Below are positions 1 through 64,000 of a DNA stretch of 64,000 nucleotides, piece after piece (positions within the stretch are counted from its first letter, which is position 1; every line of letters begins with the position of its first letter). The position numbers and the translations under genes were made by a program. Source of the DNA: Vreelandella olivaria (GTDB taxonomy: Bacteria; Pseudomonadota; Gammaproteobacteria; Pseudomonadales; Halomonadaceae); assembly GCF_023507745.1 (NCBI RefSeq), contig NZ_JALPZO010000008.1:1-64000 (forward strand), written 5' to 3'. Under the pieces are notes generated by a model. It worked only from the letters and a program-made list of their open reading frames with translations, did not search any database and was not told the DNA's origin.

Positions 1-107
1 CGTGCCTTAATAGCATGGCAGCGTTTTCGCCAACCCTCTGACAAACCAAGGTTTTTTCAACCTTATGCACCGCTGGCAACGCCATGCGTCCCCGGCAGCG
101 GATGCGT

Positions 108-136
108 ACTTTACGGATTCGCTGCCGACTTGGCAA
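108..136 (-). promoter_or_regulatory. Strong rRNA-type sigma-70 promoter reading off the left edge
   Basis: On the minus strand TTGCCA (131-136) and TAAAGT (108-113) are separated by exactly 17 bases, with an A/T-rich stretch (141-166) just upstream that would act as an UP element. A perfect 8-bp inverted repeat, CGGCAGCG/CGCTGCCG, flanks the -10 box (93-100 and 120-127). In Pseudomonas aeruginosa the tyrZ gene is followed by a 16S rRNA gene, so this is inferred to drive an rRNA operon lying to the left of the window. The rRNA itself is not visible. Confidence 0.6.
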
Positions 137-166
137 TGCTTTTAGAGAGAAAAATTATCAAAAAGT

Positions 167-1366
167 TCAAATAAGCGTCACACGGGCGTAACGTTTTTTC
201 CCCGCCTGGATAACGTAGGCCTTGCCCGTAGCGAGCATGGTGTCCTGAGTAACAACGTCTCCATCCACCTTAACACTGCCGTTTTTCAGCATGTCTTTGG
301 CTTGGGCACTATTTTTGGTAAGGCCTGAACGGTTAAGTACAGCAGCAATCGGCGCTTGCTCACTACCCTCGAAACCCACTTCCACTTCTGGCAGGTCTTC
401 CGGCAGTTCACCATCGGCCAGTTGGTTACCCGCCGACTTGTGCGCATTAGCGGCAGCTTCCTCGCCGTGGTAGCGGGAGATCAATTCGCGTGCCAGCTCC
501 ATTTTAACGTCACGTGGGTTCGCGCCCTGCTCCACACTCTGTTTGAGCGCATCAAGCTCTTCGTTGGATTTCAGCGAAAGCAGTTCGAAGTAGCGCCATA
601 TCAAACTATCCGGCATGGACACCAACTTATTGAACATAGCGCCTGGTGCTTCATCAACGCCTACATAGTTACCCAGTGACTTGGACATTTTCTGCACGCC
701 GTCCAGGCCTTCCAGCAGCGGCATGGTGATAACGACTTGCGGCTCCTGGCCGAAGTGCTTCTGAATCTCACGCCCCATCAGCAGGTTGAACTTCTGGTCG
801 GTACCACCCAGCTCAACATCTGCCTCCAGAGCCACCGAGTCATAGCCCTGAACAAGCGGGTAGAGAAATTCGTGGATCGCAATGGGTTGATTGGCTTTAT
901 AGCGTTTCTCAAAGTCGTCACGTTCCAGCATACGGGCAACTGTGCTTTGAGCCGCCAGCTCAATCATTTTGGCGGCAGTTAGCTCACTAAACCATTCGGC
1001 GTTAAAGCGGACCTCCGTTTTCTCGGGGTCAAGAATTTTGAACACTTGCTCTTTATAGGTTTCCGCATTCGCTTTTACATCTGCTTCTGTAAGCGGTTTG
1101 CGGGTAACATTTTTACCGGTAGGGTCGCCAATGCGGCCAGTAAAGTCGCCAATAAGAAAGATGACGGTGTGCCCCAGGTCCTGAAACTGGCGCATTTTCG
1201 TTAACAGGACACTGTGCCCCAGGTGCAGGTCGGGCGCGGTGGGATCAAAACCAGCTTTAATACGCAACTTACGACCAGAGGCCAGCTTCTTTCTTAGCTC
1301 GTCTTCTACCAGAATTTCATGCGTGCCCCGCGCCAGCAGCGCTAACGTCTGATCCACCTCACTCAT
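167..1366 (-). CDS. tyrS: Tyrosyl-tRNA synthetase (TyrZ-type)
   Basis: Cytoplasmic class I aminoacyl-tRNA synthetase that charges tRNA-Tyr. The 399-residue protein shows the HIGH-type signature HLGH (residues 48-51), the KMSKS loop (226-230) and a C-terminal S4-like RNA-binding domain (about 335-399). Features such as [13 protein letters not shown] and [12 protein letters not shown] place it in the TyrZ lineage rather than the E. coli-like TyrS lineage, an inference from remembered sequences. The next gene, anmK, is divergent. A 15-bp palindrome lies in the 5' region. The stop is followed directly by the rRNA-type promoter, an arrangement known from Pseudomonas tyrZ. Confidence 0.95.
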
Positions 1367-1388
1367 CGCCTCTCTCCACGTAACATGC

Positions 1389-1403
1389 GCCCTTTAAAAG
1401 GGC
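1389..1403. repeat. 15-bp palindrome between tyrS and anmK
   Basis: GCCCTTT-A-AAAGGGC is a perfect inverted repeat about 22 bases upstream of the tyrS start codon in the divergent tyrS/anmK region. It could be an operator or an mRNA hairpin in the tyrS leader. I do not recognise the factor. Confidence 0.4.
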
Positions 1404-1486
1404 ATACCAATGATAAATAGCCGACGATGTTACCATGCCCAAAGGCCTTGGTTGAGCCTTCACATCGTTTTTGGATGAGTCACCTT

Positions 1487-2626
1487 ATGAAAACACCTGC
1501 TGCCTCACTGCATTACTATATTGGCTTGATGTCGGGCACCAGCCTCGACGGTGTTGATGCTGCCCTGGTTGCTATAGCACCCGATACGCTCCCCAGGCTG
1601 GTTGCCACCCACGCGGAGCCCATGCCAAAAGCACTCCATGCATTACTGATGCATCTTTGCCATGCTGAACAAGTGAGCTTTGCAGAGCTAGCCGAGGCAG
1701 AAACCGCCTTTTGCGAGCTACAGGCAAACGCAGTAGCGATGCTGTTGGCACAGCAGGGTATGTTGGCCAATCAAATCAGCGCCATTGGCAGCCATGGGCA
1801 GACCATTGAGCACGCACCTTATGGTCACCATGGCGGTCCCGCCTATACGTTACAGCTCGACAATCCTAGCCTTTTAGCAGAGTTGACCCTCTGTACCGTA
1901 GTAGCCGATTTTCGTCGTCGCGATCTGGCAGCGGGCGGCCAGGCAGCCCCACTGGCTCCAGCATTTCATCAAGCGCTATTTGGGCAGGAGGAAGGTGAGC
2001 AGTTGATCCTTAACCTGGGCGGCTTTGCCAATGTGACCTGGCTACCCAGTGATCGCATGCAGCCTGTTATTGGTTTTGATACTGGCCCGGCGAATGTTTT
2101 ATTGGATGCCTGGTTTGCCAAACATCAAGGCGGCCGATTTGACACAGATGGCGCCTGGGCAGCCAGCGGCAACATTAACCATCCGCTACTGGAGCGGTTG
2201 CTGGAAGAGCCTTTCTTTCACCAGCCACCACCACGCAGCACCGGGCGGGAGCTATTCCACTTAGCCTGGCTTGAACGTCGCCTAGTAGGTAATGAAACAG
2301 CTGCCGATGTACAGGCCACCCTTGCAGAGCTAACCGCGGTCAGCGTGGCACAGGGTATTCAGCAACTGCCCCTGTCCCACGAAAGCGCGACACTTATTAG
2401 CGCTGGTGGCGGTGCGCATAACGCCTACTTGATGTGCCGTCTCGCCTATCATTTGCCCAACACTATATTTAAGTCACCAGCGGCCTACGGCTGGCCAGAA
2501 GACTGGATTGAAGCAGGCGCCTTTGCATGGCTGGCTCACCAGCGTTTATGCCACCAACCGGGTAACCTGCCTTCCGTTACCGGCGCTTGCGGCTCAAGGG
2601 TATTAGGCGGCATCTATGCCCGCTAA
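1487..2626 (+). CDS. anmK: Anhydro-N-acetylmuramic acid kinase
   Basis: Cytoplasmic ATP-dependent kinase that converts 1,6-anhydro-MurNAc from cell-wall turnover to MurNAc-6-phosphate in murein recycling. The N-terminal signature GLMSGTSLDGVD is diagnostic, and the actin-like kinase motifs GSHGQT and GFDTGPANVLLDAW follow. With the ATG at 1487 the protein has 379 residues, close to the usual 370. An in-frame ATG at 1475 and a longer reading from 1427 also exist, but the family starts shortly before the MSGTSLDG motif. It is divergent from tyrS and convergent with pilT. Confidence 0.95.
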   Translation: MKTPAASLHYYIGLMSGTSLDGVDAALVAIAPDTLPRLVATHAEPMPKALHALLMHLCHAEQVSFAELAEAETAFCELQANAVAMLLAQQGMLANQISAIGSHGQTIEHAPYGHHGGPAYTLQLDNPSLLAELTLCTVVADFRRRDLAAGGQAAPLAPAFHQALFGQEEGEQLILNLGGFANVTWLPSDRMQPVIGFDTGPANVLLDAWFAKHQGGRFDTDGAWAASGNINHPLLERLLEEPFFHQPPPRSTGRELFHLAWLERRLVGNETAADVQATLAELTAVSVAQGIQQLPLSHESATLISAGGGAHNAYLMCRLAYHLPNTIFKSPAAYGWPEDWIEAGAFAWLAHQRLCHQPGNLPSVTGACGSRVLGGIYAR

Positions 2627-2666
2627 ACCAAGAGGAGCAACCATCCGGGTCTGTGCTCCGAGGAGA

Positions 2667-3710
2667 TTATTCATCTTTTAGCGAGAGCACGCCTTTTGCC
2701 CTTGCCTGGGCATCTTCCAGGCTGATTACCCCCTCGTTTACCAGCTGAGCAAGGGAAGCATTTAGTGTTTGCATTCCGAGGTTTCCACCTGTCTGGATAG
2801 CCGAGTAGATCTGCGCCACTTTATCCTCACGGATAAGGTTACGTACGGCAGCGGTGGCAATCAGTATTTCATGGGCGGCCACTCGCCCACCTCCCTGCCG
2901 CTTTAACAACGTCTGCGAAATGACAGCTTGTAGCGACTCTGACAACATCGAACGTACCATCGACTTTTCTTCACCGGGAAATACATCAATAATCCGGTCG
3001 ATGGTCTTTGCTGCTGACGTGGTATGAAGCGTACCAAATACCAGGTGCCCGGTTTCCGCCGCCGTTAACGCCAGGCGGATTGTCTCCAGATCCCGCAACT
3101 CACCCACCAAAATTACATCAGGGTCCTCGCGCAAAGCGCTGCGCAGTGCGCTGGCAAAGCTATGCGTATCACGATGCACCTCGCGCTGATTGATCAGACA
3201 GCGCTTGCTGGTGTGCACAAACTCAATAGGGTCTTCGATAGTTAAAATATGTTCAAACCGGTGATCGTTAATATAATCAATCATTGCGGCAAGTGTGGTG
3301 CTTTTGCCCGACCCTGTTGGCCCGGTGACCAATACAAGGCCGCGGGGCAGCATGGCGATCCGCTCGAAAACATCGCCTAACTCCAACACCTGCATGGAGA
3401 GCACCTGGCTTGGAATGGTGCGAAACACAGCCCCTGCGCCACGCGCCTGATTAAACGCATTAACCCGAAACCTCGCCACCCCCGGCACTTCAAAAGAGAA
3501 GTCCGCCTCCAGGTGTTCTTCATAGTCCTGGCGCTGCCGATCATTCATGATGTCGTAGATCAGCCTGCACACATCACTATTATTCATCGCGGGTACATTA
3601 AGCCGACGAATATCGCCATCAACACGTATCATGGGTGGCAGACCAGCGGATAGGTGCAGGTCAGATGCATTCTGCTTTGCCGAGAATGCCAGCAGTTCGG
3701 TAATATCCAT
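2667..3710 (-). CDS. pilT: Type IV pilus retraction ATPase PilT
   Basis: Hexameric cytoplasmic ATPase that powers pilus retraction and twitching motility. The start MDITELLAFSAKQNASDLHL is the classical PilT N-terminus, preceded by a GGGGGA ribosome-binding site, so the ATG at 3710 is chosen over an upstream in-frame extension to 3782. Visible motifs are the Walker A GPTGSGKST, the Asp box/Walker B region, the His box HTTSAAKTIDRI and the retraction motif AAVRNLIRE that separates PilT from the assembly ATPase PilB. Length is 347 residues, as in Pseudomonas PilT. No pilU follows. It is divergent from yggS with only 32 bp between the two start codons. Confidence 0.95.
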   Translation of the reverse strand: MDITELLAFSAKQNASDLHLSAGLPPMIRVDGDIRRLNVPAMNNSDVCRLIYDIMNDRQRQDYEEHLEADFSFEVPGVARFRVNAFNQARGAGAVFRTIPSQVLSMQVLELGDVFERIAMLPRGLVLVTGPTGSGKSTTLAAMIDYINDHRFEHILTIEDPIEFVHTSKRCLINQREVHRDTHSFASALRSALREDPDVILVGELRDLETIRLALTAAETGHLVFGTLHTTSAAKTIDRIIDVFPGEEKSMVRSMLSESLQAVISQTLLKRQGGGRVAAHEILIATAAVRNLIREDKVAQIYSAIQTGGNLGMQTLNASLAQLVNEGVISLEDAQARAKGVLSLKDE

Positions 3711-3742
3711 CTTTTCCCCCAGCTGCGGTAAGGTGCTTGAGT

Positions 3743-4459
3743 ATGACAGACATCGCGCTTCCCGAGTCACTCGGTTACTCATACGATCAGGCGCGTGAAC
3801 GCCTCCACAAGGCCCTTCAGGATGCTGGCCGACCGATTAACGGTGCGGCACTGCTGGCGGTGAGCAAAACCAAACCCGCGTCAATGATTCGTCAGGCATG
3901 GCAACTTGGGCAGCGGGAGTTTGGTGAGAACTACCTACAAGAAGCACTGGATAAGCAGGCCGAGCTGTCTGATTTAGAAGATATCGTGTGGCACTTCATT
4001 GGTCCATTGCAGTCCAATAAAACCCGCCCGGTCGCAGAACATTTTTGCTGGGTGCATAGCATTGACCGCTTGAAAATAGCTCAGCGGTTAAGTGAACAAC
4101 GCCCTGAGCACTTATCGCCTCTCAATGTTTGTTTACAGGTCAATATCAGCCATGAAGCATCCAAATCGGGTGTCATGCCCGAGGAGGTAAAGGCGCTTGC
4201 TCAAGCAGTCGCGACCTTACCCAAACTCCGGTTACGTGGTTTGATGGCAATCCCGGCACCCGCCGACGGCCTGGTAGCTCAGCGAAAACCGTTCTCGGCA
4301 CTGCACCAACTATTAGTAGAACTACAGTCGGAGCTGCCAGAAGCACCACTGGACACCCTTTCCATGGGGATGAGCGATGATCTCGAGGCAGCCATTCTTG
4401 AGGGCGCCACTCTGGTACGGTTAGGCACCGCTATCTTTGGAGCACGCGGTGGTGTCTGA
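3743..4459 (+). CDS. yggS: PLP homeostasis protein YggS/PLPBP
   Basis: Small TIM-barrel PLP-binding protein without known catalytic activity, involved in vitamin B6 and amino-acid homeostasis. LLAVSKTKP carries the PLP-binding lysine (residue 42 from the chosen start), and the FGENYLQEA and SMGMSDDLEAAI motifs are conserved. The ATG at 3743 follows AAGG by 9 bases. A TTG two codons upstream is the alternative. It heads a likely yggS-proC-yggT run, the same neighbourhood as in Pseudomonas. Confidence 0.93.
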   Translation: MTDIALPESLGYSYDQARERLHKALQDAGRPINGAALLAVSKTKPASMIRQAWQLGQREFGENYLQEALDKQAELSDLEDIVWHFIGPLQSNKTRPVAEHFCWVHSIDRLKIAQRLSEQRPEHLSPLNVCLQVNISHEASKSGVMPEEVKALAQAVATLPKLRLRGLMAIPAPADGLVAQRKPFSALHQLLVELQSELPEAPLDTLSMGMSDDLEAAILEGATLVRLGTAIFGARGGV

Positions 4460-4539
4460 TCCGTGGTGACAGCATCAGGCCTACACCTGAAAGAACATCG
4501 CCGCCAAGCGCGGCTCACTTTTCAACACAGGATACCCAT

Positions 4540-5364
4540 ATGGCGAGCAAAATCACCTTCATTGGCGCAGGCAATATGGCCAGTGCCATTATCGGTGGCC
4601 TGATCAATAGCGGTGTCGCCCCGTCAGACATCACGGCCACGGCACCTAATGCAAGCGAGCTGGAGGCATTGCATCAGCGTTTGGGGGTGCATACCCAGAT
4701 CGATAATAGTGAGGCCGTTAAAGGTGCCGATGTGGTCGTACTTGCGGTTAAACCACAGATTATGCGCCCCGTCTGCGAAGCGCTTCGCAATAGTGTTCAA
4801 CAGCAGCAGCCCTTAATCATTTCCATTGCGGCGGGCCTGGATACCGCTACCATTGACGAGTGGCTGGGCGGCAACACCTCACTGGTACGCTGCATGCCCA
4901 ATACACCATCATTGGTAGGCATTGGCGCCAGCGGACTTTATGCTAACCGCGCGGTTAGCGATGCCCAGCGCAGTCTGGCAACGCAGCTGATGGAAGCCGT
5001 TGGCATTGTGGAATGGGTTGAGGAAGAGTCACTGCTTGATGCAGTCACTGCTGTCTCAGGCAGTGCTCCGGCCTACTTCTTTTTAATGTTTGAAGCCATG
5101 GAAGCAGCCGCTGTTGAGCAGGGACTTCCAGCAGCCACCGCGCGACGTCTGGCAATTCAAACCGCTCTGGGTGCCGCTACCATGGCTCAGCAAAGCGATA
5201 AAGACCCCGCTACGCTCAAACAGAATGTGATGTCGCCGGGCGGCACCACCGAACGTGCCATTGCGCATATGGAAGATGCGCAACTGCGCACCACGATTGC
5301 CGATGCCATGCAGGCCTGCGCAAAGCGTGCCCAAGCAATGGCCAAAGAATTAAGCGCAAACTAA
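4540..5364 (+). CDS. proC: Pyrroline-5-carboxylate reductase
   Basis: Catalyses the last step of proline synthesis, NAD(P)H-dependent reduction of 1-pyrroline-5-carboxylate. The 274-residue protein starts with a Rossmann glycine motif (FIGAGNMASAIIGGL). It contains RCMPNTPSLVGIG and the C-terminal substrate-binding block SGSAPAYFFLMFEAM, followed by MSPGGTTERAI. Position between yggS and yggT is the conserved gammaproteobacterial arrangement. Confidence 0.96.
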   Translation: MASKITFIGAGNMASAIIGGLINSGVAPSDITATAPNASELEALHQRLGVHTQIDNSEAVKGADVVVLAVKPQIMRPVCEALRNSVQQQQPLIISIAAGLDTATIDEWLGGNTSLVRCMPNTPSLVGIGASGLYANRAVSDAQRSLATQLMEAVGIVEWVEEESLLDAVTAVSGSAPAYFFLMFEAMEAAAVEQGLPAATARRLAIQTALGAATMAQQSDKDPATLKQNVMSPGGTTERAIAHMEDAQLRTTIADAMQACAKRAQAMAKELSAN

Positions 5365-5394
5365 GCACGATATAACGCAACGGAGACGCAAGTG

Positions 5395-5988
5395 ATGGGC
5401 AGCCAATTGGGTAGCGCCGGATTGATGTTAGTTAACACGCTGATCAACATATATTTATTCCTACTGATGCTGCGCTTTTTGCTGCAGGCTTCGCGGGCGG
5501 ATTACTACAATCCCCTCAGCCAGTCGGTCGTTAAGATAACCCAGCCCGTCGTTGGCCTGTTCCAAGGCTTTCTGGGGCCCGTTGCAGGGCGTTTTGATCT
5601 GGCAACGCTTGCCGCAGGCTTTGTGCTCAAAGTCGTCAGTATTATCGCGATTTTTATGGTGATTGGCTTAGGCATGCCCCCTATCGCAGGAGTGCTGATT
5701 GCAGGCGTCGCCGCGTTGGCTAACGCCATCCTGAAAATTTACTTCTTCGCCATGATCGTGATGATCATCCTAAGCTGGGTAGCACCGAATGCCAGCCATC
5801 CAGGCGCACTACTGGTGATGCAACTGGTCGAGCCTATCATCGCCCCCGTGCGGAAAGTGATCCCCCCGCTCGGCATGATCGACCTGTCACCCATCGTGGT
5901 GTTTATCGCCATTAACCTGGTGGATGGCCTGGTGGTGGGCTCGTTAGTTCGTGCAGCAGGCATGCCCGGCGCGCTCGTGGGGCTTTAA
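5395..5988 (+). CDS. yggT: YggT-family integral membrane protein
   Basis: Protein of about 197 residues with two YGGT repeats, each with hydrophobic helices (about residues 10-30, 75-100 and 115-130), and PxxxPxRKxxPP-type loops (VEPIIAPVRKVIPPLG). The family is linked by genetic evidence in other bacteria to osmotic tolerance and membrane integrity, but its biochemical role is not settled. GGAG at 5382-5385 lies 9 bases before the ATG at 5395 and 6 bases before a GTG at 5392, so either may be used. Follows proC by 30 bp, probably in one operon. Confidence 0.88.
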   Translation: MGSQLGSAGLMLVNTLINIYLFLLMLRFLLQASRADYYNPLSQSVVKITQPVVGLFQGFLGPVAGRFDLATLAAGFVLKVVSIIAIFMVIGLGMPPIAGVLIAGVAALANAILKIYFFAMIVMIILSWVAPNASHPGALLVMQLVEPIIAPVRKVIPPLGMIDLSPIVVFIAINLVDGLVVGSLVRAAGMPGALVGL

Positions 5989-6048
5989 TCACTCCTCGCC
6001 TGGCTATTTAGTTAGCAGTGCTTCTTTTCAGCAGGATTAACGTTTTCG

Positions 6049-7245
6049 ATGCCTGATTCAGACACTCTTGCGTATGCTGACCGGCCGGCGGACTCCGTCG
6101 GCCTTGTCACACCTCACATCGCTAAGTTCGACACGCCGCTTTCGCTTGCCTGTGGCAAAGTGCTGCCTGAGTACGAACTCATTTATGAGACATACGGTAC
6201 GCTGAACGCTGAGCGCACCAATGCGGTGTTAATTTGCCACGCGCTTTCAGGCCACCATCATGCAGCGGGCTACCATCATGCCGATGACCGTAAACCCGGC
6301 TGGTGGGATGCCCACATAGGCCCTGGAAAATCCATCGATACCAACCGTTTTTTCGTGGTGTCTCTAAACAATCTGGGTGGCTGCCATGGCAGCACCGGGC
6401 CGGTGAGCCACAACCCGGAAACAGGGCGCCAGTGGGGCCCCGACTTCCCCATGGTGACGGTCCGTGACTGGGTCGCCAGTCAGGCACGCCTGGCTGACTA
6501 TCTTGGCATTGAGCGCTGGGCCGCTGCCGTTGGCGGCAGCCTTGGCGGAATGCAGGTTCTCCAGTGGACAATAACGTATCCCGAACGGGTGGCTAACGCC
6601 GTGGTAATCGCTGCCACACCCCGGCTTTCCGCCCAGAATATCGCCTTTAACGAGGTAGCCCGCCAGGCGATTCGCTCCGACCCTGAGTTCTTCGATGGCT
6701 GGTACGCCGATTACGACACCGTACCCAGGCGGGGGTTAAAGCTGGCGCGGATGGTGGGGCATATCACCTATTTGTCAGAAGATGCCATGGGTAGCAAGTT
6801 TGGCCGTGATCTGCGCAGTAACGACCTGAACTTTGGCTTTGATGTCGAGTTCCAGGTGGAGTCCTATCTTCGTTATCAGGGAGACACGTTCTCCACGGCC
6901 TTTGATGCCAACACCTATCTGCTGATGACAAAAGCACTCGATTACTTCGACCCGGCAGCAGCCCAGGCGGGGGACCTGGCCAGTGCGCTGGCTCCTGCTC
7001 AGTGCCCATTTTTGATCGTTAGCTTCACCACCGACTGGCGCTTCCCGCCATCACGCTCCCGTGAGTTGGTAGATGCGCTGACCCGTGCAGGCAAACCTGT
7101 CAGCTATGCCAATATCGACTCTCCCCATGGGCATGATGCCTTCCTGCTTCCCGAGCCGCGCTACCAGGCCTTGTTCAGCGCCTTTATGGGTAGGGTTGCC
7201 CACGAGTTAAATATCCAAGCAACGGGTAGTGAGGAGGCGAAGTAA
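6049..7245 (+). CDS. metX: Homoserine O-acyltransferase (MetX)
   Basis: Alpha/beta-hydrolase enzyme of methionine biosynthesis that acylates homoserine. Seen: oxyanion region [10 protein letters not shown], nucleophile elbow GGSLGGMQ (catalytic Ser), C-terminal [19 protein letters not shown] and the catalytic His in [11 protein letters not shown]. Length 398 residues. Pseudomonas-type MetX enzymes generally use succinyl-CoA, so it may be an O-succinyltransferase despite the usual acetyltransferase name. The acyl donor cannot be decided from what I see. Its TAA shares one base with the metW ATG (TAATG), which implies translational coupling. Confidence 0.95.
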
Positions 7246-7838
7246 TGCGCGCTGATCTTGAACTGATTTATGACTGGGTACCTCAGGGTACCCACGTATT
7301 AGACCTGGCCTGTGGTGATGGGGCACTGCTGGAGCGCCTGGCTCAGGAAAAAAGCGTCACGGGGTATGGCTTGGAAATCGACCCGGCAGGCATTACCCAG
7401 TGTGTGGCGCGAGGCGTTAACGTCATTGAGCACAATCTTGACGACGGCTTGGGCAGTTTCTGTGACAACAGCTACGACCAGGTTATTATGACGCAAGCGC
7501 TGCAAGCCCTGCGCCGCCCCGATAAGATGCTGGATGAAATGCTGCGGGTCGCGGAAGAAGGCATTATCACCTTCCCTAACTTTGCCTACTGGCGTCACCG
7601 GGTGCATCTTGGATTACGCGGCTATATGCCCGTCTCCAAGTCACTGCCCCATGCCTGGTACGATACGCCCAACATCCACTTGTCCACCTTTAACGACTTT
7701 GAGCACCTGTGTCGGGAAAAAGGGTTGGTGATTGTCGATCGAGCCGTCGGTGTCGGCGACCACCGGGGGCACTGGACATCAAAGTGGTGGCCCAATTTAT
7801 TTGGCGAAATCGCTATTTTCAGGGTACGCCGCCGTTAA
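7245..7838 (+). CDS. metW: MetW, methyltransferase-like partner of MetX
   Basis: 197-residue protein with the SAM-binding motif VLDLACGDGALLERL near the N-terminus and the family block FPNFAYWRHRVHLGLRG. In several proteobacteria MetW is needed with MetX for homoserine acylation and methionine synthesis; its own methyltransfer substrate is not established. A GAGGAGG ribosome-binding site lies inside the metX 3' end, and the reading frames overlap by one base. Confidence 0.93.
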   Translation: MRADLELIYDWVPQGTHVLDLACGDGALLERLAQEKSVTGYGLEIDPAGITQCVARGVNVIEHNLDDGLGSFCDNSYDQVIMTQALQALRRPDKMLDEMLRVAEEGIITFPNFAYWRHRVHLGLRGYMPVSKSLPHAWYDTPNIHLSTFNDFEHLCREKGLVIVDRAVGVGDHRGHWTSKWWPNLFGEIAIFRVRRR

Positions 7839-7875
7839 TACAGCGGCTTGGAAACAAGCACCGGAGGAGCACATC

Positions 7876-8325
7876 ATGTTACGCCGCCTATTACTCAGCA
7901 TGGCCTTTGCTGCAACGTTACTCGGCACACTGAATGCCCATGCCGAGCAGTTTGTACAGGTCGGTAACTACGATATCCACTACAGCGCGGTCAGCACCAG
8001 CTTTCTAACCCCGGAAGTAGCCCAGGCGCACAATATTCAACGTAGTGCTAACCGGGGTCTGGTCAATGTCAGCGTGCGGGAACGCATGGAAGATGGCAGT
8101 ACGCGCCCGGTGAGTGCGGGTATACAGGGTTATGTCAGCGGCCTGACGGGAACCCAGGAGCCACTGAGTTTCCGCACGGTTCACGATGGCGATGCCACCT
8201 ACCATTTGGCGCCGTTCACCATACGCCATGATGAGGCCATGCGATTTGAGATGGACGTACGCTACGATCGTAACTCGGCCCCTGAGACCATCAACTTCAT
8301 GCAACGATTCTACATTGAGTATTAA
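7876..8325 (+). CDS. DUF4426 secreted protein
   Basis: 149-residue protein with a Sec signal peptide (MLRRLLLSMAFAATLL, cleavage probably after NAHA). The mature part begins EQFVQVGNYDIHYSAVSTSFL and resembles the DUF4426 family found near metW in Pseudomonas and Halomonas. Function unknown; predicted periplasmic. GGAGGAG sits 6 bases before the ATG at 7876. A longer in-frame reading begins inside metW and is not credible because the signal peptide would be buried. Confidence 0.82.
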   Translation: MLRRLLLSMAFAATLLGTLNAHAEQFVQVGNYDIHYSAVSTSFLTPEVAQAHNIQRSANRGLVNVSVRERMEDGSTRPVSAGIQGYVSGLTGTQEPLSFRTVHDGDATYHLAPFTIRHDEAMRFEMDVRYDRNSAPETINFMQRFYIEY

Positions 8326-8329
8326 CCGC

Positions 8330-9058
8330 TCATACACGTACCGGTAGCGGGCGTGATAAGCGAACAGCTACCGGTCGGCCTGCCTCCCACTGCAACGTAA
8401 TGCCATAGGCCAATACCTCCACCCCGGCCTGCACCGCCTCAGCCAACGCTGCCGCGTAGTCTGGGTCAATATGAGCAGCGGGCGCCACATCATGAATCCC
8501 CTCATGCGCAACGCAAAACAGTAACACTGCCCGCTCCCCCTGTTCAGCAAGCGCTTGCAACGCGTGTAAATGCTTGGTGCCCCGCACACTTACCGAGTCA
8601 GGAAAGTAGCCATGGCCATCCGCCTCTTTGAGCGTAACCTGCTTCACCTCAATATAGACTGCGCCACGCTCAGGGTCATCCAGGCGAAAATCCAGCCGGG
8701 CACCAGGGACTTTCACCTCACGTTTGAGGGTTTGATAACTGGCTAACAGCGCGATATCGCCTGCCTCAATCGCGGCTTCCACGATACGATTAGCCCGCCC
8801 TGTGTGTACCGATGCCATGGCGGTGGAGCCATCTGCCTGGGGCAGCTCAATCCACTCCCAGGTCCATTCCAGCTTACGCTTTGGGTTATCACTGGGTGAA
8901 AGCCATACCCGGCAACCGGGCACATTAACGGCTTTCATTGACCCAGTATTGGGGCAGTGGGCCACCACCTCCTGCCCATTATCCAGGCACACATCCGCCA
9001 GAAAGCGCTTATAGCGGCGAAGCAAAATACCCGGCTCAAGCCCCGTGTAGGCAATCAT
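8330..9058 (-). CDS. sfsA: Sugar fermentation stimulation protein SfsA
   Basis: 242-residue DNA-binding/nuclease-like SfsA family protein. Typical blocks are VVAHCPNTGSMKAVNVPGCRVW, RLDFRLDD and YIEVKQVTLKE (PD-(D/E)XK-like acidic residues and Lys), with the FPDSVSVRGTKHL segment. E. coli SfsA was described as a regulator of maltose metabolism; the molecular role is poorly known. Its ATG overlaps the stop of the upstream aminotransferase gene by four bases (ATGA), so the two form an operon. Confidence 0.92.
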   Translation of the reverse strand: MIAYTGLEPGILLRRYKRFLADVCLDNGQEVVAHCPNTGSMKAVNVPGCRVWLSPSDNPKRKLEWTWEWIELPQADGSTAMASVHTGRANRIVEAAIEAGDIALLASYQTLKREVKVPGARLDFRLDDPERGAVYIEVKQVTLKEADGHGYFPDSVSVRGTKHLHALQALAEQGERAVLLFCVAHEGIHDVAPAAHIDPDYAAALAEAVQAGVEVLAYGITLQWEAGRPVAVRLSRPLPVRV

Positions 9059-10215
9059 AGGCGGCTCACAAAACGGGCAATACGCACGATGGCGTCCTGG
9101 AGCCGCTCAACATCATTGGTGAAGGCAATGCGTACATGGTGTTCACCGCCTTCAACAGCAAAATCAATCCCTGGAGTAACGGCCACATTCTCTTCCAGCA
9201 GCAGGCGTTCGCAAAAAACCTGACTGTCGCGGCTATAGCGGGAGATATCCAACCACAGATAAAACGCTCCCTGGGGTGGCAGGTCCGGCGCCAACCCCAG
9301 CTGCGCCAACCCATCAAGCAACACCTGGCGGCGCTCTTTCAGCGTGGCACGGCGGGTTTCAAGAATATCCCGGCACTCAGGAGTAAAGGCTGCCAGCGCC
9401 GCGTGCTGTGAGGGCGTTGGCGCGGCAAGGAACACGTTTTGGGCCAGTCGGATAATCGGTTCAACCGCGTGCCCCGGCGCAACGAGCCATCCCAGGCGCC
9501 AGCCTGTCATACCGAAGTACTTGGAAAAACTGTTAACCACAAAGGCCTTATCTGACAGTGAGGTCGCTGATAAAGGCGCATCGTCGTAATTTAACCCCTG
9601 GTAAATTTCATCCACGATAACCTCACCACCTTTGGCGTATACCGTACTGAACACTTCCTTGAGAGCATCGGCACTTAGCGTATGGCCGGTGGGGTTAGAG
9701 GGTGACGCCAGCATGGCCAGTCGTGTGCGCGTCTTCCAATGTTGATTAATCAGCGTGGCATCCAACTGCCAGCCGCTTTTTCGGTCAACGGGAATAGCAT
9801 CCACCTGCGCCCCGGCCAGGGCCATAAAGTGGCGGTTACAAGGATAATTGGGGTCCGCCATGATGACACGGTCCCCCGCTTCCACCAGTAGCTGGCTGGC
9901 CAGTAGTAAAGCCCCTGAGGCCCCGGGCGTCACCAGAATCCGGGCGGGGTCTACGGTGGCGCCAAAGTGTTCGGCATAGTGCCCAGCAATGGCCTCGCGT
10001 AGAGCAGGTAGTCCTGCCGCCGGGGTATAGCGCGTTTTGCCAGTTGCCAGCGCCTGTTGCCCAGCAGCGACAATGGGTGCTGGCGTGGCAAAATCAGGCT
10101 CTCCCACTTCGAGATGAATCACATCATGCCCTTCAGCCTCACGGGCCTGAGCCATTTCCAGTAAGTGCATTACGCGAAAGGGCGCAACATGCTCCACGCG
10201 GGAATTCCAGACCAT
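9055..10215 (-). CDS. Class I/II PLP-dependent aminotransferase
   Basis: 386-residue fold-type I aminotransferase of the aspartate aminotransferase superfamily. Seen: HLEVGEPDFATPAPI, TPGASGALLLASQLL, the substrate/PLP block ASPSNPTGHTLS, Asp-Tyr in VDEIYQGLNYDD, PLP lysine in VNSFSKYFGMTGWRLGW and the C-terminal arginine region HHVRIAFTND. Substrate cannot be assigned; similar genes next to sfsA in Pseudomonas are annotated only as aminotransferases. Encoded just ahead of, and overlapping, sfsA. Confidence 0.9.
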   Translation of the reverse strand: MVWNSRVEHVAPFRVMHLLEMAQAREAEGHDVIHLEVGEPDFATPAPIVAAGQQALATGKTRYTPAAGLPALREAIAGHYAEHFGATVDPARILVTPGASGALLLASQLLVEAGDRVIMADPNYPCNRHFMALAGAQVDAIPVDRKSGWQLDATLINQHWKTRTRLAMLASPSNPTGHTLSADALKEVFSTVYAKGGEVIVDEIYQGLNYDDAPLSATSLSDKAFVVNSFSKYFGMTGWRLGWLVAPGHAVEPIIRLAQNVFLAAPTPSQHAALAAFTPECRDILETRRATLKERRQVLLDGLAQLGLAPDLPPQGAFYLWLDISRYSRDSQVFCERLLLEENVAVTPGIDFAVEGGEHHVRIAFTNDVERLQDAIVRIARFVSRL

Positions 10216-10401
10216 AGCGGTTCCTTCACCTAAACAGTAGTAAAACGTGACACAGGTCGCACAAGCTGTAGGACCATAGTAGAAAGTGCGTTATTATGCT
10301 TGCAATGCGCTTAATTTTCAGCTAAACAAGCATCCCTTTGGCGTGAGATCGTGACACACGCTCATGGTCTATCAGCAGTCACATACGTAAGGGGCACTCC
10401 C

Positions 10402-10839
10402 ATGCCAGTAGCGGAAAAGAAATCGGAAGCGTCCAAGTCCTTCACACCGTACGAGTCGGCACCGGGTGAAGAGTACATGAACGAGAAGCAGCTCGCGCAC
10501 TTCCGCCAGCTGCTTCTGGATTGGAAGCAGGATCTCATGGAAGAGGTGGATCGTACCGTACGCCACCTGCAGGAAGATGCTAACAACTACGCCGACCCCG
10601 CCGACCGTGCCACTCAGGAAGAAGGCTTTAGTCTTGAGCTGCGCACCCGGGATCGCGAGCGTAAGTTGCTAAAGAAAATTAACGAAACCATCGAAAAGAT
10701 CGATGAGGACGACTACGGCTTCTGTGAAGCGTGCGGTGTTGAAATCGGCATCCGCCGCCTTGAAGCGCGCCCCACAGCAACGCTGTGCGTTGACTGTAAA
10801 ACCCTCGCTGAGCTTAAAGAAAAACAGCTCGGCGGTTAA
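10402..10839 (+). CDS. dksA: RNA polymerase-binding transcription factor DksA
   Basis: Binds the RNA polymerase secondary channel and works with ppGpp in the stringent response. The ATG at 10402 follows an AAGGGG ribosome-binding site and gives 145 residues; upstream in-frame codons from 10351 are probably leader. The coiled-coil tip DPADRATQEE keeps the two acidic tip residues, and the zinc finger CEAC...CVDC keeps all four cysteines. Followed by an intrinsic terminator and gluQ, the usual order. Confidence 0.96.
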   Translation: MPVAEKKSEASKSFTPYESAPGEEYMNEKQLAHFRQLLLDWKQDLMEEVDRTVRHLQEDANNYADPADRATQEEGFSLELRTRDRERKLLKKINETIEKIDEDDYGFCEACGVEIGIRRLEARPTATLCVDCKTLAELKEKQLGG

Positions 10840-10876
10840 CTGTCGGCGGCAGGACACTGCACGCTATGATCAAATC

Positions 10877-10902
10877 CGGGCACCTTTGGGGTGCCCGTTT
10901 TT
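10877..10902 (+). terminator. Intrinsic terminator after dksA
   Basis: CGGGCACC, a 5-base loop and GGTGCCCG are followed by TTTTTA. It lies between the dksA stop and gluQ. Confidence 0.88.
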
Positions 10903-10936
10903 ATTTGCGTTTTAATAAATACCGTTACTGGCTGAC

Positions 10937-11836
10937 ATGACACACACTTCTCGCTACCGGGGTCGCTTTGCTCCCACACCCTCAGGGCCATTACACTTTG
11001 GTTCGCTAGTGGCGGCCTTAGGCAGCTATTTAGACGCCCGAGCCGCTGGCGGGACGTGGCTGGTGCGGATTGAGGATATCGACCCACCTCGTTGTCCGCC
11101 GGGCAGTGACAACACTATCCTGCGCCAGCTAGAAGCATTCGGCCTGCACTGGGATGAGCCGGTACAGTGGCAACATAACCACAGTGAAGCCTACCAGCAG
11201 GCTCTGGATCAACTGATTGCCCAGGGATTGGCTTACCCCTGCAGCTGCTCGCGCAAACAGTGGCAGGCATTCTCGATTTACCCCGGCTGGTGCCGCAGCG
11301 GCGTACGTGACGCAACAAAACCCGTTGCCTGGCGGTTGCGCAGTGACTTGGCACAGCGCCCAATCACTTGGCATGATCGCCTGTTTGGCTTTCAGCAGTT
11401 TGATCCCGCCACCCTCGGCGATGTGGTGTTAAAGCGCAAGGATCAGCTGTGGGCATATCAATTGGCTGTGGTGGTCGACGATGCGGAGCAGGATATTACC
11501 GATGTGGTTCGAGGCATTGACCTGCTGGACAATACGCCCTGGCAGTGCCAAATCCAGTCAGCCCTTGGCCTGCCAACACCCCGCTATCTTCATCTTCCAC
11601 TCATTGTGACCGCTGCAGGGCAAAAGCTCTCCAAGCAAAATCTGGCCCCGGCCCTGGCGGAGGAAACCCGTGGCATTCGCCGCCAGTTATTTAATGCCTT
11701 GCAGGTGTTGGACCAGTCACCGCCTGATACGCTTATTGAGGAGCCACCAGAGACCCAACTGCGCTGGGCAACGAAACACTGGTCCATTGCGCAGTTGTCT
11801 CCCACCGCCCACCGCCGCTTGCCCCAGGAGCCTTAA
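10937..11836 (+). CDS. gluQ: Glutamyl-Q tRNA(Asp) synthetase
   Basis: Truncated GluRS-like class I enzyme that attaches glutamate to the queuosine of tRNA-Asp rather than to a tRNA 3' end. 299 residues, so it lacks the anticodon-binding domain of GltX. Seen: [17 protein letters not shown] (HIGH-type), RIEDIDPPR, zinc ligands CSC...Y...C around residues 98-120, and the KLSKQN version of KMSKS. Located after dksA as in many gammaproteobacteria. Confidence 0.94.
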
Positions 11837-11837
11837 C

Positions 11838-12014
11838 ATGTACGTTTATCGCATCATGCTGTTCCTGGTGTTTGGTGGGTATCTGCTCTCCCCGCTACTG
11901 ATGAATGGCTGGGGCGACCCCAGCGTTGCCTGGTATCGCCCGTTTGCCATTTGGGGAGGGTTAATCGCCTTAACACTGTGGCTGGAGCAAAAGAGGAAGT
12001 TAGATGAGCGTTGA
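11838..12014 (+). CDS. cbrX: Small membrane protein upstream of cbrA (CbrX-like)
   Basis: 58-residue protein with two hydrophobic segments (about 4-22 and 35-50) and a charged end (EQKRKLDER). Starts two bases after the gluQ stop, with AGGAG at 11826-11830, and overlaps the cbrA start by 11 bases. In Pseudomonas a small ORF at this exact place, named cbrX, is co-transcribed and translationally coupled with cbrA. The symbol rests on position and size, not on strong sequence identity. Confidence 0.75.
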   Translation: MYVYRIMLFLVFGGYLLSPLLMNGWGDPSVAWYRPFAIWGGLIALTLWLEQKRKLDER

Positions 12015-14949
12015 GTTAATCAGCGTACTGCTCCTAGGCCTGGGCTATCTGGCACTGCTGTTTGGCTGCGGTATGGCCGTTGAGCGCGGCTGGGTTCCCG
12101 TGCGCATCACGCGCCACCCGATGGTTTACACCCTTGCTTTAGGGGTATACGCCAGTGCCTGGGCCATTTATGGCAGCGTGGAACTGGCTTCCCAGGCAGG
12201 CTTTGGCTATCTGGCCTACTACCTGGGCGCTGCGGGCGCTTTTCTGCTTGCGCCGGTTCTGCTGGTGCCCATTCAGCGCATTACCCGCACCTACCAGCTC
12301 TCCTCACTGGCTGACCTGTTTGCCTTTCGCTTTCGCTCTCGCTGGGTAGGCACCCTGGTGACGCTGCTTAGCCTGTTCGCGGTATTACCGTTACTGGGTA
12401 TCCAGGTGCAAACCCTGAGTGATGCGGTACATCTGCTCACGGGTAGCCGCTTCAGCGCTGCCGTCGCGCTGCTGTTTTGTGGCGTGATTGCAGCGTTCGC
12501 CGTACTATTCGGTGCACGCCATAGCCACCACAACCGTCACGACACGCTACTGAGCGTGCTCGCGCTTGAGTCAGTGATCAAGCTTATGGCCATGCTGGGG
12601 TTAGGTGCGATTGCCCTATGGTGGGTATTTGACGGCCCTCAGGACCTGCAGCTATGGCTGGAAGGGCCAGGGTATACAGCCCAGGCGGCCACCCCTAAGC
12701 TTGAGGCTGCCCAATGGCGCACCCTGTTGCTACTGTTCTTTGCAGCAGCGTTTATGATGCCGCACCTGTTCCACATCACCTTCGCTGAAAGCCTTTCCCG
12801 CCATACCTTGCTTCAGGCCAGCTGGACGCTACCACTCTTTTTACTCCTCATGGCCCTTCCTGTTCCGCTGATATGGTGGGCTGCCAAATCGACGCACGAA
12901 ACCATCCCCGTGGCGGCATATGCCGCCTACATGATGTCTGAACACTGGTGGGTGGGCGCGCTAGCGTTTTTGGGCGGCCTAGCTGCCGCCAGCGGCACCA
13001 TGATTATGATTGCCCTGGCACTTTCCGGCATGGTGCTCAATCACGTAGTACTGGTCGCCCGCCCTCCCGAGGCACGCAGCGATTTATACGGCTGGTTATT
13101 ATGGCTCCGGCGTGGCCTGGTGGTAGCGGTCATTGTGGGGGGCTGGCTGTTTGCTGAAAGTGTTGGCCGCCACCACTCTCTGACGAGCCTTGGGCTGTCT
13201 GCATTTGTGGGGATGGCACAGTGCCTGCCAGGCATGCTCGCGCTACTTTACTGGCCGGGAGCTAACCGCAAAGGTATGGTGACCGGATTGATCGGCGGGA
13301 TCGTGATGTGGCTATGGGGACTATGGCTACCCCTGCTCTTCGATATCCCTATGCCAGCGATGCCCTTTACGCCGTTAATGCCGGTCGATGCGCCCCCCTG
13401 GTATAACGTCACGCTGATCTCCCTGGCGGTTAATATTGTGCTGTTAATCGTTATTTCACTCTTCACCCGCACGTCTGAAGGGGAGCGCTCTGCGGCTGAA
13501 GCCTGCTCGGTAGATGCCGTCATCCGGTCCAAGCGCTTACCGCTGGAAGCGGCAACCGCCGGTGATTTTTCGACCCATCTGGCCCAGGCGCTCGGCGATG
13601 AGGCCGCCAGCCGGGAAGTGGCCCGGGCCCTTAAGGCACTTAACTTCACTCCCCAAGAGCGCCGCCCTTACGCGCTGCGGCGTTTACGTGACCGAATTCA
13701 AGCCAACCTTTCCGGCCTGATGGGTCCCTCTGTGGCACGGGATATCGTGGACCGTTACCTGCCCTATCGCCATGACGATGCCCCTGTTACCGACGATATC
13801 CATTTTGTAGAGAGCCGCCTGGAAGCCTACCGCTCAAGACTTACCGGGCTTGCCCGGGAGCTGGACGGACTACGCCGCCATCACCGGCAGACGCTTGCCT
13901 ACCTGCCAGTGGGTCTGTGCGTACTGGGCGACGACGATGAACTGCTCATGTGGAATCAGGCGCTTTCACAGCTATCGGGTATTAGCGGCGAAAGCGTTAT
14001 CGGGTCACGCCGTGACAGCCTGCCCGCCCCATGGCCCACGCTGTTGGGGAGCGTGCTCCACGCCCCCCACACACCGCTCTATAAACAGGCTGTGTCACTA
14101 CATGGCAAAGACTACTTCCTTACCCTGCATAAAGCCGTACTAAGCGGCCATGATAGCCGTGGCGGCAGTGTGATCCTGGTTGAAGACCACAGCGAAATGA
14201 AATGGCTGGAAGATGAGCTGGTCCATGCGGCGCGCCTTGCTTCGATTGGTCAGCTCGCCGCCGGGGTCGCTCACGAAATTGGCAACCCTATTACTGGCAT
14301 CTCATCGTTGGCGCAAAACCTGCGCTACGACACTGATGACCCAGCACTACTGGAAACCGCCGACCAGATCCAACAGCTTACCCAACGGGTCACTAAAATC
14401 GTCAACTCGCTGGTGGGATTTGCTCATGGAGGACGTCCGACGGGGCCACTTCCCGTCTCTCCGGTATCGCTTAAGACTATTAGCGAAGACGCGTTACACT
14501 TGATCCACTTAGCTCGCTCGGGCGAGGATATCATCTTCACCAATGCCTGCCCGGACGATATCGCGGTACGTGGTGATTCCCAGCGCCTAACCCAGGTCAT
14601 GGTTAATCTGCTGAGCAACGCCCGGGATGCCTGCCAGGATCAGGGAAGTATTTTGATTGAGGCAGGCACCCAGGCCAGCCATGCCTGGTGGCGAGTGACC
14701 GACAATGGCCACGGTATTGCGCCCAGCGTTAAGAATCGCCTGTTCGAACCCTTTACCACTACCAAACCAGCAGGCGAAGGCACCGGGCTTGGGTTATCGT
14801 TGGCGTACCAGATTATCAATGAGCATCAAGGCAAAATAGACGTGGCCTCGCCACCTCCCGGACAGCCTCGCGGCACGGCCATTACGCTCTGGCTACCGCT
14901 TTACCAACAGGATGATCTTTCACTCCATGCCCAGGATACTGATTGTTGA
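12004..14949 (+). CDS. cbrA: Sensor histidine kinase CbrA with transporter-like domain
   Basis: 981-residue inner-membrane sensor of the CbrA-CbrB system for carbon/nitrogen balance. The N-terminal half has about a dozen hydrophobic helices resembling a sodium/solute symporter (SLC5 family). A linking region and a PAS-like domain (about 630-740) follow. The HisKA box [15 protein letters not shown] carries phospho-acceptor His757. The HATPase shows [18 protein letters not shown] and the G2 motif [12 protein letters not shown]. The gene overlaps cbrX by 11 bases and cbrB by 23 bases. It may sense or move amino acids such as histidine, as proposed for Pseudomonas CbrA. Confidence 0.92.
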
Positions 14950-16312
14950 AGATGAAGCGATTATTCGCAGCGCACTAAAGCGCTTACTGGAACGTCACAG
15001 CTATACCGTGAGCGAAGCCGCGAGCGCTGAAGAAGCCGGTACCCTGCCACTCAACGAGTTTGACCTCATCATCAGCGATCTGCGCCTGCCGGGTGAACCC
15101 GGAACCACACTGATCAGCGCCGCCGCCCCTGCTCCGGTACTGATCATGACCAGCTATGCCAGTATGCGCTCTGCGGTTGACGCCCTGAAACAAGGTGCCG
15201 TTGATTATGTCGCCAAACCCTTCGATCACACGGAGCTGCTTGAAACTGTCGAGCGTATTCTGCATAAGCAGACAATGCAGCACGGCACGCCTCCTGACAT
15301 CACCGATGAGGGGGGCGGACGCCAGACCATGATCGGTGACTGCGCCGCCATGCAGCAGGTTTATACCCGTATCCGTAAGACTGCCCCCGCCGATGTTACT
15401 GTACTGATACAAGGGGAATCCGGTACCGGTAAAGAGCTGGTGGCCCGTGCAATTCACCAACAAAGCAAGCGTGCCAACGCACCGCTTATCTGCGTTAACT
15501 GCGCCGCTATTCCGGAAACTCTCATCGAATCTGAGCTGTTCGGCCATGAAAAAGGGGCTTTCACTGGTGCCAGTGCCGCACGTACAGGTCTGGTGGAAGC
15601 CGCTGACGGTGGCACGCTCTTCCTGGATGAGATAGGAGAGCTACCGTTGGATGCCCAGGCGCGGCTGTTACGTGTTTTGCAAGAGGGTGAAATTCGCAAA
15701 ATTGGCTCTGTCGAAACGCGCCATGTGGATGTCCGTCTCATCGCCGCGACTCACCGGGATCTTCGGGCGCTATCGAGAAGCGGCGAGTTCCGTCTGGACC
15801 TCTACTACCGGCTCAATGTGATGCAGATTGCACTGCCACCACTGAGGGAGCGCGAAGAGGATGTGCTGAAGATTGCCGATATCCTTCTGGAAAAAGCCTG
15901 CAAACGTCATGAGCGCCCAGGGCTGCGGCTCTCCAGAGCGGCACGCCAAGACCTGCAGGACTACCCATGGCCGGGTAACGTACGGGAGCTGGAGAATGCC
16001 CTTGAACGGGGGGTGATCCTCGCCGAAGGCCACCTGATCCACCCGGATGACCTGGGCCTGGGGCCGGTAGTAAACCGTCCTCCCACCCCCAGCAGCACCG
16101 CACCTACAAACGGGACAGAATCCACATCACTGCCTGGGGATGAGGAGGATCTGTCGCTGGAAGACTACTTTCAACACTTTGTGTTAGAGCACCAGGACCA
16201 GATGAGTGAAACCGAGCTGGCCCAAAAGCTGGGAATCAGCCGAAAAAACTTATGGGAACGTCGCCAACGACTGGGCATACCCCGCAAAAAAACAGCACGG
16301 CGCCCCGGTTAA
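14927..16312 (+). CDS. cbrB: Sigma-54-dependent response regulator CbrB
   Basis: 461-residue NtrC-family activator. Receiver domain with phospho-acceptor Asp51 in [13 protein letters not shown] and K97 in KPFD. The AAA+ domain has Walker A GESGTGKE (163-170), the sigma-54-contact loop GAFTGA (210-215) and Walker [10 protein letters not shown]. The C-terminal Fis-type helix-turn-helix is [20 protein letters not shown]. The ATG at 14927 matches the Pseudomonas start (xxxILIVEDE); an ATG at 14912 is possible. The intact GAFTGA loop implies it activates sigma-54 promoters, and one lies 218 bp downstream at 16530-16545. Confidence 0.94.
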
Positions 16313-16390
16313 GCGGTGCCGCTGGCAAATCACCGCACACCTACGACTAACGTATAATACACTGATTTTAATAAAAAATATTCAAAATAG

Positions 16391-16455
16391 CGTTACCTCA
16401 CCACTGTTACCTTCCCACACAACTCGGCTTAAAAATCCACTAAATGCGGGTAACA
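16391..16455 (+). promoter_or_regulatory. Candidate CbrB upstream activating half-sites
   Basis: GTTACC (16392-16397), TGTTAC (16405-16410) and the inverted GTAACA (16450-16455) lie about 100-165 bases upstream of the predicted sigma-54 transcription start, the usual distance for an enhancer-binding protein. TGTTAC/GTAACA half-sites resemble those reported for CbrB in Pseudomonas as I recall them. No gene is present from 16313 to 16529. Confidence 0.45.
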
Positions 16456-16529
16456 CTTTCAGCTTTCACGTGCGACCTGGCATTGCACAAAAACGCCAAC
16501 TCCATGAAATTTATAGCTTATCCAACAAG

Positions 16530-16545
16530 TGGCACGACGAGTGCA
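16530..16545 (+). promoter_or_regulatory. Sigma-54 promoter of the CrcZ-like RNA
   Basis: TGGCAC-GACGA-GTGCA matches the -24/-12 consensus TGGCAC-N5-TTGCA with a single mismatch. GG and GC are 12 bases apart as required. It predicts a start near 16556, just before the A-rich RNA and downstream of cbrB. Confidence 0.75.
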
Positions 16546-16555
16546 ATATTACTGG

Positions 16556-17020
16556 GTAAGAAAAATAAACTGGGCAGCGCGGTAAGTCGCCAACAAAAAC
16601 AACAAGACACCGCCCCGACCTGAGCCAAAACAAAAACAACAGGGCCAGGCAGAGATAACAGCACCAACAAGAACAACAGGCTTGAGTCTCACTACTTGCT
16701 TGCGCCAGGCAGCATAAGCGCAGCGAACAATAACAACAGCCAGCAAGTGCCCAAAAAGGACGCGATGTACAACGGAGACTCTACGTACCAACAAGAATAA
16801 TAGTAGAGCGTGTGTACACCCCCGGAGCCAATAACAATTCGCCGGGAGGGAAAAGTTCGCGGTTGGATTATTGTTTTGAATACGAGGCGGTCGGAATTGA
16901 TCAGGTATTTATATCTACCGACTGCGGTGCGTATTCAGGGCGATGTGCCATCATGAATAAAAACAGCAGCATGGACGCTGATTGTCTGCTTTATAGGGGA
17001 GGCTAGCTTAGCCTCCCCTT
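16556..17020 (+). ncRNA. crcZ: CrcZ-like small RNA, decoy for Hfq/Crc
   Basis: No credible protein is encoded here. About 465 bases run from the sigma-54 start to a strong hairpin. Repeated A-rich motifs of the AACAANAA type occur at 16592-16606, 16626-16641, 16665-16677, 16726-16738 and 16790-16800, with weaker copies at 16830-16837 and 16956-16965. In Pseudomonas the RNA between cbrB and pcnB is CrcZ (about 400 nt, CbrB/sigma-54 driven). It titrates Hfq (with Crc) through such motifs and relieves catabolite repression. Position, promoter, motif content and terminator all agree. Exact ends are inferred. Confidence 0.8.
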
Positions 17021-17022
17021 TC
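16995..17022 (+). terminator. Terminator of the CrcZ-like RNA
   Basis: An 11-bp perfect stem (AGGGGAGGCTA / TAGCCTCCCCT) with a 3-base loop is followed by a short T run. It separates the RNA from pcnB. Confidence 0.8.
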
Positions 17023-17159
17023 CGCGTTTAAAGGTTTTGTTTTTTTACAAACCGACTTAGGTGCTTTGCAAGCATTGAGGGGTCGGCTACACTCAGCGAC
17101 TTACCACCAAACTGCACGGTCACTTTTTCAAAAAAAACCCTGCGAGTCGATATCGTCGC

Positions 17160-18545
17160 ATGTTCAAAGGATTTACCCGTTTCTTACATAGCCCGGGAGA
17201 GCAATTGAAACCCCTGCTCGATTCCCCAGAGAGCACCACTGATGCTCTCAGTCCCCGTATCATTCCGCGCTCCGAGCACCCTGTTTCTCGTCAGCAGATG
17301 AGCGACGCCGCTTTAAAGGTTCTCTATCGCCTGAACAGTGCCGGCTTTGATGCCTATCTGGTAGGCGGCTGTATTCGTGATGCGCTACTGGGCAAGATGC
17401 CTAAAGATTTCGACGTGGCCACCAACGCCACGCCGGAACAGGTGCGGGACTTATTTCGTAACTCACGCATGATTGGCAGGCGTTTTCGCATTGTGCATGT
17501 GCGCTTCGGCCGTGAGGTGATTGAAGTCACTACTTTCCGTGGCCAACCCCAGGATGAACACGGTGACCACATCGCCCAACAGTCGGATGCCGGCCTGTTA
17601 TTACGCGATAACGTATGGGGCAACATCGAAGAGGATGCACTGCGCCGTGACTTCACTGTTAACGCGCTTTACTACAACATTGCCGACTTCACCATCCATG
17701 ACTTCGCCAACGGTGCAAGGGATATTGAGTCGCGCACGCTACGTCTGATTGGTGACCCTGCCACTCGCTACCGGGAAGACCCCGTACGCATGCTGCGGGC
17801 CGTACGCTTTGCTGCCAAGCTTGATTTCACTATCGAGCCAAACACCGAAGCACCCATGTACGAGCTGGCGCCACTGTTGCTGCAAATTCCTCCGGCGCGG
17901 CTCTTCGATGAAGTACTCAAGTTATTTATGTCGGGGAATGGCTTAATCACTTTCCGCCTGCTGAGTCATTACAATTTATTTGGCATGCTATTCCCTGAAG
18001 CGGAAGAAGCAATGGCCGATGCAGCCTGGGCCGAAGAGCTGATTGAGCAGGCGCTTACCAATACTGACAAGCGCATTGCTGAAGACCGCCCGGTCACCCC
18101 CGCGTTTTTATTAGCCGCCTTCTTATGGGCACCAGTGGCTCATCGCCAGGCAGAGCTGGAGCGCGATGGAATGCCTGCCATTCCCGCCTTGCAAACAGCA
18201 GCCCAGGAAGTGGTTGCACGTCAGCTTCAGCACACCTCTATTCCCAAACGCTTTGGTATGCCCATGCGCGATATTTGGGAACTACAGGCACGCTTACCCA
18301 TGCGGCGAGGAAAAAGAGCCTTCCAGACCCGTGAACATCCGCGCTTTCGCGCCGCCTATGACTTACTGCTCCTCCGTGAACAGGCAGGTGAAATACCGCG
18401 TGGCCTGGGAGATTGGTGGACTGCTTTCCAGCAAGGCGACGAACACGAGCAGCTCCGATTACTGCAAAAAGTTGGCAGCGACCCGGCCAGCCAGGGTGAC
18501 CGCCGCCGCAAAAAACGCCGTAAACCGCGTAAAGCCGAACAGTGA
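17160..18545 (+). CDS. pcnB: Poly(A) polymerase I
   Basis: Adds 3' poly(A) tails that destabilise RNA. 461 residues, close to the family length. The nucleotidyltransferase core VGGCIRDALLGKMPKDFDVATNATPEQV holds the catalytic carboxylates, and RRDFTVNALYYN and RYREDPVRMLRAVRFAAKL follow. The C-terminus is very basic (RRRKKRRKPRK), as expected for PAP I rather than the CCA-adding enzyme. Followed 12 bp later by folK. Confidence 0.95.
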   Translation: MFKGFTRFLHSPGEQLKPLLDSPESTTDALSPRIIPRSEHPVSRQQMSDAALKVLYRLNSAGFDAYLVGGCIRDALLGKMPKDFDVATNATPEQVRDLFRNSRMIGRRFRIVHVRFGREVIEVTTFRGQPQDEHGDHIAQQSDAGLLLRDNVWGNIEEDALRRDFTVNALYYNIADFTIHDFANGARDIESRTLRLIGDPATRYREDPVRMLRAVRFAAKLDFTIEPNTEAPMYELAPLLLQIPPARLFDEVLKLFMSGNGLITFRLLSHYNLFGMLFPEAEEAMADAAWAEELIEQALTNTDKRIAEDRPVTPAFLLAAFLWAPVAHRQAELERDGMPAIPALQTAAQEVVARQLQHTSIPKRFGMPMRDIWELQARLPMRRGKRAFQTREHPRFRAAYDLLLLREQAGEIPRGLGDWWTAFQQGDEHEQLRLLQKVGSDPASQGDRRRKKRRKPRKAEQ

Positions 18546-18557
18546 GCGCCACCCATC

Positions 18558-19076
18558 ATGCCCCGTGCTTATATCGGTTTAGGTAGTAACCTCGAAAACC
18601 CCGTCACCCAGGTACGTCAAGCGTTAATCGAGCTGAACGATCTTCCACTTGGCCGGTTAGTGGCGGCATCCTCGCTCTATGCCACCCCCCCAGTGGGACC
18701 GCAGGATCAGCCCGACTTTATTAACGCGGTGGCTGCCATTGAAACCCGGTTGTCACCACTGGCACTGCTCGACCAGCTTCAGGCACTAGAGCAGCGCCAC
18801 CGCCGCCGGCGGTTGCGCCACTGGGGGCCGCGTACGCTTGACCTGGACCTGCTGCTCTATGATCAGCAAGCAATTAATCATCCACGTTTGCAGGTTCCCC
18901 ACCCCGAGATGCACGAACGTGGCTTTGTGCTGATCCCCCTAGCAGAGCTGGTACGGGCCTTGGATCATCCGCTGACTCTGTATGAGCAGCCACTAGGCAG
19001 CTGGCTGGATGGTCTGCAACAAACCGAAATACACCGTTTGACCGACCAGAACATCACCGCTACTGCTACCATCTGA
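18558..19076 (+). CDS. folK: 2-amino-4-hydroxy-6-hydroxymethyldihydropteridine pyrophosphokinase
   Basis: Transfers pyrophosphate from ATP to the pterin before dihydropteroate synthase in folate synthesis. 172 residues. Seen: YIGLGSNLENP at the start, ATPPVGPQDQPDFINAV and the diagnostic GPRTLDLDLLLYD with the catalytic aspartates, then HPEMHERGFVLIPL. Lies directly after pcnB and before the pan genes, as in Pseudomonas. Confidence 0.95.
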   Translation: MPRAYIGLGSNLENPVTQVRQALIELNDLPLGRLVAASSLYATPPVGPQDQPDFINAVAAIETRLSPLALLDQLQALEQRHRRRRLRHWGPRTLDLDLLLYDQQAINHPRLQVPHPEMHERGFVLIPLAELVRALDHPLTLYEQPLGSWLDGLQQTEIHRLTDQNITATATI

Positions 19077-19262
19077 CTCAAATCTCGACACCAGACCCAC
19101 ATTCAGGTAACAATTGCCGGTTACGCCACTTCGCGTTTGCAGGGATGCAGCGATAATAATGGTCGGCTGCCTAGAAGATGCCTGGAACATTAGCGCGCAA
19201 AGCACGTTTTCAGTCATCGGCCAAGCGGCATCGGCCCCACGTAGAAATTACGAGAGCACGCC

Positions 19263-20054
19263 ATGAAAACCGTCACCCTGAGCACCCTGCAGGCGTACAA
19301 AAAAGCCAGTGAAACGTTCAGTTGCCTTACCGCTTACGATGCCTCTTTTGCCCATGCGGCGAGTACTGCAGGCGTTGATGTCCTATTAGTAGGCGATTCC
19401 CTGGGCATGGTCTTACAAGGGCATACCAGTACTCTACCCGTGACCATCGACGACATTTGCTACCACACCCGCTGCGCGGCGCGCGGCAAAGGGCATAGCC
19501 TGCTGATGGTTGATCTGCCCTTTATGAGTAACGCAACCACTGAGCGCTTGCTCGAAGATGCAGCCGCCTTAATGCGCGCCGGAGCGGAACTGATAAAAGT
19601 AGAAGGTGAAGCATGGATGGCCGAAGGTATCCGCGAGCTCACCCGCCGGGGCGTACCGGTATGCGCGCATTTGGGGTTAACACCGCAAACCGTGTACCAG
19701 ATGGGCGGCTATAAAGTACAGGGCCGGGAAGCGGCGCAGGCCGAACAAATCATCAACGACGCCAAAGTACTGGTTGAAGCGGGTGCCTCGGTGATTTTGC
19801 TTGAATGTGTACCCGCAAGCCTGGGTAAAGCGGTCACTGAGGCCCTGGATGTACCTGTCATCGGTATTGGTGCAGGCCCCGGTACAGATGGCCAGATTCT
19901 GGTCATGCACGATGTGCTAGGCGTTACCAACGGCCGTACACCACGCTTTGTTAAAAACTTTATGGCGGACGCTGACAGTATCCAAAGTGCATTTCAGCGT
20001 TACCACGAAGCGGTCAAAGCCCGCACTTTCCCTGCACCGGAGCACTGCTTCTAA
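19263..20054 (+). CDS. panB: 3-methyl-2-oxobutanoate hydroxymethyltransferase
   Basis: First committed step of pantothenate synthesis, making ketopantoate from alpha-ketoisovalerate with methylene-THF. 263 residues. Seen: LTAYDASFAHAA, VLLVGDSLGMVLQGH (metal-binding Asp), EGEAWMAEGI and IGIGAGPGTDGQILVMHD. A 186-bp gap after folK probably holds the panBCD promoter; no clear operator was recognised there. Confidence 0.95.
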   Translation: MKTVTLSTLQAYKKASETFSCLTAYDASFAHAASTAGVDVLLVGDSLGMVLQGHTSTLPVTIDDICYHTRCAARGKGHSLLMVDLPFMSNATTERLLEDAAALMRAGAELIKVEGEAWMAEGIRELTRRGVPVCAHLGLTPQTVYQMGGYKVQGREAAQAEQIINDAKVLVEAGASVILLECVPASLGKAVTEALDVPVIGIGAGPGTDGQILVMHDVLGVTNGRTPRFVKNFMADADSIQSAFQRYHEAVKARTFPAPEHCF

Positions 20055-20104
20055 GCGATGCCCACGGTTTTAACGCAACGCCTGTGAATGACGACCACTC
20101 TCCT

Positions 20105-20968
20105 ATGCGTACTTTGCGAGATATTAACGACCTCCGCAGCACTCTTCGTGCACACCGTATGCGCGGCCAGCGTATTGGGTTAGTGCCCACTATGGGTAAC
20201 CTTCACAAAGGCCACCTGGCGCTTGTCGCCCGCGCACGCCAACATGCCGATATCGTGGTAGCCAGCCTGTTTGTGAACCCGATGCAGTTTGGCCCAGGTG
20301 AAGACCTTGATGCCTACCCACGCACTTTCGAGACAGACCAGACGCAGTTGACCGACGCAGGCTGCGATATTCTATTCGCGCCTACCGTCAGCGCCCTCTA
20401 CCCCAACGGCCTGGACACCCAGACTCGTGTGCATGTTCCCAAGGTGGGTGAGGGCCTATGCGGCGCAGCACGGCCAGGCCATTTTGATGGCGTTTCAACG
20501 GTAGTCAGCATGCTCTTTCATCTGGTTCAGCCAGATATCGCCTGCTTTGGTGAAAAGGACTATCAACAACTGGCGGTTATTCGCAAACTGGTGAGCGACC
20601 TGCATATGCCTATTGAGATCATCGGCGTGCCCATTGTGCGTGCCGATGATGGTCTGGCCCTCTCCTCCCGCAATGGCTATCTAAGCCAACAGGAGCGCAC
20701 CACTGCCCCCATGCTCTATCGCACGTTGTGTGAGCTGCGGGACGCTCTTGAGCGCGGAGAAAGCACCGCAGAGGTATTACAGCGGGGAGCCAGCCTGCTA
20801 ACAGGTGCAGGCTTTACCCCCGACTACCTTGAGCTGCGTGATGAGACACTTGCGCCGGTAACCCCTGCTACGCGCAACGCCGTGCTACTGGCAGCCGCCA
20901 CGCTGGGTCCTGCCCGGCTAATCGACAACCTCAGCGTACAGCTGCCCAACGCCACCTCTAGCCATTAA
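20105..20968 (+). CDS. panC: Pantoate-beta-alanine ligase
   Basis: ATP-dependent condensation of pantoate and beta-alanine. The nucleotidyltransferase motif [11 protein letters not shown] (HIGH-type) follows the start, with [32 protein letters not shown] and SSRNGYLS. The ATG at 20105 gives 287 residues and fits family N-termini. A GTG at 20084 would add seven residues, and neither has a strong ribosome-binding site. Confidence 0.94.
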
Positions 20969-21000
20969 GCGGCGCGAGCCGTTCTAAGGAGTTTGTTTCC

Positions 21001-21381
21001 ATGCATACCATTATGCTCAAAGCCAAGCTGCATATGGCCCGTGTTACCCATGCAGTACTGAACTATGAAGGCTCTTGTGCCATCGACGGCGACCTACTGG
21101 ATATGGCGGGTATCCGCGAAAACGAACAGATCCAGATCTACAACGTGGAAAACGGTGAGCGCTTTACCACCTATGCCATTCGTGGTGAAGAAGGCTCCCG
21201 AATGATCTCCATTAACGGCGCGGCAGCCCATCTGGCAGCGCCAGGGCACCGCATCATTATCTGTAGCTACGCTCACTACTCGGATGCCGAACTTGATGGC
21301 CACCAGCCAGCGCTGGTGTATCTGCAGGAAGGTAATCACGTCAGCCATACCAGCAACGCAATTCCGGTGCAATTGGCATAA
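21001..21381 (+). CDS. panD: Aspartate 1-decarboxylase precursor
   Basis: Makes beta-alanine for pantothenate. 126 residues. The self-cleavage site Gly24-Ser25 (YEGSCAID) that generates the pyruvoyl cofactor is present, as are [10 protein letters not shown] (catalytic Lys9 region), YAIRGEEGS and NGAAAH. AAGGAG precedes the ATG. Last gene of panB-panC-panD, ended by a terminator. Confidence 0.96.
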
Positions 21382-21411
21382 GCCCAATAACACGCTAAGC
21401 GTACAGGGTAA

Positions 21412-21436
21412 CGGGCCGCTCATCGGCCCGTTTTTA
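21412..21436 (+). terminator. Intrinsic terminator after panD
   Basis: CGGGCCG-CTCAT-CGGCCCG followed by TTTTTATTT. It ends the pan gene cluster. Confidence 0.88.
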
Positions 21437-21593
21437 TTTGGCTAAAAAGCGTATTGCCGCAACGCACAACCTTCCCCTATGCTGAAGGGTAAGTCTGACA
21501 AGACACGGCTGACCAATAATGGATGGGCAGCAGAGTTTTCGCTGACCCACCGTCAAGCGGACCGTTCGCGTTACTTACCCAAGGAGTCCTCCT

Positions 21594-22772
21594 ATGCAAG
21601 ACGTGGTTATTGTTGCAGCTCGCCGCACCGCCGTAGGTAGTTTTGGTGGATCACTCGCTGGTATTCCCGCCAGTGACTTAGGTGCACTGGTGATCAAAGA
21701 TATTCTCGCCTCCACGGGAGTTGCCCCGGAACAGATTGATGAAGTCCTGCTCGGGCAAGTGCTTACCGCAGGTGTTGGCCAGAACCCTGCTCGTCAGGCC
21801 GCCATTAAAGCGGGCTTACCCGAATCCGTACCAGCCATGACCATTAACAAGGTCTGTGGTTCTGGCCTTAAGGCACTGCATTTAGCAACCCAGGCCATTC
21901 GCTGTGGTGATGCGGAGATTATTCTGGCGGGAGGCCAGGAAAACATGTCGGCCTCTCCGCATATTCTTCCCAACTCCCGTAACGGCCAGCGCATGGGCGA
22001 CTGGAAAGCCATCGACTCCATGGTTCACGACGGACTATGGGATGCCTTCAATAACTACCACATGGGCATCACAGCAGAAAATCTAGCCGAAAAATACAGC
22101 ATTACCCGGGAGGCAATGGATGAGTTTGCCGCAGCGTCTCAGCAAAAAGCCGCCGCTGCCATCAAAGAGGGTAAATTCAAGAGCCAAATAGTGCCGGTGG
22201 AAGTGCCCCAGCGCAAAGGCGACCCCATCGTCTTTGATACCGATGAAAACCCGCGGGAAGTCACTGCCGACAAACTGGCAGGTATGCGTCCCGCGTTTAA
22301 GAAAGACGGCACTGTTACCGCCGGTAACGCCTCGTCGTTGAACGATGGCGCCGCGGTGGTCATGCTCTGCTCGGCAGAAAAAGCCAAAGCGCTTGGCCTG
22401 GTGCCTCTGGCTCACATTGCAGCCTACGCCAACGCCGGTGTGGACCCGGCCATCATGGGCATTGGCCCAGCACCTGCCACGCGTCGCTGCCTGGAAAAGG
22501 CCGGCTGGAGCCTTGATGACCTGGACCTGGTAGAAGCGAACGAAGCGTTCTCCGCCCAGGCACTTTCAGTCAACAAAGAGCTCGGCTGGGATACCTCAAA
22601 GGTAAACGTTAATGGCGGCGCCATCGCCCTGGGCCACCCCATTGGTGCTTCGGGCTGCCGTGTACTGGTGACACTGCTGCACGAGATGATCGCCCGCGAT
22701 GCCAAGAAAGGCTTGGCCACGCTATGCATCGGTGGCGGCCAGGGCGTTGCGCTGGCGATTGAGCGCCGCTAA
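21594..22772 (+). CDS. Acetyl-CoA C-acetyltransferase (thiolase)
   Basis: 392-residue biosynthetic-type thiolase that condenses two acetyl-CoA to acetoacetyl-CoA. Catalytic Cys88 in [13 protein letters not shown], His in [15 protein letters not shown] and the second Cys in [12 protein letters not shown] are all present. It could serve polyhydroxybutyrate synthesis (PhaA) or general acetoacetyl-CoA metabolism (AtoB). No phaB or phaC is adjacent, so I leave the symbol open. Preceded by an AAGGAG ribosome-binding site and its own terminators on both sides, so probably monocistronic. Confidence 0.93.
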
Positions 22773-22800
22773 GTCGCACGTTTAGCCCAGCAAGCCGCCA

Positions 22801-22828
22801 TCCCCCGTTACTAACGGGGGATTTTTTT
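22801..22828 (+). terminator. Intrinsic terminator after the thiolase gene
   Basis: TCCCCCGT-TACTA-ACGGGGGA followed by seven T residues. It separates the thiolase from the convergent MFS gene. Confidence 0.9.
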
Positions 22829-22834
22829 AATGGA

Positions 22835-24004
22835 TCAGCGGTGTTTTTCCCCCACCACACTGGCGGGTGTCCGCCATACCAACAGCGCTCCCAGCAGAAA
22901 TAGTCCCGAGGCGGCCCACATTGCTATGGGTAAGCTGGTGCCATCCACAACACGCCCACCCACCATGGCGCCAAGGCCAATGGACATATTAAACACAAAG
23001 GCCATGAGCGCAGTTGCCGCCTCAGTATTGGGTGCCGCGCGCAGAATCCACGTTTGAATACTGACCGATACACTACCGAAGACAGCCCCCCATACCATCA
23101 ACAGCATGACACCGCTGGTGGGCTGCACACCTAATAGCGGGAATACCGCCACGACCACCAGCAGTAGGCTGGGAATGGCCAGCACCGCGCGGTAAGGGTG
23201 CCGCCCGGCGAAGGCTCCGGCAGCGATATTGCCCAGGATACCCGCCGCCCCGTATAGCAGCAGTAGGCTACCCACATGGCGCTGTGCAACGCCACTGATC
23301 TCCTGCAGGATGGGGCTGATAAAAGTGTAGGCCGCAAAATGCCCGACGACGACAAACCCCGTGGTCAATACCGCGACCCGTACTCCCTGATTACTAAACT
23401 GCTGCGCCAATACCCGTAAGCGCACGGGCTCTCTGGGAGGCAGTGGTGGTAACCAACACCATAAGGCTATGGCCGTGAGCAGGCTGAACCCACCCAGTGC
23501 GCCAAATGCCACCCGCCAGTTGCTCAGATCCCCTAACAGCGTGCCCAACGGTACACCCAGTACCGAAGCGGCGGCTACGCCACCAAAAATTACCGTCATC
23601 GCTTTAGGCACCTGCTCCTGGGGCACCAGGCGCGGGGCAATACTCCCCGCAATCGCCCAAAATCCACCAATGCTGATACCCACTAACACACGAGCTGCCA
23701 ACAACAACGCAAAGCTGCTCGCCATGGCGGATAGTGCACTACCGATGACCATGACCACCATCATCAGTGTGAGCATCACGCGCCTATCCAAACGGCCCAC
23801 AGCCACCGGCAGCAATGGGGCTGAAAACGCCGCCACCACACCGGGCACCGTCACCATTAATCCTGCCATACCGGGAGTGACACCCATAGACGCCGCCACT
23901 TGTGAAAGCAGCCCAATGGGTAGCTGCTCCGCGGTCACCAATAAAAAAATGCCGATCATAACGGCCACTACCGCCCACCAGCGCGGCGTTTGCTCCTGCT
24001 CCAT
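22835..24004 (-). CDS. MFS transporter, DHA1 drug/metabolite exporter type
   Basis: 389-residue protein with about 12 hydrophobic helices. It contains the MFS motif-A region GRLDRRVMLTLMM between TM2 and TM3, and the exporter-type TM5 segment VFGGVAAASVLGVPLGTLLG (motif C-like, typical of DHA1 antiporters). Resembles the arabinose/purine efflux group (AraJ, NepI, YdhP types); substrate not assignable. The ATG at 24004 follows GAGAGGAG, so the longer in-frame start at 24034 is unlikely. Sits between convergent thiolase and upstream pnp with no evident partners. Confidence 0.88.
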   Translation of the reverse strand: MEQEQTPRWWAVVAVMIGIFLLVTAEQLPIGLLSQVAASMGVTPGMAGLMVTVPGVVAAFSAPLLPVAVGRLDRRVMLTLMMVVMVIGSALSAMASSFALLLAARVLVGISIGGFWAIAGSIAPRLVPQEQVPKAMTVIFGGVAAASVLGVPLGTLLGDLSNWRVAFGALGGFSLLTAIALWCWLPPLPPREPVRLRVLAQQFSNQGVRVAVLTTGFVVVGHFAAYTFISPILQEISGVAQRHVGSLLLLYGAAGILGNIAAGAFAGRHPYRAVLAIPSLLLVVVAVFPLLGVQPTSGVMLLMVWGAVFGSVSVSIQTWILRAAPNTEAATALMAFVFNMSIGLGAMVGGRVVDGTSLPIAMWAASGLFLLGALLVWRTPASVVGEKHR

Positions 24005-24095
24005 GGCACTCCTCTCTTTTCCTATGCGCTGCATAAAAACGACACCGCCCCCGCAGCCAGTGACTACGGGGGCGGTAGAACTAACGCACTGCTAT

Positions 24096-26240
24096 TTAGC
24101 TAACGATCTCCGCCTCAGCAGCTGCAAACGCCGCTTTCTCTTCCTCAGTGATCTCTTTAATAGAGAGCTTCACCCGGTTGCGGTTATCAATATCCAGCAC
24201 CTTCACAATCACGTCATCGCCTTCGTTTAGGAAGTCGCGTACGTTATTCACGCGCTCCTGGACGATTTGCGAGATATGCACCAGACCGTCAGTACCCGGC
24301 ATGATGTTCACAAAGGCGCCAAAGTCAGCGATGCGTACCACTTTACCGTTATAGAGCTTACCGATTTCCGCTTCTGCCGTAATAGCCAGCACGGTATCAA
24401 TGGCTTTTTTCGCGGCAGCTTTATCTTCCGCGTAGATCCGCACGGTACCGTCATCGTCCAGATCGATAGAGGCACCGGTGTCTTCGCAGATTTTACGAAT
24501 GGTGGCACCGCCTTTACCAATAACGTCACGGATCTTGTCTGGATCGATTTTGATGGTGGCCATCGACGGGGCGTTTTCAGATACCTCGGTACGGCTTTGG
24601 CTGATCACGACATTCATCTGCTCAAGAATGCTGATACGTGCGTTGTGAGCCTGCTGCAACGCCGTTTCCATGATCTCTTCGTTGATGCCTTCAATCTTGA
24701 TGTCCATTTGCAGGGCGGTGACACCCTCCTCAGAACCGGCAACCTTGAAGTCCATATCGCCCAGGTGGTCTTCATCACCCAGAATATCGGTCAATACCGC
24801 GTAGCCATCTTCATCTTTCACCAGACCCATTGCGATACCCGCGACCGGCGCTTTCAGCGGCACACCCGCATCCATCAACGCCAGGGAGGAGCCACATACG
24901 GACGCCATCGAGCTGGAACCATTGGATTCAGTGATTTCTGACACCACGCGAATGGTGTAGGGGAAGGCTTCTTCCGAGGGCAACATAGCCTGCACGCCAC
25001 GGCGCGCCAAGCGGCCATGACCAATTTCGCGGCGCTTCGGGCCACCCATAAAGCCAGCTTCGCCTACCGAGTAGGGAGGGAAGTTGTAGTGCAGCATAAA
25101 GCGATCTTTACGCTCACCTTCCAAGGATTCGATCAGTTGCGAATCACGCAGCGTACCTAACGTCGCCACCGCAATCGCCTGGGTTTCACCGCGGGTGAAG
25201 ATGGCAGAGCCATGAGTCTTGGGCAGCACACCCACTTCAATCGCCAGCGGGCGCACAGTGAAGTTGTCGCGGCCATCAATACGCGGCTCACCTTTCACCA
25301 CACGAGAGCGTACAACACGCTTTTCAAGACCCGCAAACGCGCCTTTCACTTCATCGGCGCTAAACTTGCCTTCCACGTCTTCGCCATCAACAGCAGCCAA
25401 CTGTGCCAGAGCTTCTTCTTTCAGCACGGCCAGGGCATCCTGGCGGGCCATTTTGTCGGTAATGCGGTAAGCATCACCCACCTTGGCTTCAAAAGCATCG
25501 GCCATGGCAGTTTTCAGCGCCACATTCTCTTGGGGCGGCTGCCACTCCCAACGGGGTTTGCCGGCTTCAGCCACCAGCTCTTTGATGGCGCTAACGGCGA
25601 CCTGCATCTCCTGGTGGCCAAACAGCACGGCTCCCAGCATTTCGTCTTCGAGTAGCTCTTGAGCCTCTGACTCCACCATGAGTACGGCGTTTTCAGTACC
25701 CGCCACCACCATATCCAGCTCTGAAGTGTCCAGCTCTTCAACCGTTGGGTTAAGGAAGTAGCCTTGCTCTTCATTAAAGCCAACACGAGCGGCACCAATC
25801 GGGCCTTTGAAGGGAACACCAGAGATGCCCAGCGCTGCCGAGGTACCCAGCATGGCCGCAATATCAGGATCATGATTACGGTCAGTGGACAGAACGGTAC
25901 AGATCACCTGCACTTCGTTCATAAACCCTTTGGGAAACAGCGGGCGGATCGGGCGATCGATCAAACGCGAAGTAAGGGTCTCTTTCTCAGTCGGACGCCC
26001 TTCACGCTTGAAAAAGCCGCCGGGAATCTTACCTACTGCGTAGGTTTTCTCCTGGTAATGTACCGAGAGCGGAAAGAAGGGTTGGCCTGGGTTCACATCT
26101 TTCTTTGCCACTACCGTACACAGTACGACGGTTTCATCCATGGTGACCATAACGGCACCGGTGGCCTGGCGGGCGATGCGTCCAGTTTCAAGAGTGACGG
26201 TGCTACGACCGTACTGAAACGTTTTTTTTACCGGATTCAC
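24096..26240 (-). CDS. pnp: Polyribonucleotide nucleotidyltransferase (PNPase)
   Basis: Phosphorolytic 3'-5' exoribonuclease, degradosome component. 714 residues from a GTG at 26240 preceded by AAGGAAG; the start then reads (V)[10 protein letters not shown], the family N-terminus. Two RNase PH domains (about 1-200 and 300-540), with [11 protein letters not shown] and the active-site region [17 protein letters not shown]. The KH domain has the [10 protein letters not shown] loop. A C-terminal S1 domain ([28 protein letters not shown]) follows. Lies downstream of rpsO as in most proteobacteria, but with a strong terminator between them. Confidence 0.96.
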
Positions 26241-26502
26241 GGCGACTTCCTTTAACATTAATATCTACTTGTCTATTCGTTTGGGTCGTTTTGACTCGTC
26301 ACCATTCTAGGCGTTGCCGCGCCATAGGGCTACCAGAAACCCAAAATCGCCTGTTGAGGCGGCTAAAAAGTCGCTGAAATATGTTTTAGATAACGTTATA
26401 AAAGCACTCTGAAGCTAATGGCAACACCGGATGGGCCAGCATAATAGTTAATCAGGGATATTAGAGACGCCCCCAGGAACAACGCCTTGACTGGCGCACT
26501 AT
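26241..26502 (-). other. Leader region between rpsO terminator and pnp
   Basis: No gene in this stretch. On the minus strand it reads out of the rpsO terminator into a 5' untranslated region of pnp, with a small hairpin (CGCCT-CAAC-AGGCG). In E. coli the pnp leader is cleaved by RNase III for autoregulation. Nothing here proves the same mechanism. Confidence 0.35.
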
Positions 26503-26542
26503 AAAAAAAACGGGCAGCTCGTAAGAGCTGCCCGTTTTTTAA
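26503..26542 (-). terminator. Terminator of rpsO (bidirectional shape)
   Basis: CGGGCAGCTC-GTAA-GAGCTGCCCG with an A run on one side and a T run on the other, so it could work in both directions. In the direction of rpsO and pnp it reduces read-through between the two genes. Confidence 0.9.
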
Positions 26543-26558
26543 TCTTTGCCGGTAACGC

Positions 26559-26828
26559 TTAGCGGCGCAGACCCAGACGCTGAATCAGAGACTGATAGCG
26601 TTCGAAATCTTTACGCTTCAGGTAGTCCAGCAGCTTACGACGCTGGTTTACCATGCGGATCAGACCACGACGCGAGTGGTGATCCTGCTTGTTGGTTTTG
26701 AAGTGGTCCTGCAGGCCATTGATGTTGGCGCTCAGCAGTGCAACCTGAACTTCAGGGGAACCGGTATCGTTATCGCCGCGGCCGTATTCGTTGACGATCT
26801 CGGCCTTTTTCTCAGCGGTTAATGCCAT
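26559..26828 (-). CDS. rpsO: 30S ribosomal protein S15
   Basis: 89-residue S15, which binds 16S rRNA early in 30S assembly. Family blocks [39 protein letters not shown] and [12 protein letters not shown] are all visible. It normally autoregulates through its own leader. The 144-bp gap upstream to truB is available for this, but I could not assign a fold. Confidence 0.97.
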
Positions 26829-26972
26829 CTGTCTCTCCAGTAAGCAATATGCCTAAAAATGAATGGGTGAGACCACGCATATTTGCAGTCTCAGTCGACT
26901 CTCTTCACGTACAATCTTCACGTACGATTTTCGCGCAAATCGTTACTTCCTTGCAACGTTTTACAGGCGAAT

Positions 26973-27893
26973 TTACGAACAAGCGACGGTACTTAACAGC
27001 CGCTTGGGAGCCACTTCCTGTGCTCCTTTTACAACACCAAGGCCGATAAACGACTCAGCGTAATAAAGCCTTGCCAGCGCATCAGGCATTAACGTTCCGA
27101 TGGACAAACTGGCTGACTGGCCGTGGGAAAGCCGACCATAGGCCGTCTCATCCACTGCCAGTGAAGGCAGATGTTCCACCAGCACATCCACAGGCATCAG
27201 CTCAGCCTCACGGGTGGCTTGCCCCGCCAATGCCTCAAGGGCGTCCAGTGTCCACATGCCGTCACCGCTAAAAGGCCCGGTTTTAAGCCTTCTCAACTGA
27301 CTAATGTGGGCACCACACCCCAAAGCATGACCAATATCTTCGGCCAATGTGCGGATATAGGTACCTTTGCTGCAGCTTACTTCCAGTTCAAAGGCAGTGC
27401 CCTCAAACGCAAGCAGCCGCGCATCATACACGGTTACCCGCCGCGCTGCACGCTCAACCTGCTTTCCTGCGCGGGCCAACTCATAGAGCTTTTTACCCTG
27501 ATGCTTCAAGGCCGAGTACATCGGCGGCACTTGCTCTATCTCACCACGAAAACGCGTCAAGACAGACTCAACATCCTGAGCGGTGAGGTCTGGCACCTCG
27601 CGCTGCTCAATCACGGTGCCTTCCGCATCGCCGGTGTCGGTGATCACCCCGAGTTCCACCCGGGTGCGATACATCTTGTCGGCTTCCAGCAGGTGCGCGG
27701 AGAACTTGGTGGCCTCCCCCAGGCAAATCGGCAGCAAGCCCGTGGCCATGGGGTCCAGCGTGCCGGTATGACCAGCCTTCTGCGCCTCAAACAGACGGCG
27801 CACTCGCTGCAACGCATGGTTGCTGGAAATACCTTTCGGCTTATCCAGCAACACGACGCCGTTAACCGGTAATCCACGACGGCGACGTGCCAT
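26973..27893 (-). CDS. truB: tRNA pseudouridine-55 synthase
   Basis: Makes pseudouridine 55 in the T-loop of tRNAs. 306 residues. Seen: NGVVLLDKPKGISSN, catalytic Asp in GHTGTLDPMATGLLP, KMYRTRVELG and SKGTYIRTLAEDIG, plus a C-terminal PUA-like region. The ATG shares one base with the rbfA stop (27893), consistent with one transcript rimP-nusA-infB-rbfA-truB. Confidence 0.95.
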   Translation of the reverse strand: MARRRRGLPVNGVVLLDKPKGISSNHALQRVRRLFEAQKAGHTGTLDPMATGLLPICLGEATKFSAHLLEADKMYRTRVELGVITDTGDAEGTVIEQREVPDLTAQDVESVLTRFRGEIEQVPPMYSALKHQGKKLYELARAGKQVERAARRVTVYDARLLAFEGTAFELEVSCSKGTYIRTLAEDIGHALGCGAHISQLRRLKTGPFSGDGMWTLDALEALAGQATREAELMPVDVLVEHLPSLAVDETAYGRLSHGQSASLSIGTLMPDALARLYYAESFIGLGVVKGAQEVAPKRLLSTVACS

Positions 27894-28309
27894 CAGCGCG
27901 TCTCCTCACCATTGCTGTTTTCACTGCCGTCCTCGTCATGCTGCTGACGGGCACGGTCTGTTGAGACTGCTTCGTCAATCAGCGATGAGAGGTGCTGGCC
28001 GCGTACTACGCTTTCATCGTAATGAAAGCGCAGCTCGGGCACATGGCGCAGCTTGATACGCTTGGCAATCTGGCTTCTTAGAAAACCTGCGGCACGTTTC
28101 AGTACCTGAAGGTTTTCCTTGATTCGCTCGGGGTCCTGTTCACCCAGCAGGGTGACATAGATATCGGCATAGCCAAGGTCACGGCTTACAGTGGCACCGC
28201 TCACCGTTACCATGCCCAAGCGCGGGTCTTTCACTTCGCGCTGGATCAGTACCGCCAGCTCCTTCTGGAGCTGGTCGGCTACCCGGTCGGTACGCTTAAA
28301 TTCGCGCAT
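27893..28309 (-). CDS. rbfA: 30S ribosome-binding factor A
   Basis: Late-stage 30S maturation factor and cold-shock protein. 138 residues with the KH-like fold sequence REFKRTDRVADQLQKELAVLI, VKDPRLGMVTVSGATVSRDL and RHVPELRFHYDES. The tail is acidic and low-complexity (about 115-138). It starts 17 bp after infB and overlaps the truB start by one base. Confidence 0.95.
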   Translation of the reverse strand: MREFKRTDRVADQLQKELAVLIQREVKDPRLGMVTVSGATVSRDLGYADIYVTLLGEQDPERIKENLQVLKRAAGFLRSQIAKRIKLRHVPELRFHYDESVVRGQHLSSLIDEAVSTDRARQQHDEDGSENSNGEETR

Positions 28310-28326
28310 GGTTGCTCCTCGCGGCC

Positions 28327-30885
28327 TTACAGGCTGCGCTCGACCTTCACTTGGTCAAAGACTTCGATCTTGTCGCCGACCTGGACATCGTTGTAGTTCT
28401 TCACGCCGATGCCACACTCCATGCCGTTACGCACTTCCTGAACGTCATCTTTGAAACGGCGCAGCGATTCGAGTTCACCTTCGTAAATCACCACGTTGTC
28501 ACGCAGAACACGGATGCGCTTGCTGCGCGAGACGGTACCTTCGACGACCATACAACCAGCCACCGCACCGATCTTCGGCGCACGGAACACGTCGCGTACT
28601 TCGGCCACGCCCACGATCTCTTCTTTCCACTCGGGGGCCAACATGCCGCTCATCGCCTGCTTGACCTCATCAATCAGCTGGTAGATGACGCTGTAGTAAC
28701 GTAGATCAAGGCCTTCACGCTCGATGATCTCGCGGGCTGCTGCGTCGGCACGCACGTTAAAGCCGACCACGATAGCTTCAGAAGCCAGTGCCAGATTGGC
28801 ATCGGTACCGGTGATACCACCAACACCGGAAGAAACAACCGCCACTTGTACTTCATCCGTGGAGAGCTCTTCCAGGGCGCCTTTGATCGCTTCCAGTGAG
28901 CCTTGAACATCCGCTTTCAGGACGATATTGACCTTGGCCACTTCGTCCTGGCCCATCTGGCTGAACATATTTTCCAGCTTGGCCTTCTGCTGACGCGCCA
29001 GACGCACTTCGCGGTATTTGCCTTGACGGAAGTTCGCCACTTCACGCGCTTTCTTCTCGTCGGCCACCACCATGAAGTCATCACCGGCATCCGGCGTACC
29101 ATCCAGACCCTGAATTTCTACCGGCATGGCAGGACCTGCGGTATCCACCTGCTGGCCCAGTTCATTGGTCAGGGCACGTACACGGCCATAGTGCAGACCA
29201 GCCAGAACGATATCGCCTTTCTTCAGCGTACCGTTTTGCACCAGCACGGTAGCCACCGGGCCACGGCCTTTATCGAGGCGTGACTCCACCACGACGCCTT
29301 TACCTGGTGCAGATGGCACGGCTTTCAGCTCAAGTACTTCAGATACCAGTTGAATGGCTTCCAGCAGCTCTTCGATGCCTTCACCGGTCTTCGCTGAGAC
29401 GTGCACAAACTGGGTGTCACCGCCCCACTCTTCTGAAATCACGCCATGCTGCGAGAGTTCATTACGAATGCGGTCAAAGTCGGCGCCCGTCTTATCAATC
29501 TTGTTCACCGCCACGACCATGGGTACTTCAGCCGCTTTGGAGTGCTCGATCGCTTCAACGGTTTGGGGCATAACGCCGTCATCTGCTGCCACCACCAGGA
29601 TAACCACGTCCGTTGCCTTGGCACCACGGGCACGCATGGCGGTAAACGCTGCGTGGCCAGGGGTATCCAGGAAGGTCACGCCGCCGTGGTCATCTTCCAC
29701 ATGGTAAGCACCAATGTGCTGAGTAATACCACCGGCTTCGCCAGTAGCCACTTTGGCACGACGGATATAATCCAGCAGCGAGGTTTTACCATGGTCAACG
29801 TGACCCATGACGGTTACAACCGGTGAACGGGTGATCTCTTCGCCTTCATAGGAGATGCCTTCGAGCATTTCCGTTTCCAGCGCGTCATCTTTCACCAGTT
29901 TGACCTTGTGGCCCATCTCTTCCACAACGATGGCCGCTGTATCCTGGTCAATCGTCTGGTTGATGGTCACCGCGGCGCCCATGGTGAACATGGCCTTGAT
30001 GACTTCGTTGGCTTTGATCGACATTTTGTCGGCCAACTCAGCAACACTGATGGACTCAGGGATCGAAACTTCACGCACAATCGGCTGGGTCGGCTTTTGG
30101 AAGCCATGCTTGCCATTGCCACTTTGGCTGGCACCACCGCCGCCGCCGCGACGCCCACCACGGCGTTCGGCACGCTTTGCTTTCTTGCCACCGCCACGTT
30201 TACGCTCTTCGCGATCGCCACGATCATCGTCGTCATCACGACCTTTCTTCTTCGCAGCAGCCTTTTTCGGGGGCGCAGTACGACGGTCCGTACGACCCTC
30301 TTTCGGCGGCGCAGGCGGCAGATCATCAGCTACCGGAGTGTCGTCGATTTCAAGCTCAGGTACTGCGATATCGGGTACTGCAGCGGCTTTGGCTGCTTGA
30401 GCTTTGGCCTGCTCTTCCGCTTGCTTGCGTGCGGCATCTTCAGCCGCTTTGGCCTTGGCTGCTGCGGCTTTCTCTTCCGCCTCGCGAGCATCACGGGCTT
30501 TACGCTCAGCTTCCGCTTCAGCCATATCGCCTACCAACTGACGCGGGCCGGAGTGCTTGGGCTCGGCGGCTTTCGGTTTTTCGTCTTCGGCACGCTTAAC
30601 GTAAGTTTTCTTCTTACGCACCTGAACTTCAATGGTCTTGCCACGCTCGCCGGTTTTAATACGGCTGCGGGTTTTACGGGTCAGTGTAATGCGGTTTTTG
30701 CCCGCATCGCTATCGCCGCCACCGTGGCTTTTCTTTAGAAAGCTCAGTAGTTTTTGCTTGTCTTCTTCCGATACCGCATCGCTTTCGGACGCGTGCTTCA
30801 AACCAGCTTCTTTCATCTGTTCCAAGAGGCGGGGCACATCACGGCCCACCTTTACTGCAAAATCTTTAACTGTCATATCTGACAT
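28327..30885 (-). CDS. infB: Translation initiation factor IF-2
   Basis: GTPase that places initiator tRNA on the 30S subunit and promotes subunit joining. 852 residues. IF2N-like helix at the start ([20 protein letters not shown]), then a long Ala/Lys/Glu-rich, highly charged linker (about 60-260, including runs of K, R and D). The G domain has [17 protein letters not shown] and NKID, and the C-terminal domains II-IV follow. An internal second start (IF2-beta type) is possible but not resolved. Located between nusA and rbfA as usual. Confidence 0.96.
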
Positions 30886-30912
30886 AGTGACCCTCCTCAG
30901 CCCGTGACCTGT

Positions 30913-32427
30913 TTACTGTGTGTTCGAATCCGATACGCCATCGCCTTCGAACCAGGGCGCACGGGCAGTCATGATCAGTGCCGCTGCGCGCGCTTCGTCC
31001 AACTCCTCGATATCGACCAGATCGTCGACAGACTGCTCGGCGAGATCTTCCATGGTAACAATGCCTCGGCTAGCCAGAATGAAGGCCAGGTGGCGCTCCA
31101 TACCGTCCATTTCCAGCAGGTCATCTGCTGGCTGGGCACCATCCAGCGCTTCTTCCGAGGCAATTGCCATCGTCAGTAGCTCGTCTTTCGCACGTGCACG
31201 CAGCTCTTCTACCAACTCTTCGTCGAACTCTTCGATTTCGAGCATTTCTTCAAGCGGCACGTAGGCAACTTCTTCCAGGGTAGTGAACCCTTCTTCTACC
31301 AGCAGGCGGGCAACATCCTCGTCCACTTCCAGGTGCTGAACGAAGGAGTCCACCAAACTATCGATTTCCTGCTCACGCTTGGACTCAGCCTCATCTTCGG
31401 TCATGACATTAATACGCCAGCCGGTAAGCTCTGAAGCCAGGCGCACGTTCTGCCCACTACGACCGATGGCCTGGGCCAGGTTATCTTGCGCAACCGCCAC
31501 GTCCATGGCGTGAGCATCTTCGTCAACCAGAATAGATGCTACATCGGCAGGCGCCATGGCATTAATCACCAACTGCGCGGGATTGTCATCCCACAGCACG
31601 ATATCCACACGCTCATTCTGCAACTCGGAAGAGACAGCCTGCACACGTGAACCACGCATACCAACACAGGCACCGACAGGATCAATGCGGCGGTCATTGG
31701 TTTTAACAGCGATTTTGGCCCGGGAGCCTGGGTCACGCGCAGCGCCTTTAATTTCAATCAGTTGTTCCGCGATTTCCGGCACTTCAATCTTAAACAGCTC
31801 AATAATGAAGGCAGGACTGGTACGCGACAGCTGTAGCTGGGCACCACGGGCATCCGGGTCTACCTTTACCAGCAGCGCGCGCACGCGTTCATTCATGCGG
31901 TAGCGTTCACCGTGAATCATCTCATTGCGCGGCAGGAAGGCCTCGGCGTTTTCGCCAAGATCAATAATCAAGCCGTCACGGGTGGTCTTTTTCACAATAC
32001 CCGCTACCAGCTCACCTTCACGGTCCGCGTATTGGCGCACCACTTCGGCGCGCTCGGCTTCGCGAACCTTTTGCACAATGACCTGCTTCGCGGTTTGCGC
32101 GGCAATACGGCCAAATACTGCGTTTTCAATTTTCTGCTCGACAACATCGCCTAATTTGAGTGGCGGTTCGCGCTGCTCGGCAATGCTCTCTTTGATCTCG
32201 TAATCAGGGGTTTCGAACTCGTCATCTTCAACAACGGTCCAGTAGCGGAAGGTATCGTAATCGCCTGTCCGGCGGTCAATCCGCACCCGCACGTTGGCTT
32301 CTTCATTCTCAAAACGCTTGCGTGACGCGCTTGCAAGAGCGGCTTCTACCGCTTCAAAGATAACATCACGGGGAACGCCTTTTTCGTTGGAGATCGCGTC
32401 CACGACCATTAAAATTTCTTTACTCAT
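30913..32427 (-). CDS. nusA: Transcription termination/antitermination protein NusA
   Basis: Binds RNA polymerase and modulates pausing, termination and antitermination. 504 residues with the N-terminal polymerase-binding domain, an S1 domain (about 135-200), two KH domains ([18 protein letters not shown] and [18 protein letters not shown]) and two C-terminal acidic repeat domains (about 365-425 and 440-495) typical of gammaproteobacteria. Between rimP and infB. Confidence 0.96.
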
Positions 32428-32498
32428 GCGTCTGCCTCGCCAGAAAACCTGTCCTTTTGTGCATCACCCGGCAAACCTGCCGGAAGCCGCCACCCGTT

Positions 32499-32960
32499 TT
32501 AATTGTCGAACTGCGGGACAATTTGTGCAGAATCGATGCTTTCAATAGGAAAGCAGTACTCTTCGCCATCCAGTTGAAGCAGCACCTCATCACCCTCAAC
32601 TCCCGCAAGCAGCCCCTGGTATTTCCGCCGCCCATCAAAGGCAACGCGTAGTTTTAGCGCGACCTGATGACCTTGATAACGGATGAAATGATCCAGGGTA
32701 TATAAGGGGCGTGCCATACCTGGCGAAGAGACTTCCAGCCGGTATTCACCGGGAATAGGGTCTTCTACGTCCATAACGGCACTGACTTGGCGACTGATAT
32801 CAGCGCAGTCTTCAACACTGACACCGCTTTCACGTTCGATGTAGATCACCAGTCGCGAATGTTTGCCCTGGGAAACATGGTCGATACCCCACAGTTCAAA
32901 GCCCATGGCGGCAACGACAGGTTCGATCAGCGCGTGAAGCGCAGCGTGTTTTGTGGCCAC
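32499..32960 (-). CDS. rimP: Ribosome maturation factor RimP
   Basis: Needed for 30S subunit maturation. From a GTG at 32960 it has 153 residues, close to the E. coli length of 150, and GGAG lies 8 bases upstream. Earlier in-frame codons reach to 33059 but have no counterpart in the family. Seen: LIEPVVAAMGFELWGID, LVIYIERESGVSVEDCADISRQ and VSSPGMARPL. First gene of the nusA-infB operon. Confidence 0.93.
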   Translation of the reverse strand: MATKHAALHALIEPVVAAMGFELWGIDHVSQGKHSRLVIYIERESGVSVEDCADISRQVSAVMDVEDPIPGEYRLEVSSPGMARPLYTLDHFIRYQGHQVALKLRVAFDGRRKYQGLLAGVEGDEVLLQLDGEEYCFPIESIDSAQIVPQFDN

Positions 32961-33142
32961 AGACAAAGCTCCTATAGCCGTTGCATCAGGCACCTGGCCA
33001 GGAGTCATAAGAAAAGCTAGGTGGCTGATTGGCGTTACCCGGAAATGTGTCTCTGGCAACCTGGATATCTAACACTGCACACGACATCCACTCATGAGAC
33101 ACGCTTGGCTCGTTAAAGCTGTTGACAAAAAAGCTACTAACA

Positions 33143-33170
33143 AAAAGCCCCTTCACAGGAAGGGGCTTTT
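33143..33170 (-). terminator. Terminator after the initiator tRNA
   Basis: AAAAGCCCCTTC-ACAG-GAAGGGGCTTTT, a perfect stem, with T residues following on the minus strand. It separates the tRNA transcript from rimP. Confidence 0.88.
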
Positions 33171-33277
33171 CGAAAGAAACCTGTAATACCATTTTAGCAA
33201 CATGCGACGTATCTTTCCCGCCAACCCAGTCACTCAATAATGATCGCGACCAAGCTACTTTACATGCCACCAGATAA

Positions 33278-33354
<77 letters not shown>

Positions 33355-33474
33355 TCAATCTAGGTCGACGATAATAGACACTTGAACCGCTTACGTCAAG
33401 TACTGTTTTCGTCTGTGCCAATCCCGATTTTCTTGACAAAAAACTCTGGAAAGCTGGCGTACCAGCGAAACAGA

Positions 33475-33561
33475 TGGTGCCGAAGGCGGGACTTGAACCC
33501 GCACGACCATACGGTCACTACCCCCTCAAGATAGCGTGTCTACCAATTCCACCACTTCGGC
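33475..33561 (-). tRNA. tRNA-Leu (GAG)
   Basis: 87 bases including CCA, with the long variable arm of a class II tRNA. Acceptor GCCGAAG/CTTCGGC, D-loop GGTGGAATTGGTAGACAC, anticodon loop TTGAGGG giving GAG, T arm GCGGGTTCAAGTCCCGC. Located just downstream of secG, the order known from other gammaproteobacteria. Confidence 0.96.
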
Positions 33562-33595
33562 ATCAGGGGAGGCTAAAGAAAGCGACTTCAATAAC

Positions 33596-33955
33596 TTACT
33601 CACTGCTTTCCTCTAGCACTGGCGCGGTATTATCCATACTTGCAGGACCGTCGTCAAGCGTTGGAATATTGCGCTGCTGTTCAATCAGGCGCGAGTCGGG
33701 AATACCTGCCTCGGGCGCCTGGCCCGCCTGAGTGGCAAAGTAAGCCAGCGCCATGGAGGTAACGAAAAAGCCCGCCGCCAAAACAGCCGTAGTGCGTGAT
33801 AGAAAGCTACCACTTCCCCGAGAACCGAAGACCGTTTGTGACGCCCCTCCACCAAAGGCAGCGCCCGCTTCGGCACCTTTACCCTGCTGAAGCAGGATGA
33901 GTACAACCAGGGCGACCGCAATCACCACATGAACCATAAGAATTGCAACTTGCAT
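33596..33955 (-). CDS. secG: Protein translocase subunit SecG
   Basis: Inner-membrane subunit of SecYEG. 119 residues from the ATG at 33955 (AGGA upstream). Two transmembrane helices (about 3-22 and 55-75) flank the conserved cytoplasmic loop [24 protein letters not shown] polar tail follows. Longer in-frame start codons lie inside tpiA and are rejected. It begins 4 bp after the tpiA stop. Confidence 0.95.
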
Positions 33956-33959
33956 GGAG

Positions 33960-34709
33960 TTATCCTGCTGACTGACAAATGGCGTAGAAATCGTCGGTTT
34001 TGAGCGAAGCACCGCCCACTAAACCGCCGTCGATATCCGGCTGTGCGAGTAACTCAGCCGCATTGCTTGCATTCATGCTGCCGCCGTACAGCAGTTTAAG
34101 CTGCTCGGCAAGCGAAACATCAAACCCAGCCTGATAGGAACGAATACCCGCCATCACTTCCTGGGCTTGCTTAGGCGTTGCTGTCCGCCCGGTGCCAATC
34201 GCCCATACGGGTTCATAGGCAATCACTATCTGCAGGCGCTGCACAGGCTCTAAACGTGCCATTGCATGCCCCACCTGACGTAGCACAACGTCCATGGTAC
34301 GCCCCGCATCGCGCTCTTCAAGGGTTTCCCCGACGCAGAGAATGGGCGTCAACCCAACATCAAGGGCAGCCACCAGGCGGTTAAACACCTGAGCATCGGT
34401 CTCCTGATATAGCTGGCGACGCTCAGAGTGGCCTACCAGCACGTAAGTCACGTCAAACTCTTTCAGCATACGGCCGCTAATTTCCCCCGTATGCGCCCCA
34501 GAGTGCTGAGGATTGAGCGTTTGCGCCCCTAACTGCAACGGCGTGTTCTGGAACGCATGACGCGCGGCATCCAGGTAAGGAAACGGCGGAATCACGACAA
34601 CATCAATATTCGCAGGCAGCGTGGCTGTCGCGAAAGTGTCTCCAAACGCGTTAATCAACGCCGTAGAACCGTTCATTTTCCAGTTACCGGCAATTAATGG
34701 CGTACGCAT
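33960..34709 (-). CDS. tpiA: Triosephosphate isomerase
   Basis: Interconverts DHAP and glyceraldehyde-3-phosphate. 249 residues. Catalytic Lys in AGNWKMNG, His in LVGHSERR, Glu in [14 protein letters not shown] and phosphate loop [15 protein letters not shown]. Between glmM and secG in the canonical order. Confidence 0.97.
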
Positions 34710-34802
34710 TGACTATCCTCACTCAAGGTGGAGCGAAATGGTATAGGAGCGGCCTTGTCAAGACAACCGCTGTTGCAAGCACAGCTGGGTTTCTTGAGCA
34801 AG

Positions 34803-36152
34803 TTAGTTGAGCAGGGCCTGCACTTGATCGGCTACCGTATGCGCCAACGAATCCACATCCAGGTGGGCTCGCCCTTCCACCATCACTCGAATTAATGGCT
34901 CGGTACCGGATGGTCTGAGCAGCACACGACCCTGATCACCCAGTTGTTCTTCCAGTGCGGCAACCGCCTGCTGTAGAGGTTTAGATGCCACTATTTCCTT
35001 TGCGTTCGCTCCGGCGGGCAAGCGAACATTCACTAATGACTGGGGCACTTTCTCCAGCCCTTTAAGCAGCACAGGCAGCGTCTTTTGCTCACGCATCATA
35101 AGTGCCAGTACCTGCAGCGCTGAGACAACCCCATCACCGGTCGTCTGTACGTGCCCACAAACGATATGGCCAGATGCCTCGCCTCCCAGTTCCCACCCAT
35201 TAGCGGCCATCATCTCCATGACAAAGCGATCGCCTACTTTGGCACGCTCAAACGGGATGCCCAGTTTTTCCAGGGCCATGGCCAGGCCAAAATTGCTCAT
35301 CTGGGTGCCCACAACACCACCGGCTAACAGGCCACGTTCATGCCGATCCCGGGCAATCAGGTAGAGGATATCGTCGCCATCCACTTCACGGCCATCAGCA
35401 TCCACCAACAGCACCCGGTCACCGTCACCATCAAAAGCGACCCCCAAATCAGCCCCCTGCTGAATGACAGCCGCCCGCAATGCGGCGGGATGGGTAGAGC
35501 CTACCTGATGGTTAATATTTAACCCGTCGGGAGCAACGCCAATCACCCGTACATCAGCCCCCAGCTCACGAAACACATTGGGCGCGATATGGTAGGTAGC
35601 CCCATGGGCGCAGTCCAGCACAACTTTCAGTCCATGCAGGCTCAGCCGGTCGGGCAGTGTTGACTTACAAAACTCAATATAGCGACCGGCGGCATCGTCG
35701 ATACGCGTTGCCTTGCCCAACTGAGCAGCCTCTGCCGTCGTGAGCGGCGCCTCCAGCATCGCCTCAATACGATCCTCGATCTCATCGGGTAGTTTTTTGC
35801 CTTCTGCTGAGAAAAATTTGATGCCGTTATCGTCAAACGGATTATGGGACGCAGAGATCACAATGCCAGCATCGGCCCGGAAGGTACGCGTCAGATACGC
35901 AATGCCAGGCGTCGGCATGGGCCCCAGCAGAGAGACATCAACGCCCGCTGCTGAAAGGCCGGCTTCCAGCGCGGATTCAAACATATAGCCGGAAATACGC
36001 GTGTCCTTACCAATCAACACCCGTGTGCGGCCTTTTTCACGGCGCAGCACCTGGCCTGCCGCCCACCCCAGTTTGAGCATAAAGTCAGCGGTAATCGGCG
36101 ATTGCCCCACAGTGCCACGGATGCCATCGGTGCCAAAATAACGTCGCGTCAT
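34803..36152 (-). CDS. glmM: Phosphoglucosamine mutase
   Basis: Converts glucosamine-6-phosphate to glucosamine-1-phosphate for peptidoglycan and LPS precursors. 449 residues. Active phosphoserine Ser102 in [13 protein letters not shown], metal loop FDGDGDR, sugar-binding GEASGH and phosphate-binding [15 protein letters not shown]. Its ATG overlaps the folP stop by four bases. Confidence 0.96.
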
Positions 36153-37066
36153 GCATTGAACTCCTTATTCAGCGTCAGCTCGCAGCCCTCCTGCAGCACC
36201 GCCCAGGCCATATTAACGGCATCCACCGTTGGCCCCACATCATGGACCCGCAAAATATTCGCGCCTCGCTCAACGGCCATGGCCGCCAGCGCCAGCCCCC
36301 CGGCCAAACGCTCTTCAACCGGGCGACCCAATACTTTACCAATCATACTTTTACGGGACATGCCCACCAACAGCGGTAGCTCCAACACTTGTAAAGCATC
36401 CATATATTTCAGCAAGCGCAAGTTATGCTCGACGGTTTTGCCAAAGCCAAACCCGGGATCAATCAACAATCGGCTGCGTCGCAACCCCGCCGCTTCGCAT
36501 GCCGCTATGCGCTCGGCCAGGTAGGCGGCCACAACACTTTCAACCGGCTGATCATAACGGGGAGACTGTTGCATATCCTGGGGTTCGCCCTGGCGATGCA
36601 TCAGGCAGACAGGCAGGCCGCTGCTGGCCGCTGCGGCCAGTGTGCCTTCACGCTCCAGCGCCCGCACATCATTAATCATCCCTGCCCCCAGCGCGCCGGC
36701 TTCACGCATTACGGCAGAACTACTGGTATCCACTGATACCAGGGCGTCCAGCTCGCGCACCAGTGCTTCTATCACTGGGGCAACGCGATCCAGCTCTTCC
36801 TGCTCAGTGACCGGATGGGCGCCGGGGCGAGTTGATTCCCCGCCCACGTCAATCATCGCAGCCCCTTCTGCCAACATGCGCTCGCCATGACGCAGCGCAT
36901 CGTCCACAGCGATATGCTGACCGCCGTCAGAAAACGAATCGGGCGTTACATTCAGGATGCCCATCACGCGGGGAAAGGAAAGATCCAGTAAGTGACGTCC
37001 ACAGCGCAGTTGCTGAGCCGCGCCGCCTGGAGTTTGGCGCATGGAGATGTCGGCATTTGTTGTCAT
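36149..37066 (-). CDS. folP: Dihydropteroate synthase
   Basis: Joins p-aminobenzoate to the pterin pyrophosphate; target of sulfonamides. [27 protein letters not shown] and the C-terminal HDVGP are present. Start: the ATG at 37066 has GGA 7 bases upstream and gives 305 residues; an ATG at 37042 gives 297. Upstream in-frame codons to 37150 cross the terminator of the preceding ABC operon, which argues against them. Normally folP follows ftsH directly, but here the ABC operon lies between. Confidence 0.93.
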
Positions 37067-37114
37067 ACAGGCGTCCGATGAGCAAATGGGTAAAAAGCTA
37101 TTGACTGTAAGGAT

Positions 37115-37142
37115 AACAAAAGGCGCCCCGGATTGGGGCGCC
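37115..37142 (-). terminator. Terminator of the ABC transporter operon
   Basis: GGCGCCCC-AATCC-GGGGCGCC followed by TTTTGTT on the minus strand, 40 bases after the ATPase stop and 50 bases before the folP start. Confidence 0.85.
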
Positions 37143-37182
37143 GCAGTCAAGGCAGTTGTGTAAATGACAGCACAGCTACGCC

Positions 37183-39492
37183 CTAATCCACCGGTTTATC
37201 GTAAAGATAGCAGGCCACCTCATGCTCTCGGGCAATTAAACGGCGCGTTGGCGATGCCTGTGCGTCAAACTGGACGCTCAGATAGCCGTTCTGTACCTCT
37301 ACCCGAGCCGCCTGCCAGAAGGAGGGATGCTTGGCAGAGAGTATAGCGTTAAGCTCATCCTGGGCAGTGGCCTCGCTGGCCCCTTCAGCCAGTGCCAGCC
37401 GGGCTGTCAGACCCACCACATTGACGCTGGCCAAGTGATTGATAGCATTCCCTCTGATGCGCCATTCACTGAAAGCAGTGGCCACATCACGCCCCTCCCA
37501 GCCACAGTGCGCCAGCGCCTTGGGACAGCGGGTATGAAAGTGGCAACCATTGGGTGGTTCAACGGCGCTGGGAATTTCGCCGGCACTCTCCAGGGGCGCC
37601 TTCACCACGGCAGGATCAGGCTCAGGGCTGGCATCCAGCAACAGTTGCGTATAGGGATGCTTGCGTTCACGAATCAGGGTATCCGTAGGGCCAACCTCTA
37701 CAATTTCACCCAGATACATAATGGCCGTACGATCCGCCACGTAACGGATCGTAGGCAGGTCATGGCTGACGTAAACGAAGGAAATACCCAGCTCATTACG
37801 AAACCGGCGCATCAGATTCAATACACCAGCACGAATTGACACATCCAGCATCGATACCGGCTCATCCGCCACCATAAAACGCGGCTCCAACACAATACCA
37901 CGTGCAATGGCTACCCGCTGCCGTTGGCCTCCCGACAGCTCATGGGGAAAGCGCTCCTGGTAGGCGCTGGCGGGTTTAAGCCCGGCCCGCTCCAACGATT
38001 CCACCACCCGCCGCTCCAACTCATCACCATCGGCTAAGCGGTGGATAATCAGCGGTTCTGCCACGATATCGTGAATGGTAAAGCGCGGATTCAACGTCTG
38101 ATACGGGTCCTGGAAAATCATCTGCGCACTGCGCCGGAACGCTTTAAGTGCAGCGCCCTTAAGGGCGGCGATATTCTCGCCATCGAAACGAATTTCACCT
38201 GCGGTCACATCCTGCAGTCGGACCAGCATCTCTCCCGTGGTGGTTTTGCCCGAACCTGACTCACCGGCAAGCCCAAGAATCTCGCCCTCACGCAATTCAA
38301 AGTTGATACCATCGACAGCATGAACCTTACGCTCCTGGCGACGGCCACGCAGTCCTTCGAAGAACCCCTGCTCAACCGGGAAGTGTTTCTTCAGCCCTTC
38401 CACTTCAAGCAGCGGTGTCTCGCTCATGCGACGCTCCAAACTTCCTGCTCCTTGCACCTGCTCACCAAGGCGCTCACCGGCAATCTGCCAGGTATCGTTT
38501 CGGGCAGCACGCTGACGGAAGTCTTCTGTTTGATCAGGATAGTGACACGCCGCATGCCGCCCTTCACCCACCCATGCCAATGCTGGCACCTCTTGGCGAC
38601 AGCGTTCGGTCGCGAAAGGGCAGCGCTCGGCAAAGCGGCACCCTGGCGGTGGACTGAGCAGATTAGGCGGGCTGCCTGGAATTGAGATCAACTCCCGCTG
38701 AGCACCTTCCAGGGTGGGAAACGCATTGGTCAGGCCCATGGTATAAGGGTGGAAAGGCGTCGCAAACACCTTCCGCACCGGCCCCGTTTCCATGATATGG
38801 CCACCGTACATCACCGCTACGCGGTCGCAGGTTTGCACGACGACAGAGATATCGTGGGTAATAAATATCAACGCCATGCCACGTTCACGGCGCAGTTTGG
38901 TCAGGCGCGACAAAATCTGCGCCTGAGTCACCACATCCAGCGCCGTTGTCGGCTCATCGGCAACGATCAATTGCGGGTCCAGGGCCAGCGCCATGGCAAT
39001 CACAGCGCGCTGTTTCATACCGCCACTCATCTCATGGGGGTACGCGGACAACCGCCCCGGATCAATCCCCACATCCCGAAATAGCTGCTCAGCGTGTGCC
39101 CAGGCTTCTTTGCGGTCAATTTTCCGGTGGGCACTCATTGCCTCAAGTATCTGATCTCCCACGGTATACACCGGGTCCAGGGCATTCATCGCTGCCTGGG
39201 AGATCCAGGCAATCTCGTCCCAACGCACCTGGCGCATGGCTTCTGGATCGAGTCCTAACAGGTCCCGGCCTGCAAAGTCGATACGTCCTCTTGGCACCTG
39301 TCCATTGGGCGGCAAAAGGCGCAGCATCGCTTTGGCAGCAGTGGTTTTGCCGCAACCTGACTCGCCCACCAGCCCCAGCGCTTCTCCAGGCGCAAGGGCG
39401 AAACTCACGCCATCCACGGCCTGAACAGGGCCAGCTCCGGTTTGATAATGAATGGCCAGGTCGTCGACCGTTAATAGTGGCTGTGTAGTCAT
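37183..39492 (-). CDS. Fused oligopeptide-type ABC transporter ATPase (DppD-DppF fusion)
   Basis: 769-residue cytoplasmic protein made of two complete ATPases of the oligopeptide/nickel type. First half: Walker A GESGCGKT (43-50), signature MSGGM (155-159), Walker B LIVADE, and a C-terminal cysteine motif C285-x5-C-x6-C-x17-C316. Second half starts near Met356 (MSETPLLEVEG): Walker A GESGSGKT (410-417), signature LSGGQRQR, Walker B FMVADE, then C650, C656 and C663, but the fourth Cys is only at 761. In the first half the last gap is 18 residues; here it is 98, so about 80 residues are extra. Overlaps the upstream permease gene by four bases. Confidence 0.92.
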   Translation of the reverse strand: MTTQPLLTVDDLAIHYQTGAGPVQAVDGVSFALAPGEALGLVGESGCGKTTAAKAMLRLLPPNGQVPRGRIDFAGRDLLGLDPEAMRQVRWDEIAWISQAAMNALDPVYTVGDQILEAMSAHRKIDRKEAWAHAEQLFRDVGIDPGRLSAYPHEMSGGMKQRAVIAMALALDPQLIVADEPTTALDVVTQAQILSRLTKLRRERGMALIFITHDISVVVQTCDRVAVMYGGHIMETGPVRKVFATPFHPYTMGLTNAFPTLEGAQRELISIPGSPPNLLSPPPGCRFAERCPFATERCRQEVPALAWVGEGRHAACHYPDQTEDFRQRAARNDTWQIAGERLGEQVQGAGSLERRMSETPLLEVEGLKKHFPVEQGFFEGLRGRRQERKVHAVDGINFELREGEILGLAGESGSGKTTTGEMLVRLQDVTAGEIRFDGENIAALKGAALKAFRRSAQMIFQDPYQTLNPRFTIHDIVAEPLIIHRLADGDELERRVVESLERAGLKPASAYQERFPHELSGGQRQRVAIARGIVLEPRFMVADEPVSMLDVSIRAGVLNLMRRFRNELGISFVYVSHDLPTIRYVADRTAIMYLGEIVEVGPTDTLIRERKHPYTQLLLDASPEPDPAVVKAPLESAGEIPSAVEPPNGCHFHTRCPKALAHCGWEGRDVATAFSEWRIRGNAINHLASVNVVGLTARLALAEGASEATAQDELNAILSAKHPSFWQAARVEVQNGYLSVQFDAQASPTRRLIAREHEVACYLYDKPVD

Positions 39493-41225
39493 CGGCGTGC
39501 CCTCAATCGCGGGTTAGCTACCAACTCAAGCGAGCGGGAGATGAAAAACACGGAGAGCACCGTGATCATGATTAACAGTCCCGGCGGCAGGTTCCACCAC
39601 CAGGCTTCGCGCCAGGCTCCTGATAAGCGCGCGTTATGCAGAATGCCGCCCCAGGAGATCGACTGGGGTGGCCCCAGCCCCAGGAACGATAAGGTCGCTT
39701 CCGCAATAATCGACACCCCAACGATAATTGCCAACTCAAGGAAGACCAGCGGCATCACATTGGGAAAAATATGCAGATACATAATGCGCAGGTCGGACGC
39801 CCCCGCCACCCTGGCCGCTTTAACAAAGGGACGCTCGCGCAGGCTCAACACCTGAGAGCGAATCAAGCGCGCCACGGTACGCCAGGTAAGCAGCGAAACC
39901 GCCAGGATCACAATGAACAGGCTAGGCTCAAACAGCAGCACCAGAATCAACGCAAAGGGTTCAAAGGGGATGCCATACATCACATCCACGGTACGCATAA
40001 GCACCGTCTCGGTGCGCCCCCGGAAATACCCGGCAACAAGCCCCACATTGGCGCCGATCAATACCACTAACGTGGCCCCCAGAAAGCCCACCAGCAGCGC
40101 GATCTGGGAGCCGTGGATATTTTGACTGAACAGATCACGACCCAGGTGATCGGTACCGAACCAGTGCTCGCCCGAGGGAGGTGCCAGGCGATTCACGAAG
40201 CGGTCGGAACCAATGGCGAAATAATGCTCATCGGTGACCATCAGCGCGCGCAAATGGCGCTCTTCGCTGCTGGGCACCAGCCGCCAGTCGGCTCCCGGCT
40301 CGCGTTCAAAGATGATACCACTACGCCCCACCGCGAACGCATGCCCCTCATCGGTGATCCAGCCTGCACGGATGGCACGTGAGTCCGGGGCGTTTTGGCT
40401 TTGCCAACGGGCACTGGCATCCTCACGTATGAGCAGTGTGCCCCGCTCCCCAACGATCAGCCCTGCGCCACTATCAGCAAAGTGAATATGGTTTAAGGCA
40501 CGATTACCGGGCAACCGCTCCAGGCTCACGCTGTCATCTTCAGGATCGAGCCGCAGTGCCAGGCCCCGGTCTCCGACCACCCAGGCGCTGCCATCCACAT
40601 CCAGCGCCACCGCATTAAGGTCAAAACCACGCCCCACAGGGCTTGCCAACGTTTCAACCTCGCCACGGGGGAGATCAAGGCGCCAGATCACTTCACCCCC
40701 GCCCACCAGCAGGGCCGTACTGTCATCAAGCCATACGATACCGTTAATGCCCATTGGTTCGGGCATATCGTAGGTTCGCCAGCTATCATCCGGCGTCCAC
40801 AGTGCGACGGTACCCCGCACGCCCGCCACCAGGGTGGCACCATCCTCGCGGATATTGACTGCATTCAGCGTTGTGGTAAGCGGTGTATCTAGGCGCGACC
40901 AGTCACCCTCTGCATAGCGCCAAACCACGCCATTGCGCCCAACCGCCATCCCCAGGCCATCCCGGTAATCAGCAGCATTCAGGGTTTCATCACCCAGTGG
41001 GGGTAATGCCTCCCAGCGAACCTGCTCTCCCTCCAGGGTGCGGGTAAAAATAGACCCTTCTTCGCGCTCGTTGACCGCCAGGGGCGCATGGGTGGAAAGA
41101 AACGGTGCAAACAGCGCCATGGCGATAATTGACATCAGTACCGCCAACCCTACCAGCGCCAGTCGATCACCGAGAATTGCCCGTACAGGTTCCTGGGCAC
41201 TTTTAAGTAGTCGTGATCGGTTCAT
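39489..41225 (-). CDS. ABC transporter permease (DppC type) with inserted beta-propeller-like domain
   Basis: 578 residues, about twice the usual 280-300. TM1 lies at about 22-42 with the DppC-type start. Residues 356-578 hold the rest of a normal DppC: GTDHLGRDLFSQNIHGSQIAL, further TM helices and the ATPase-contact loop VAGASDLRIMYLHIFPNV. Between them residues about 52-350 form seven repeats starting near 82, 120, 160, 203, 244, 285 and 325, each like LNAVxxxxxGxxxxVGxxGxxxxR. This resembles Ycf48/BNR-type seven-bladed propellers. By topology the insert faces the periplasm. Overlaps the DppB-type gene and the ATPase gene by four bases each. Confidence 0.9.
   Translation of the reverse strand: MNRSRLLKSAQEPVRAILGDRLALVGLAVLMSIIAMALFAPFLSTHAPLAVNEREEGSIFTRTLEGEQVRWEALPPLGDETLNAADYRDGLGMAVGRNGVVWRYAEGDWSRLDTPLTTTLNAVNIREDGATLVAGVRGTVALWTPDDSWRTYDMPEPMGINGIVWLDDSTALLVGGGEVIWRLDLPRGEVETLASPVGRGFDLNAVALDVDGSAWVVGDRGLALRLDPEDDSVSLERLPGNRALNHIHFADSGAGLIVGERGTLLIREDASARWQSQNAPDSRAIRAGWITDEGHAFAVGRSGIIFEREPGADWRLVPSSEERHLRALMVTDEHYFAIGSDRFVNRLAPPSGEHWFGTDHLGRDLFSQNIHGSQIALLVGFLGATLVVLIGANVGLVAGYFRGRTETVLMRTVDVMYGIPFEPFALILVLLFEPSLFIVILAVSLLTWRTVARLIRSQVLSLRERPFVKAARVAGASDLRIMYLHIFPNVMPLVFLELAIIVGVSIIAEATLSFLGLGPPQSISWGGILHNARLSGAWREAWWWNLPPGLLIMITVLSVFFISRSLELVANPRLRARR
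40176..41072 (-). repeat. Seven degenerate coding repeats in the permease gene
   Basis: Codons for residues about 52-350 of the permease. Seven units of 38-43 residues share a hydrophobic-N-A/G-hydrophobic start, a small-residue turn and VGxxG, then an arginine or tryptophan strand. The nucleotide repeats have diverged; the pattern is seen only in protein. Confidence 0.75.
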
Positions 41226-42202
41226 TTGAAGCTCACCCTCGGGTCCAGCATGGTGTAAAGAATATCGACCAGCAGGTTGAGGCTAATGACGAACGCCGCC
41301 ATCACCAGAAAACTGGCCTGGGCAAGCGGAAAGTCAGAGGTACGTACCGAGTTAAGAATCTCGCGCCCCAGTCCCGGCCATGAGAAGACCACTTCAACCA
41401 CCACCTGCCCCCCTGCGGCCAGGCCAATCGTGACCGCTAACTGGGTAACCACGGGTAGCAGCGCATTACGGGCCGCATGGGCATAGAGGATGCGACGCTC
41501 TGGCAAGCCTTTGGCACGGGCCATTTCAATGAAATCTTCCCCATAAACCTCAAGCATGGTGTTACGCATGATCAGTAGCGGTGAGCCCAGATAGTAGAGC
41601 GCCACTACCAGAGCAGGCAGGATGAGATGGTGAAGGAAGTCGAGGGTGAAAATCTTATCGAAGAAGCCCGTCGCCTCGTAAGGCAACGTGCGCATACCGC
41701 TGGTAGGTAGCCAGCCCAGCCCAATACCAAAGATCAGGATAGCGATCATTCCGGTCCAGAACATCGGCGCCGAGCGAAACATCAGGCCGACAAAGATGCC
41801 GCTGGTATCGGCACGGCTTCCGCGACGCCAGGAAAGCCAGGCCCCTAACGGTGCGCCCACCGCATATGCCAGCACGATAGCGGGCAGCATCAGGATCATG
41901 GTGTTGCCCAGGCGCTCCCAGATAATATCCGCCACTGGGGCGCGGTAGTGAAAGGAGTAGCCAAAATCCCCCTGGACAATATTGACCAAATAGATGAAGT
42001 ACTGCTCCCAGATGGGCCGGTCGAGACCAAAGCTGGCGCGGATACGTTCGCGCTCCTCGGGATTCAACCCCTCGGTAATAAGGGCCGCCGTTGGGTCTGG
42101 CAAGCCTAATCGGAATAGAAAAAATAGCAGCGTGGCGATGATAAACAGCGCCATAAAACCGTGGAATACACGGCGTATCAGGTAACTTCTACGTGAGGAC
42201 AT
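41222..42202 (-). CDS. ABC transporter permease (DppB type)
   Basis: 326 residues from the ATG at 42202 (MSSRRSYLIRRVFHG). A GTG 51 bases upstream is the alternative, and neither has a strong ribosome-binding site. Six TM helices, the DppB N-terminal block LRxGLPDP...RASFGLDRPIWEQY, GDFGYSF and the ATPase-contact loop ARAKGLPERRILYAHAARNALLP. Standard architecture, unlike its partner. Its stop overlaps the next permease start by four bases (ATGA). Confidence 0.93.
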   Translation of the reverse strand: MSSRRSYLIRRVFHGFMALFIIATLLFFLFRLGLPDPTAALITEGLNPEERERIRASFGLDRPIWEQYFIYLVNIVQGDFGYSFHYRAPVADIIWERLGNTMILMLPAIVLAYAVGAPLGAWLSWRRGSRADTSGIFVGLMFRSAPMFWTGMIAILIFGIGLGWLPTSGMRTLPYEATGFFDKIFTLDFLHHLILPALVVALYYLGSPLLIMRNTMLEVYGEDFIEMARAKGLPERRILYAHAARNALLPVVTQLAVTIGLAAGGQVVVEVVFSWPGLGREILNSVRTSDFPLAQASFLVMAAFVISLNLLVDILYTMLDPRVSFK

Positions 42203-42296
42203 GACGGACTCGCTATGAACAGCCAACACTCCGCTCCGCCTTGTGAGCAGCACGGCGTGTTGGCAGGCACCTATCGTGTGGGTGAATACGTCGTGC

Positions 42297-43937
42297 TTAG
42301 CGTACTAAGCGACCTTGCTCATCCCAGGAGTAGCCGGCATCTTCAAGTTCGGCACGAGCGGCATCCATATCGAACTCAAACTGTTCGATGAACGCCTCAT
42401 GCCAGTAGTTATTGACGGGAGCAATGACACTGTTCCCCACTTCACCGCGCCCATCGAGTAACACATTAACCATCCGCTCACGGTCAGTCGCCATGGTTAA
42501 GGCACGGCGCACGGCACGATCATCAAATGGAGGACGACGCAGGTTGAAGGTCAGGTGGTAGTAGCCGAAGTCCGGCACATTGACCACCGTGAGGTGATCC
42601 TGGCTCTCCGCCAGACTGATCTGCCCCGGCTCCATACGCCAGGCAGTAACATCAATCTCGCCCGTTTGCAGCCCTGTATAAACCCCCTCCATATCGGCGT
42701 AGATGATGAATTCAACACCATCGACGGCAATATCGTCAGCGTAGAAGTGGTCATCGAACTTACTGATGGCCATAAATTCACCACGGTCAAAGCGCTCAAA
42801 CTGGAACGGGCCTGAACCAACGGTGGGCACATCTACGGGACTCAGCGAGGATGCGTCGTCAATTTCCGACCAGATATGCTCGGGTAGGATGGGGATTTGC
42901 GACAGTGATATGCTGGCGAAAGAGGCAGACGGCTCTTTCAGGTTGAAATGTACGGTACGTTCATCCACCACTTCTGCGTTCTCAAGCGCGGCCAGATAGG
43001 AGTTGAAGTAGCTGTAATCCTGATCGAGATAGTAATTCCACGTAAACGCCACATCTTCGGCGGTCACCGGCTCACCATCATGGAAGGTCATACCTTCACG
43101 AAGCGTCACAGCAATCGTGGTATCACCGACTTGCTCTACGCTTTCCGCCGCCCAGGGAAGCGGTTCCACATCGGCGGATAGACGCACCAGACGGTCGTAG
43201 TAGAGACGCATCCACTTCCATCCCCATACAGACGTGGAAGCCAGCGGGTTAAGGTTGTCAGGCTCCTGGGGGCCACCGATGCGCAGTGTGCCACGCTCGC
43301 CCACCGGCTCCGCTTCCATTGGTCCCCACTCGCTATACAAGCCCTCGCCCGCCATTGGCTCAAATCCTTCAAAGGTATCGTGGTTATAAGCCACCACCTC
43401 ATCCCGGTAGAAAAGCACAATCAGTGGGGCATCCGGCTTATAGAGTTCCTGCATCTCCATCACCAGTTGCTGACGCTCGTCCGGGTCAAAGGCCTGGGAT
43501 TGCTGGTCAAACAGGGCATTGAACTCAGGGTTGTCGTAACCGCCAGGGTTATTCCCCCCAGGATTGGACTGCCGCGAATCCAGGGTGCTTAGAAAAAACT
43601 GCGGATCAAGCCGGTCTGTGCGGCCGGTCCAGCCAAGTATGGTCGCGTCGAAATCCTGCTGGTCGTAGAGGCGCTCAAGCGCGGTACTGAACTCCGTGGG
43701 AGCTACCGTTACATCCAGCCCCAGCTCCTCCCAACGCTCGGCGATGATAAAGGCCGCCTCATAGCGAATCGGGTCGTAAGACTCGGTGGTCGTGGTTAAG
43801 GTAATGGAGGGCATTGGCTCTTGCGCCTGAGACTGTGATGCACAGACCCCCAAACCCAGCGTTACCGCCAGTACCCGCAGCGAAGTGCGTTTCCCACTAT
43901 AGGGTTTTGCCAACGCTTCCGTTATTGCGTTATTCAT
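42297..43937 (-). CDS. ABC transporter solute-binding protein, family 5, permuted order
   Basis: 546-residue periplasmic binding protein with a Sec signal peptide (positively charged KPYSGKR, then VLAVTLGLGV, cleavage near SQAQ, no lipobox). Residues about 42-195 look like the C-terminal third of a family-5 protein (ITLTTTTESYDPIRYEAAF, DFDATILGWTG, NNPGGYDNPEFNALFD, APLIVLFYRDEVVAY). Residues about 215-546 look like its N-terminal two thirds (GTLRIGGPQEPDNLNPL, MTFHDGEPVTAEDVAF, then AARAELEDAGYSWDEQGRLVR at the very end). The order is therefore rotated. Substrate unknown. First gene of the four-gene transporter operon. Confidence 0.9.
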   Translation of the reverse strand: MNNAITEALAKPYSGKRTSLRVLAVTLGLGVCASQSQAQEPMPSITLTTTTESYDPIRYEAAFIIAERWEELGLDVTVAPTEFSTALERLYDQQDFDATILGWTGRTDRLDPQFFLSTLDSRQSNPGGNNPGGYDNPEFNALFDQQSQAFDPDERQQLVMEMQELYKPDAPLIVLFYRDEVVAYNHDTFEGFEPMAGEGLYSEWGPMEAEPVGERGTLRIGGPQEPDNLNPLASTSVWGWKWMRLYYDRLVRLSADVEPLPWAAESVEQVGDTTIAVTLREGMTFHDGEPVTAEDVAFTWNYYLDQDYSYFNSYLAALENAEVVDERTVHFNLKEPSASFASISLSQIPILPEHIWSEIDDASSLSPVDVPTVGSGPFQFERFDRGEFMAISKFDDHFYADDIAVDGVEFIIYADMEGVYTGLQTGEIDVTAWRMEPGQISLAESQDHLTVVNVPDFGYYHLTFNLRRPPFDDRAVRRALTMATDRERMVNVLLDGRGEVGNSVIAPVNNYWHEAFIEQFEFDMDAARAELEDAGYSWDEQGRLVR

Positions 43938-44013
43938 TAGGTCTCCCTCAACGTATTAGCCAAGCAAACGTAGCCACTTGTATTTTTTAAGCCGATTCCA
44001 ACCTAATGAGTGC

Positions 44014-44047
44014 AACGTTTAACCGTCAAACGTCTCCTTAAACGTTT
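44014..44047. repeat. Three AAACGT-type boxes upstream of the transporter operon
   Basis: AACGTTT (44014-44020), AAACGT (near 44028-44033) and AAACGTTT (near 44039-44047) occur about 13 bases apart in the 154-bp gap before the solute-binding protein gene. They could be operator repeats. No factor is recognised. Confidence 0.35.
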
Positions 44048-44091
44048 CTCAGCTTGCTATTATCCAGAAGTTAGCCGTGCCGGGTATGCAC

Positions 44092-44120
44092 AAACAAAAA
44101 AGCACCCTGAAGAGGGTGCT
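44092..44120 (-). terminator. Terminator of ftsH
   Basis: On the minus strand AGCACCCT-CTTC-AGGGTGCT is followed by TTTTTTGTTTG. It lies 26 bases after the ftsH stop and separates ftsH from the ABC operon. Confidence 0.9.
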
Positions 44121-44145
44121 TTTGAAACATATCAACGTTGATTAT

Positions 44146-46146
44146 TTACGGGCCCGCTGGACCACCTAATGGGTCAGAGGGGCGGCGACGGGGCCCGTCG
44201 TCATCTTCTTCGCCATCATCACCAGACGCACTGGGGGGCGTGTCCTCCGCCTTATCTTCCGCTTTTGCTTCAGGCTTATCTTCATCCACACGCATACCAC
44301 CGCCGGATGAGCTGCCATCGTCCCAGCCTTCAGGTGGGCGGGGGTCACGGCCTTCCATAATATCTTTCAGTTGGTCGGCATCAATGGTTTCAAACTTCAT
44401 CAACGCTTCGGCCATGGCATCCAGCTTGTCGCGATTGTCATGCAGGATCTGACGTGCCTGCTCGTAACATTCATCGATAATTTTGCGTACTTCTTTATCG
44501 AGGCGAGAGGTGGTTTCACCCGACTTCAGCTTTCCACCACCCTGACCTGGGCCGCCGAGGAATTGATGAGACTCGTCCTCGTCATACATGATCGGCCCCA
44601 TTTCATCTGAAAGACCCCACTTCGCCACCATGTTATGCGCAAGCTCGGTGGCACGTTTAATATCGTTTGACGCACCAGTAGTGACACCGTTTGGCCCCAG
44701 CGTCATCTCTTCGGCGATACGGCCACCGAACAGCGAGCAGATCTGGCTGAGGATTTGCTGGCGCGACAGGCTGTAGCGATCCTCTTCCGGCAGGAACATG
44801 GTGACACCCAACGCCCGGCCACGGGGAATAATCGTGACTTTATACACCGGGTCGTGTTCAGGCATGACCAAACCGATAATGGCGTGGCCCGCCTCATGGT
44901 AGGCCGTATTGAGCTTCTCTTTATCGGTCATGACCATGGATTTGCGCTCGGCGCCCATCATGATCTTATCCTTGGCCAACTCAAGCTCTTCCATGCTTAC
45001 CAGACGCTTGTTGCGGCGGGCAGCAAACAGCGCAGCCTCGTTAACCAGGTTGGCAAGATCGGCACCTGAGAAACCGGGCGTACCACGGGCAATCAGTTGC
45101 GGCTTGACGTCATCTGACAGCGGCACCTTACGCAGGTGAACGCCCAGAATATGTTCACGACCACGAATATCCGGCAAGCCAACGGTGACCTGACGGTCAA
45201 AACGGCCTGGGCGCAACAGCGCCGGATCCAGTACGTCAGGACGGTTGGTGGCAGCGATGACGATGATGCCTTCATTGGCTTCAAAGCCATCCATTTCCAC
45301 CAGCAACTGGTTAAGCGTCTGCTCGCGCTCGTCGTTACCGCCGCCCATGCCGGTACCACGCGAACGACCAACCGCATCGATCTCGTCAATAAAGATGATG
45401 CAGGGCGCCTGCTTTTTCGCCTGCTCAAACATGTCGCGTACGCGGGACGCACCGACACCTACAAACATTTCAACAAAGTCAGAGCCTGAAATGGAGAAGA
45501 ACGGCACCTTCGCTTCGCCGGCAATGGACTTGGCCAGCAGCGTTTTACCGGTACCCGGCGGCCCCACCATCAACACGCCACGGGGAATCGTGCCACCCAG
45601 GCGCTGAAATTTAGTGGGGTCACGCAGGAAGTCCACCAGCTCTTCCACTTCTTCCTTCGCTTCGTCACAGCCTGCAACGTCAGCAAAGGTGGTTTTGATC
45701 TGATCTTGAGAGAGCAGCTTGGCCTTGGACTTACCAAAGCTCATCGGACCGCCTTTACCGCCGCCAACACCGCCCTGCATTTGGCGCATGAAGAACATAA
45801 AGATAGCCAGGATCAACAGGATCGGGAAGCTGGCAATCAGCAGGCGCGTCCAGATGCTTTGTTGTTCTGGCTCTTTACCCACCACAGTGACGTTATTGCT
45901 CAACAGGTCGTCCATCAGCTTCGGATCTTCAGCCGCAGGACGGATGGTTTGGAACTGCGAACCATCCGTCCGCTCACCAGTGATGGTATAGCCATCAATG
46001 GTGACGCTACGTATCTGTTGATTTTGCACCTGCTGCACAAACTGGGAGTAGTTGGTGGTTTGTGGTGCACTTTCCGTACTGAAATTGTTGAACACTGTCA
46101 GTAGAACGGCCGCGATGACCAACCACAGAATCAGGTTCTTCGCCAT
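44146..46146 (-). CDS. ftsH: ATP-dependent zinc metalloprotease FtsH
   Basis: Membrane-anchored AAA+ protease for quality control and regulated proteolysis. 666 residues from the ATG at 46146 ([10 protein letters not shown], the family start). An in-frame TTG three codons upstream has a GAGGG site 7 bases away and may be the real initiator. TM helices at about 4-20 and 101-120 flank a periplasmic domain. Walker A GPPGTGKT (195-202), second region of homology and zinc motif HEAGH (417-421). C-terminal tail is acidic and Gly/Pro-rich. Confidence 0.96.
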
Positions 46147-46359
46147 ATCGTTCAAGGGGCTACCCTCATTACAAGAATCCGTCAGTTATCCGTCAATACT
46201 CAGACCTTACACTAGAGATCAACGTTCAACCATTGCCAAAGCACATCTGGCTTTGGGCCATCTGTGTCACGCTCGTCCAATGTGCATAATGTGACACACC
46301 TTACGCTTGCCTGTCTGGCAATCGTGGTGATAAATCTTTGCTATCGCGCTCATATATGG

Positions 46360-47007
46360 CTAGCCGCGAAACCCTTCAGCTAAAAAGTAAACTTCCCTGG
46401 AGCGCGCCCGCGAAGCGCCTGGCTTGCGGGTAACCACCCGATCAAAGCTTCCACGCAGCTCTTTCAGGTAGGCGTCAAACCCTTCCCCTTGAAAGACTTT
46501 AGCCAGAAAACGTCCGCCGGGAGGCAGTGTTTCCCGGGCGAGTTCAAGTGCCAACTCTACCAGATACATCGCCTGCGGCTGATCAATAGCCGCCATACCA
46601 CTCATATTGGGGGCCATGTCGGACATAACAAGGTCTACCGGACGATTTCTCAGACGCTCAAGAACCGCATTAAGTACGCTCCCCTCAGTAAAGTCGCCCT
46701 GAATAAAGTCAACGCCTGCCAGTGCATCCATCTCCAGTATATCCGATGCAATAACCACACCTTCCGGTCCCACTTTTTCTGCGGCAACCTGGCTCCACCC
46801 ACCGGGGGCAGCGCCTAAATCAATCACCGTCATGCCGGAACGAAACAGTTTGTCCTTTTCATCCAGCTCCAGCAGCTTGTAGCTGGCGCGGGAGCGATAG
46901 CCATCCTGCCAGCTCTGCTTGACGTACTGATCGTCAAAGTGCTCTTTCATCCAACTGGCGCTGGTCTTGCTTACCGAACGCTTACGGCCTGGAGGTTTTT
47001 GTTGCAT
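46360..47007 (-). CDS. rlmE: 23S rRNA (uridine-2'-O)-methyltransferase
   Basis: Heat-shock methyltransferase (RrmJ/FtsJ) that modifies U2552 of 23S rRNA. 215 residues. Seen: [14 protein letters not shown] with the first Lys of the K-D-K-E tetrad, SAM motif [25 protein letters not shown] with the catalytic Asp, and [12 protein letters not shown] with the second Lys. Upstream of ftsH and divergent from yhbY, the conserved order. Confidence 0.95.
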
Positions 47008-47118
47008 GGAAACTTAACACTGGAATAAGAGATGGGCACGTAACGCGACTGCTTTCACTTAGCGGCATTTCACCGTAAGATGGAACGTTAAGCGCTAACC
47101 GGGATACCGCAAGATACC

Positions 47119-47445
47119 ATGAGCTTGTCACAGGCACAAAAGAAAGCATTTCGTAGCATTGGCCACCACCTGAATCCAGTGGTCACCGTTTCTGAGAACG
47201 GCGTCTCCGAAAACCTGCTCGCAGAACTCAGCCGCGCGCTCAATGACCACGAGCTCATTAAAGTAAAGTTCGCCTTGCCCGAACGTGATGATCGTGCCGC
47301 CATGCTTAACGAGCTATTGGCCGACAGCAAGGCTGACTTGGTGCAAACCATTGGCAAGATGGCGTTACTGTATCGCCGCAACCCAAAGGCAAACCCAAAG
47401 CTCTCTAACGTTACACGTTTCGAGAATCATCACGGGCGCCATTAA
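47119..47445 (+). CDS. yhbY: YhbY family RNA-binding protein (CRM domain)
   Basis: 108-residue CRM-domain protein associated with 50S ribosome assembly. Seen: LSQAQKKAFRSIGHHLNPVV, ELSRALNDHELIKVKF and IGKMALLYRRNPKA. The IGHHLNPVV segment carries the usual GxxG-like loop in altered form. Divergent from rlmE over 111 bp, followed by a terminator. Confidence 0.92.
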   Translation: MSLSQAQKKAFRSIGHHLNPVVTVSENGVSENLLAELSRALNDHELIKVKFALPERDDRAAMLNELLADSKADLVQTIGKMALLYRRNPKANPKLSNVTRFENHHGRH

Positions 47446-47487
47446 CACTGATGTTGTTGTGTGCTTAACAAGCACACGAAAAAAAAC

Positions 47488-47525
47488 GCTCGCGCGCAGT
47501 TCATCACTGCCGCGGGCTTTTTATT
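47488..47525 (+). terminator. Terminator after yhbY
   Basis: GC-rich imperfect hairpin (GCTCGCGCGCAGT / ACTGCCGCGGGC) followed by TTTTTATTT, 43 bases after the yhbY stop and before the convergent greA gene. Confidence 0.7.
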
Positions 47526-47576
47526 TGCTCTCTGGGCGCGGCATAACACGCGCCCAAAGGCATGGTTTCATGGTAG

Positions 47577-48049
47577 TTAGAGGTGTTCAACACTCTCAAT
47601 TTCATACTCAACGTCACCACCGGGGGTTTTCACCACCACCACATCGCCCTCTTCCTTACCGATCAGCGCTCGGGCAATGGGTGATGTGACGGAGATGCGG
47701 CCCGCTTTGATATCAGCCTCATCCTCCCCCACGATACGATAAGTAACGCTGGTATCACTATCCAGATTCAATAATGACACCGTCACCCCAAAGATCACTT
47801 TGCCGGTTTTCGGCAGTTTGGTGACATCAATCACCTGGGCACCTGAAAGCTTGCTTTCTATTTCCTGAATACGGCCTTCAATAAACCCCTGCTGTTCGCG
47901 AGCGGCGTGATACTCGGCATTCTCCTTAAGATCACCGTGCTCACGCGCCTCAGCGATAGCGGCAATCACCTGGGGGCGGGCTTCGCTCTTCAGGTGGTTG
48001 AGCTCATCGCGAAGGCTTTTCTCTCCCGCTACCGTCATCGGGACCTTGT

Positions 48050-48053
<4 letters not shown>
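47577..48053 (-). CDS. greA: Transcription elongation factor GreA
   Basis: Rescues backtracked RNA polymerase by stimulating transcript cleavage. 158 residues: N-terminal coiled coil (about 1-75) with the acidic tip ([11 protein letters not shown]) and a C-terminal FKBP-like domain ([37 protein letters not shown]). Overlaps the carB stop by four bases, so it is coupled to carAB. Confidence 0.96.
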
Positions 48054-51280
<3,227 letters not shown>

Positions 51281-51351
51281 AACGGTTCCCGCAAAAATAG
51301 GTGACGATGAGCGACAAAAACGGCGTTACATTGCTGCTATTGAGATGCCGC

Positions 51352-52512
51352 TTAGCGGCGCGCCTGCATCATGGCGATAAAGCGATCAAACAGCGGCGCA
51401 ACGTCACGCGGGCCGGGGCTGGCTTCCGGATGCCCCTGGAAGCTGAACGCAGAGCGGTCAGTACGCTCAATTCCCTGCAGCGTGCCATCGAATAATGAGC
51501 GGTGAGTGGCACGCACATTATCAGGCAGAGTCGCTTCATCGGCTGCAAAGCCATGGTTTTGGCTGGTGATCATGACCGTGCCGGTGTCTAAATCCTGCAC
51601 CGGGTGGTTGGCACCGTGGTGGCCGTGGCCCATCTTGACGGTTTTGGCACCGGAGGCGAGCGCCAGTAACTGGTGCCCCAGGCAAATACCAAACACCGGT
51701 GTATCGGTTTCCAGCACTTCCTGAATGGCCTTGATAGCGTAGTCGCAGGGTTCCGGGTCGCCAGGGCCATTCGCCAGGAACACGCCATCCGGGTTCATCG
51801 CCAGTACCTCAGCGGCAGGCGTTTGAGCCGGCACTACCGTTAAACGGCAACCGCGTGCCGCCAACATACGCAGAATGTTGTATTTCACCCCATAGTCGTA
51901 CGCCACCACATGGTAGGGGCGCTCGCCTTGTGTGGCATCAGCATAGCCCTCACCCAGGGTCCACTCACCTTCCGACCATTCATAGGCTGCTTTGCACGAT
52001 ACCTCTTTGGCCAGATCCATGCCCTTCAACCCAGGAAATGCCTTCGCCGCCGCCAGTGCCCGCTCTACCGCGTCATCGCCCTCCGCATCCACACCCGCCA
52101 GAATCGCACCGTTTTGCGCCCCTTTATCGCGCAGAATGCGTGTTAAGCGGCGCGTATCAATATCCGCAATGCCCAGCACATTTTGGCTTTTCAGATATTC
52201 AGAGAGGGTTTGCTCTGAACGGAAGCTGCTGGCCAGCAGGGGAAGATCACGAATCACTAAACCCGCTGCCGCAATGGAGGCGGATTCCACATCTTCGGAG
52301 TTAATGCCGGTATTGCCGATATGGGGGTAGGTGAGAGTGACGATTTGGCGGGTATAGGAGGGATCAGTGAGGATTTCCTGATAGCCGGTCATGGCTGTAT
52401 TGAACACCACCTCACCGCTTGTGACTCCATCCGCGCCAATAGCAGTTCCGTGAAACACACTGCCATCTTCCAGGGCCAATATCGCGGGTTTGCTCAATGC
52501 GGGGTTATTCAA
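51352..52512 (-). CDS. carA: Carbamoyl-phosphate synthase small subunit
   Basis: Glutamine amidotransferase subunit that supplies ammonia to CarB. 386 residues from a TTG at 52512, which has GGGAGA 8 bases upstream and reads [17 protein letters not shown], the family N-terminus. An ATG at 52527 adds five residues; the still longer frame to 52641 runs through the leader hairpins. Triad: Cys in [11 protein letters not shown], and His and Glu in GHPEASPGP. Confidence 0.94.
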
Positions 52513-52547
52513 GACAAGTTCTCCCATGCTGGTGGGAGCCTGTGGGC

Positions 52548-52567
52548 GCAGGCTCAGCGATCCGGTT
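52548..52567 (-). repeat. Hairpin just upstream of the carA start
   Basis: On the minus strand GAGCCTG-CGCCCA-CAGGCTC lies between the leader terminator and the carA ribosome-binding site. A second inverted repeat (CGTTTGC-AC-GCAAACG) lies about 20 bases further upstream. Position limits are approximate by a few bases. Confidence 0.45.
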
Positions 52568-52599
52568 TTTACGGCGTTTGCGTGCAAACGTCTGGTCGT

Positions 52600-52648
52600 A
52601 AAAAAGCGGGACGAAGCCGATAGTAAAAAAATCGGTTTCATCCCGCTT
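52600..52648 (-). terminator. Terminator-like hairpin in the carA leader
   Basis: An 18-position stem with one mismatch and one G-T pair (AAGCGGGATGAAACCGAT / ATCGGCTTCGTCCCGCTT), a 9-base loop and six T residues after it on the minus strand. It may end dapB transcription or act as an attenuator of carAB. It sits 88 bases before the chosen carA start. Confidence 0.75.
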
Positions 52649-52681
52649 GTTGTTCTCTTCCATAGCCGTTGGCTACGCGCA

Positions 52682-52731
52682 GCGCTAACTATTATCTCTA
52701 ATCCAAGCGCTGACTATTGTCTCTAACCTAA
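52682..52731. repeat. 25-bp imperfect tandem duplication upstream of carA
   Basis: Two adjacent 25-base units (52682-52706 and 52707-52731), identical at about 21 positions. On the minus strand each holds AGAGA(C/T)AATAGT, a -10-like sequence, so the duplication may have doubled a promoter element. The rest of 52649-52902 contains no gene that I can see. Confidence 0.6.
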
Positions 52732-52902
52732 AGGCCAGTGCAACAAGCGCGGTGCTTTTCCACAGACATTCGCTGCAGGCATTTTGCTGCGTATCAGCAG
52801 CCACTCGGCCAAAATTTTTGGAATGTTACAGGATTTATCGACTTTCGGCTAGCCCTAAAATCATCCGACGTGCTGCACAAGCCTATTGGTGAATTCAGCT
52901 CA

Positions 52903-53739
<837 letters not shown>

Positions 53740-53750
53740 CTACTGGAAAC

Positions 53751-53785
53751 AAAAAAGGTGGCCGCGATTATAGCAGACCACCTTT
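53751..53785 (-). terminator. Hairpin with T tract and internal dapB -10 box
   Basis: On the minus strand AAGGTGG and CCACCTT enclose a 16-base loop and are followed by six T residues, ending the DUF2218 gene. The loop contains TGC-TATAAT (53767-53775), an extended -10 box well placed for dapB. Terminator and promoter therefore overlap. Confidence 0.6.
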
Positions 53786-53823
53786 GCTGATGCGGCGCTA
53801 ACGGCAGCGCCATTCATGCACCC

Positions 53824-54105
53824 TCAATTTTCCCAGACAATCTCCAGCAACTCATCTTTCGCCATGCGCACCAGATGGCTTTCTACTACACCTTCCAACT
53901 GATCCAAATGCTCTTCTTCCAGGGTCTCAATCGACACCAGCAACCGCTCAGGCTCAGCCTGCATCAGGCAAGTGCCACTGGGGAACACAATTTTGGCATC
54001 CTGCTCGCTGTGCTCCACTTCAAGCTTATGCGCCCAGTGTTTGCACAACCGATTGATCAACCGCTCTCCAGAAGGCGTGGCAATTTCAGCACGGGATAGA
54101 GGCAT
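53824..54105 (-). CDS. DUF2218 domain protein
   Basis: 93-residue cytoplasmic protein starting MPLSRAEIATPSGERLINRL, with GGAGAA 8 bases before the ATG. Blocks RLCKHWAHKLEV, FPSGTCLMQAEPERLLVSIE and VESHLVRMAKDELLEIVW match my memory of DUF2218. Function unknown. Two Cys and one His are visible but no clear metal motif. A longer in-frame start at 54198 adds a hydrophobic stretch without a ribosome-binding site and is not favoured. Confidence 0.78.
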   Translation of the reverse strand: MPLSRAEIATPSGERLINRLCKHWAHKLEVEHSEQDAKIVFPSGTCLMQAEPERLLVSIETLEEEHLDQLEGVVESHLVRMAKDELLEIVWEN

Positions 54106-54222
54106 GTTGTTTTCTCCATGGTAGCGTTGCGAGTTAGTACTCACCAGCGTAAGCCGCGTGACGATAAGAACCAAGCAGCAAATGAGAATTTGAGGCAACG
54201 GTGTGTTCAGCGCTTAGCTGAC

Positions 54223-54242
54223 TGTTCTACACGTGTACAACA
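54223..54242. promoter_or_regulatory. 20-bp palindromic operator-like site
   Basis: TGTTCTACACGTGTACAACA is an inverted repeat with a single mismatched pair (C/C), centred on ACACGTGT. It lies in the 322-bp gap between dnaJ and the DUF2218 gene, about 118 bases upstream of the latter. The shape suits a dimeric regulator, not a terminator. The rest of 54106-54366 shows no gene. Confidence 0.5.
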
Positions 54243-54366
54243 GCCGTGTTCCATTATCTAGCTGGCAAGCCATAGCGTCAAAAAGGACTGAGCTGTTACT
54301 TAGCCAAGGCGCCAGAGAGCGGCGAGCACATTCAGCAACCTTCGTGCACGGTGTTGGGCGCAAACA

Positions 54367-54402
54367 CAAAAATGCCCCAGAACTGGATGGTCACTGGGGC
54401 AT
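54367..54402 (-). terminator. Terminator of dnaJ
   Basis: On the minus strand ATGCCCCAG-13 bases-CTGGGGCAT followed by TTTTGTG, 26 bases after the dnaJ stop. Confidence 0.82.
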
Positions 54403-54427
54403 TAACCGTTAAAGCATGTAGGTACCG

Positions 54428-55585
54428 TTACGGTTTCATCTCTTCAAAGAACTTCTTCACACTGTCGAAGAAGCCGGTTTTCTTCGGAGAGTGGCTGTGG
54501 CTGTTACTACCGTCAAAACTCTTTTGTAGCTGACGCAGCAGGTCTTTTTGCTCGTCGTTGAGATTGACGGGGGTTTCCAGCACCACTTTGCACAGCAGAT
54601 CGCCGGGGGCGCCGCCGCGCACGGGCTTTACGCCTTTGCCACGCAAACGGAACAGCTTACCGGTTTGGGTTTCCGGCGGAATCTTCAACTTAACGCGGCC
54701 GTCCAGGGTAGGCACTTCCAACTCGCCACCCAGTGCAGCATCCACAAAGTTGATCGGCACGTCACACTGCAGGTGTTTGCCGTCACGCTTGAAGATATGG
54801 TGCGGCTTGATCGATACCTGCACGTACAGGTCGCCTGCTGGACCACCATTCAAGCCGCTTTCACCTTCGCCATTCAGGCGAATACGGTCACCGGTATCCA
54901 CACCCGGCGGAATTTTCACCGAGAGGGTACGGGTTTCGCGCACACGTCCTTCACCGTTACATTTGTGGCACGGCACTTTGATGTGCTGGCCACTGCCGTG
55001 ACAGGTTGGGCAGGTTTGCTGAACCGCGAAGAAGCCCTGCTGCATCCGTACCTGGCCATGACCATGGCAGGTGGGGCAAGTCTCTTTGCTGGAACCCGGC
55101 TCGGCACCACCGCCATCGCAGCGGTCACACTCAATGTGGCGCGGTACGCGAATATCCACTGTAGTGCCGGCCACTGCGCTTTCCAGGTCAAGTTCCAGGT
55201 TGTAGCGCAGGTCTGAGCCACGAGCAGCGGCATTGGGTCCCCGACGACGACCACCACCACCGCCACCGAAGATATCACCAAATACATCGCCGAAGATGTC
55301 GCTGAAATCACCAGCGCCACCACCACCGAAACCACCGCCACCAAAGCCGCCGCCCTGGCCATCAACACCGGCATGACCAAACTGGTCGTAGGCCGCGCGT
55401 TTTTCGCCATCGCTTAACACTTCGTATGCTTCAGACACCTCACGGAATTTTTCCGCTGCAGTGTTATCGTCTGGGTTTCGATCAGGGTGGAATTTTTGCG
55501 CCAAACGGCGATAGGCCTTTTTGATCTCTTTCTGATCGGCCCCTTTTTCAACACCCAGGACTTCGTAATAATCGCGTTTGGACAT
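54428..55585 (-). CDS. dnaJ: Chaperone protein DnaJ
   Basis: Hsp40 co-chaperone that stimulates DnaK ATPase activity and delivers substrates. 385 residues: J domain with HPD (33-35), Gly/Phe-rich region (about 75-115), four CxxCxGxG zinc modules ([32 protein letters not shown]) and the C-terminal substrate-binding domain. Third gene of grpE-dnaK-dnaJ. Confidence 0.97.
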
Positions 55586-55646
55586 GGGTCCTACGCCTCC
55601 TGGTTAGCTACGCTTTCAATTAGGCGTCTCGGCTGCGGAAACAGCA

Positions 55647-55668
55647 ACGCGGGAGGTGCCTCCCGCGT
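55647..55668. repeat. Perfect hairpin between dnaK and dnaJ
   Basis: ACGCGGGAGG-TG-CCTCCCGCGT, ten paired bases with a minimal loop, without a clear T tract on the minus strand. In the 112-bp dnaK-dnaJ gap. It may be an mRNA processing or stabilising element, or a weak terminator that lowers dnaJ expression. Confidence 0.6.
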
Positions 55669-55697
55669 CGCCGCTTTCCTTGGCAGAAAGAGGTTGA

Positions 55698-57632
55698 TTA
55701 CTGCTTTTTCTGGTCGTCGCTGACTTCTTCGTACTCGGCATCAACCACGTCATCCTCTGGCTTGGCATTGGCATTTTCAGTGCTTTCGCCCTCAGCCTGC
55801 TGAGCAGCTTCCGCCTGCTCGGCGTACATTTTCTGTGCCAGCTGGCCTGAGGCTTCGGTCAGGGCATCCAGTTTCTTCTGGATGTTGTCCTGATCGTCCG
55901 TCTTGACAGCTTCTTCCAGTTCGCTGATCGCGGTTTCGATGGCCTGTTTCTCGTCATCGGTCGCTTTATCGCCAGCTTCCTGCAGAGTTTTGCGGGTGGC
56001 GTGAATCATGCCGTCGGCCTGGTTACGCAACTGCACCAGCGCTTCGAACTTTTTATCCTCGTCCGCGTGAGCTTCGGCATCGCGTACCATTTGCTCAATC
56101 TCTTCATCGGAGAGACCGCTGGACGCTTTAATCACGATGGACTGCTCTTTGCCGGTTGCCTTGTCTTTAGCCGACACGTTCAGAATGCCGTTGGCATCCA
56201 GGTCGAAAGCCACTTCAATTTGCGGTACACCGCGCGGTGCCGGCGGAATATCAGCCAGATCGAAACGACCAAGCGACTTGTTCTGCGACACTTGCTTACG
56301 CTCGCCCTGCACGACGTGAATAGTCACCGCCGTCTGGTTGTCATCCGCTGTGGAGAAGGTTTGCGTCTTCTTCGTGGGGATGGTGGTGTTTTTGTCGATC
56401 AGGGGCGTCATCACGCCACCCAGGGTTTCAATCCCCAGAGTCAGCGGGGTAACATCCAGCAGCAGTACGTCTTTCACGTCGCCGCCTAACACGCCGCCCT
56501 GAATCGCCGCACCTACCGCAACCGCTTCATCGGGGTTAACGTCCTTACGTGCTTCTTTGCCGAAGAAGTCCGCCGCTTTCTTCTGCACCATCGGCATCCG
56601 GGTCTGCCCACCGACCAGGATTACCTCGTCGATTTCAGAAGCCGACAGGCCAGCATCTTTCAAAGCCACTTTGCAGGGCTCGAGCGAACGCTGTACCAGC
56701 TCCTCCACCAGCGATTCCAGCTTGGCGCGGGTTACCTTAACATTAAGGTGTTTCGGGCCAGTGTTGTCAGCGGTGATATACGGCAGATTAACGTCGGTCT
56801 GCTGGGCACTGGACAGTTCAATCTTAGCTTTCTCAGCGGCTTCTTTCAGACGCTGCATTGCCAGGTTATCACCAGACAGATCAATGCCGCTGTCAGCCTT
56901 GAACTGGTCAACCAGGTAGTTGATCAGCGCCAGGTCAAAGTCTTCGCCACCCAGGAAAGTGTCACCGTTGGTGGCTAACACTTCAAACTGGGTTTCGCCG
57001 TCAACATCCGCCACTTCGATGATAGAGATATCGAAGGTACCGCCACCCAGGTCGTAGACCGCAATGGTTTTATCGCCACGCGACTTATCCATACCGTAGG
57101 CAAGCGCCGCTGCGGTCGGCTCGTTGATGATGCGCTTAACATCCAGGCCAGCAATACGGCCCGCATCTTTAGTCGCCTGACGCTGGCTGTCGTTAAAGTA
57201 GGCCGGTACGGTGATCACCGCTTCGGTAACCGGCTCGCCGAGATAATCTTCGGCAGTTTTCTTCATTTTCTTCAGCACTTCCGCACTTACCTGCGGCGGT
57301 GCCATTTTCTTGCCTTTTACTTCAACCCAGGCGTCGCCGTTGTCAGCTTCGGTGATTTTGTACGGCACCATCTTGATGTCTTTTTGTACGACATCGTCTT
57401 TGAAGCGACGGCCAATCAGGCGCTTGATCGCATACAACGTATTCTCAGGGTTGGTCACTGCCTGGCGTTTCGCCGCCTGACCTACCAGGGTTTCACCGTC
57501 ATCGGTGTAGGCAATGATGGAAGGCGTGGTACGACCGCCTTCGGCGTTTTCAATTACTTTAGCGCTGTCACCATCAAGCACGGCCACACAAGAGTTGGTG
57601 GTGCCCAGGTCGATACCAATAATGCGTCCCAT
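55698..57632 (-). CDS. dnaK: Chaperone protein DnaK
   Basis: Hsp70. 644 residues: ATPase domain with [17 protein letters not shown], phosphate loop [13 protein letters not shown] and connect motifs ([12 protein letters not shown]), linker [13 protein letters not shown], substrate-binding domain and acidic C-terminus ending [14 protein letters not shown] (EEV-type tail). Has its own sigma-32 promoter in addition to the one before grpE. Confidence 0.97.
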
Positions 57633-57706
57633 AGCAAAAACCTCGAATTCGGTTATTACAAAACTGATGTTTTAAATCTTGCGGGCTTTCCCGCGGGTTG
57701 CCCTTT

Positions 57707-57734
57707 ATTTGGGGGCCGCTTGCAGCATTTCAAG
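57707..57734 (-). promoter_or_regulatory. Sigma-32 heat-shock promoter of dnaK
   Basis: On the minus strand CTTGAAA (57728-57734), 13 bases, CCCCAAAT (57707-57714). The -35 is perfect and the -10 is one base from CCCCATNT. A small hairpin (57681-57694, GCGGG/CCCGC) follows in the leader. Confidence 0.78.
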
Positions 57735-57764
57735 GGCTTTTTTCTGCATTGCGCCAACCTTTTC

Positions 57765-58394
57765 TTAATTCGCTTTTTGGCTGACCACGACCATCGCCGG
57801 ACGCACCAGGCGACCGTTAAGCAGATAGCCCTTCTGCATTACGTCCATAACGGTATTAGGCTCAAGCTCGGGATTCGGCACCATGGCCATCGCTTCGTGC
57901 ACCTGAGGGTCGAAGGGTTCACCCTGGGGGTCAACGTTTTCCACACCAAACTTGGTCAGCACGTCCAGTTGCATCTTCAGTGTCATCGACACGCCTTCGC
58001 GGTGAACATCTGAAGCGCCGTCCTGCATGCTTTCCAACGCTTTTTCCAGGCTGTCCACAACAGGCAGCAGCTCTTTGACAAACCTTTCAAGGGCAAACTT
58101 GCGCGCCTTCTCGGCTTCCTGCTCGGCCCGGCGACGTACGTTTTGAGCTTCGGCAGCCGCACGCAGGGCCTGATCCCTGGCTTCTGCCAGGCTCTGTTCC
58201 AACTCTTCTACCTGGGCGGCCAGCACATCGGCTTCAGGGTTGCCCACGCTGCCTTCCAGTGCCTCTTCGTCATCCAGCAGCCCTTCCAACTCGCCCTCTC
58301 TCAGGCGCTCCTCGGCAGACTGCTCAGTCACTTCCGCCTCTTGCTCTTGGCGAGCCAGCTCATCTTCCAACGGGGTTTGCGGTTCTTTTGCCAT
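57765..58394 (-). CDS. grpE: Nucleotide exchange factor GrpE
   Basis: Releases ADP from DnaK. 209 residues: acidic, Gln/Glu-rich N-terminus and long coiled coil (about 55-115, [21 protein letters not shown] region), then the beta-wing domain with [19 protein letters not shown] and [16 protein letters not shown]. An AGGAG site precedes the ATG. First gene of the heat-shock operon and divergent from recN. Confidence 0.95.
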
Positions 58395-58473
58395 GCCTTG
58401 CTCCTGAAATAAGCAGCGGTGACCATAGCGGCCACCTTGGTCAAGTAGGAAGTATTAACCACGTATGGGGGCT

Positions 58474-58501
58474 ATATGGGGGCCATAAAAGTCATCTCAA
58501 G
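58474..58501 (-). promoter_or_regulatory. Sigma-32 heat-shock promoter of grpE
   Basis: On the minus strand CTTGAGA (58495-58501), 13 bases, CCCCATAT (58474-58481), an almost perfect match to CTTGAAA-N13-CCCCATNT. A second CCCCAT follows closely downstream. Confidence 0.8.
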
Positions 58502-58528
58502 AGGAGCATTGAAGTGAGTTATCGACTA

Positions 58529-58544
58529 CTGTATAAAACAACAA
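58529..58544 (+). promoter_or_regulatory. Candidate LexA box of recN
   Basis: CTGT-ATAAAACA-ACAA differs from CTGT-N8-ACAG in one base and lies 50 bases before the recN start. recN is SOS-controlled in many bacteria. Confidence 0.5.
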
Positions 58545-58593
58545 TTATTGGATAAGTATCCAGCTTCTGTGCCGCACCGCCTCAGGAGGCCTT

Positions 58594-60267
58594 ATGCTTA
58601 CTCAGCTTGCGATCCAGGACTACGCTATCGTTGACCGCCTTGAACTCGATTTAAGCCGCGGCATGACAGCCATTACCGGGGAAACCGGGGCAGGCAAATC
58701 GATACTGCTCGGTGCTCTTGGCCTCTGCCTGGGCGAACGCGCCGATGCTGGCAGTGTACGCCATGGCTGCGAGCGCACCGACCTTTCCGCCCGCTTTGAT
58801 ATTCAACACCTTCCTGCTGCCATCGAATGGCTGGAAACCCGCGAGTTGCCAACAGAAGAGTGTTTGCTGCGCCGGGTGGTTACTGCCAGTGGGCGCTCCA
58901 AAGCATGGATCAACGGCCACCCCGCCACCATCGCAGACCTGAAATCTCTGGGCGAGCAATTGATCCAAATTCATGGCCAGCACGCCCATCAAGCACTATT
59001 GCGCGAAGAGACCCATTTAGCCCTGCTGGATGATTATGCAGGGCTGCGTGAGCACAGCCAGCAACTGGCTGAAACATATCGGGAGTGGCGCAGTGCCCGG
59101 CGGCGGCTGAAAAAGCTCAGTGAAGAGGGCAGCGAGGTTGAAGCCAAGCGCCAGTTGCTTCGCTATCAGGTGGAAGAGCTTGATCAGCTTGGTTTGGCAG
59201 AGGGTGAACTGCAAACCCTTGAGGAAGAGCAACACACCCTGGCCCACGCAGAAGAAACCCTGCGGGAAACGCAGTTTGCTGCCGACTGCTGCGCCAGTGA
59301 TGAAGGCGGCGCACTGTCACTGCTCAACCAGGCCTATGCCCACTTAAGCGCCCTGCCGGGCAGCGACAAGGGGACGCTGGCAAACACCCTGGCCATGCTG
59401 AGCGACGCACGTATTCAGGTAGAGGAAGCATCCAGCGAACTTAACCACCTGACCAGCACCACGGAGCTTGATCCAGCACGCCTGGCATGGGTGGAAGAGC
59501 GTTTGAGCGACGTACACCGCATTGCCCGCAAGCATCATGTTGCTCCTGAAGAGATTTGCGCGCTTCACACCCGGCTTAGCCAGGAAGTGGCACAGCTGGA
59601 AGCCAGCGATGATGACCTGGAAGCCCTGAGCAACCAGGTAGCTGCGTACCGTGAACGCTACCGTAGTGGTGCCAAGCAACTGAGTGAGGCGCGTCAAAAA
59701 GCCGCAGCGCGCTTGGGCAAAGAGGTCCAGCAGCAGTTGGCCTTTCTTGCCATGGGCAAAGCGCGTTTTGAGGTGGATGTTACGCCTCGCGAAACGCCTG
59801 TACCTGAAGGACTGGACCATATCCAGTTTTTAATTAGCGCTAATCCGGGTCAACCCGCTCGGCCATTAACCAAAGTAGCCTCTGGCGGTGAACTGTCGCG
59901 CATTAGTCTTGCCATTCAAGTAGTGGCCGCCTCTCACTCCACTATCCCCAGCTTAGTATTTGATGAAGTGGATGTGGGTATCTCTGGAGCAACGGCCGAA
60001 ATCGTAGGCCAACTGCTGCGCAAGCTGGGCGAAAATGGCCAGGTAATGACCGTTACGCACCTGCCGCAAGTTGCCGCCCAGGCCCACCAGCACCTGCATA
60101 TTGAAAAACGCGCCAAGCGGGATACCACCCTGACCCATATGGCACTACTGGATGAGCGGGGGCGTATCAGCGAACTGGCCCGTATGCTGGGCGGTGTGAC
60201 CCTTTCCGACCAAACCCTGGCCCATGCACGCGAAATGCTCCACGCTAGCCAGCGTTTGCCGCATTAA
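58594..60267 (+). CDS. recN: DNA repair protein RecN
   Basis: SMC-like ATPase for double-strand break repair. 557 residues: N-terminal Walker A GETGAGKSILLGAL, two coiled-coil arms (about 150-230 and 280-370), C-terminal signature VASGGELSRISLAI and Walker B LVFDEVDVGISG. Divergent from grpE and ended by a shared hairpin with fur. Confidence 0.95.
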   Translation: MLTQLAIQDYAIVDRLELDLSRGMTAITGETGAGKSILLGALGLCLGERADAGSVRHGCERTDLSARFDIQHLPAAIEWLETRELPTEECLLRRVVTASGRSKAWINGHPATIADLKSLGEQLIQIHGQHAHQALLREETHLALLDDYAGLREHSQQLAETYREWRSARRRLKKLSEEGSEVEAKRQLLRYQVEELDQLGLAEGELQTLEEEQHTLAHAEETLRETQFAADCCASDEGGALSLLNQAYAHLSALPGSDKGTLANTLAMLSDARIQVEEASSELNHLTSTTELDPARLAWVEERLSDVHRIARKHHVAPEEICALHTRLSQEVAQLEASDDDLEALSNQVAAYRERYRSGAKQLSEARQKAAARLGKEVQQQLAFLAMGKARFEVDVTPRETPVPEGLDHIQFLISANPGQPARPLTKVASGGELSRISLAIQVVAASHSTIPSLVFDEVDVGISGATAEIVGQLLRKLGENGQVMTVTHLPQVAAQAHQHLHIEKRAKRDTTLTHMALLDERGRISELARMLGGVTLSDQTLAHAREMLHASQRLPH

Positions 60268-60313
60268 ACCCCATTGTATACTTGCACCACGGCGCGCCTG
60301 TGGTGCAATCAAC

Positions 60314-60362
60314 AAAAACGCCCCTAGGGCGCCAGTGAAACTCACTCGCACCCTAGGGGCGT
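60314..60362 (-). terminator. Terminator between recN and fur
   Basis: ACGCCCCTAGGG and CCCTAGGGGCGT (12 perfect pairs), with an inner AGTG/CACT stem, then TTTTTGTT on the minus strand. It best serves fur and may also stop recN transcription. Confidence 0.85.
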
Positions 60363-60382
60363 TGCCTAAGAGCCGCTAAGCG

Positions 60383-60835
60383 CTATTTCTTATTTGCAGG
60401 GCCGCTGTCCTGGCGCGTTACGTCCGACCCTCGAGGGCGTACGTACAGTACCAAAGCATGGTCCATTAGCTCGTAGCCGTGCTCTTCAGCAATTTCTTGC
60501 TGGCGACGCTCGATAATATCATCGACAAATTCGATGATTTCTCCGCTTTCCAAGCACACCATATGGTCATGGTGGTCTTCTTGGGTCATCTCGAATACCG
60601 CATGGCCACCGTCAAAATTATGACGAATTACCAAGCCCGCTGACTCAAATTGAGTCAGCACACGGTATACGGTTGCCAAGCCAACATCCTCGCCCGCATC
60701 TATCAGTGTTTTATACACTTCTTCTGCGCTAAGGTGGTGTTGACCCGAAGCATTTTCGAGAATCTGCAGGATCTTGACGCGCGGCAGGGTCACTTTCAGC
60801 CCGGCTTTGCGTAGTTCATGGTTCTGATCGGCCAT
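60383..60835 (-). CDS. fur: Ferric uptake regulator Fur
   Basis: Iron-responsive repressor. 150 residues from the ATG at 60835 (MADQNHELRKAGLKVTLPR). Winged helix LPRVKILQILENA and GLATVYRVLTQFESAGLV, then metal ligands HHDHMVCLESGEIIEF with a single Cys where E. coli has CxxC, as in Pseudomonas Fur. The upstream in-frame codons to 61036 run antisense through the bamE start and are rejected. Confidence 0.96.
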   Translation of the reverse strand: MADQNHELRKAGLKVTLPRVKILQILENASGQHHLSAEEVYKTLIDAGEDVGLATVYRVLTQFESAGLVIRHNFDGGHAVFEMTQEDHHDHMVCLESGEIIEFVDDIIERRQQEIAEEHGYELMDHALVLYVRPRGSDVTRQDSGPANKK

Positions 60836-60907
60836 GGTTGCTCTTCGCAGTAACAGGTTAGGTCGGGTATGATCGACCGAAACCACGATAGTGAAGAACA
60901 GGCCCAA

Positions 60908-61378
60908 ATGCAAAAATTGACTCGAATCATTACTCTTTCCGTTGCCCTGACCGTTGTTAGCGGCTGCAGTTACGTTGGTGTTTACAAACGCGACATCCCC
61001 CAGGGCAACCTGGTTACCCAGGAGATGGTTAGTCAACTCCAGCCGGGTATGACCCAGGAACAGGTCACCTATGTGATGGGTCGCCCACTACTGGAAGCAC
61101 CTTTCGATTCCCGGCAATGGGACTACGTCTACCGCCTCGACAAGGCCTATGGTGGCGTGGAGCAACGCCGCGTCACCCTGACCTTCGATGACACAGGGCG
61201 CCTGATAAACCTTGAGCAACAGGGCGATTTATCCCGGGAACTGCCGGTTAGTACGGATGGCGGCGTAGGGCCAGCCGTTGAAGGCACGGACCCACTGGAT
61301 GCGCTACCCAGCTCCGGCCAGCCTACTCCCATGCTTGAACGCACTCCGGAGTCCCAGCCGGTGATAATGACTGAGTAA
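60908..61378 (+). CDS. bamE: Outer membrane assembly lipoprotein BamE
   Basis: Lipoprotein of the BAM complex (OmlA/SmpA). 156 residues from the ATG at 60908: signal MQKLTRIITLSVALTVVSGC with lipid-accepting Cys20. The mature part has YKRDIPQGNLV, LQPGMTQEQVTYVMGRPLL and WDYVYRLDK, typical BamE blocks. The C-terminus is longer and Pro/Thr/Ser-rich. Divergent from fur over 72 bp, the order conserved in Pseudomonas. Confidence 0.94.
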   Translation: MQKLTRIITLSVALTVVSGCSYVGVYKRDIPQGNLVTQEMVSQLQPGMTQEQVTYVMGRPLLEAPFDSRQWDYVYRLDKAYGGVEQRRVTLTFDDTGRLINLEQQGDLSRELPVSTDGGVGPAVEGTDPLDALPSSGQPTPMLERTPESQPVIMTE

Positions 61379-61383
61379 GGCCT

Positions 61384-61695
61384 TTACTGGCCGCTCGCTT
61401 GCCGCCTGGCGCGCTCCAGGCGGGCGGCTTTAGGATCAATTTGCAACGGGCGATAGACTTCAACACGATCGCCCTCGCGCAGCGTTTCCGTGTCAGGCTG
61501 GCGTAGCACCTTGCTGAAAATGCCCAGTGGCGCTTGTTCAAAGGTGCTACTGGGTACTTCTGGAAATAGTTGAGGAAGGTCGGCCAAAGCCACCGCCTGT
61601 CGTGCAGTAGTGCCCTGGCGCACCTCAACGGCCACCACACGCTGTTTGTGCGGCAACGCAAAGGCCACCTCAACCATAAAGGTTTCAGCGACCAT
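61384..61695 (-). CDS. rnfH: RnfH family ubiquitin-like protein
   Basis: Small beta-grasp (UPF0125) protein of about 103 residues: EVAFALPHKQRVVAVEV, TARQAVALADLPQLFP, GIFSKVLRQPDTETLREGDRVEVYRPLQIDPKAARLERA. Function unclear; some operons place it with Rnf electron transport. The ATG at 61695 overlaps ratA by 11 bases; one at 61677 is possible. Five bases from the convergent bamE stop. Confidence 0.9.
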   Translation of the reverse strand: MVAETFMVEVAFALPHKQRVVAVEVRQGTTARQAVALADLPQLFPEVPSSTFEQAPLGIFSKVLRQPDTETLREGDRVEVYRPLQIDPKAARLERARRQASGQ

Positions 61696-62119
61696 AAAGC
61701 TCGTTGGCGCGTTTGGTGAAGGCATCGACCAACTGCCCTGCAATCTGTTGAAACAGTTTGCCAAACGCCAGACTGAGCAAGCGGTTGGCGAACTCGAACT
61801 CCATTTCCAGGCTCACTTTACAGGCATCCGTCCCCATAGGAGTGAACAGCCAGCGACCTTTCAGTCGTTTAAATGGTCCTTTCACCAGCGAAAGCTCTAT
61901 GCGTTCGGGGGCATACAAGTCGTTATGGGTAGTGATCGTTTGTTCCACGCCCGCACGCCCAAGGGTCATCTCACCGACCAGATGGGCATCATCGCGCTCT
62001 ACCAGGCGTGCACGGCGGCACCCCGGCAGGAACTCGGGATAGCGTTCGAAGTCATTGACCAAATCGAACATTTGTTGGGGGGTGTGCCGCACCAAGGCGG
62101 TACGATTAACGGTTGGCAT
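61685..62119 (-). CDS. ratA: RatA, START-domain toxin/coenzyme Q-binding family
   Basis: 144 residues from the ATG at 62119 (MPTVNRTALVRHTPQQMFDLV). Coq10/START fold with PEFLPGCRRARLVE, KGPFKRLKGRWLFTPMG and LEMEFEFANRLLSLAFGKLF. E. coli RatA was described as blocking 70S formation, while the family also binds quinone, so the role here is open. Together with rnfH and divergent from smpB, an arrangement conserved across gammaproteobacteria. Confidence 0.92.
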   Translation of the reverse strand: MPTVNRTALVRHTPQQMFDLVNDFERYPEFLPGCRRARLVERDDAHLVGEMTLGRAGVEQTITTHNDLYAPERIELSLVKGPFKRLKGRWLFTPMGTDACKVSLEMEFEFANRLLSLAFGKLFQQIAGQLVDAFTKRANELYGR

Positions 62120-62245
62120 TGACCTCTCCGCTGACTTCACAGTGCCCAAAGCGTATCATGGGAAACATTTTTTCAGACCTTGAATGGTATCACGCCTCCC
62201 CATATAACGAAGGGGGTGCTACTGACAGATTAAACATGAGGTTCC

Positions 62246-62737
62246 ATGGCCACTAAGAAAGGTAACAGTAAGGGGCCCAGCAGCAGTGTTATTGCCCAGA
62301 ATAAGAAGGCTCGGTTTGAGTACCATATTAACGAAACCTTCGAAGCAGGCCTGGCACTCGCGGGCTGGGAAGTCAAAAGCCTGCGTGCCGGTAAGGCACA
62401 GCTTACCGACACCTATATTTTAATTCGCAATGGCGAAGCGTTTCTGCTGGGCAGCCATATTATGCCGCTCAACACCGCGAGCACCCATGAAATTGCTGAC
62501 CCTACCCGCACGCGCAAACTACTGCTGCACCGTAAAGAGATCGCCAAGATCTTCTCGGTTACTCAGGACAAAGGCCACACCTGTGTACCGCTTAAACTGT
62601 ACTGGAAACGCAACAAGGTGAAGTGCGAACTGGCGCTGGTGACCGGTAAGAAAATTCACGATAAACGCGCCACGGAGAAAGACCGCGACTGGAATCGTCA
62701 AAAAGGGCGAATTATGCGGGAACATAACAAGGCATAA
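62246..62737 (+). CDS. smpB: SsrA-binding protein SmpB
   Basis: Binds tmRNA and recruits it to stalled ribosomes. 163 residues: [52 protein letters not shown] and the C-terminal basic tail [18 protein letters not shown], which mimics the mRNA path. Directly upstream of its RNA partner ssrA. Confidence 0.97.
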
Positions 62738-62783
62738 CTGGTCAATTGACGGTGAGCACGTTAGAATGCGGCTCTGTTGTAAA

Positions 62784-63163
62784 GGGGGCGACATGGTTTC
62801 GACGCCGGTGACAAACCCTGCGGTGCATGCCGAGAGCGTGATGTATCTCGTAAATACCACATCACGAAAAATAGTCGCAAACGACGAAAACTACGCTCAA
62901 GGCGCGCTGGCAGCTTAAACCCTGCTAGCTTCTTGTCTGGCCCCAAGGTGATGTGCCTATTCATCGCTGAGGGGATATGAGCTAAAGCTGATAGGACCGC
63001 GGTTGGCGGTGTCTTCTCGTCAACCGTCAAACTTTAGAAGGCTCGCGTTGCTGAATCCTGATCGTCGGAGTCAGTCGCGTTAAATCAAATGACGAAATCT
63101 AAGCATGTAGAGCCAATGGGCGAGTGCTGACGGACGCGGGTTCAATTCCCGCCGCCTCCACCA
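62784..63163 (+). ncRNA. ssrA: Transfer-messenger RNA
   Basis: 380 bases. The 5' end GGGGGCG pairs with the 3' CGCCTCC of the tRNA-like end, including the G3-T pair recognised by alanyl-tRNA synthetase, and CCA is encoded (63161-63163). The T arm GCGGGTTCAATTCCCGC is intact. The tag frame 62877-62918 (GCA to TAA) encodes ANDENYAQGALAA. A -10-like TAGAAT is at 62762-62767. Confidence 0.97.
63134..63163 (+). mobile_element. Probable attachment site at the ssrA 3' end
   Basis: The last bases of tmRNA (T arm to CCA) are a classical target of tyrosine integrases. An integrase gene starts 166 bases downstream, in the same orientation. The second copy of the repeat would lie beyond the window. Exact core length cannot be set from one copy. 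Confidence 0.5.
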
Positions 63164-63211
63164 CCTACCTAAATTCAGATGCTTCCACATAGGTCTGAAT
63201 GATCAGAAAAG

Positions 63212-63233
63212 CCCGCCCCGTGCGGGTTTTTTT
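63212..63233 (+). terminator. Terminator downstream of ssrA
   Basis: CCCGC-CCCGT-GCGGG followed by seven T residues, 49 bases after the tmRNA end. If the island begins at the ssrA 3' end, this terminator belongs to the island. Confidence 0.8.
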
Positions 63234-63276
63234 GTGCCTGTATGCTTTCCAATATACCCATACAGCATTGCGCACC

Positions 63277-63324
63277 GTGTATCCCTGCGTGTATCCTTTT
63301 CGATATATTGAACCAGAGGGATAC
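63277..63324. repeat. GTGTATCC repeats before the integrase gene
   Basis: GTGTATCC at 63277-63284 and 63289-63296 (12 bases apart) and the inverted GGATAC at 63319-63324 next to the integrase ribosome-binding site. Compatible with arm-type integrase sites or an autoregulatory operator. Confidence 0.5.
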
Positions 63325-63328
63325 AAGA

Positions 63329-64000
63329 ATGAAACGCTCCCAGATTAAGCGCCGCCCGCTGGCTGACACGGTATTGGCGACACTGGAACCCGAGACAAAA
63401 GAGTACCGGGAGAAAGACGACAATAATGGGCTGCACTTTCGCGTAAAGCCTAACGGCTCCAAGTCGTGGCAGCTTCGCTATAAGAAGCCAGACGGCAAAT
63501 GGTCGTGGATTGGCTTAGGCGGCTATCCAGAAACCAGCGGTAGCCTGGCACGCAAGAAAGCCGACCAGCTTAGGGCAGACGCGGCCAATGGAGAAAACCC
63601 CATCGTCGCCAAACGGACAAGGGAAGTAGAAGCCCTAGAGGCTGCTAACAGCACGTTTGAAGCACTGGCGAGGGAGTGGCACACCAACAAGCGCCAGAAC
63701 TGGACGGACGGCACCTCTACCCGCGTCATTGGCTCGCTGCAAAAGCACGTATTCCCCAAGTTTGGCAAGCGCGCTTTCACCGACATAACGCCCATGGAGT
63801 GGTTGGAACTCCTGCGCGACTTGGAAAAGACCGGAATCATTGAGCAGGCAAGCCGCATACGCGCTATCTGCCGGGAAGTGTACGACATGGCGCTAGTGAG
63901 TAAGCGTGTCACGTACAACCCGCTAGAGGGCTTACACAGGCACCTGACCACACGCCGAGCAACCAACTATTCCCACGTTAGCCAAGACGAGCTGCCCGCC
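63329..64000 (+). CDS. P4-type tyrosine recombinase/integrase (cut by window edge)
   Basis: An open frame of 224 codons runs to the window end without a stop. Start MKRSQIKRRPLADTVLATL after AGAGGG. N-terminal arm DNA-binding domain of the DUF4102 type (DNNGLHFRVKPNGSKSWQLRY, GLGGYPETSGSLARKKADQLR), then the core-binding domain (TFEALAREWHTNKRQNWTD, FPKFGKRAFTDITPMEW). The catalytic Arg-His-Tyr residues lie beyond the edge. Such integrases insert islands at tRNA or tmRNA 3' ends, which fits its place after ssrA. Confidence 0.92.
   Translation, partial: MKRSQIKRRPLADTVLATLEPETKEYREKDDNNGLHFRVKPNGSKSWQLRYKKPDGKWSWIGLGGYPETSGSLARKKADQLRADAANGENPIVAKRTREVEALEAANSTFEALAREWHTNKRQNWTDGTSTRVIGSLQKHVFPKFGKRAFTDITPMEWLELLRDLEKTGIIEQASRIRAICREVYDMALVSKRVTYNPLEGLHRHLTTRRATNYSHVSQDELPA

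Follow-up and report, generated by a model that had tools for sequence, protein, structure and literature searches.

The window, a stretch of 64,000 nucleotides from Vreelandella olivaria, carries a gene for a circularly permuted solute-binding protein (SBP) of an Opp/Dpp-type importer. Very probably it is a working periplasmic protein that was permuted once, long ago, and spread afterwards together with its transporter cassette. Natural permutation of cluster B binding proteins is already known; the case described here concerns family 5. Among the papers listed in literature searches, which covered few subscription journals, none dealt with permutation in family 5. To our knowledge, natural permutation of a large binding protein has rarely been documented. 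The features of the gene and of its cassette are collected in Table 1.

Table 1. Features of the permuted SBP gene and of the adjoining transporter genes (positions in the window)
Feature	Position	Strand	Remarks
Permuted family-5 solute-binding protein, whole gene	42297..43937	(-)	546 aa ORF
Signal peptide and short linker, residues 1-39	43821..43937	(-)	hydrophobic stretch, then SQAQE, ahead of the first homologous part
Part C-terminal in normal family-5 proteins (C-part), residues 42-206	43320..43814	(-)	maps to 1xoc_A 361-511
New linker, old C-terminus to old N-terminus, residues 207-213	43299..43319	(-)	near-constant length
Part N-terminal and central in normal family-5 proteins (N-part), residues 214-546	42300..43298	(-)	Pfam, PDB and HMM matches
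Permease B, OppB/DppB type	41222..42253	(-)	Pfam BPD_transp_1 (133.7 bits) and BPD_transp_1_N
Permease C, OppC/DppC type, 578 aa, propeller between TM1 and the rest	39489..41225	(-)	OppC_N 17-49, BPD_transp_1 394-575
Ycf48-like beta-propeller inside permease C	40191..41060	(-)	PSII_BNR; 5ojp_A profile match
Two Opp-type ATPases, fused, 769 aa	37183..39492	(-)	ABC_tran in two stretches, oligo_HPY in two stretches

Order of the parts, position of the cut and ligand

SBP_bac_5 (PF00496) was the sole Pfam family found in the window SBP (265.8 bits, cut-off 32.4). It matched in two stretches, the better of which aligned residues 259-541 with profile positions 2-283. The canonical linear order of SBP_bac_5 proteins is not followed: residues 42-206 correspond to the last third of family-5 proteins and residues 214-546 to the first two thirds, the C-part thus standing ahead of the N-part. 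By phmmer against PDB sequences, the best match, AppA (1xoc_A), was likewise split into two pieces that trade places (residues 214-537 on 1xoc_A 20-345 and residues 46-201 on 361-511), and a profile of 55 permuted homologues recovered both pieces, with 192.0 and 39.8 bits.

A reference HMM was built from 49 normal-order family-5 proteins. The native window SBP matched it in two stretches (hmm 30-353, 275 bits and hmm 358-504, 98 bits), while the rotated sequence gave a single stretch (hmm 33-504) of 384 bits. The first-pass annotation had proposed that the segment following the signal peptide is the usual C-terminal segment, that residues 40-215 are homologous to the C-terminal part of family 5 and that joining the C-terminus to the N-terminus restores the usual order. 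All three proposals are borne out, the first by the 1xoc_A mapping and the HMM stretches, the second by the 46-201 piece and the 98-bit stretch and the third by the gain upon rotation. The signal peptide had also been said to be kept, and it indeed stands at the front of the permuted chain, upstream of the first homologous part.

Rotation likewise merged the two stretches and raised the HMM score in all 87 untruncated permuted homologues examined (window protein excluded; some species present twice via two collections), with a median gain of 104 bits and a minimum of 52 bits. By contrast, 18 normal-order control proteins outside the HMM build each matched in one stretch, and swapping their parts at the same place lowered the score in 18/18 cases (median drop of 108 bits). 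The new linker is also nearly constant in length, as judged by a distance of 8 in 86 of the 91 untruncated permuted ORFs (repeat copies included). The odd order, taken alone, could point to an assembly artefact, a frameshifted pseudogene or a fusion of two unrelated fragments, but the same order is seen in isolates and metagenome-assembled genomes (MAGs) from many assemblies, the linker length is near constant, dN/dS is low and the operon is intact. We give this explanation practically no credence; chance and artefact are excluded by the rotation gains, the swapped controls and the conserved homologues.

Permutation is known in TpMglB-2 (Tp0684) of ‘cluster Bc’, a naturally permuted binding protein of solved structure (PMC4990184). 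In both cases a subfamily of two-lobed ABC binding proteins shares a natural permutation. They differ in that TpMglB-2 has the cluster B sugar-type fold with another cut, whereas the window SBP matches family 5, and in that the permuted part of TpMglB-2 is poorly similar to canonical proteins, whereas both parts of the window SBP are clearly homologous to theirs.

In an alignment with E. coli DppA, the cut falls at about residue 372 of the precursor, between the helix ‘LLKEAG’ and the following strand. By the domain limits of DppA, this position is inside the C-lobe, and both old chain ends are in the N-lobe. The mature termini are thus relocated, as had been suggested, the N-terminus shifting from the N-lobe to the C-lobe. 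The further suggestion that the hinge strands would lie in a new place is not upheld: since the cut is placed inside the C-lobe, the two hinge strands are expected to be unmoved. Most likely, one two-lobed, cluster C three-domain fold is kept, a prediction based on the full-length profile matches after rotation. In the arrangement that we propose, the old ends would be bridged by the short linker and the new ends opened in the C-lobe, at the boundary between the ‘LExAGY’ helix and the next strand. The protein would fold two-lobed as usual, close on its ligand by the same hinge and hand it to the OppB/OppC-type permease pair. With the permutation, the mature N-terminus would emerge from the protein at another point, as would the lipid anchor of several archaeal members. 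A lipobox was fitted by 11 of 92 ORFs in a simple pattern search, including archaeal L018, L019, L022, L098 and L099 but not L097; the remaining 81 ORFs lacked it. In the members with a lipobox the lipid anchor would also be shifted to the other lobe.

Once rotated, the window SBP is homologous over its full length to OppA, DppA and AppA (family 5, cluster C), and shares with them a signal peptide and an operon with OppB/OppC-type permeases and Opp-type ATPases. Besides its rotation, it differs from them at the ligand anchor. R383 of DppA, which binds the dipeptide (PMC12136057), aligns with E52; D436 aligns with D108, ambiguously, next to a two-residue insertion beside invariant R106. Ordinary dipeptides are therefore less likely as ligands. 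The NCBIfam DppA equivalog model scored only 97.9 bits, against a cut-off of 1005. A derivative of an amino acid or of a peptide, rather than an ordinary dipeptide, is the probable ligand.

Gene neighbourhoods offer further observations. Gamma-glutamyltranspeptidase-like neighbours cluster in 10 loci (L042, L050, L052, L057, L059, L063, L067, L068, L073 and L074), with a gamma-glutamyltranspeptidase match in all four neighbours scanned (L052, L063, L067 and L074), a hint at possible gamma-glutamyl ligands. Other neighbours of permuted-SBP loci include M20 and M24 peptidases and an amidohydrolase, and deeper permuted members adjoin creatininase, hydantoinase/oxoprolinase and D-aminoacylase genes.

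Distribution and history of the older permutation

A search for homologues of the same order, as the first-pass annotation had called for, did find them. The ORFs of 163 loci were scanned part by part and 165 of them contained a detected part. The order was C-then-N in 96 ORFs (including four repeat copies of the window gene and some repeated species), N-then-C in 55 and N alone in 14, with no other order. The window genome itself yielded eight distinct matches; among the seven others, four were N-then-C and only the N-part was detected in three. The same annotation had ascribed the permutation to duplication and trimming, a route left without support, as no tandem intermediate with a doubled part was observed in these 165 ORFs nor in 31 rows of the second family described below. 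Five ORFs showing two C-part stretches carry one copy split by the aligner.

Of 151 genomes from the bacterial family, 9 carry close homologues (E <= 1e-100), the window genome included; they represent 3 of 24 genera. In wide samples the permuted SBP is rare: among 398 sampled Pseudomonadota genomes, with at most three candidates scored per genome, the only positive at E 1e-60 was the window's own. With a diverse profile (A1), 41 of 299 genomes matched at E 1e-50, few candidates being scored per genome; among the matches listed, only the window gene matched the whole model and the others the N-part alone. When 84,980 species genomes were scanned with a pattern, 79 loci emerged. Those from isolates belong to Halomonadaceae, Natronospirillum, Rhodobacteraceae and Hyphomicrobiales, and Natronococcus is represented as well. 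The MAG contigs are labelled Spirochaetota, Trueperaceae, Atribacteria, Chloroflexota, Bacillota, Actinomycetota and Thermotogales, labels that may be wrong, as they come from binning and the contigs are often short. The 20 plasmid matches listed were all single pieces with 90-97% query coverage, including those in Nitratireductor (63%), Halalkalicoccus (37.5%), Ketogulonicigenium, Roseomonas and Maritalea. Only such one-piece matches were considered, as plasmid records ‘covering at least 80%’ may merge two normal-order pieces and were not counted as permuted. The permuted order is thus common to bacteria and archaea, many of them salt-loving, and recurs in Halomonadaceae, Alphaproteobacteria, haloarchaea and MAGs assigned to other phyla.

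An alignment of nine permuted proteins revealed a single common cut. In a tree of the N-part (72 rows), the 23 permuted rows grouped as a single clade, apart from the 49 normal ones (SH-aLRT 99), and the same was observed with the C-part (SH-aLRT 97). Given one permuted clade in both trees, we conclude from these sequences that the older permutation (permI) happened once. Three archaeal loci (L166, L183 and L187) have the same cut, with weak placement in the clade (69). L183 and L187 come from the same Natronococcus genome (G799) as L099, to which they are only distantly related. Two candidates for the nearest normal-order subfamily, L181 and L196, stand near the permuted clade, on long branches.

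Another archaeal permuted protein, L190 (643-2523, (+) strand), is cut a little further upstream than the others and keeps the ‘EAG’ helix at its N-terminus. Drift after the same event could account for this cut. There is no support for L190 as a third event, as a clade uniting permI with L166, L183, L187 and L190 was not rejected (p-AU 0.55; AU tests were run on 52 rows under LG+G4).

The cassette genes were compared with those of L025 and L027. In 7 of 8 comparisons dN/dS was 0.02-0.05; as dS reaches high values (1.05 to 2.57) or saturation, these figures are rough. The remaining comparison, of the SBP with that of L025, had a saturated dS and a pN of 0.065. We propose that the transporter may have spread as a cassette, mainly among haloalkaliphiles.

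The transporter cassette and its propeller

The permuted SBP gene belongs to an Opp/Dpp-type ABC importer, with adjoining OppB- and OppC-type permeases and Opp-type ATPases carrying oligo_HPY. In the window and in L025, the cassette (SBP, permease B, permease C, ATPase) is flanked by ftsH and folP; in other Halomonadaceae loci it stands beside aroE/hemF. These different flanks imply more than one site within Halomonadaceae. Between 36149 and 46155 of the window, the cassette interrupts the ftsH-folP-glmM order, with a G+C content of 0.577 compared to 0.554-0.558 in the flanks. Its sequence context suggests that the window cassette is a transferred insertion.

The gene types are those of E. coli DppABCDF, a peptide importer with DppB/DppC-type permeases (PMC12136057). 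Unlike that system, the window cassette has fused ATPases, does not keep the ligand anchor R383 and carries a propeller in permease C where DppC (301 aa) has a short TM1-TM2 stretch. This insert follows the OppC_N helix and precedes the BPD_transp_1 domain. Its profile matched PDB 5ojp_A (E 8e-14), and Pfam PSII_BNR was detected in the insert alone (31.6 bits, cut-off 27), the score within the whole permease C (26.8) being just below the cut-off. PSII_BNR was found in 14 of 19 inserts at E 0.001. The insert thus resembles, in its sequence profile, the beta-propeller of the photosystem II assembly factor Ycf48, but it sits in a membrane permease of a transport operon and no link to photosystem II was seen. 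A propeller-bearing permease was likewise absent from the papers listed in a literature search that covered few subscription journals.

Of 88 rows, namely the window and L017-L103, a propeller permease is present in 58 and a permease without propeller in 10; the other 20 are fragments that cannot be judged. The SBP score is at least 644 in all 58 propeller rows and at most 398 in the 10 propeller-free rows; every row of the window subclade with a gene complete enough to judge (58 rows) carries the propeller. With a propeller-permease profile, the only match among 274 genomes of the class at E 1e-60 was the window's own, and one plasmid record covers the propeller permease, that of Nitratireductor, together with a permuted partner SBP.

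The propeller subclade is nested within the permuted clade in the trees; the propeller was therefore most likely gained after the permutation. As a general cause of the permutation the propeller is excluded, since deeper members and L166 lack it. ATPase fusion was observed in 52 rows of the propeller subclade (window included; L103 left out as a fragment) and separate ATPases in 10 deeper loci. In haloarchaeal L166, the ATPase is fused (707 aa) and permease C, of 306 aa, has no propeller, showing that fusion also occurs outside the propeller subclade. It may have had several origins, or an earlier one.

In our scheme, the window subclade would have further acquired the propeller, in a periplasmic loop of permease C, as well as the ATPase fusion. 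The P2 loop of MalF is a docking surface for its binding protein, and the propeller could, in a similar manner, adjoin the docked SBP as an extra docking surface.

One could imagine that the permutation was selected for a re-sited docking or tethering end, with the propeller permease as its co-evolved partner in a new importer architecture. Consistent with this, the permease B partners of permuted SBPs form a clade of their own (21 of 68 rows, against 47 normal partners, SH-aLRT 100), the propeller occurs, among the loci examined, only with one permuted subclade, and the lipobox-like signals of archaeal and some other members (the 11 ORFs above) place the anchor on the other lobe. In a wider permease B tree with archaeal controls (108 rows), the support was 70 for the 18 permI rows alone and 94 with L166 included (19 rows). 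However, the absence of the propeller from deeper permuted members (0/10, and L166 too) indicates that it came later, most ORFs have no lipobox by the simple pattern, and the permeases of the haloarchaeal proteins described below do not follow the order of their SBPs. We consider such selection improbable as the origin of the permutation.

A second, younger permutation in haloarchaea

An archaeal control search of genomes and of the records behind the loci led to L194 (1009-2637, (+) strand), in which about 55 normally C-terminal residues sit between the lipoprotein signal and the rest of the protein. A haloarchaeal search gave matches in 76 of 97 genomes. Among the best 30 loci (the query's gene included), 10 displayed this order (permII; L194 and L198-L206) and 20 the normal one (L207-L226). 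L217 had appeared as a permuted candidate from its match range (6-542) and was rejected, its gene order being normal.

After rotation, permII proteins share 62-64% identity with the normal orthologues that match them best, and permease B of permII is 71-74% identical to the permease B of normal partners. The ten permII rows form a clade (98) nested in the normal-order orthologues, so the direction was from normal to permuted. One event behind both permutations was rejected, as judged by the AU test on a single clade of 12 permI and 5 permII rows (p-AU 8e-92). On these sequences, the haloarchaeal permutation is independent of permI and younger, with a different cut.

In the permease tree, permII and normal partners interleave. 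One permease family therefore serves both orders. The first-pass annotation had said that the permutation could alter docking to the permeases, but moved ends need not change docking or partner. This argues against the propeller permease as a co-evolved partner, and favours a neutral origin, in which the fold tolerates new ends in surface loops and a permutation fixed by chance is then carried along with a transferred cassette. Two independent permutations at two different cuts are also in line with neutrality. Conversely, the long stem of the permuted clade and its survival across domains could equally mean an advantage. Neutral fixation does not conflict with the best explanation as far as structure is concerned, and we regard it as reasonably probable. 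On a broader reading, family-5 SBPs underwent two or more independent permutations, and a new architecture grew up around the older one, with its own permease pair and later a propeller docking or holding the SBP by its re-sited end; we rate this reading as less likely than not.

PermI is old, occurs in bacteria as well as in archaea and remains under selection, so the fold, the hinge and the docking have seemingly worked for long with moved ends. PermII is young and of clear direction, and its normal orthologues (and permease partners) are extant. Such before-and-after pairs allow a direct measurement of how topology affects folding, export and docking. For annotation, the permuted genes are a warning that linear models see just part of them. 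Finally, permuted SBPs are natural templates for permuted biosensors.
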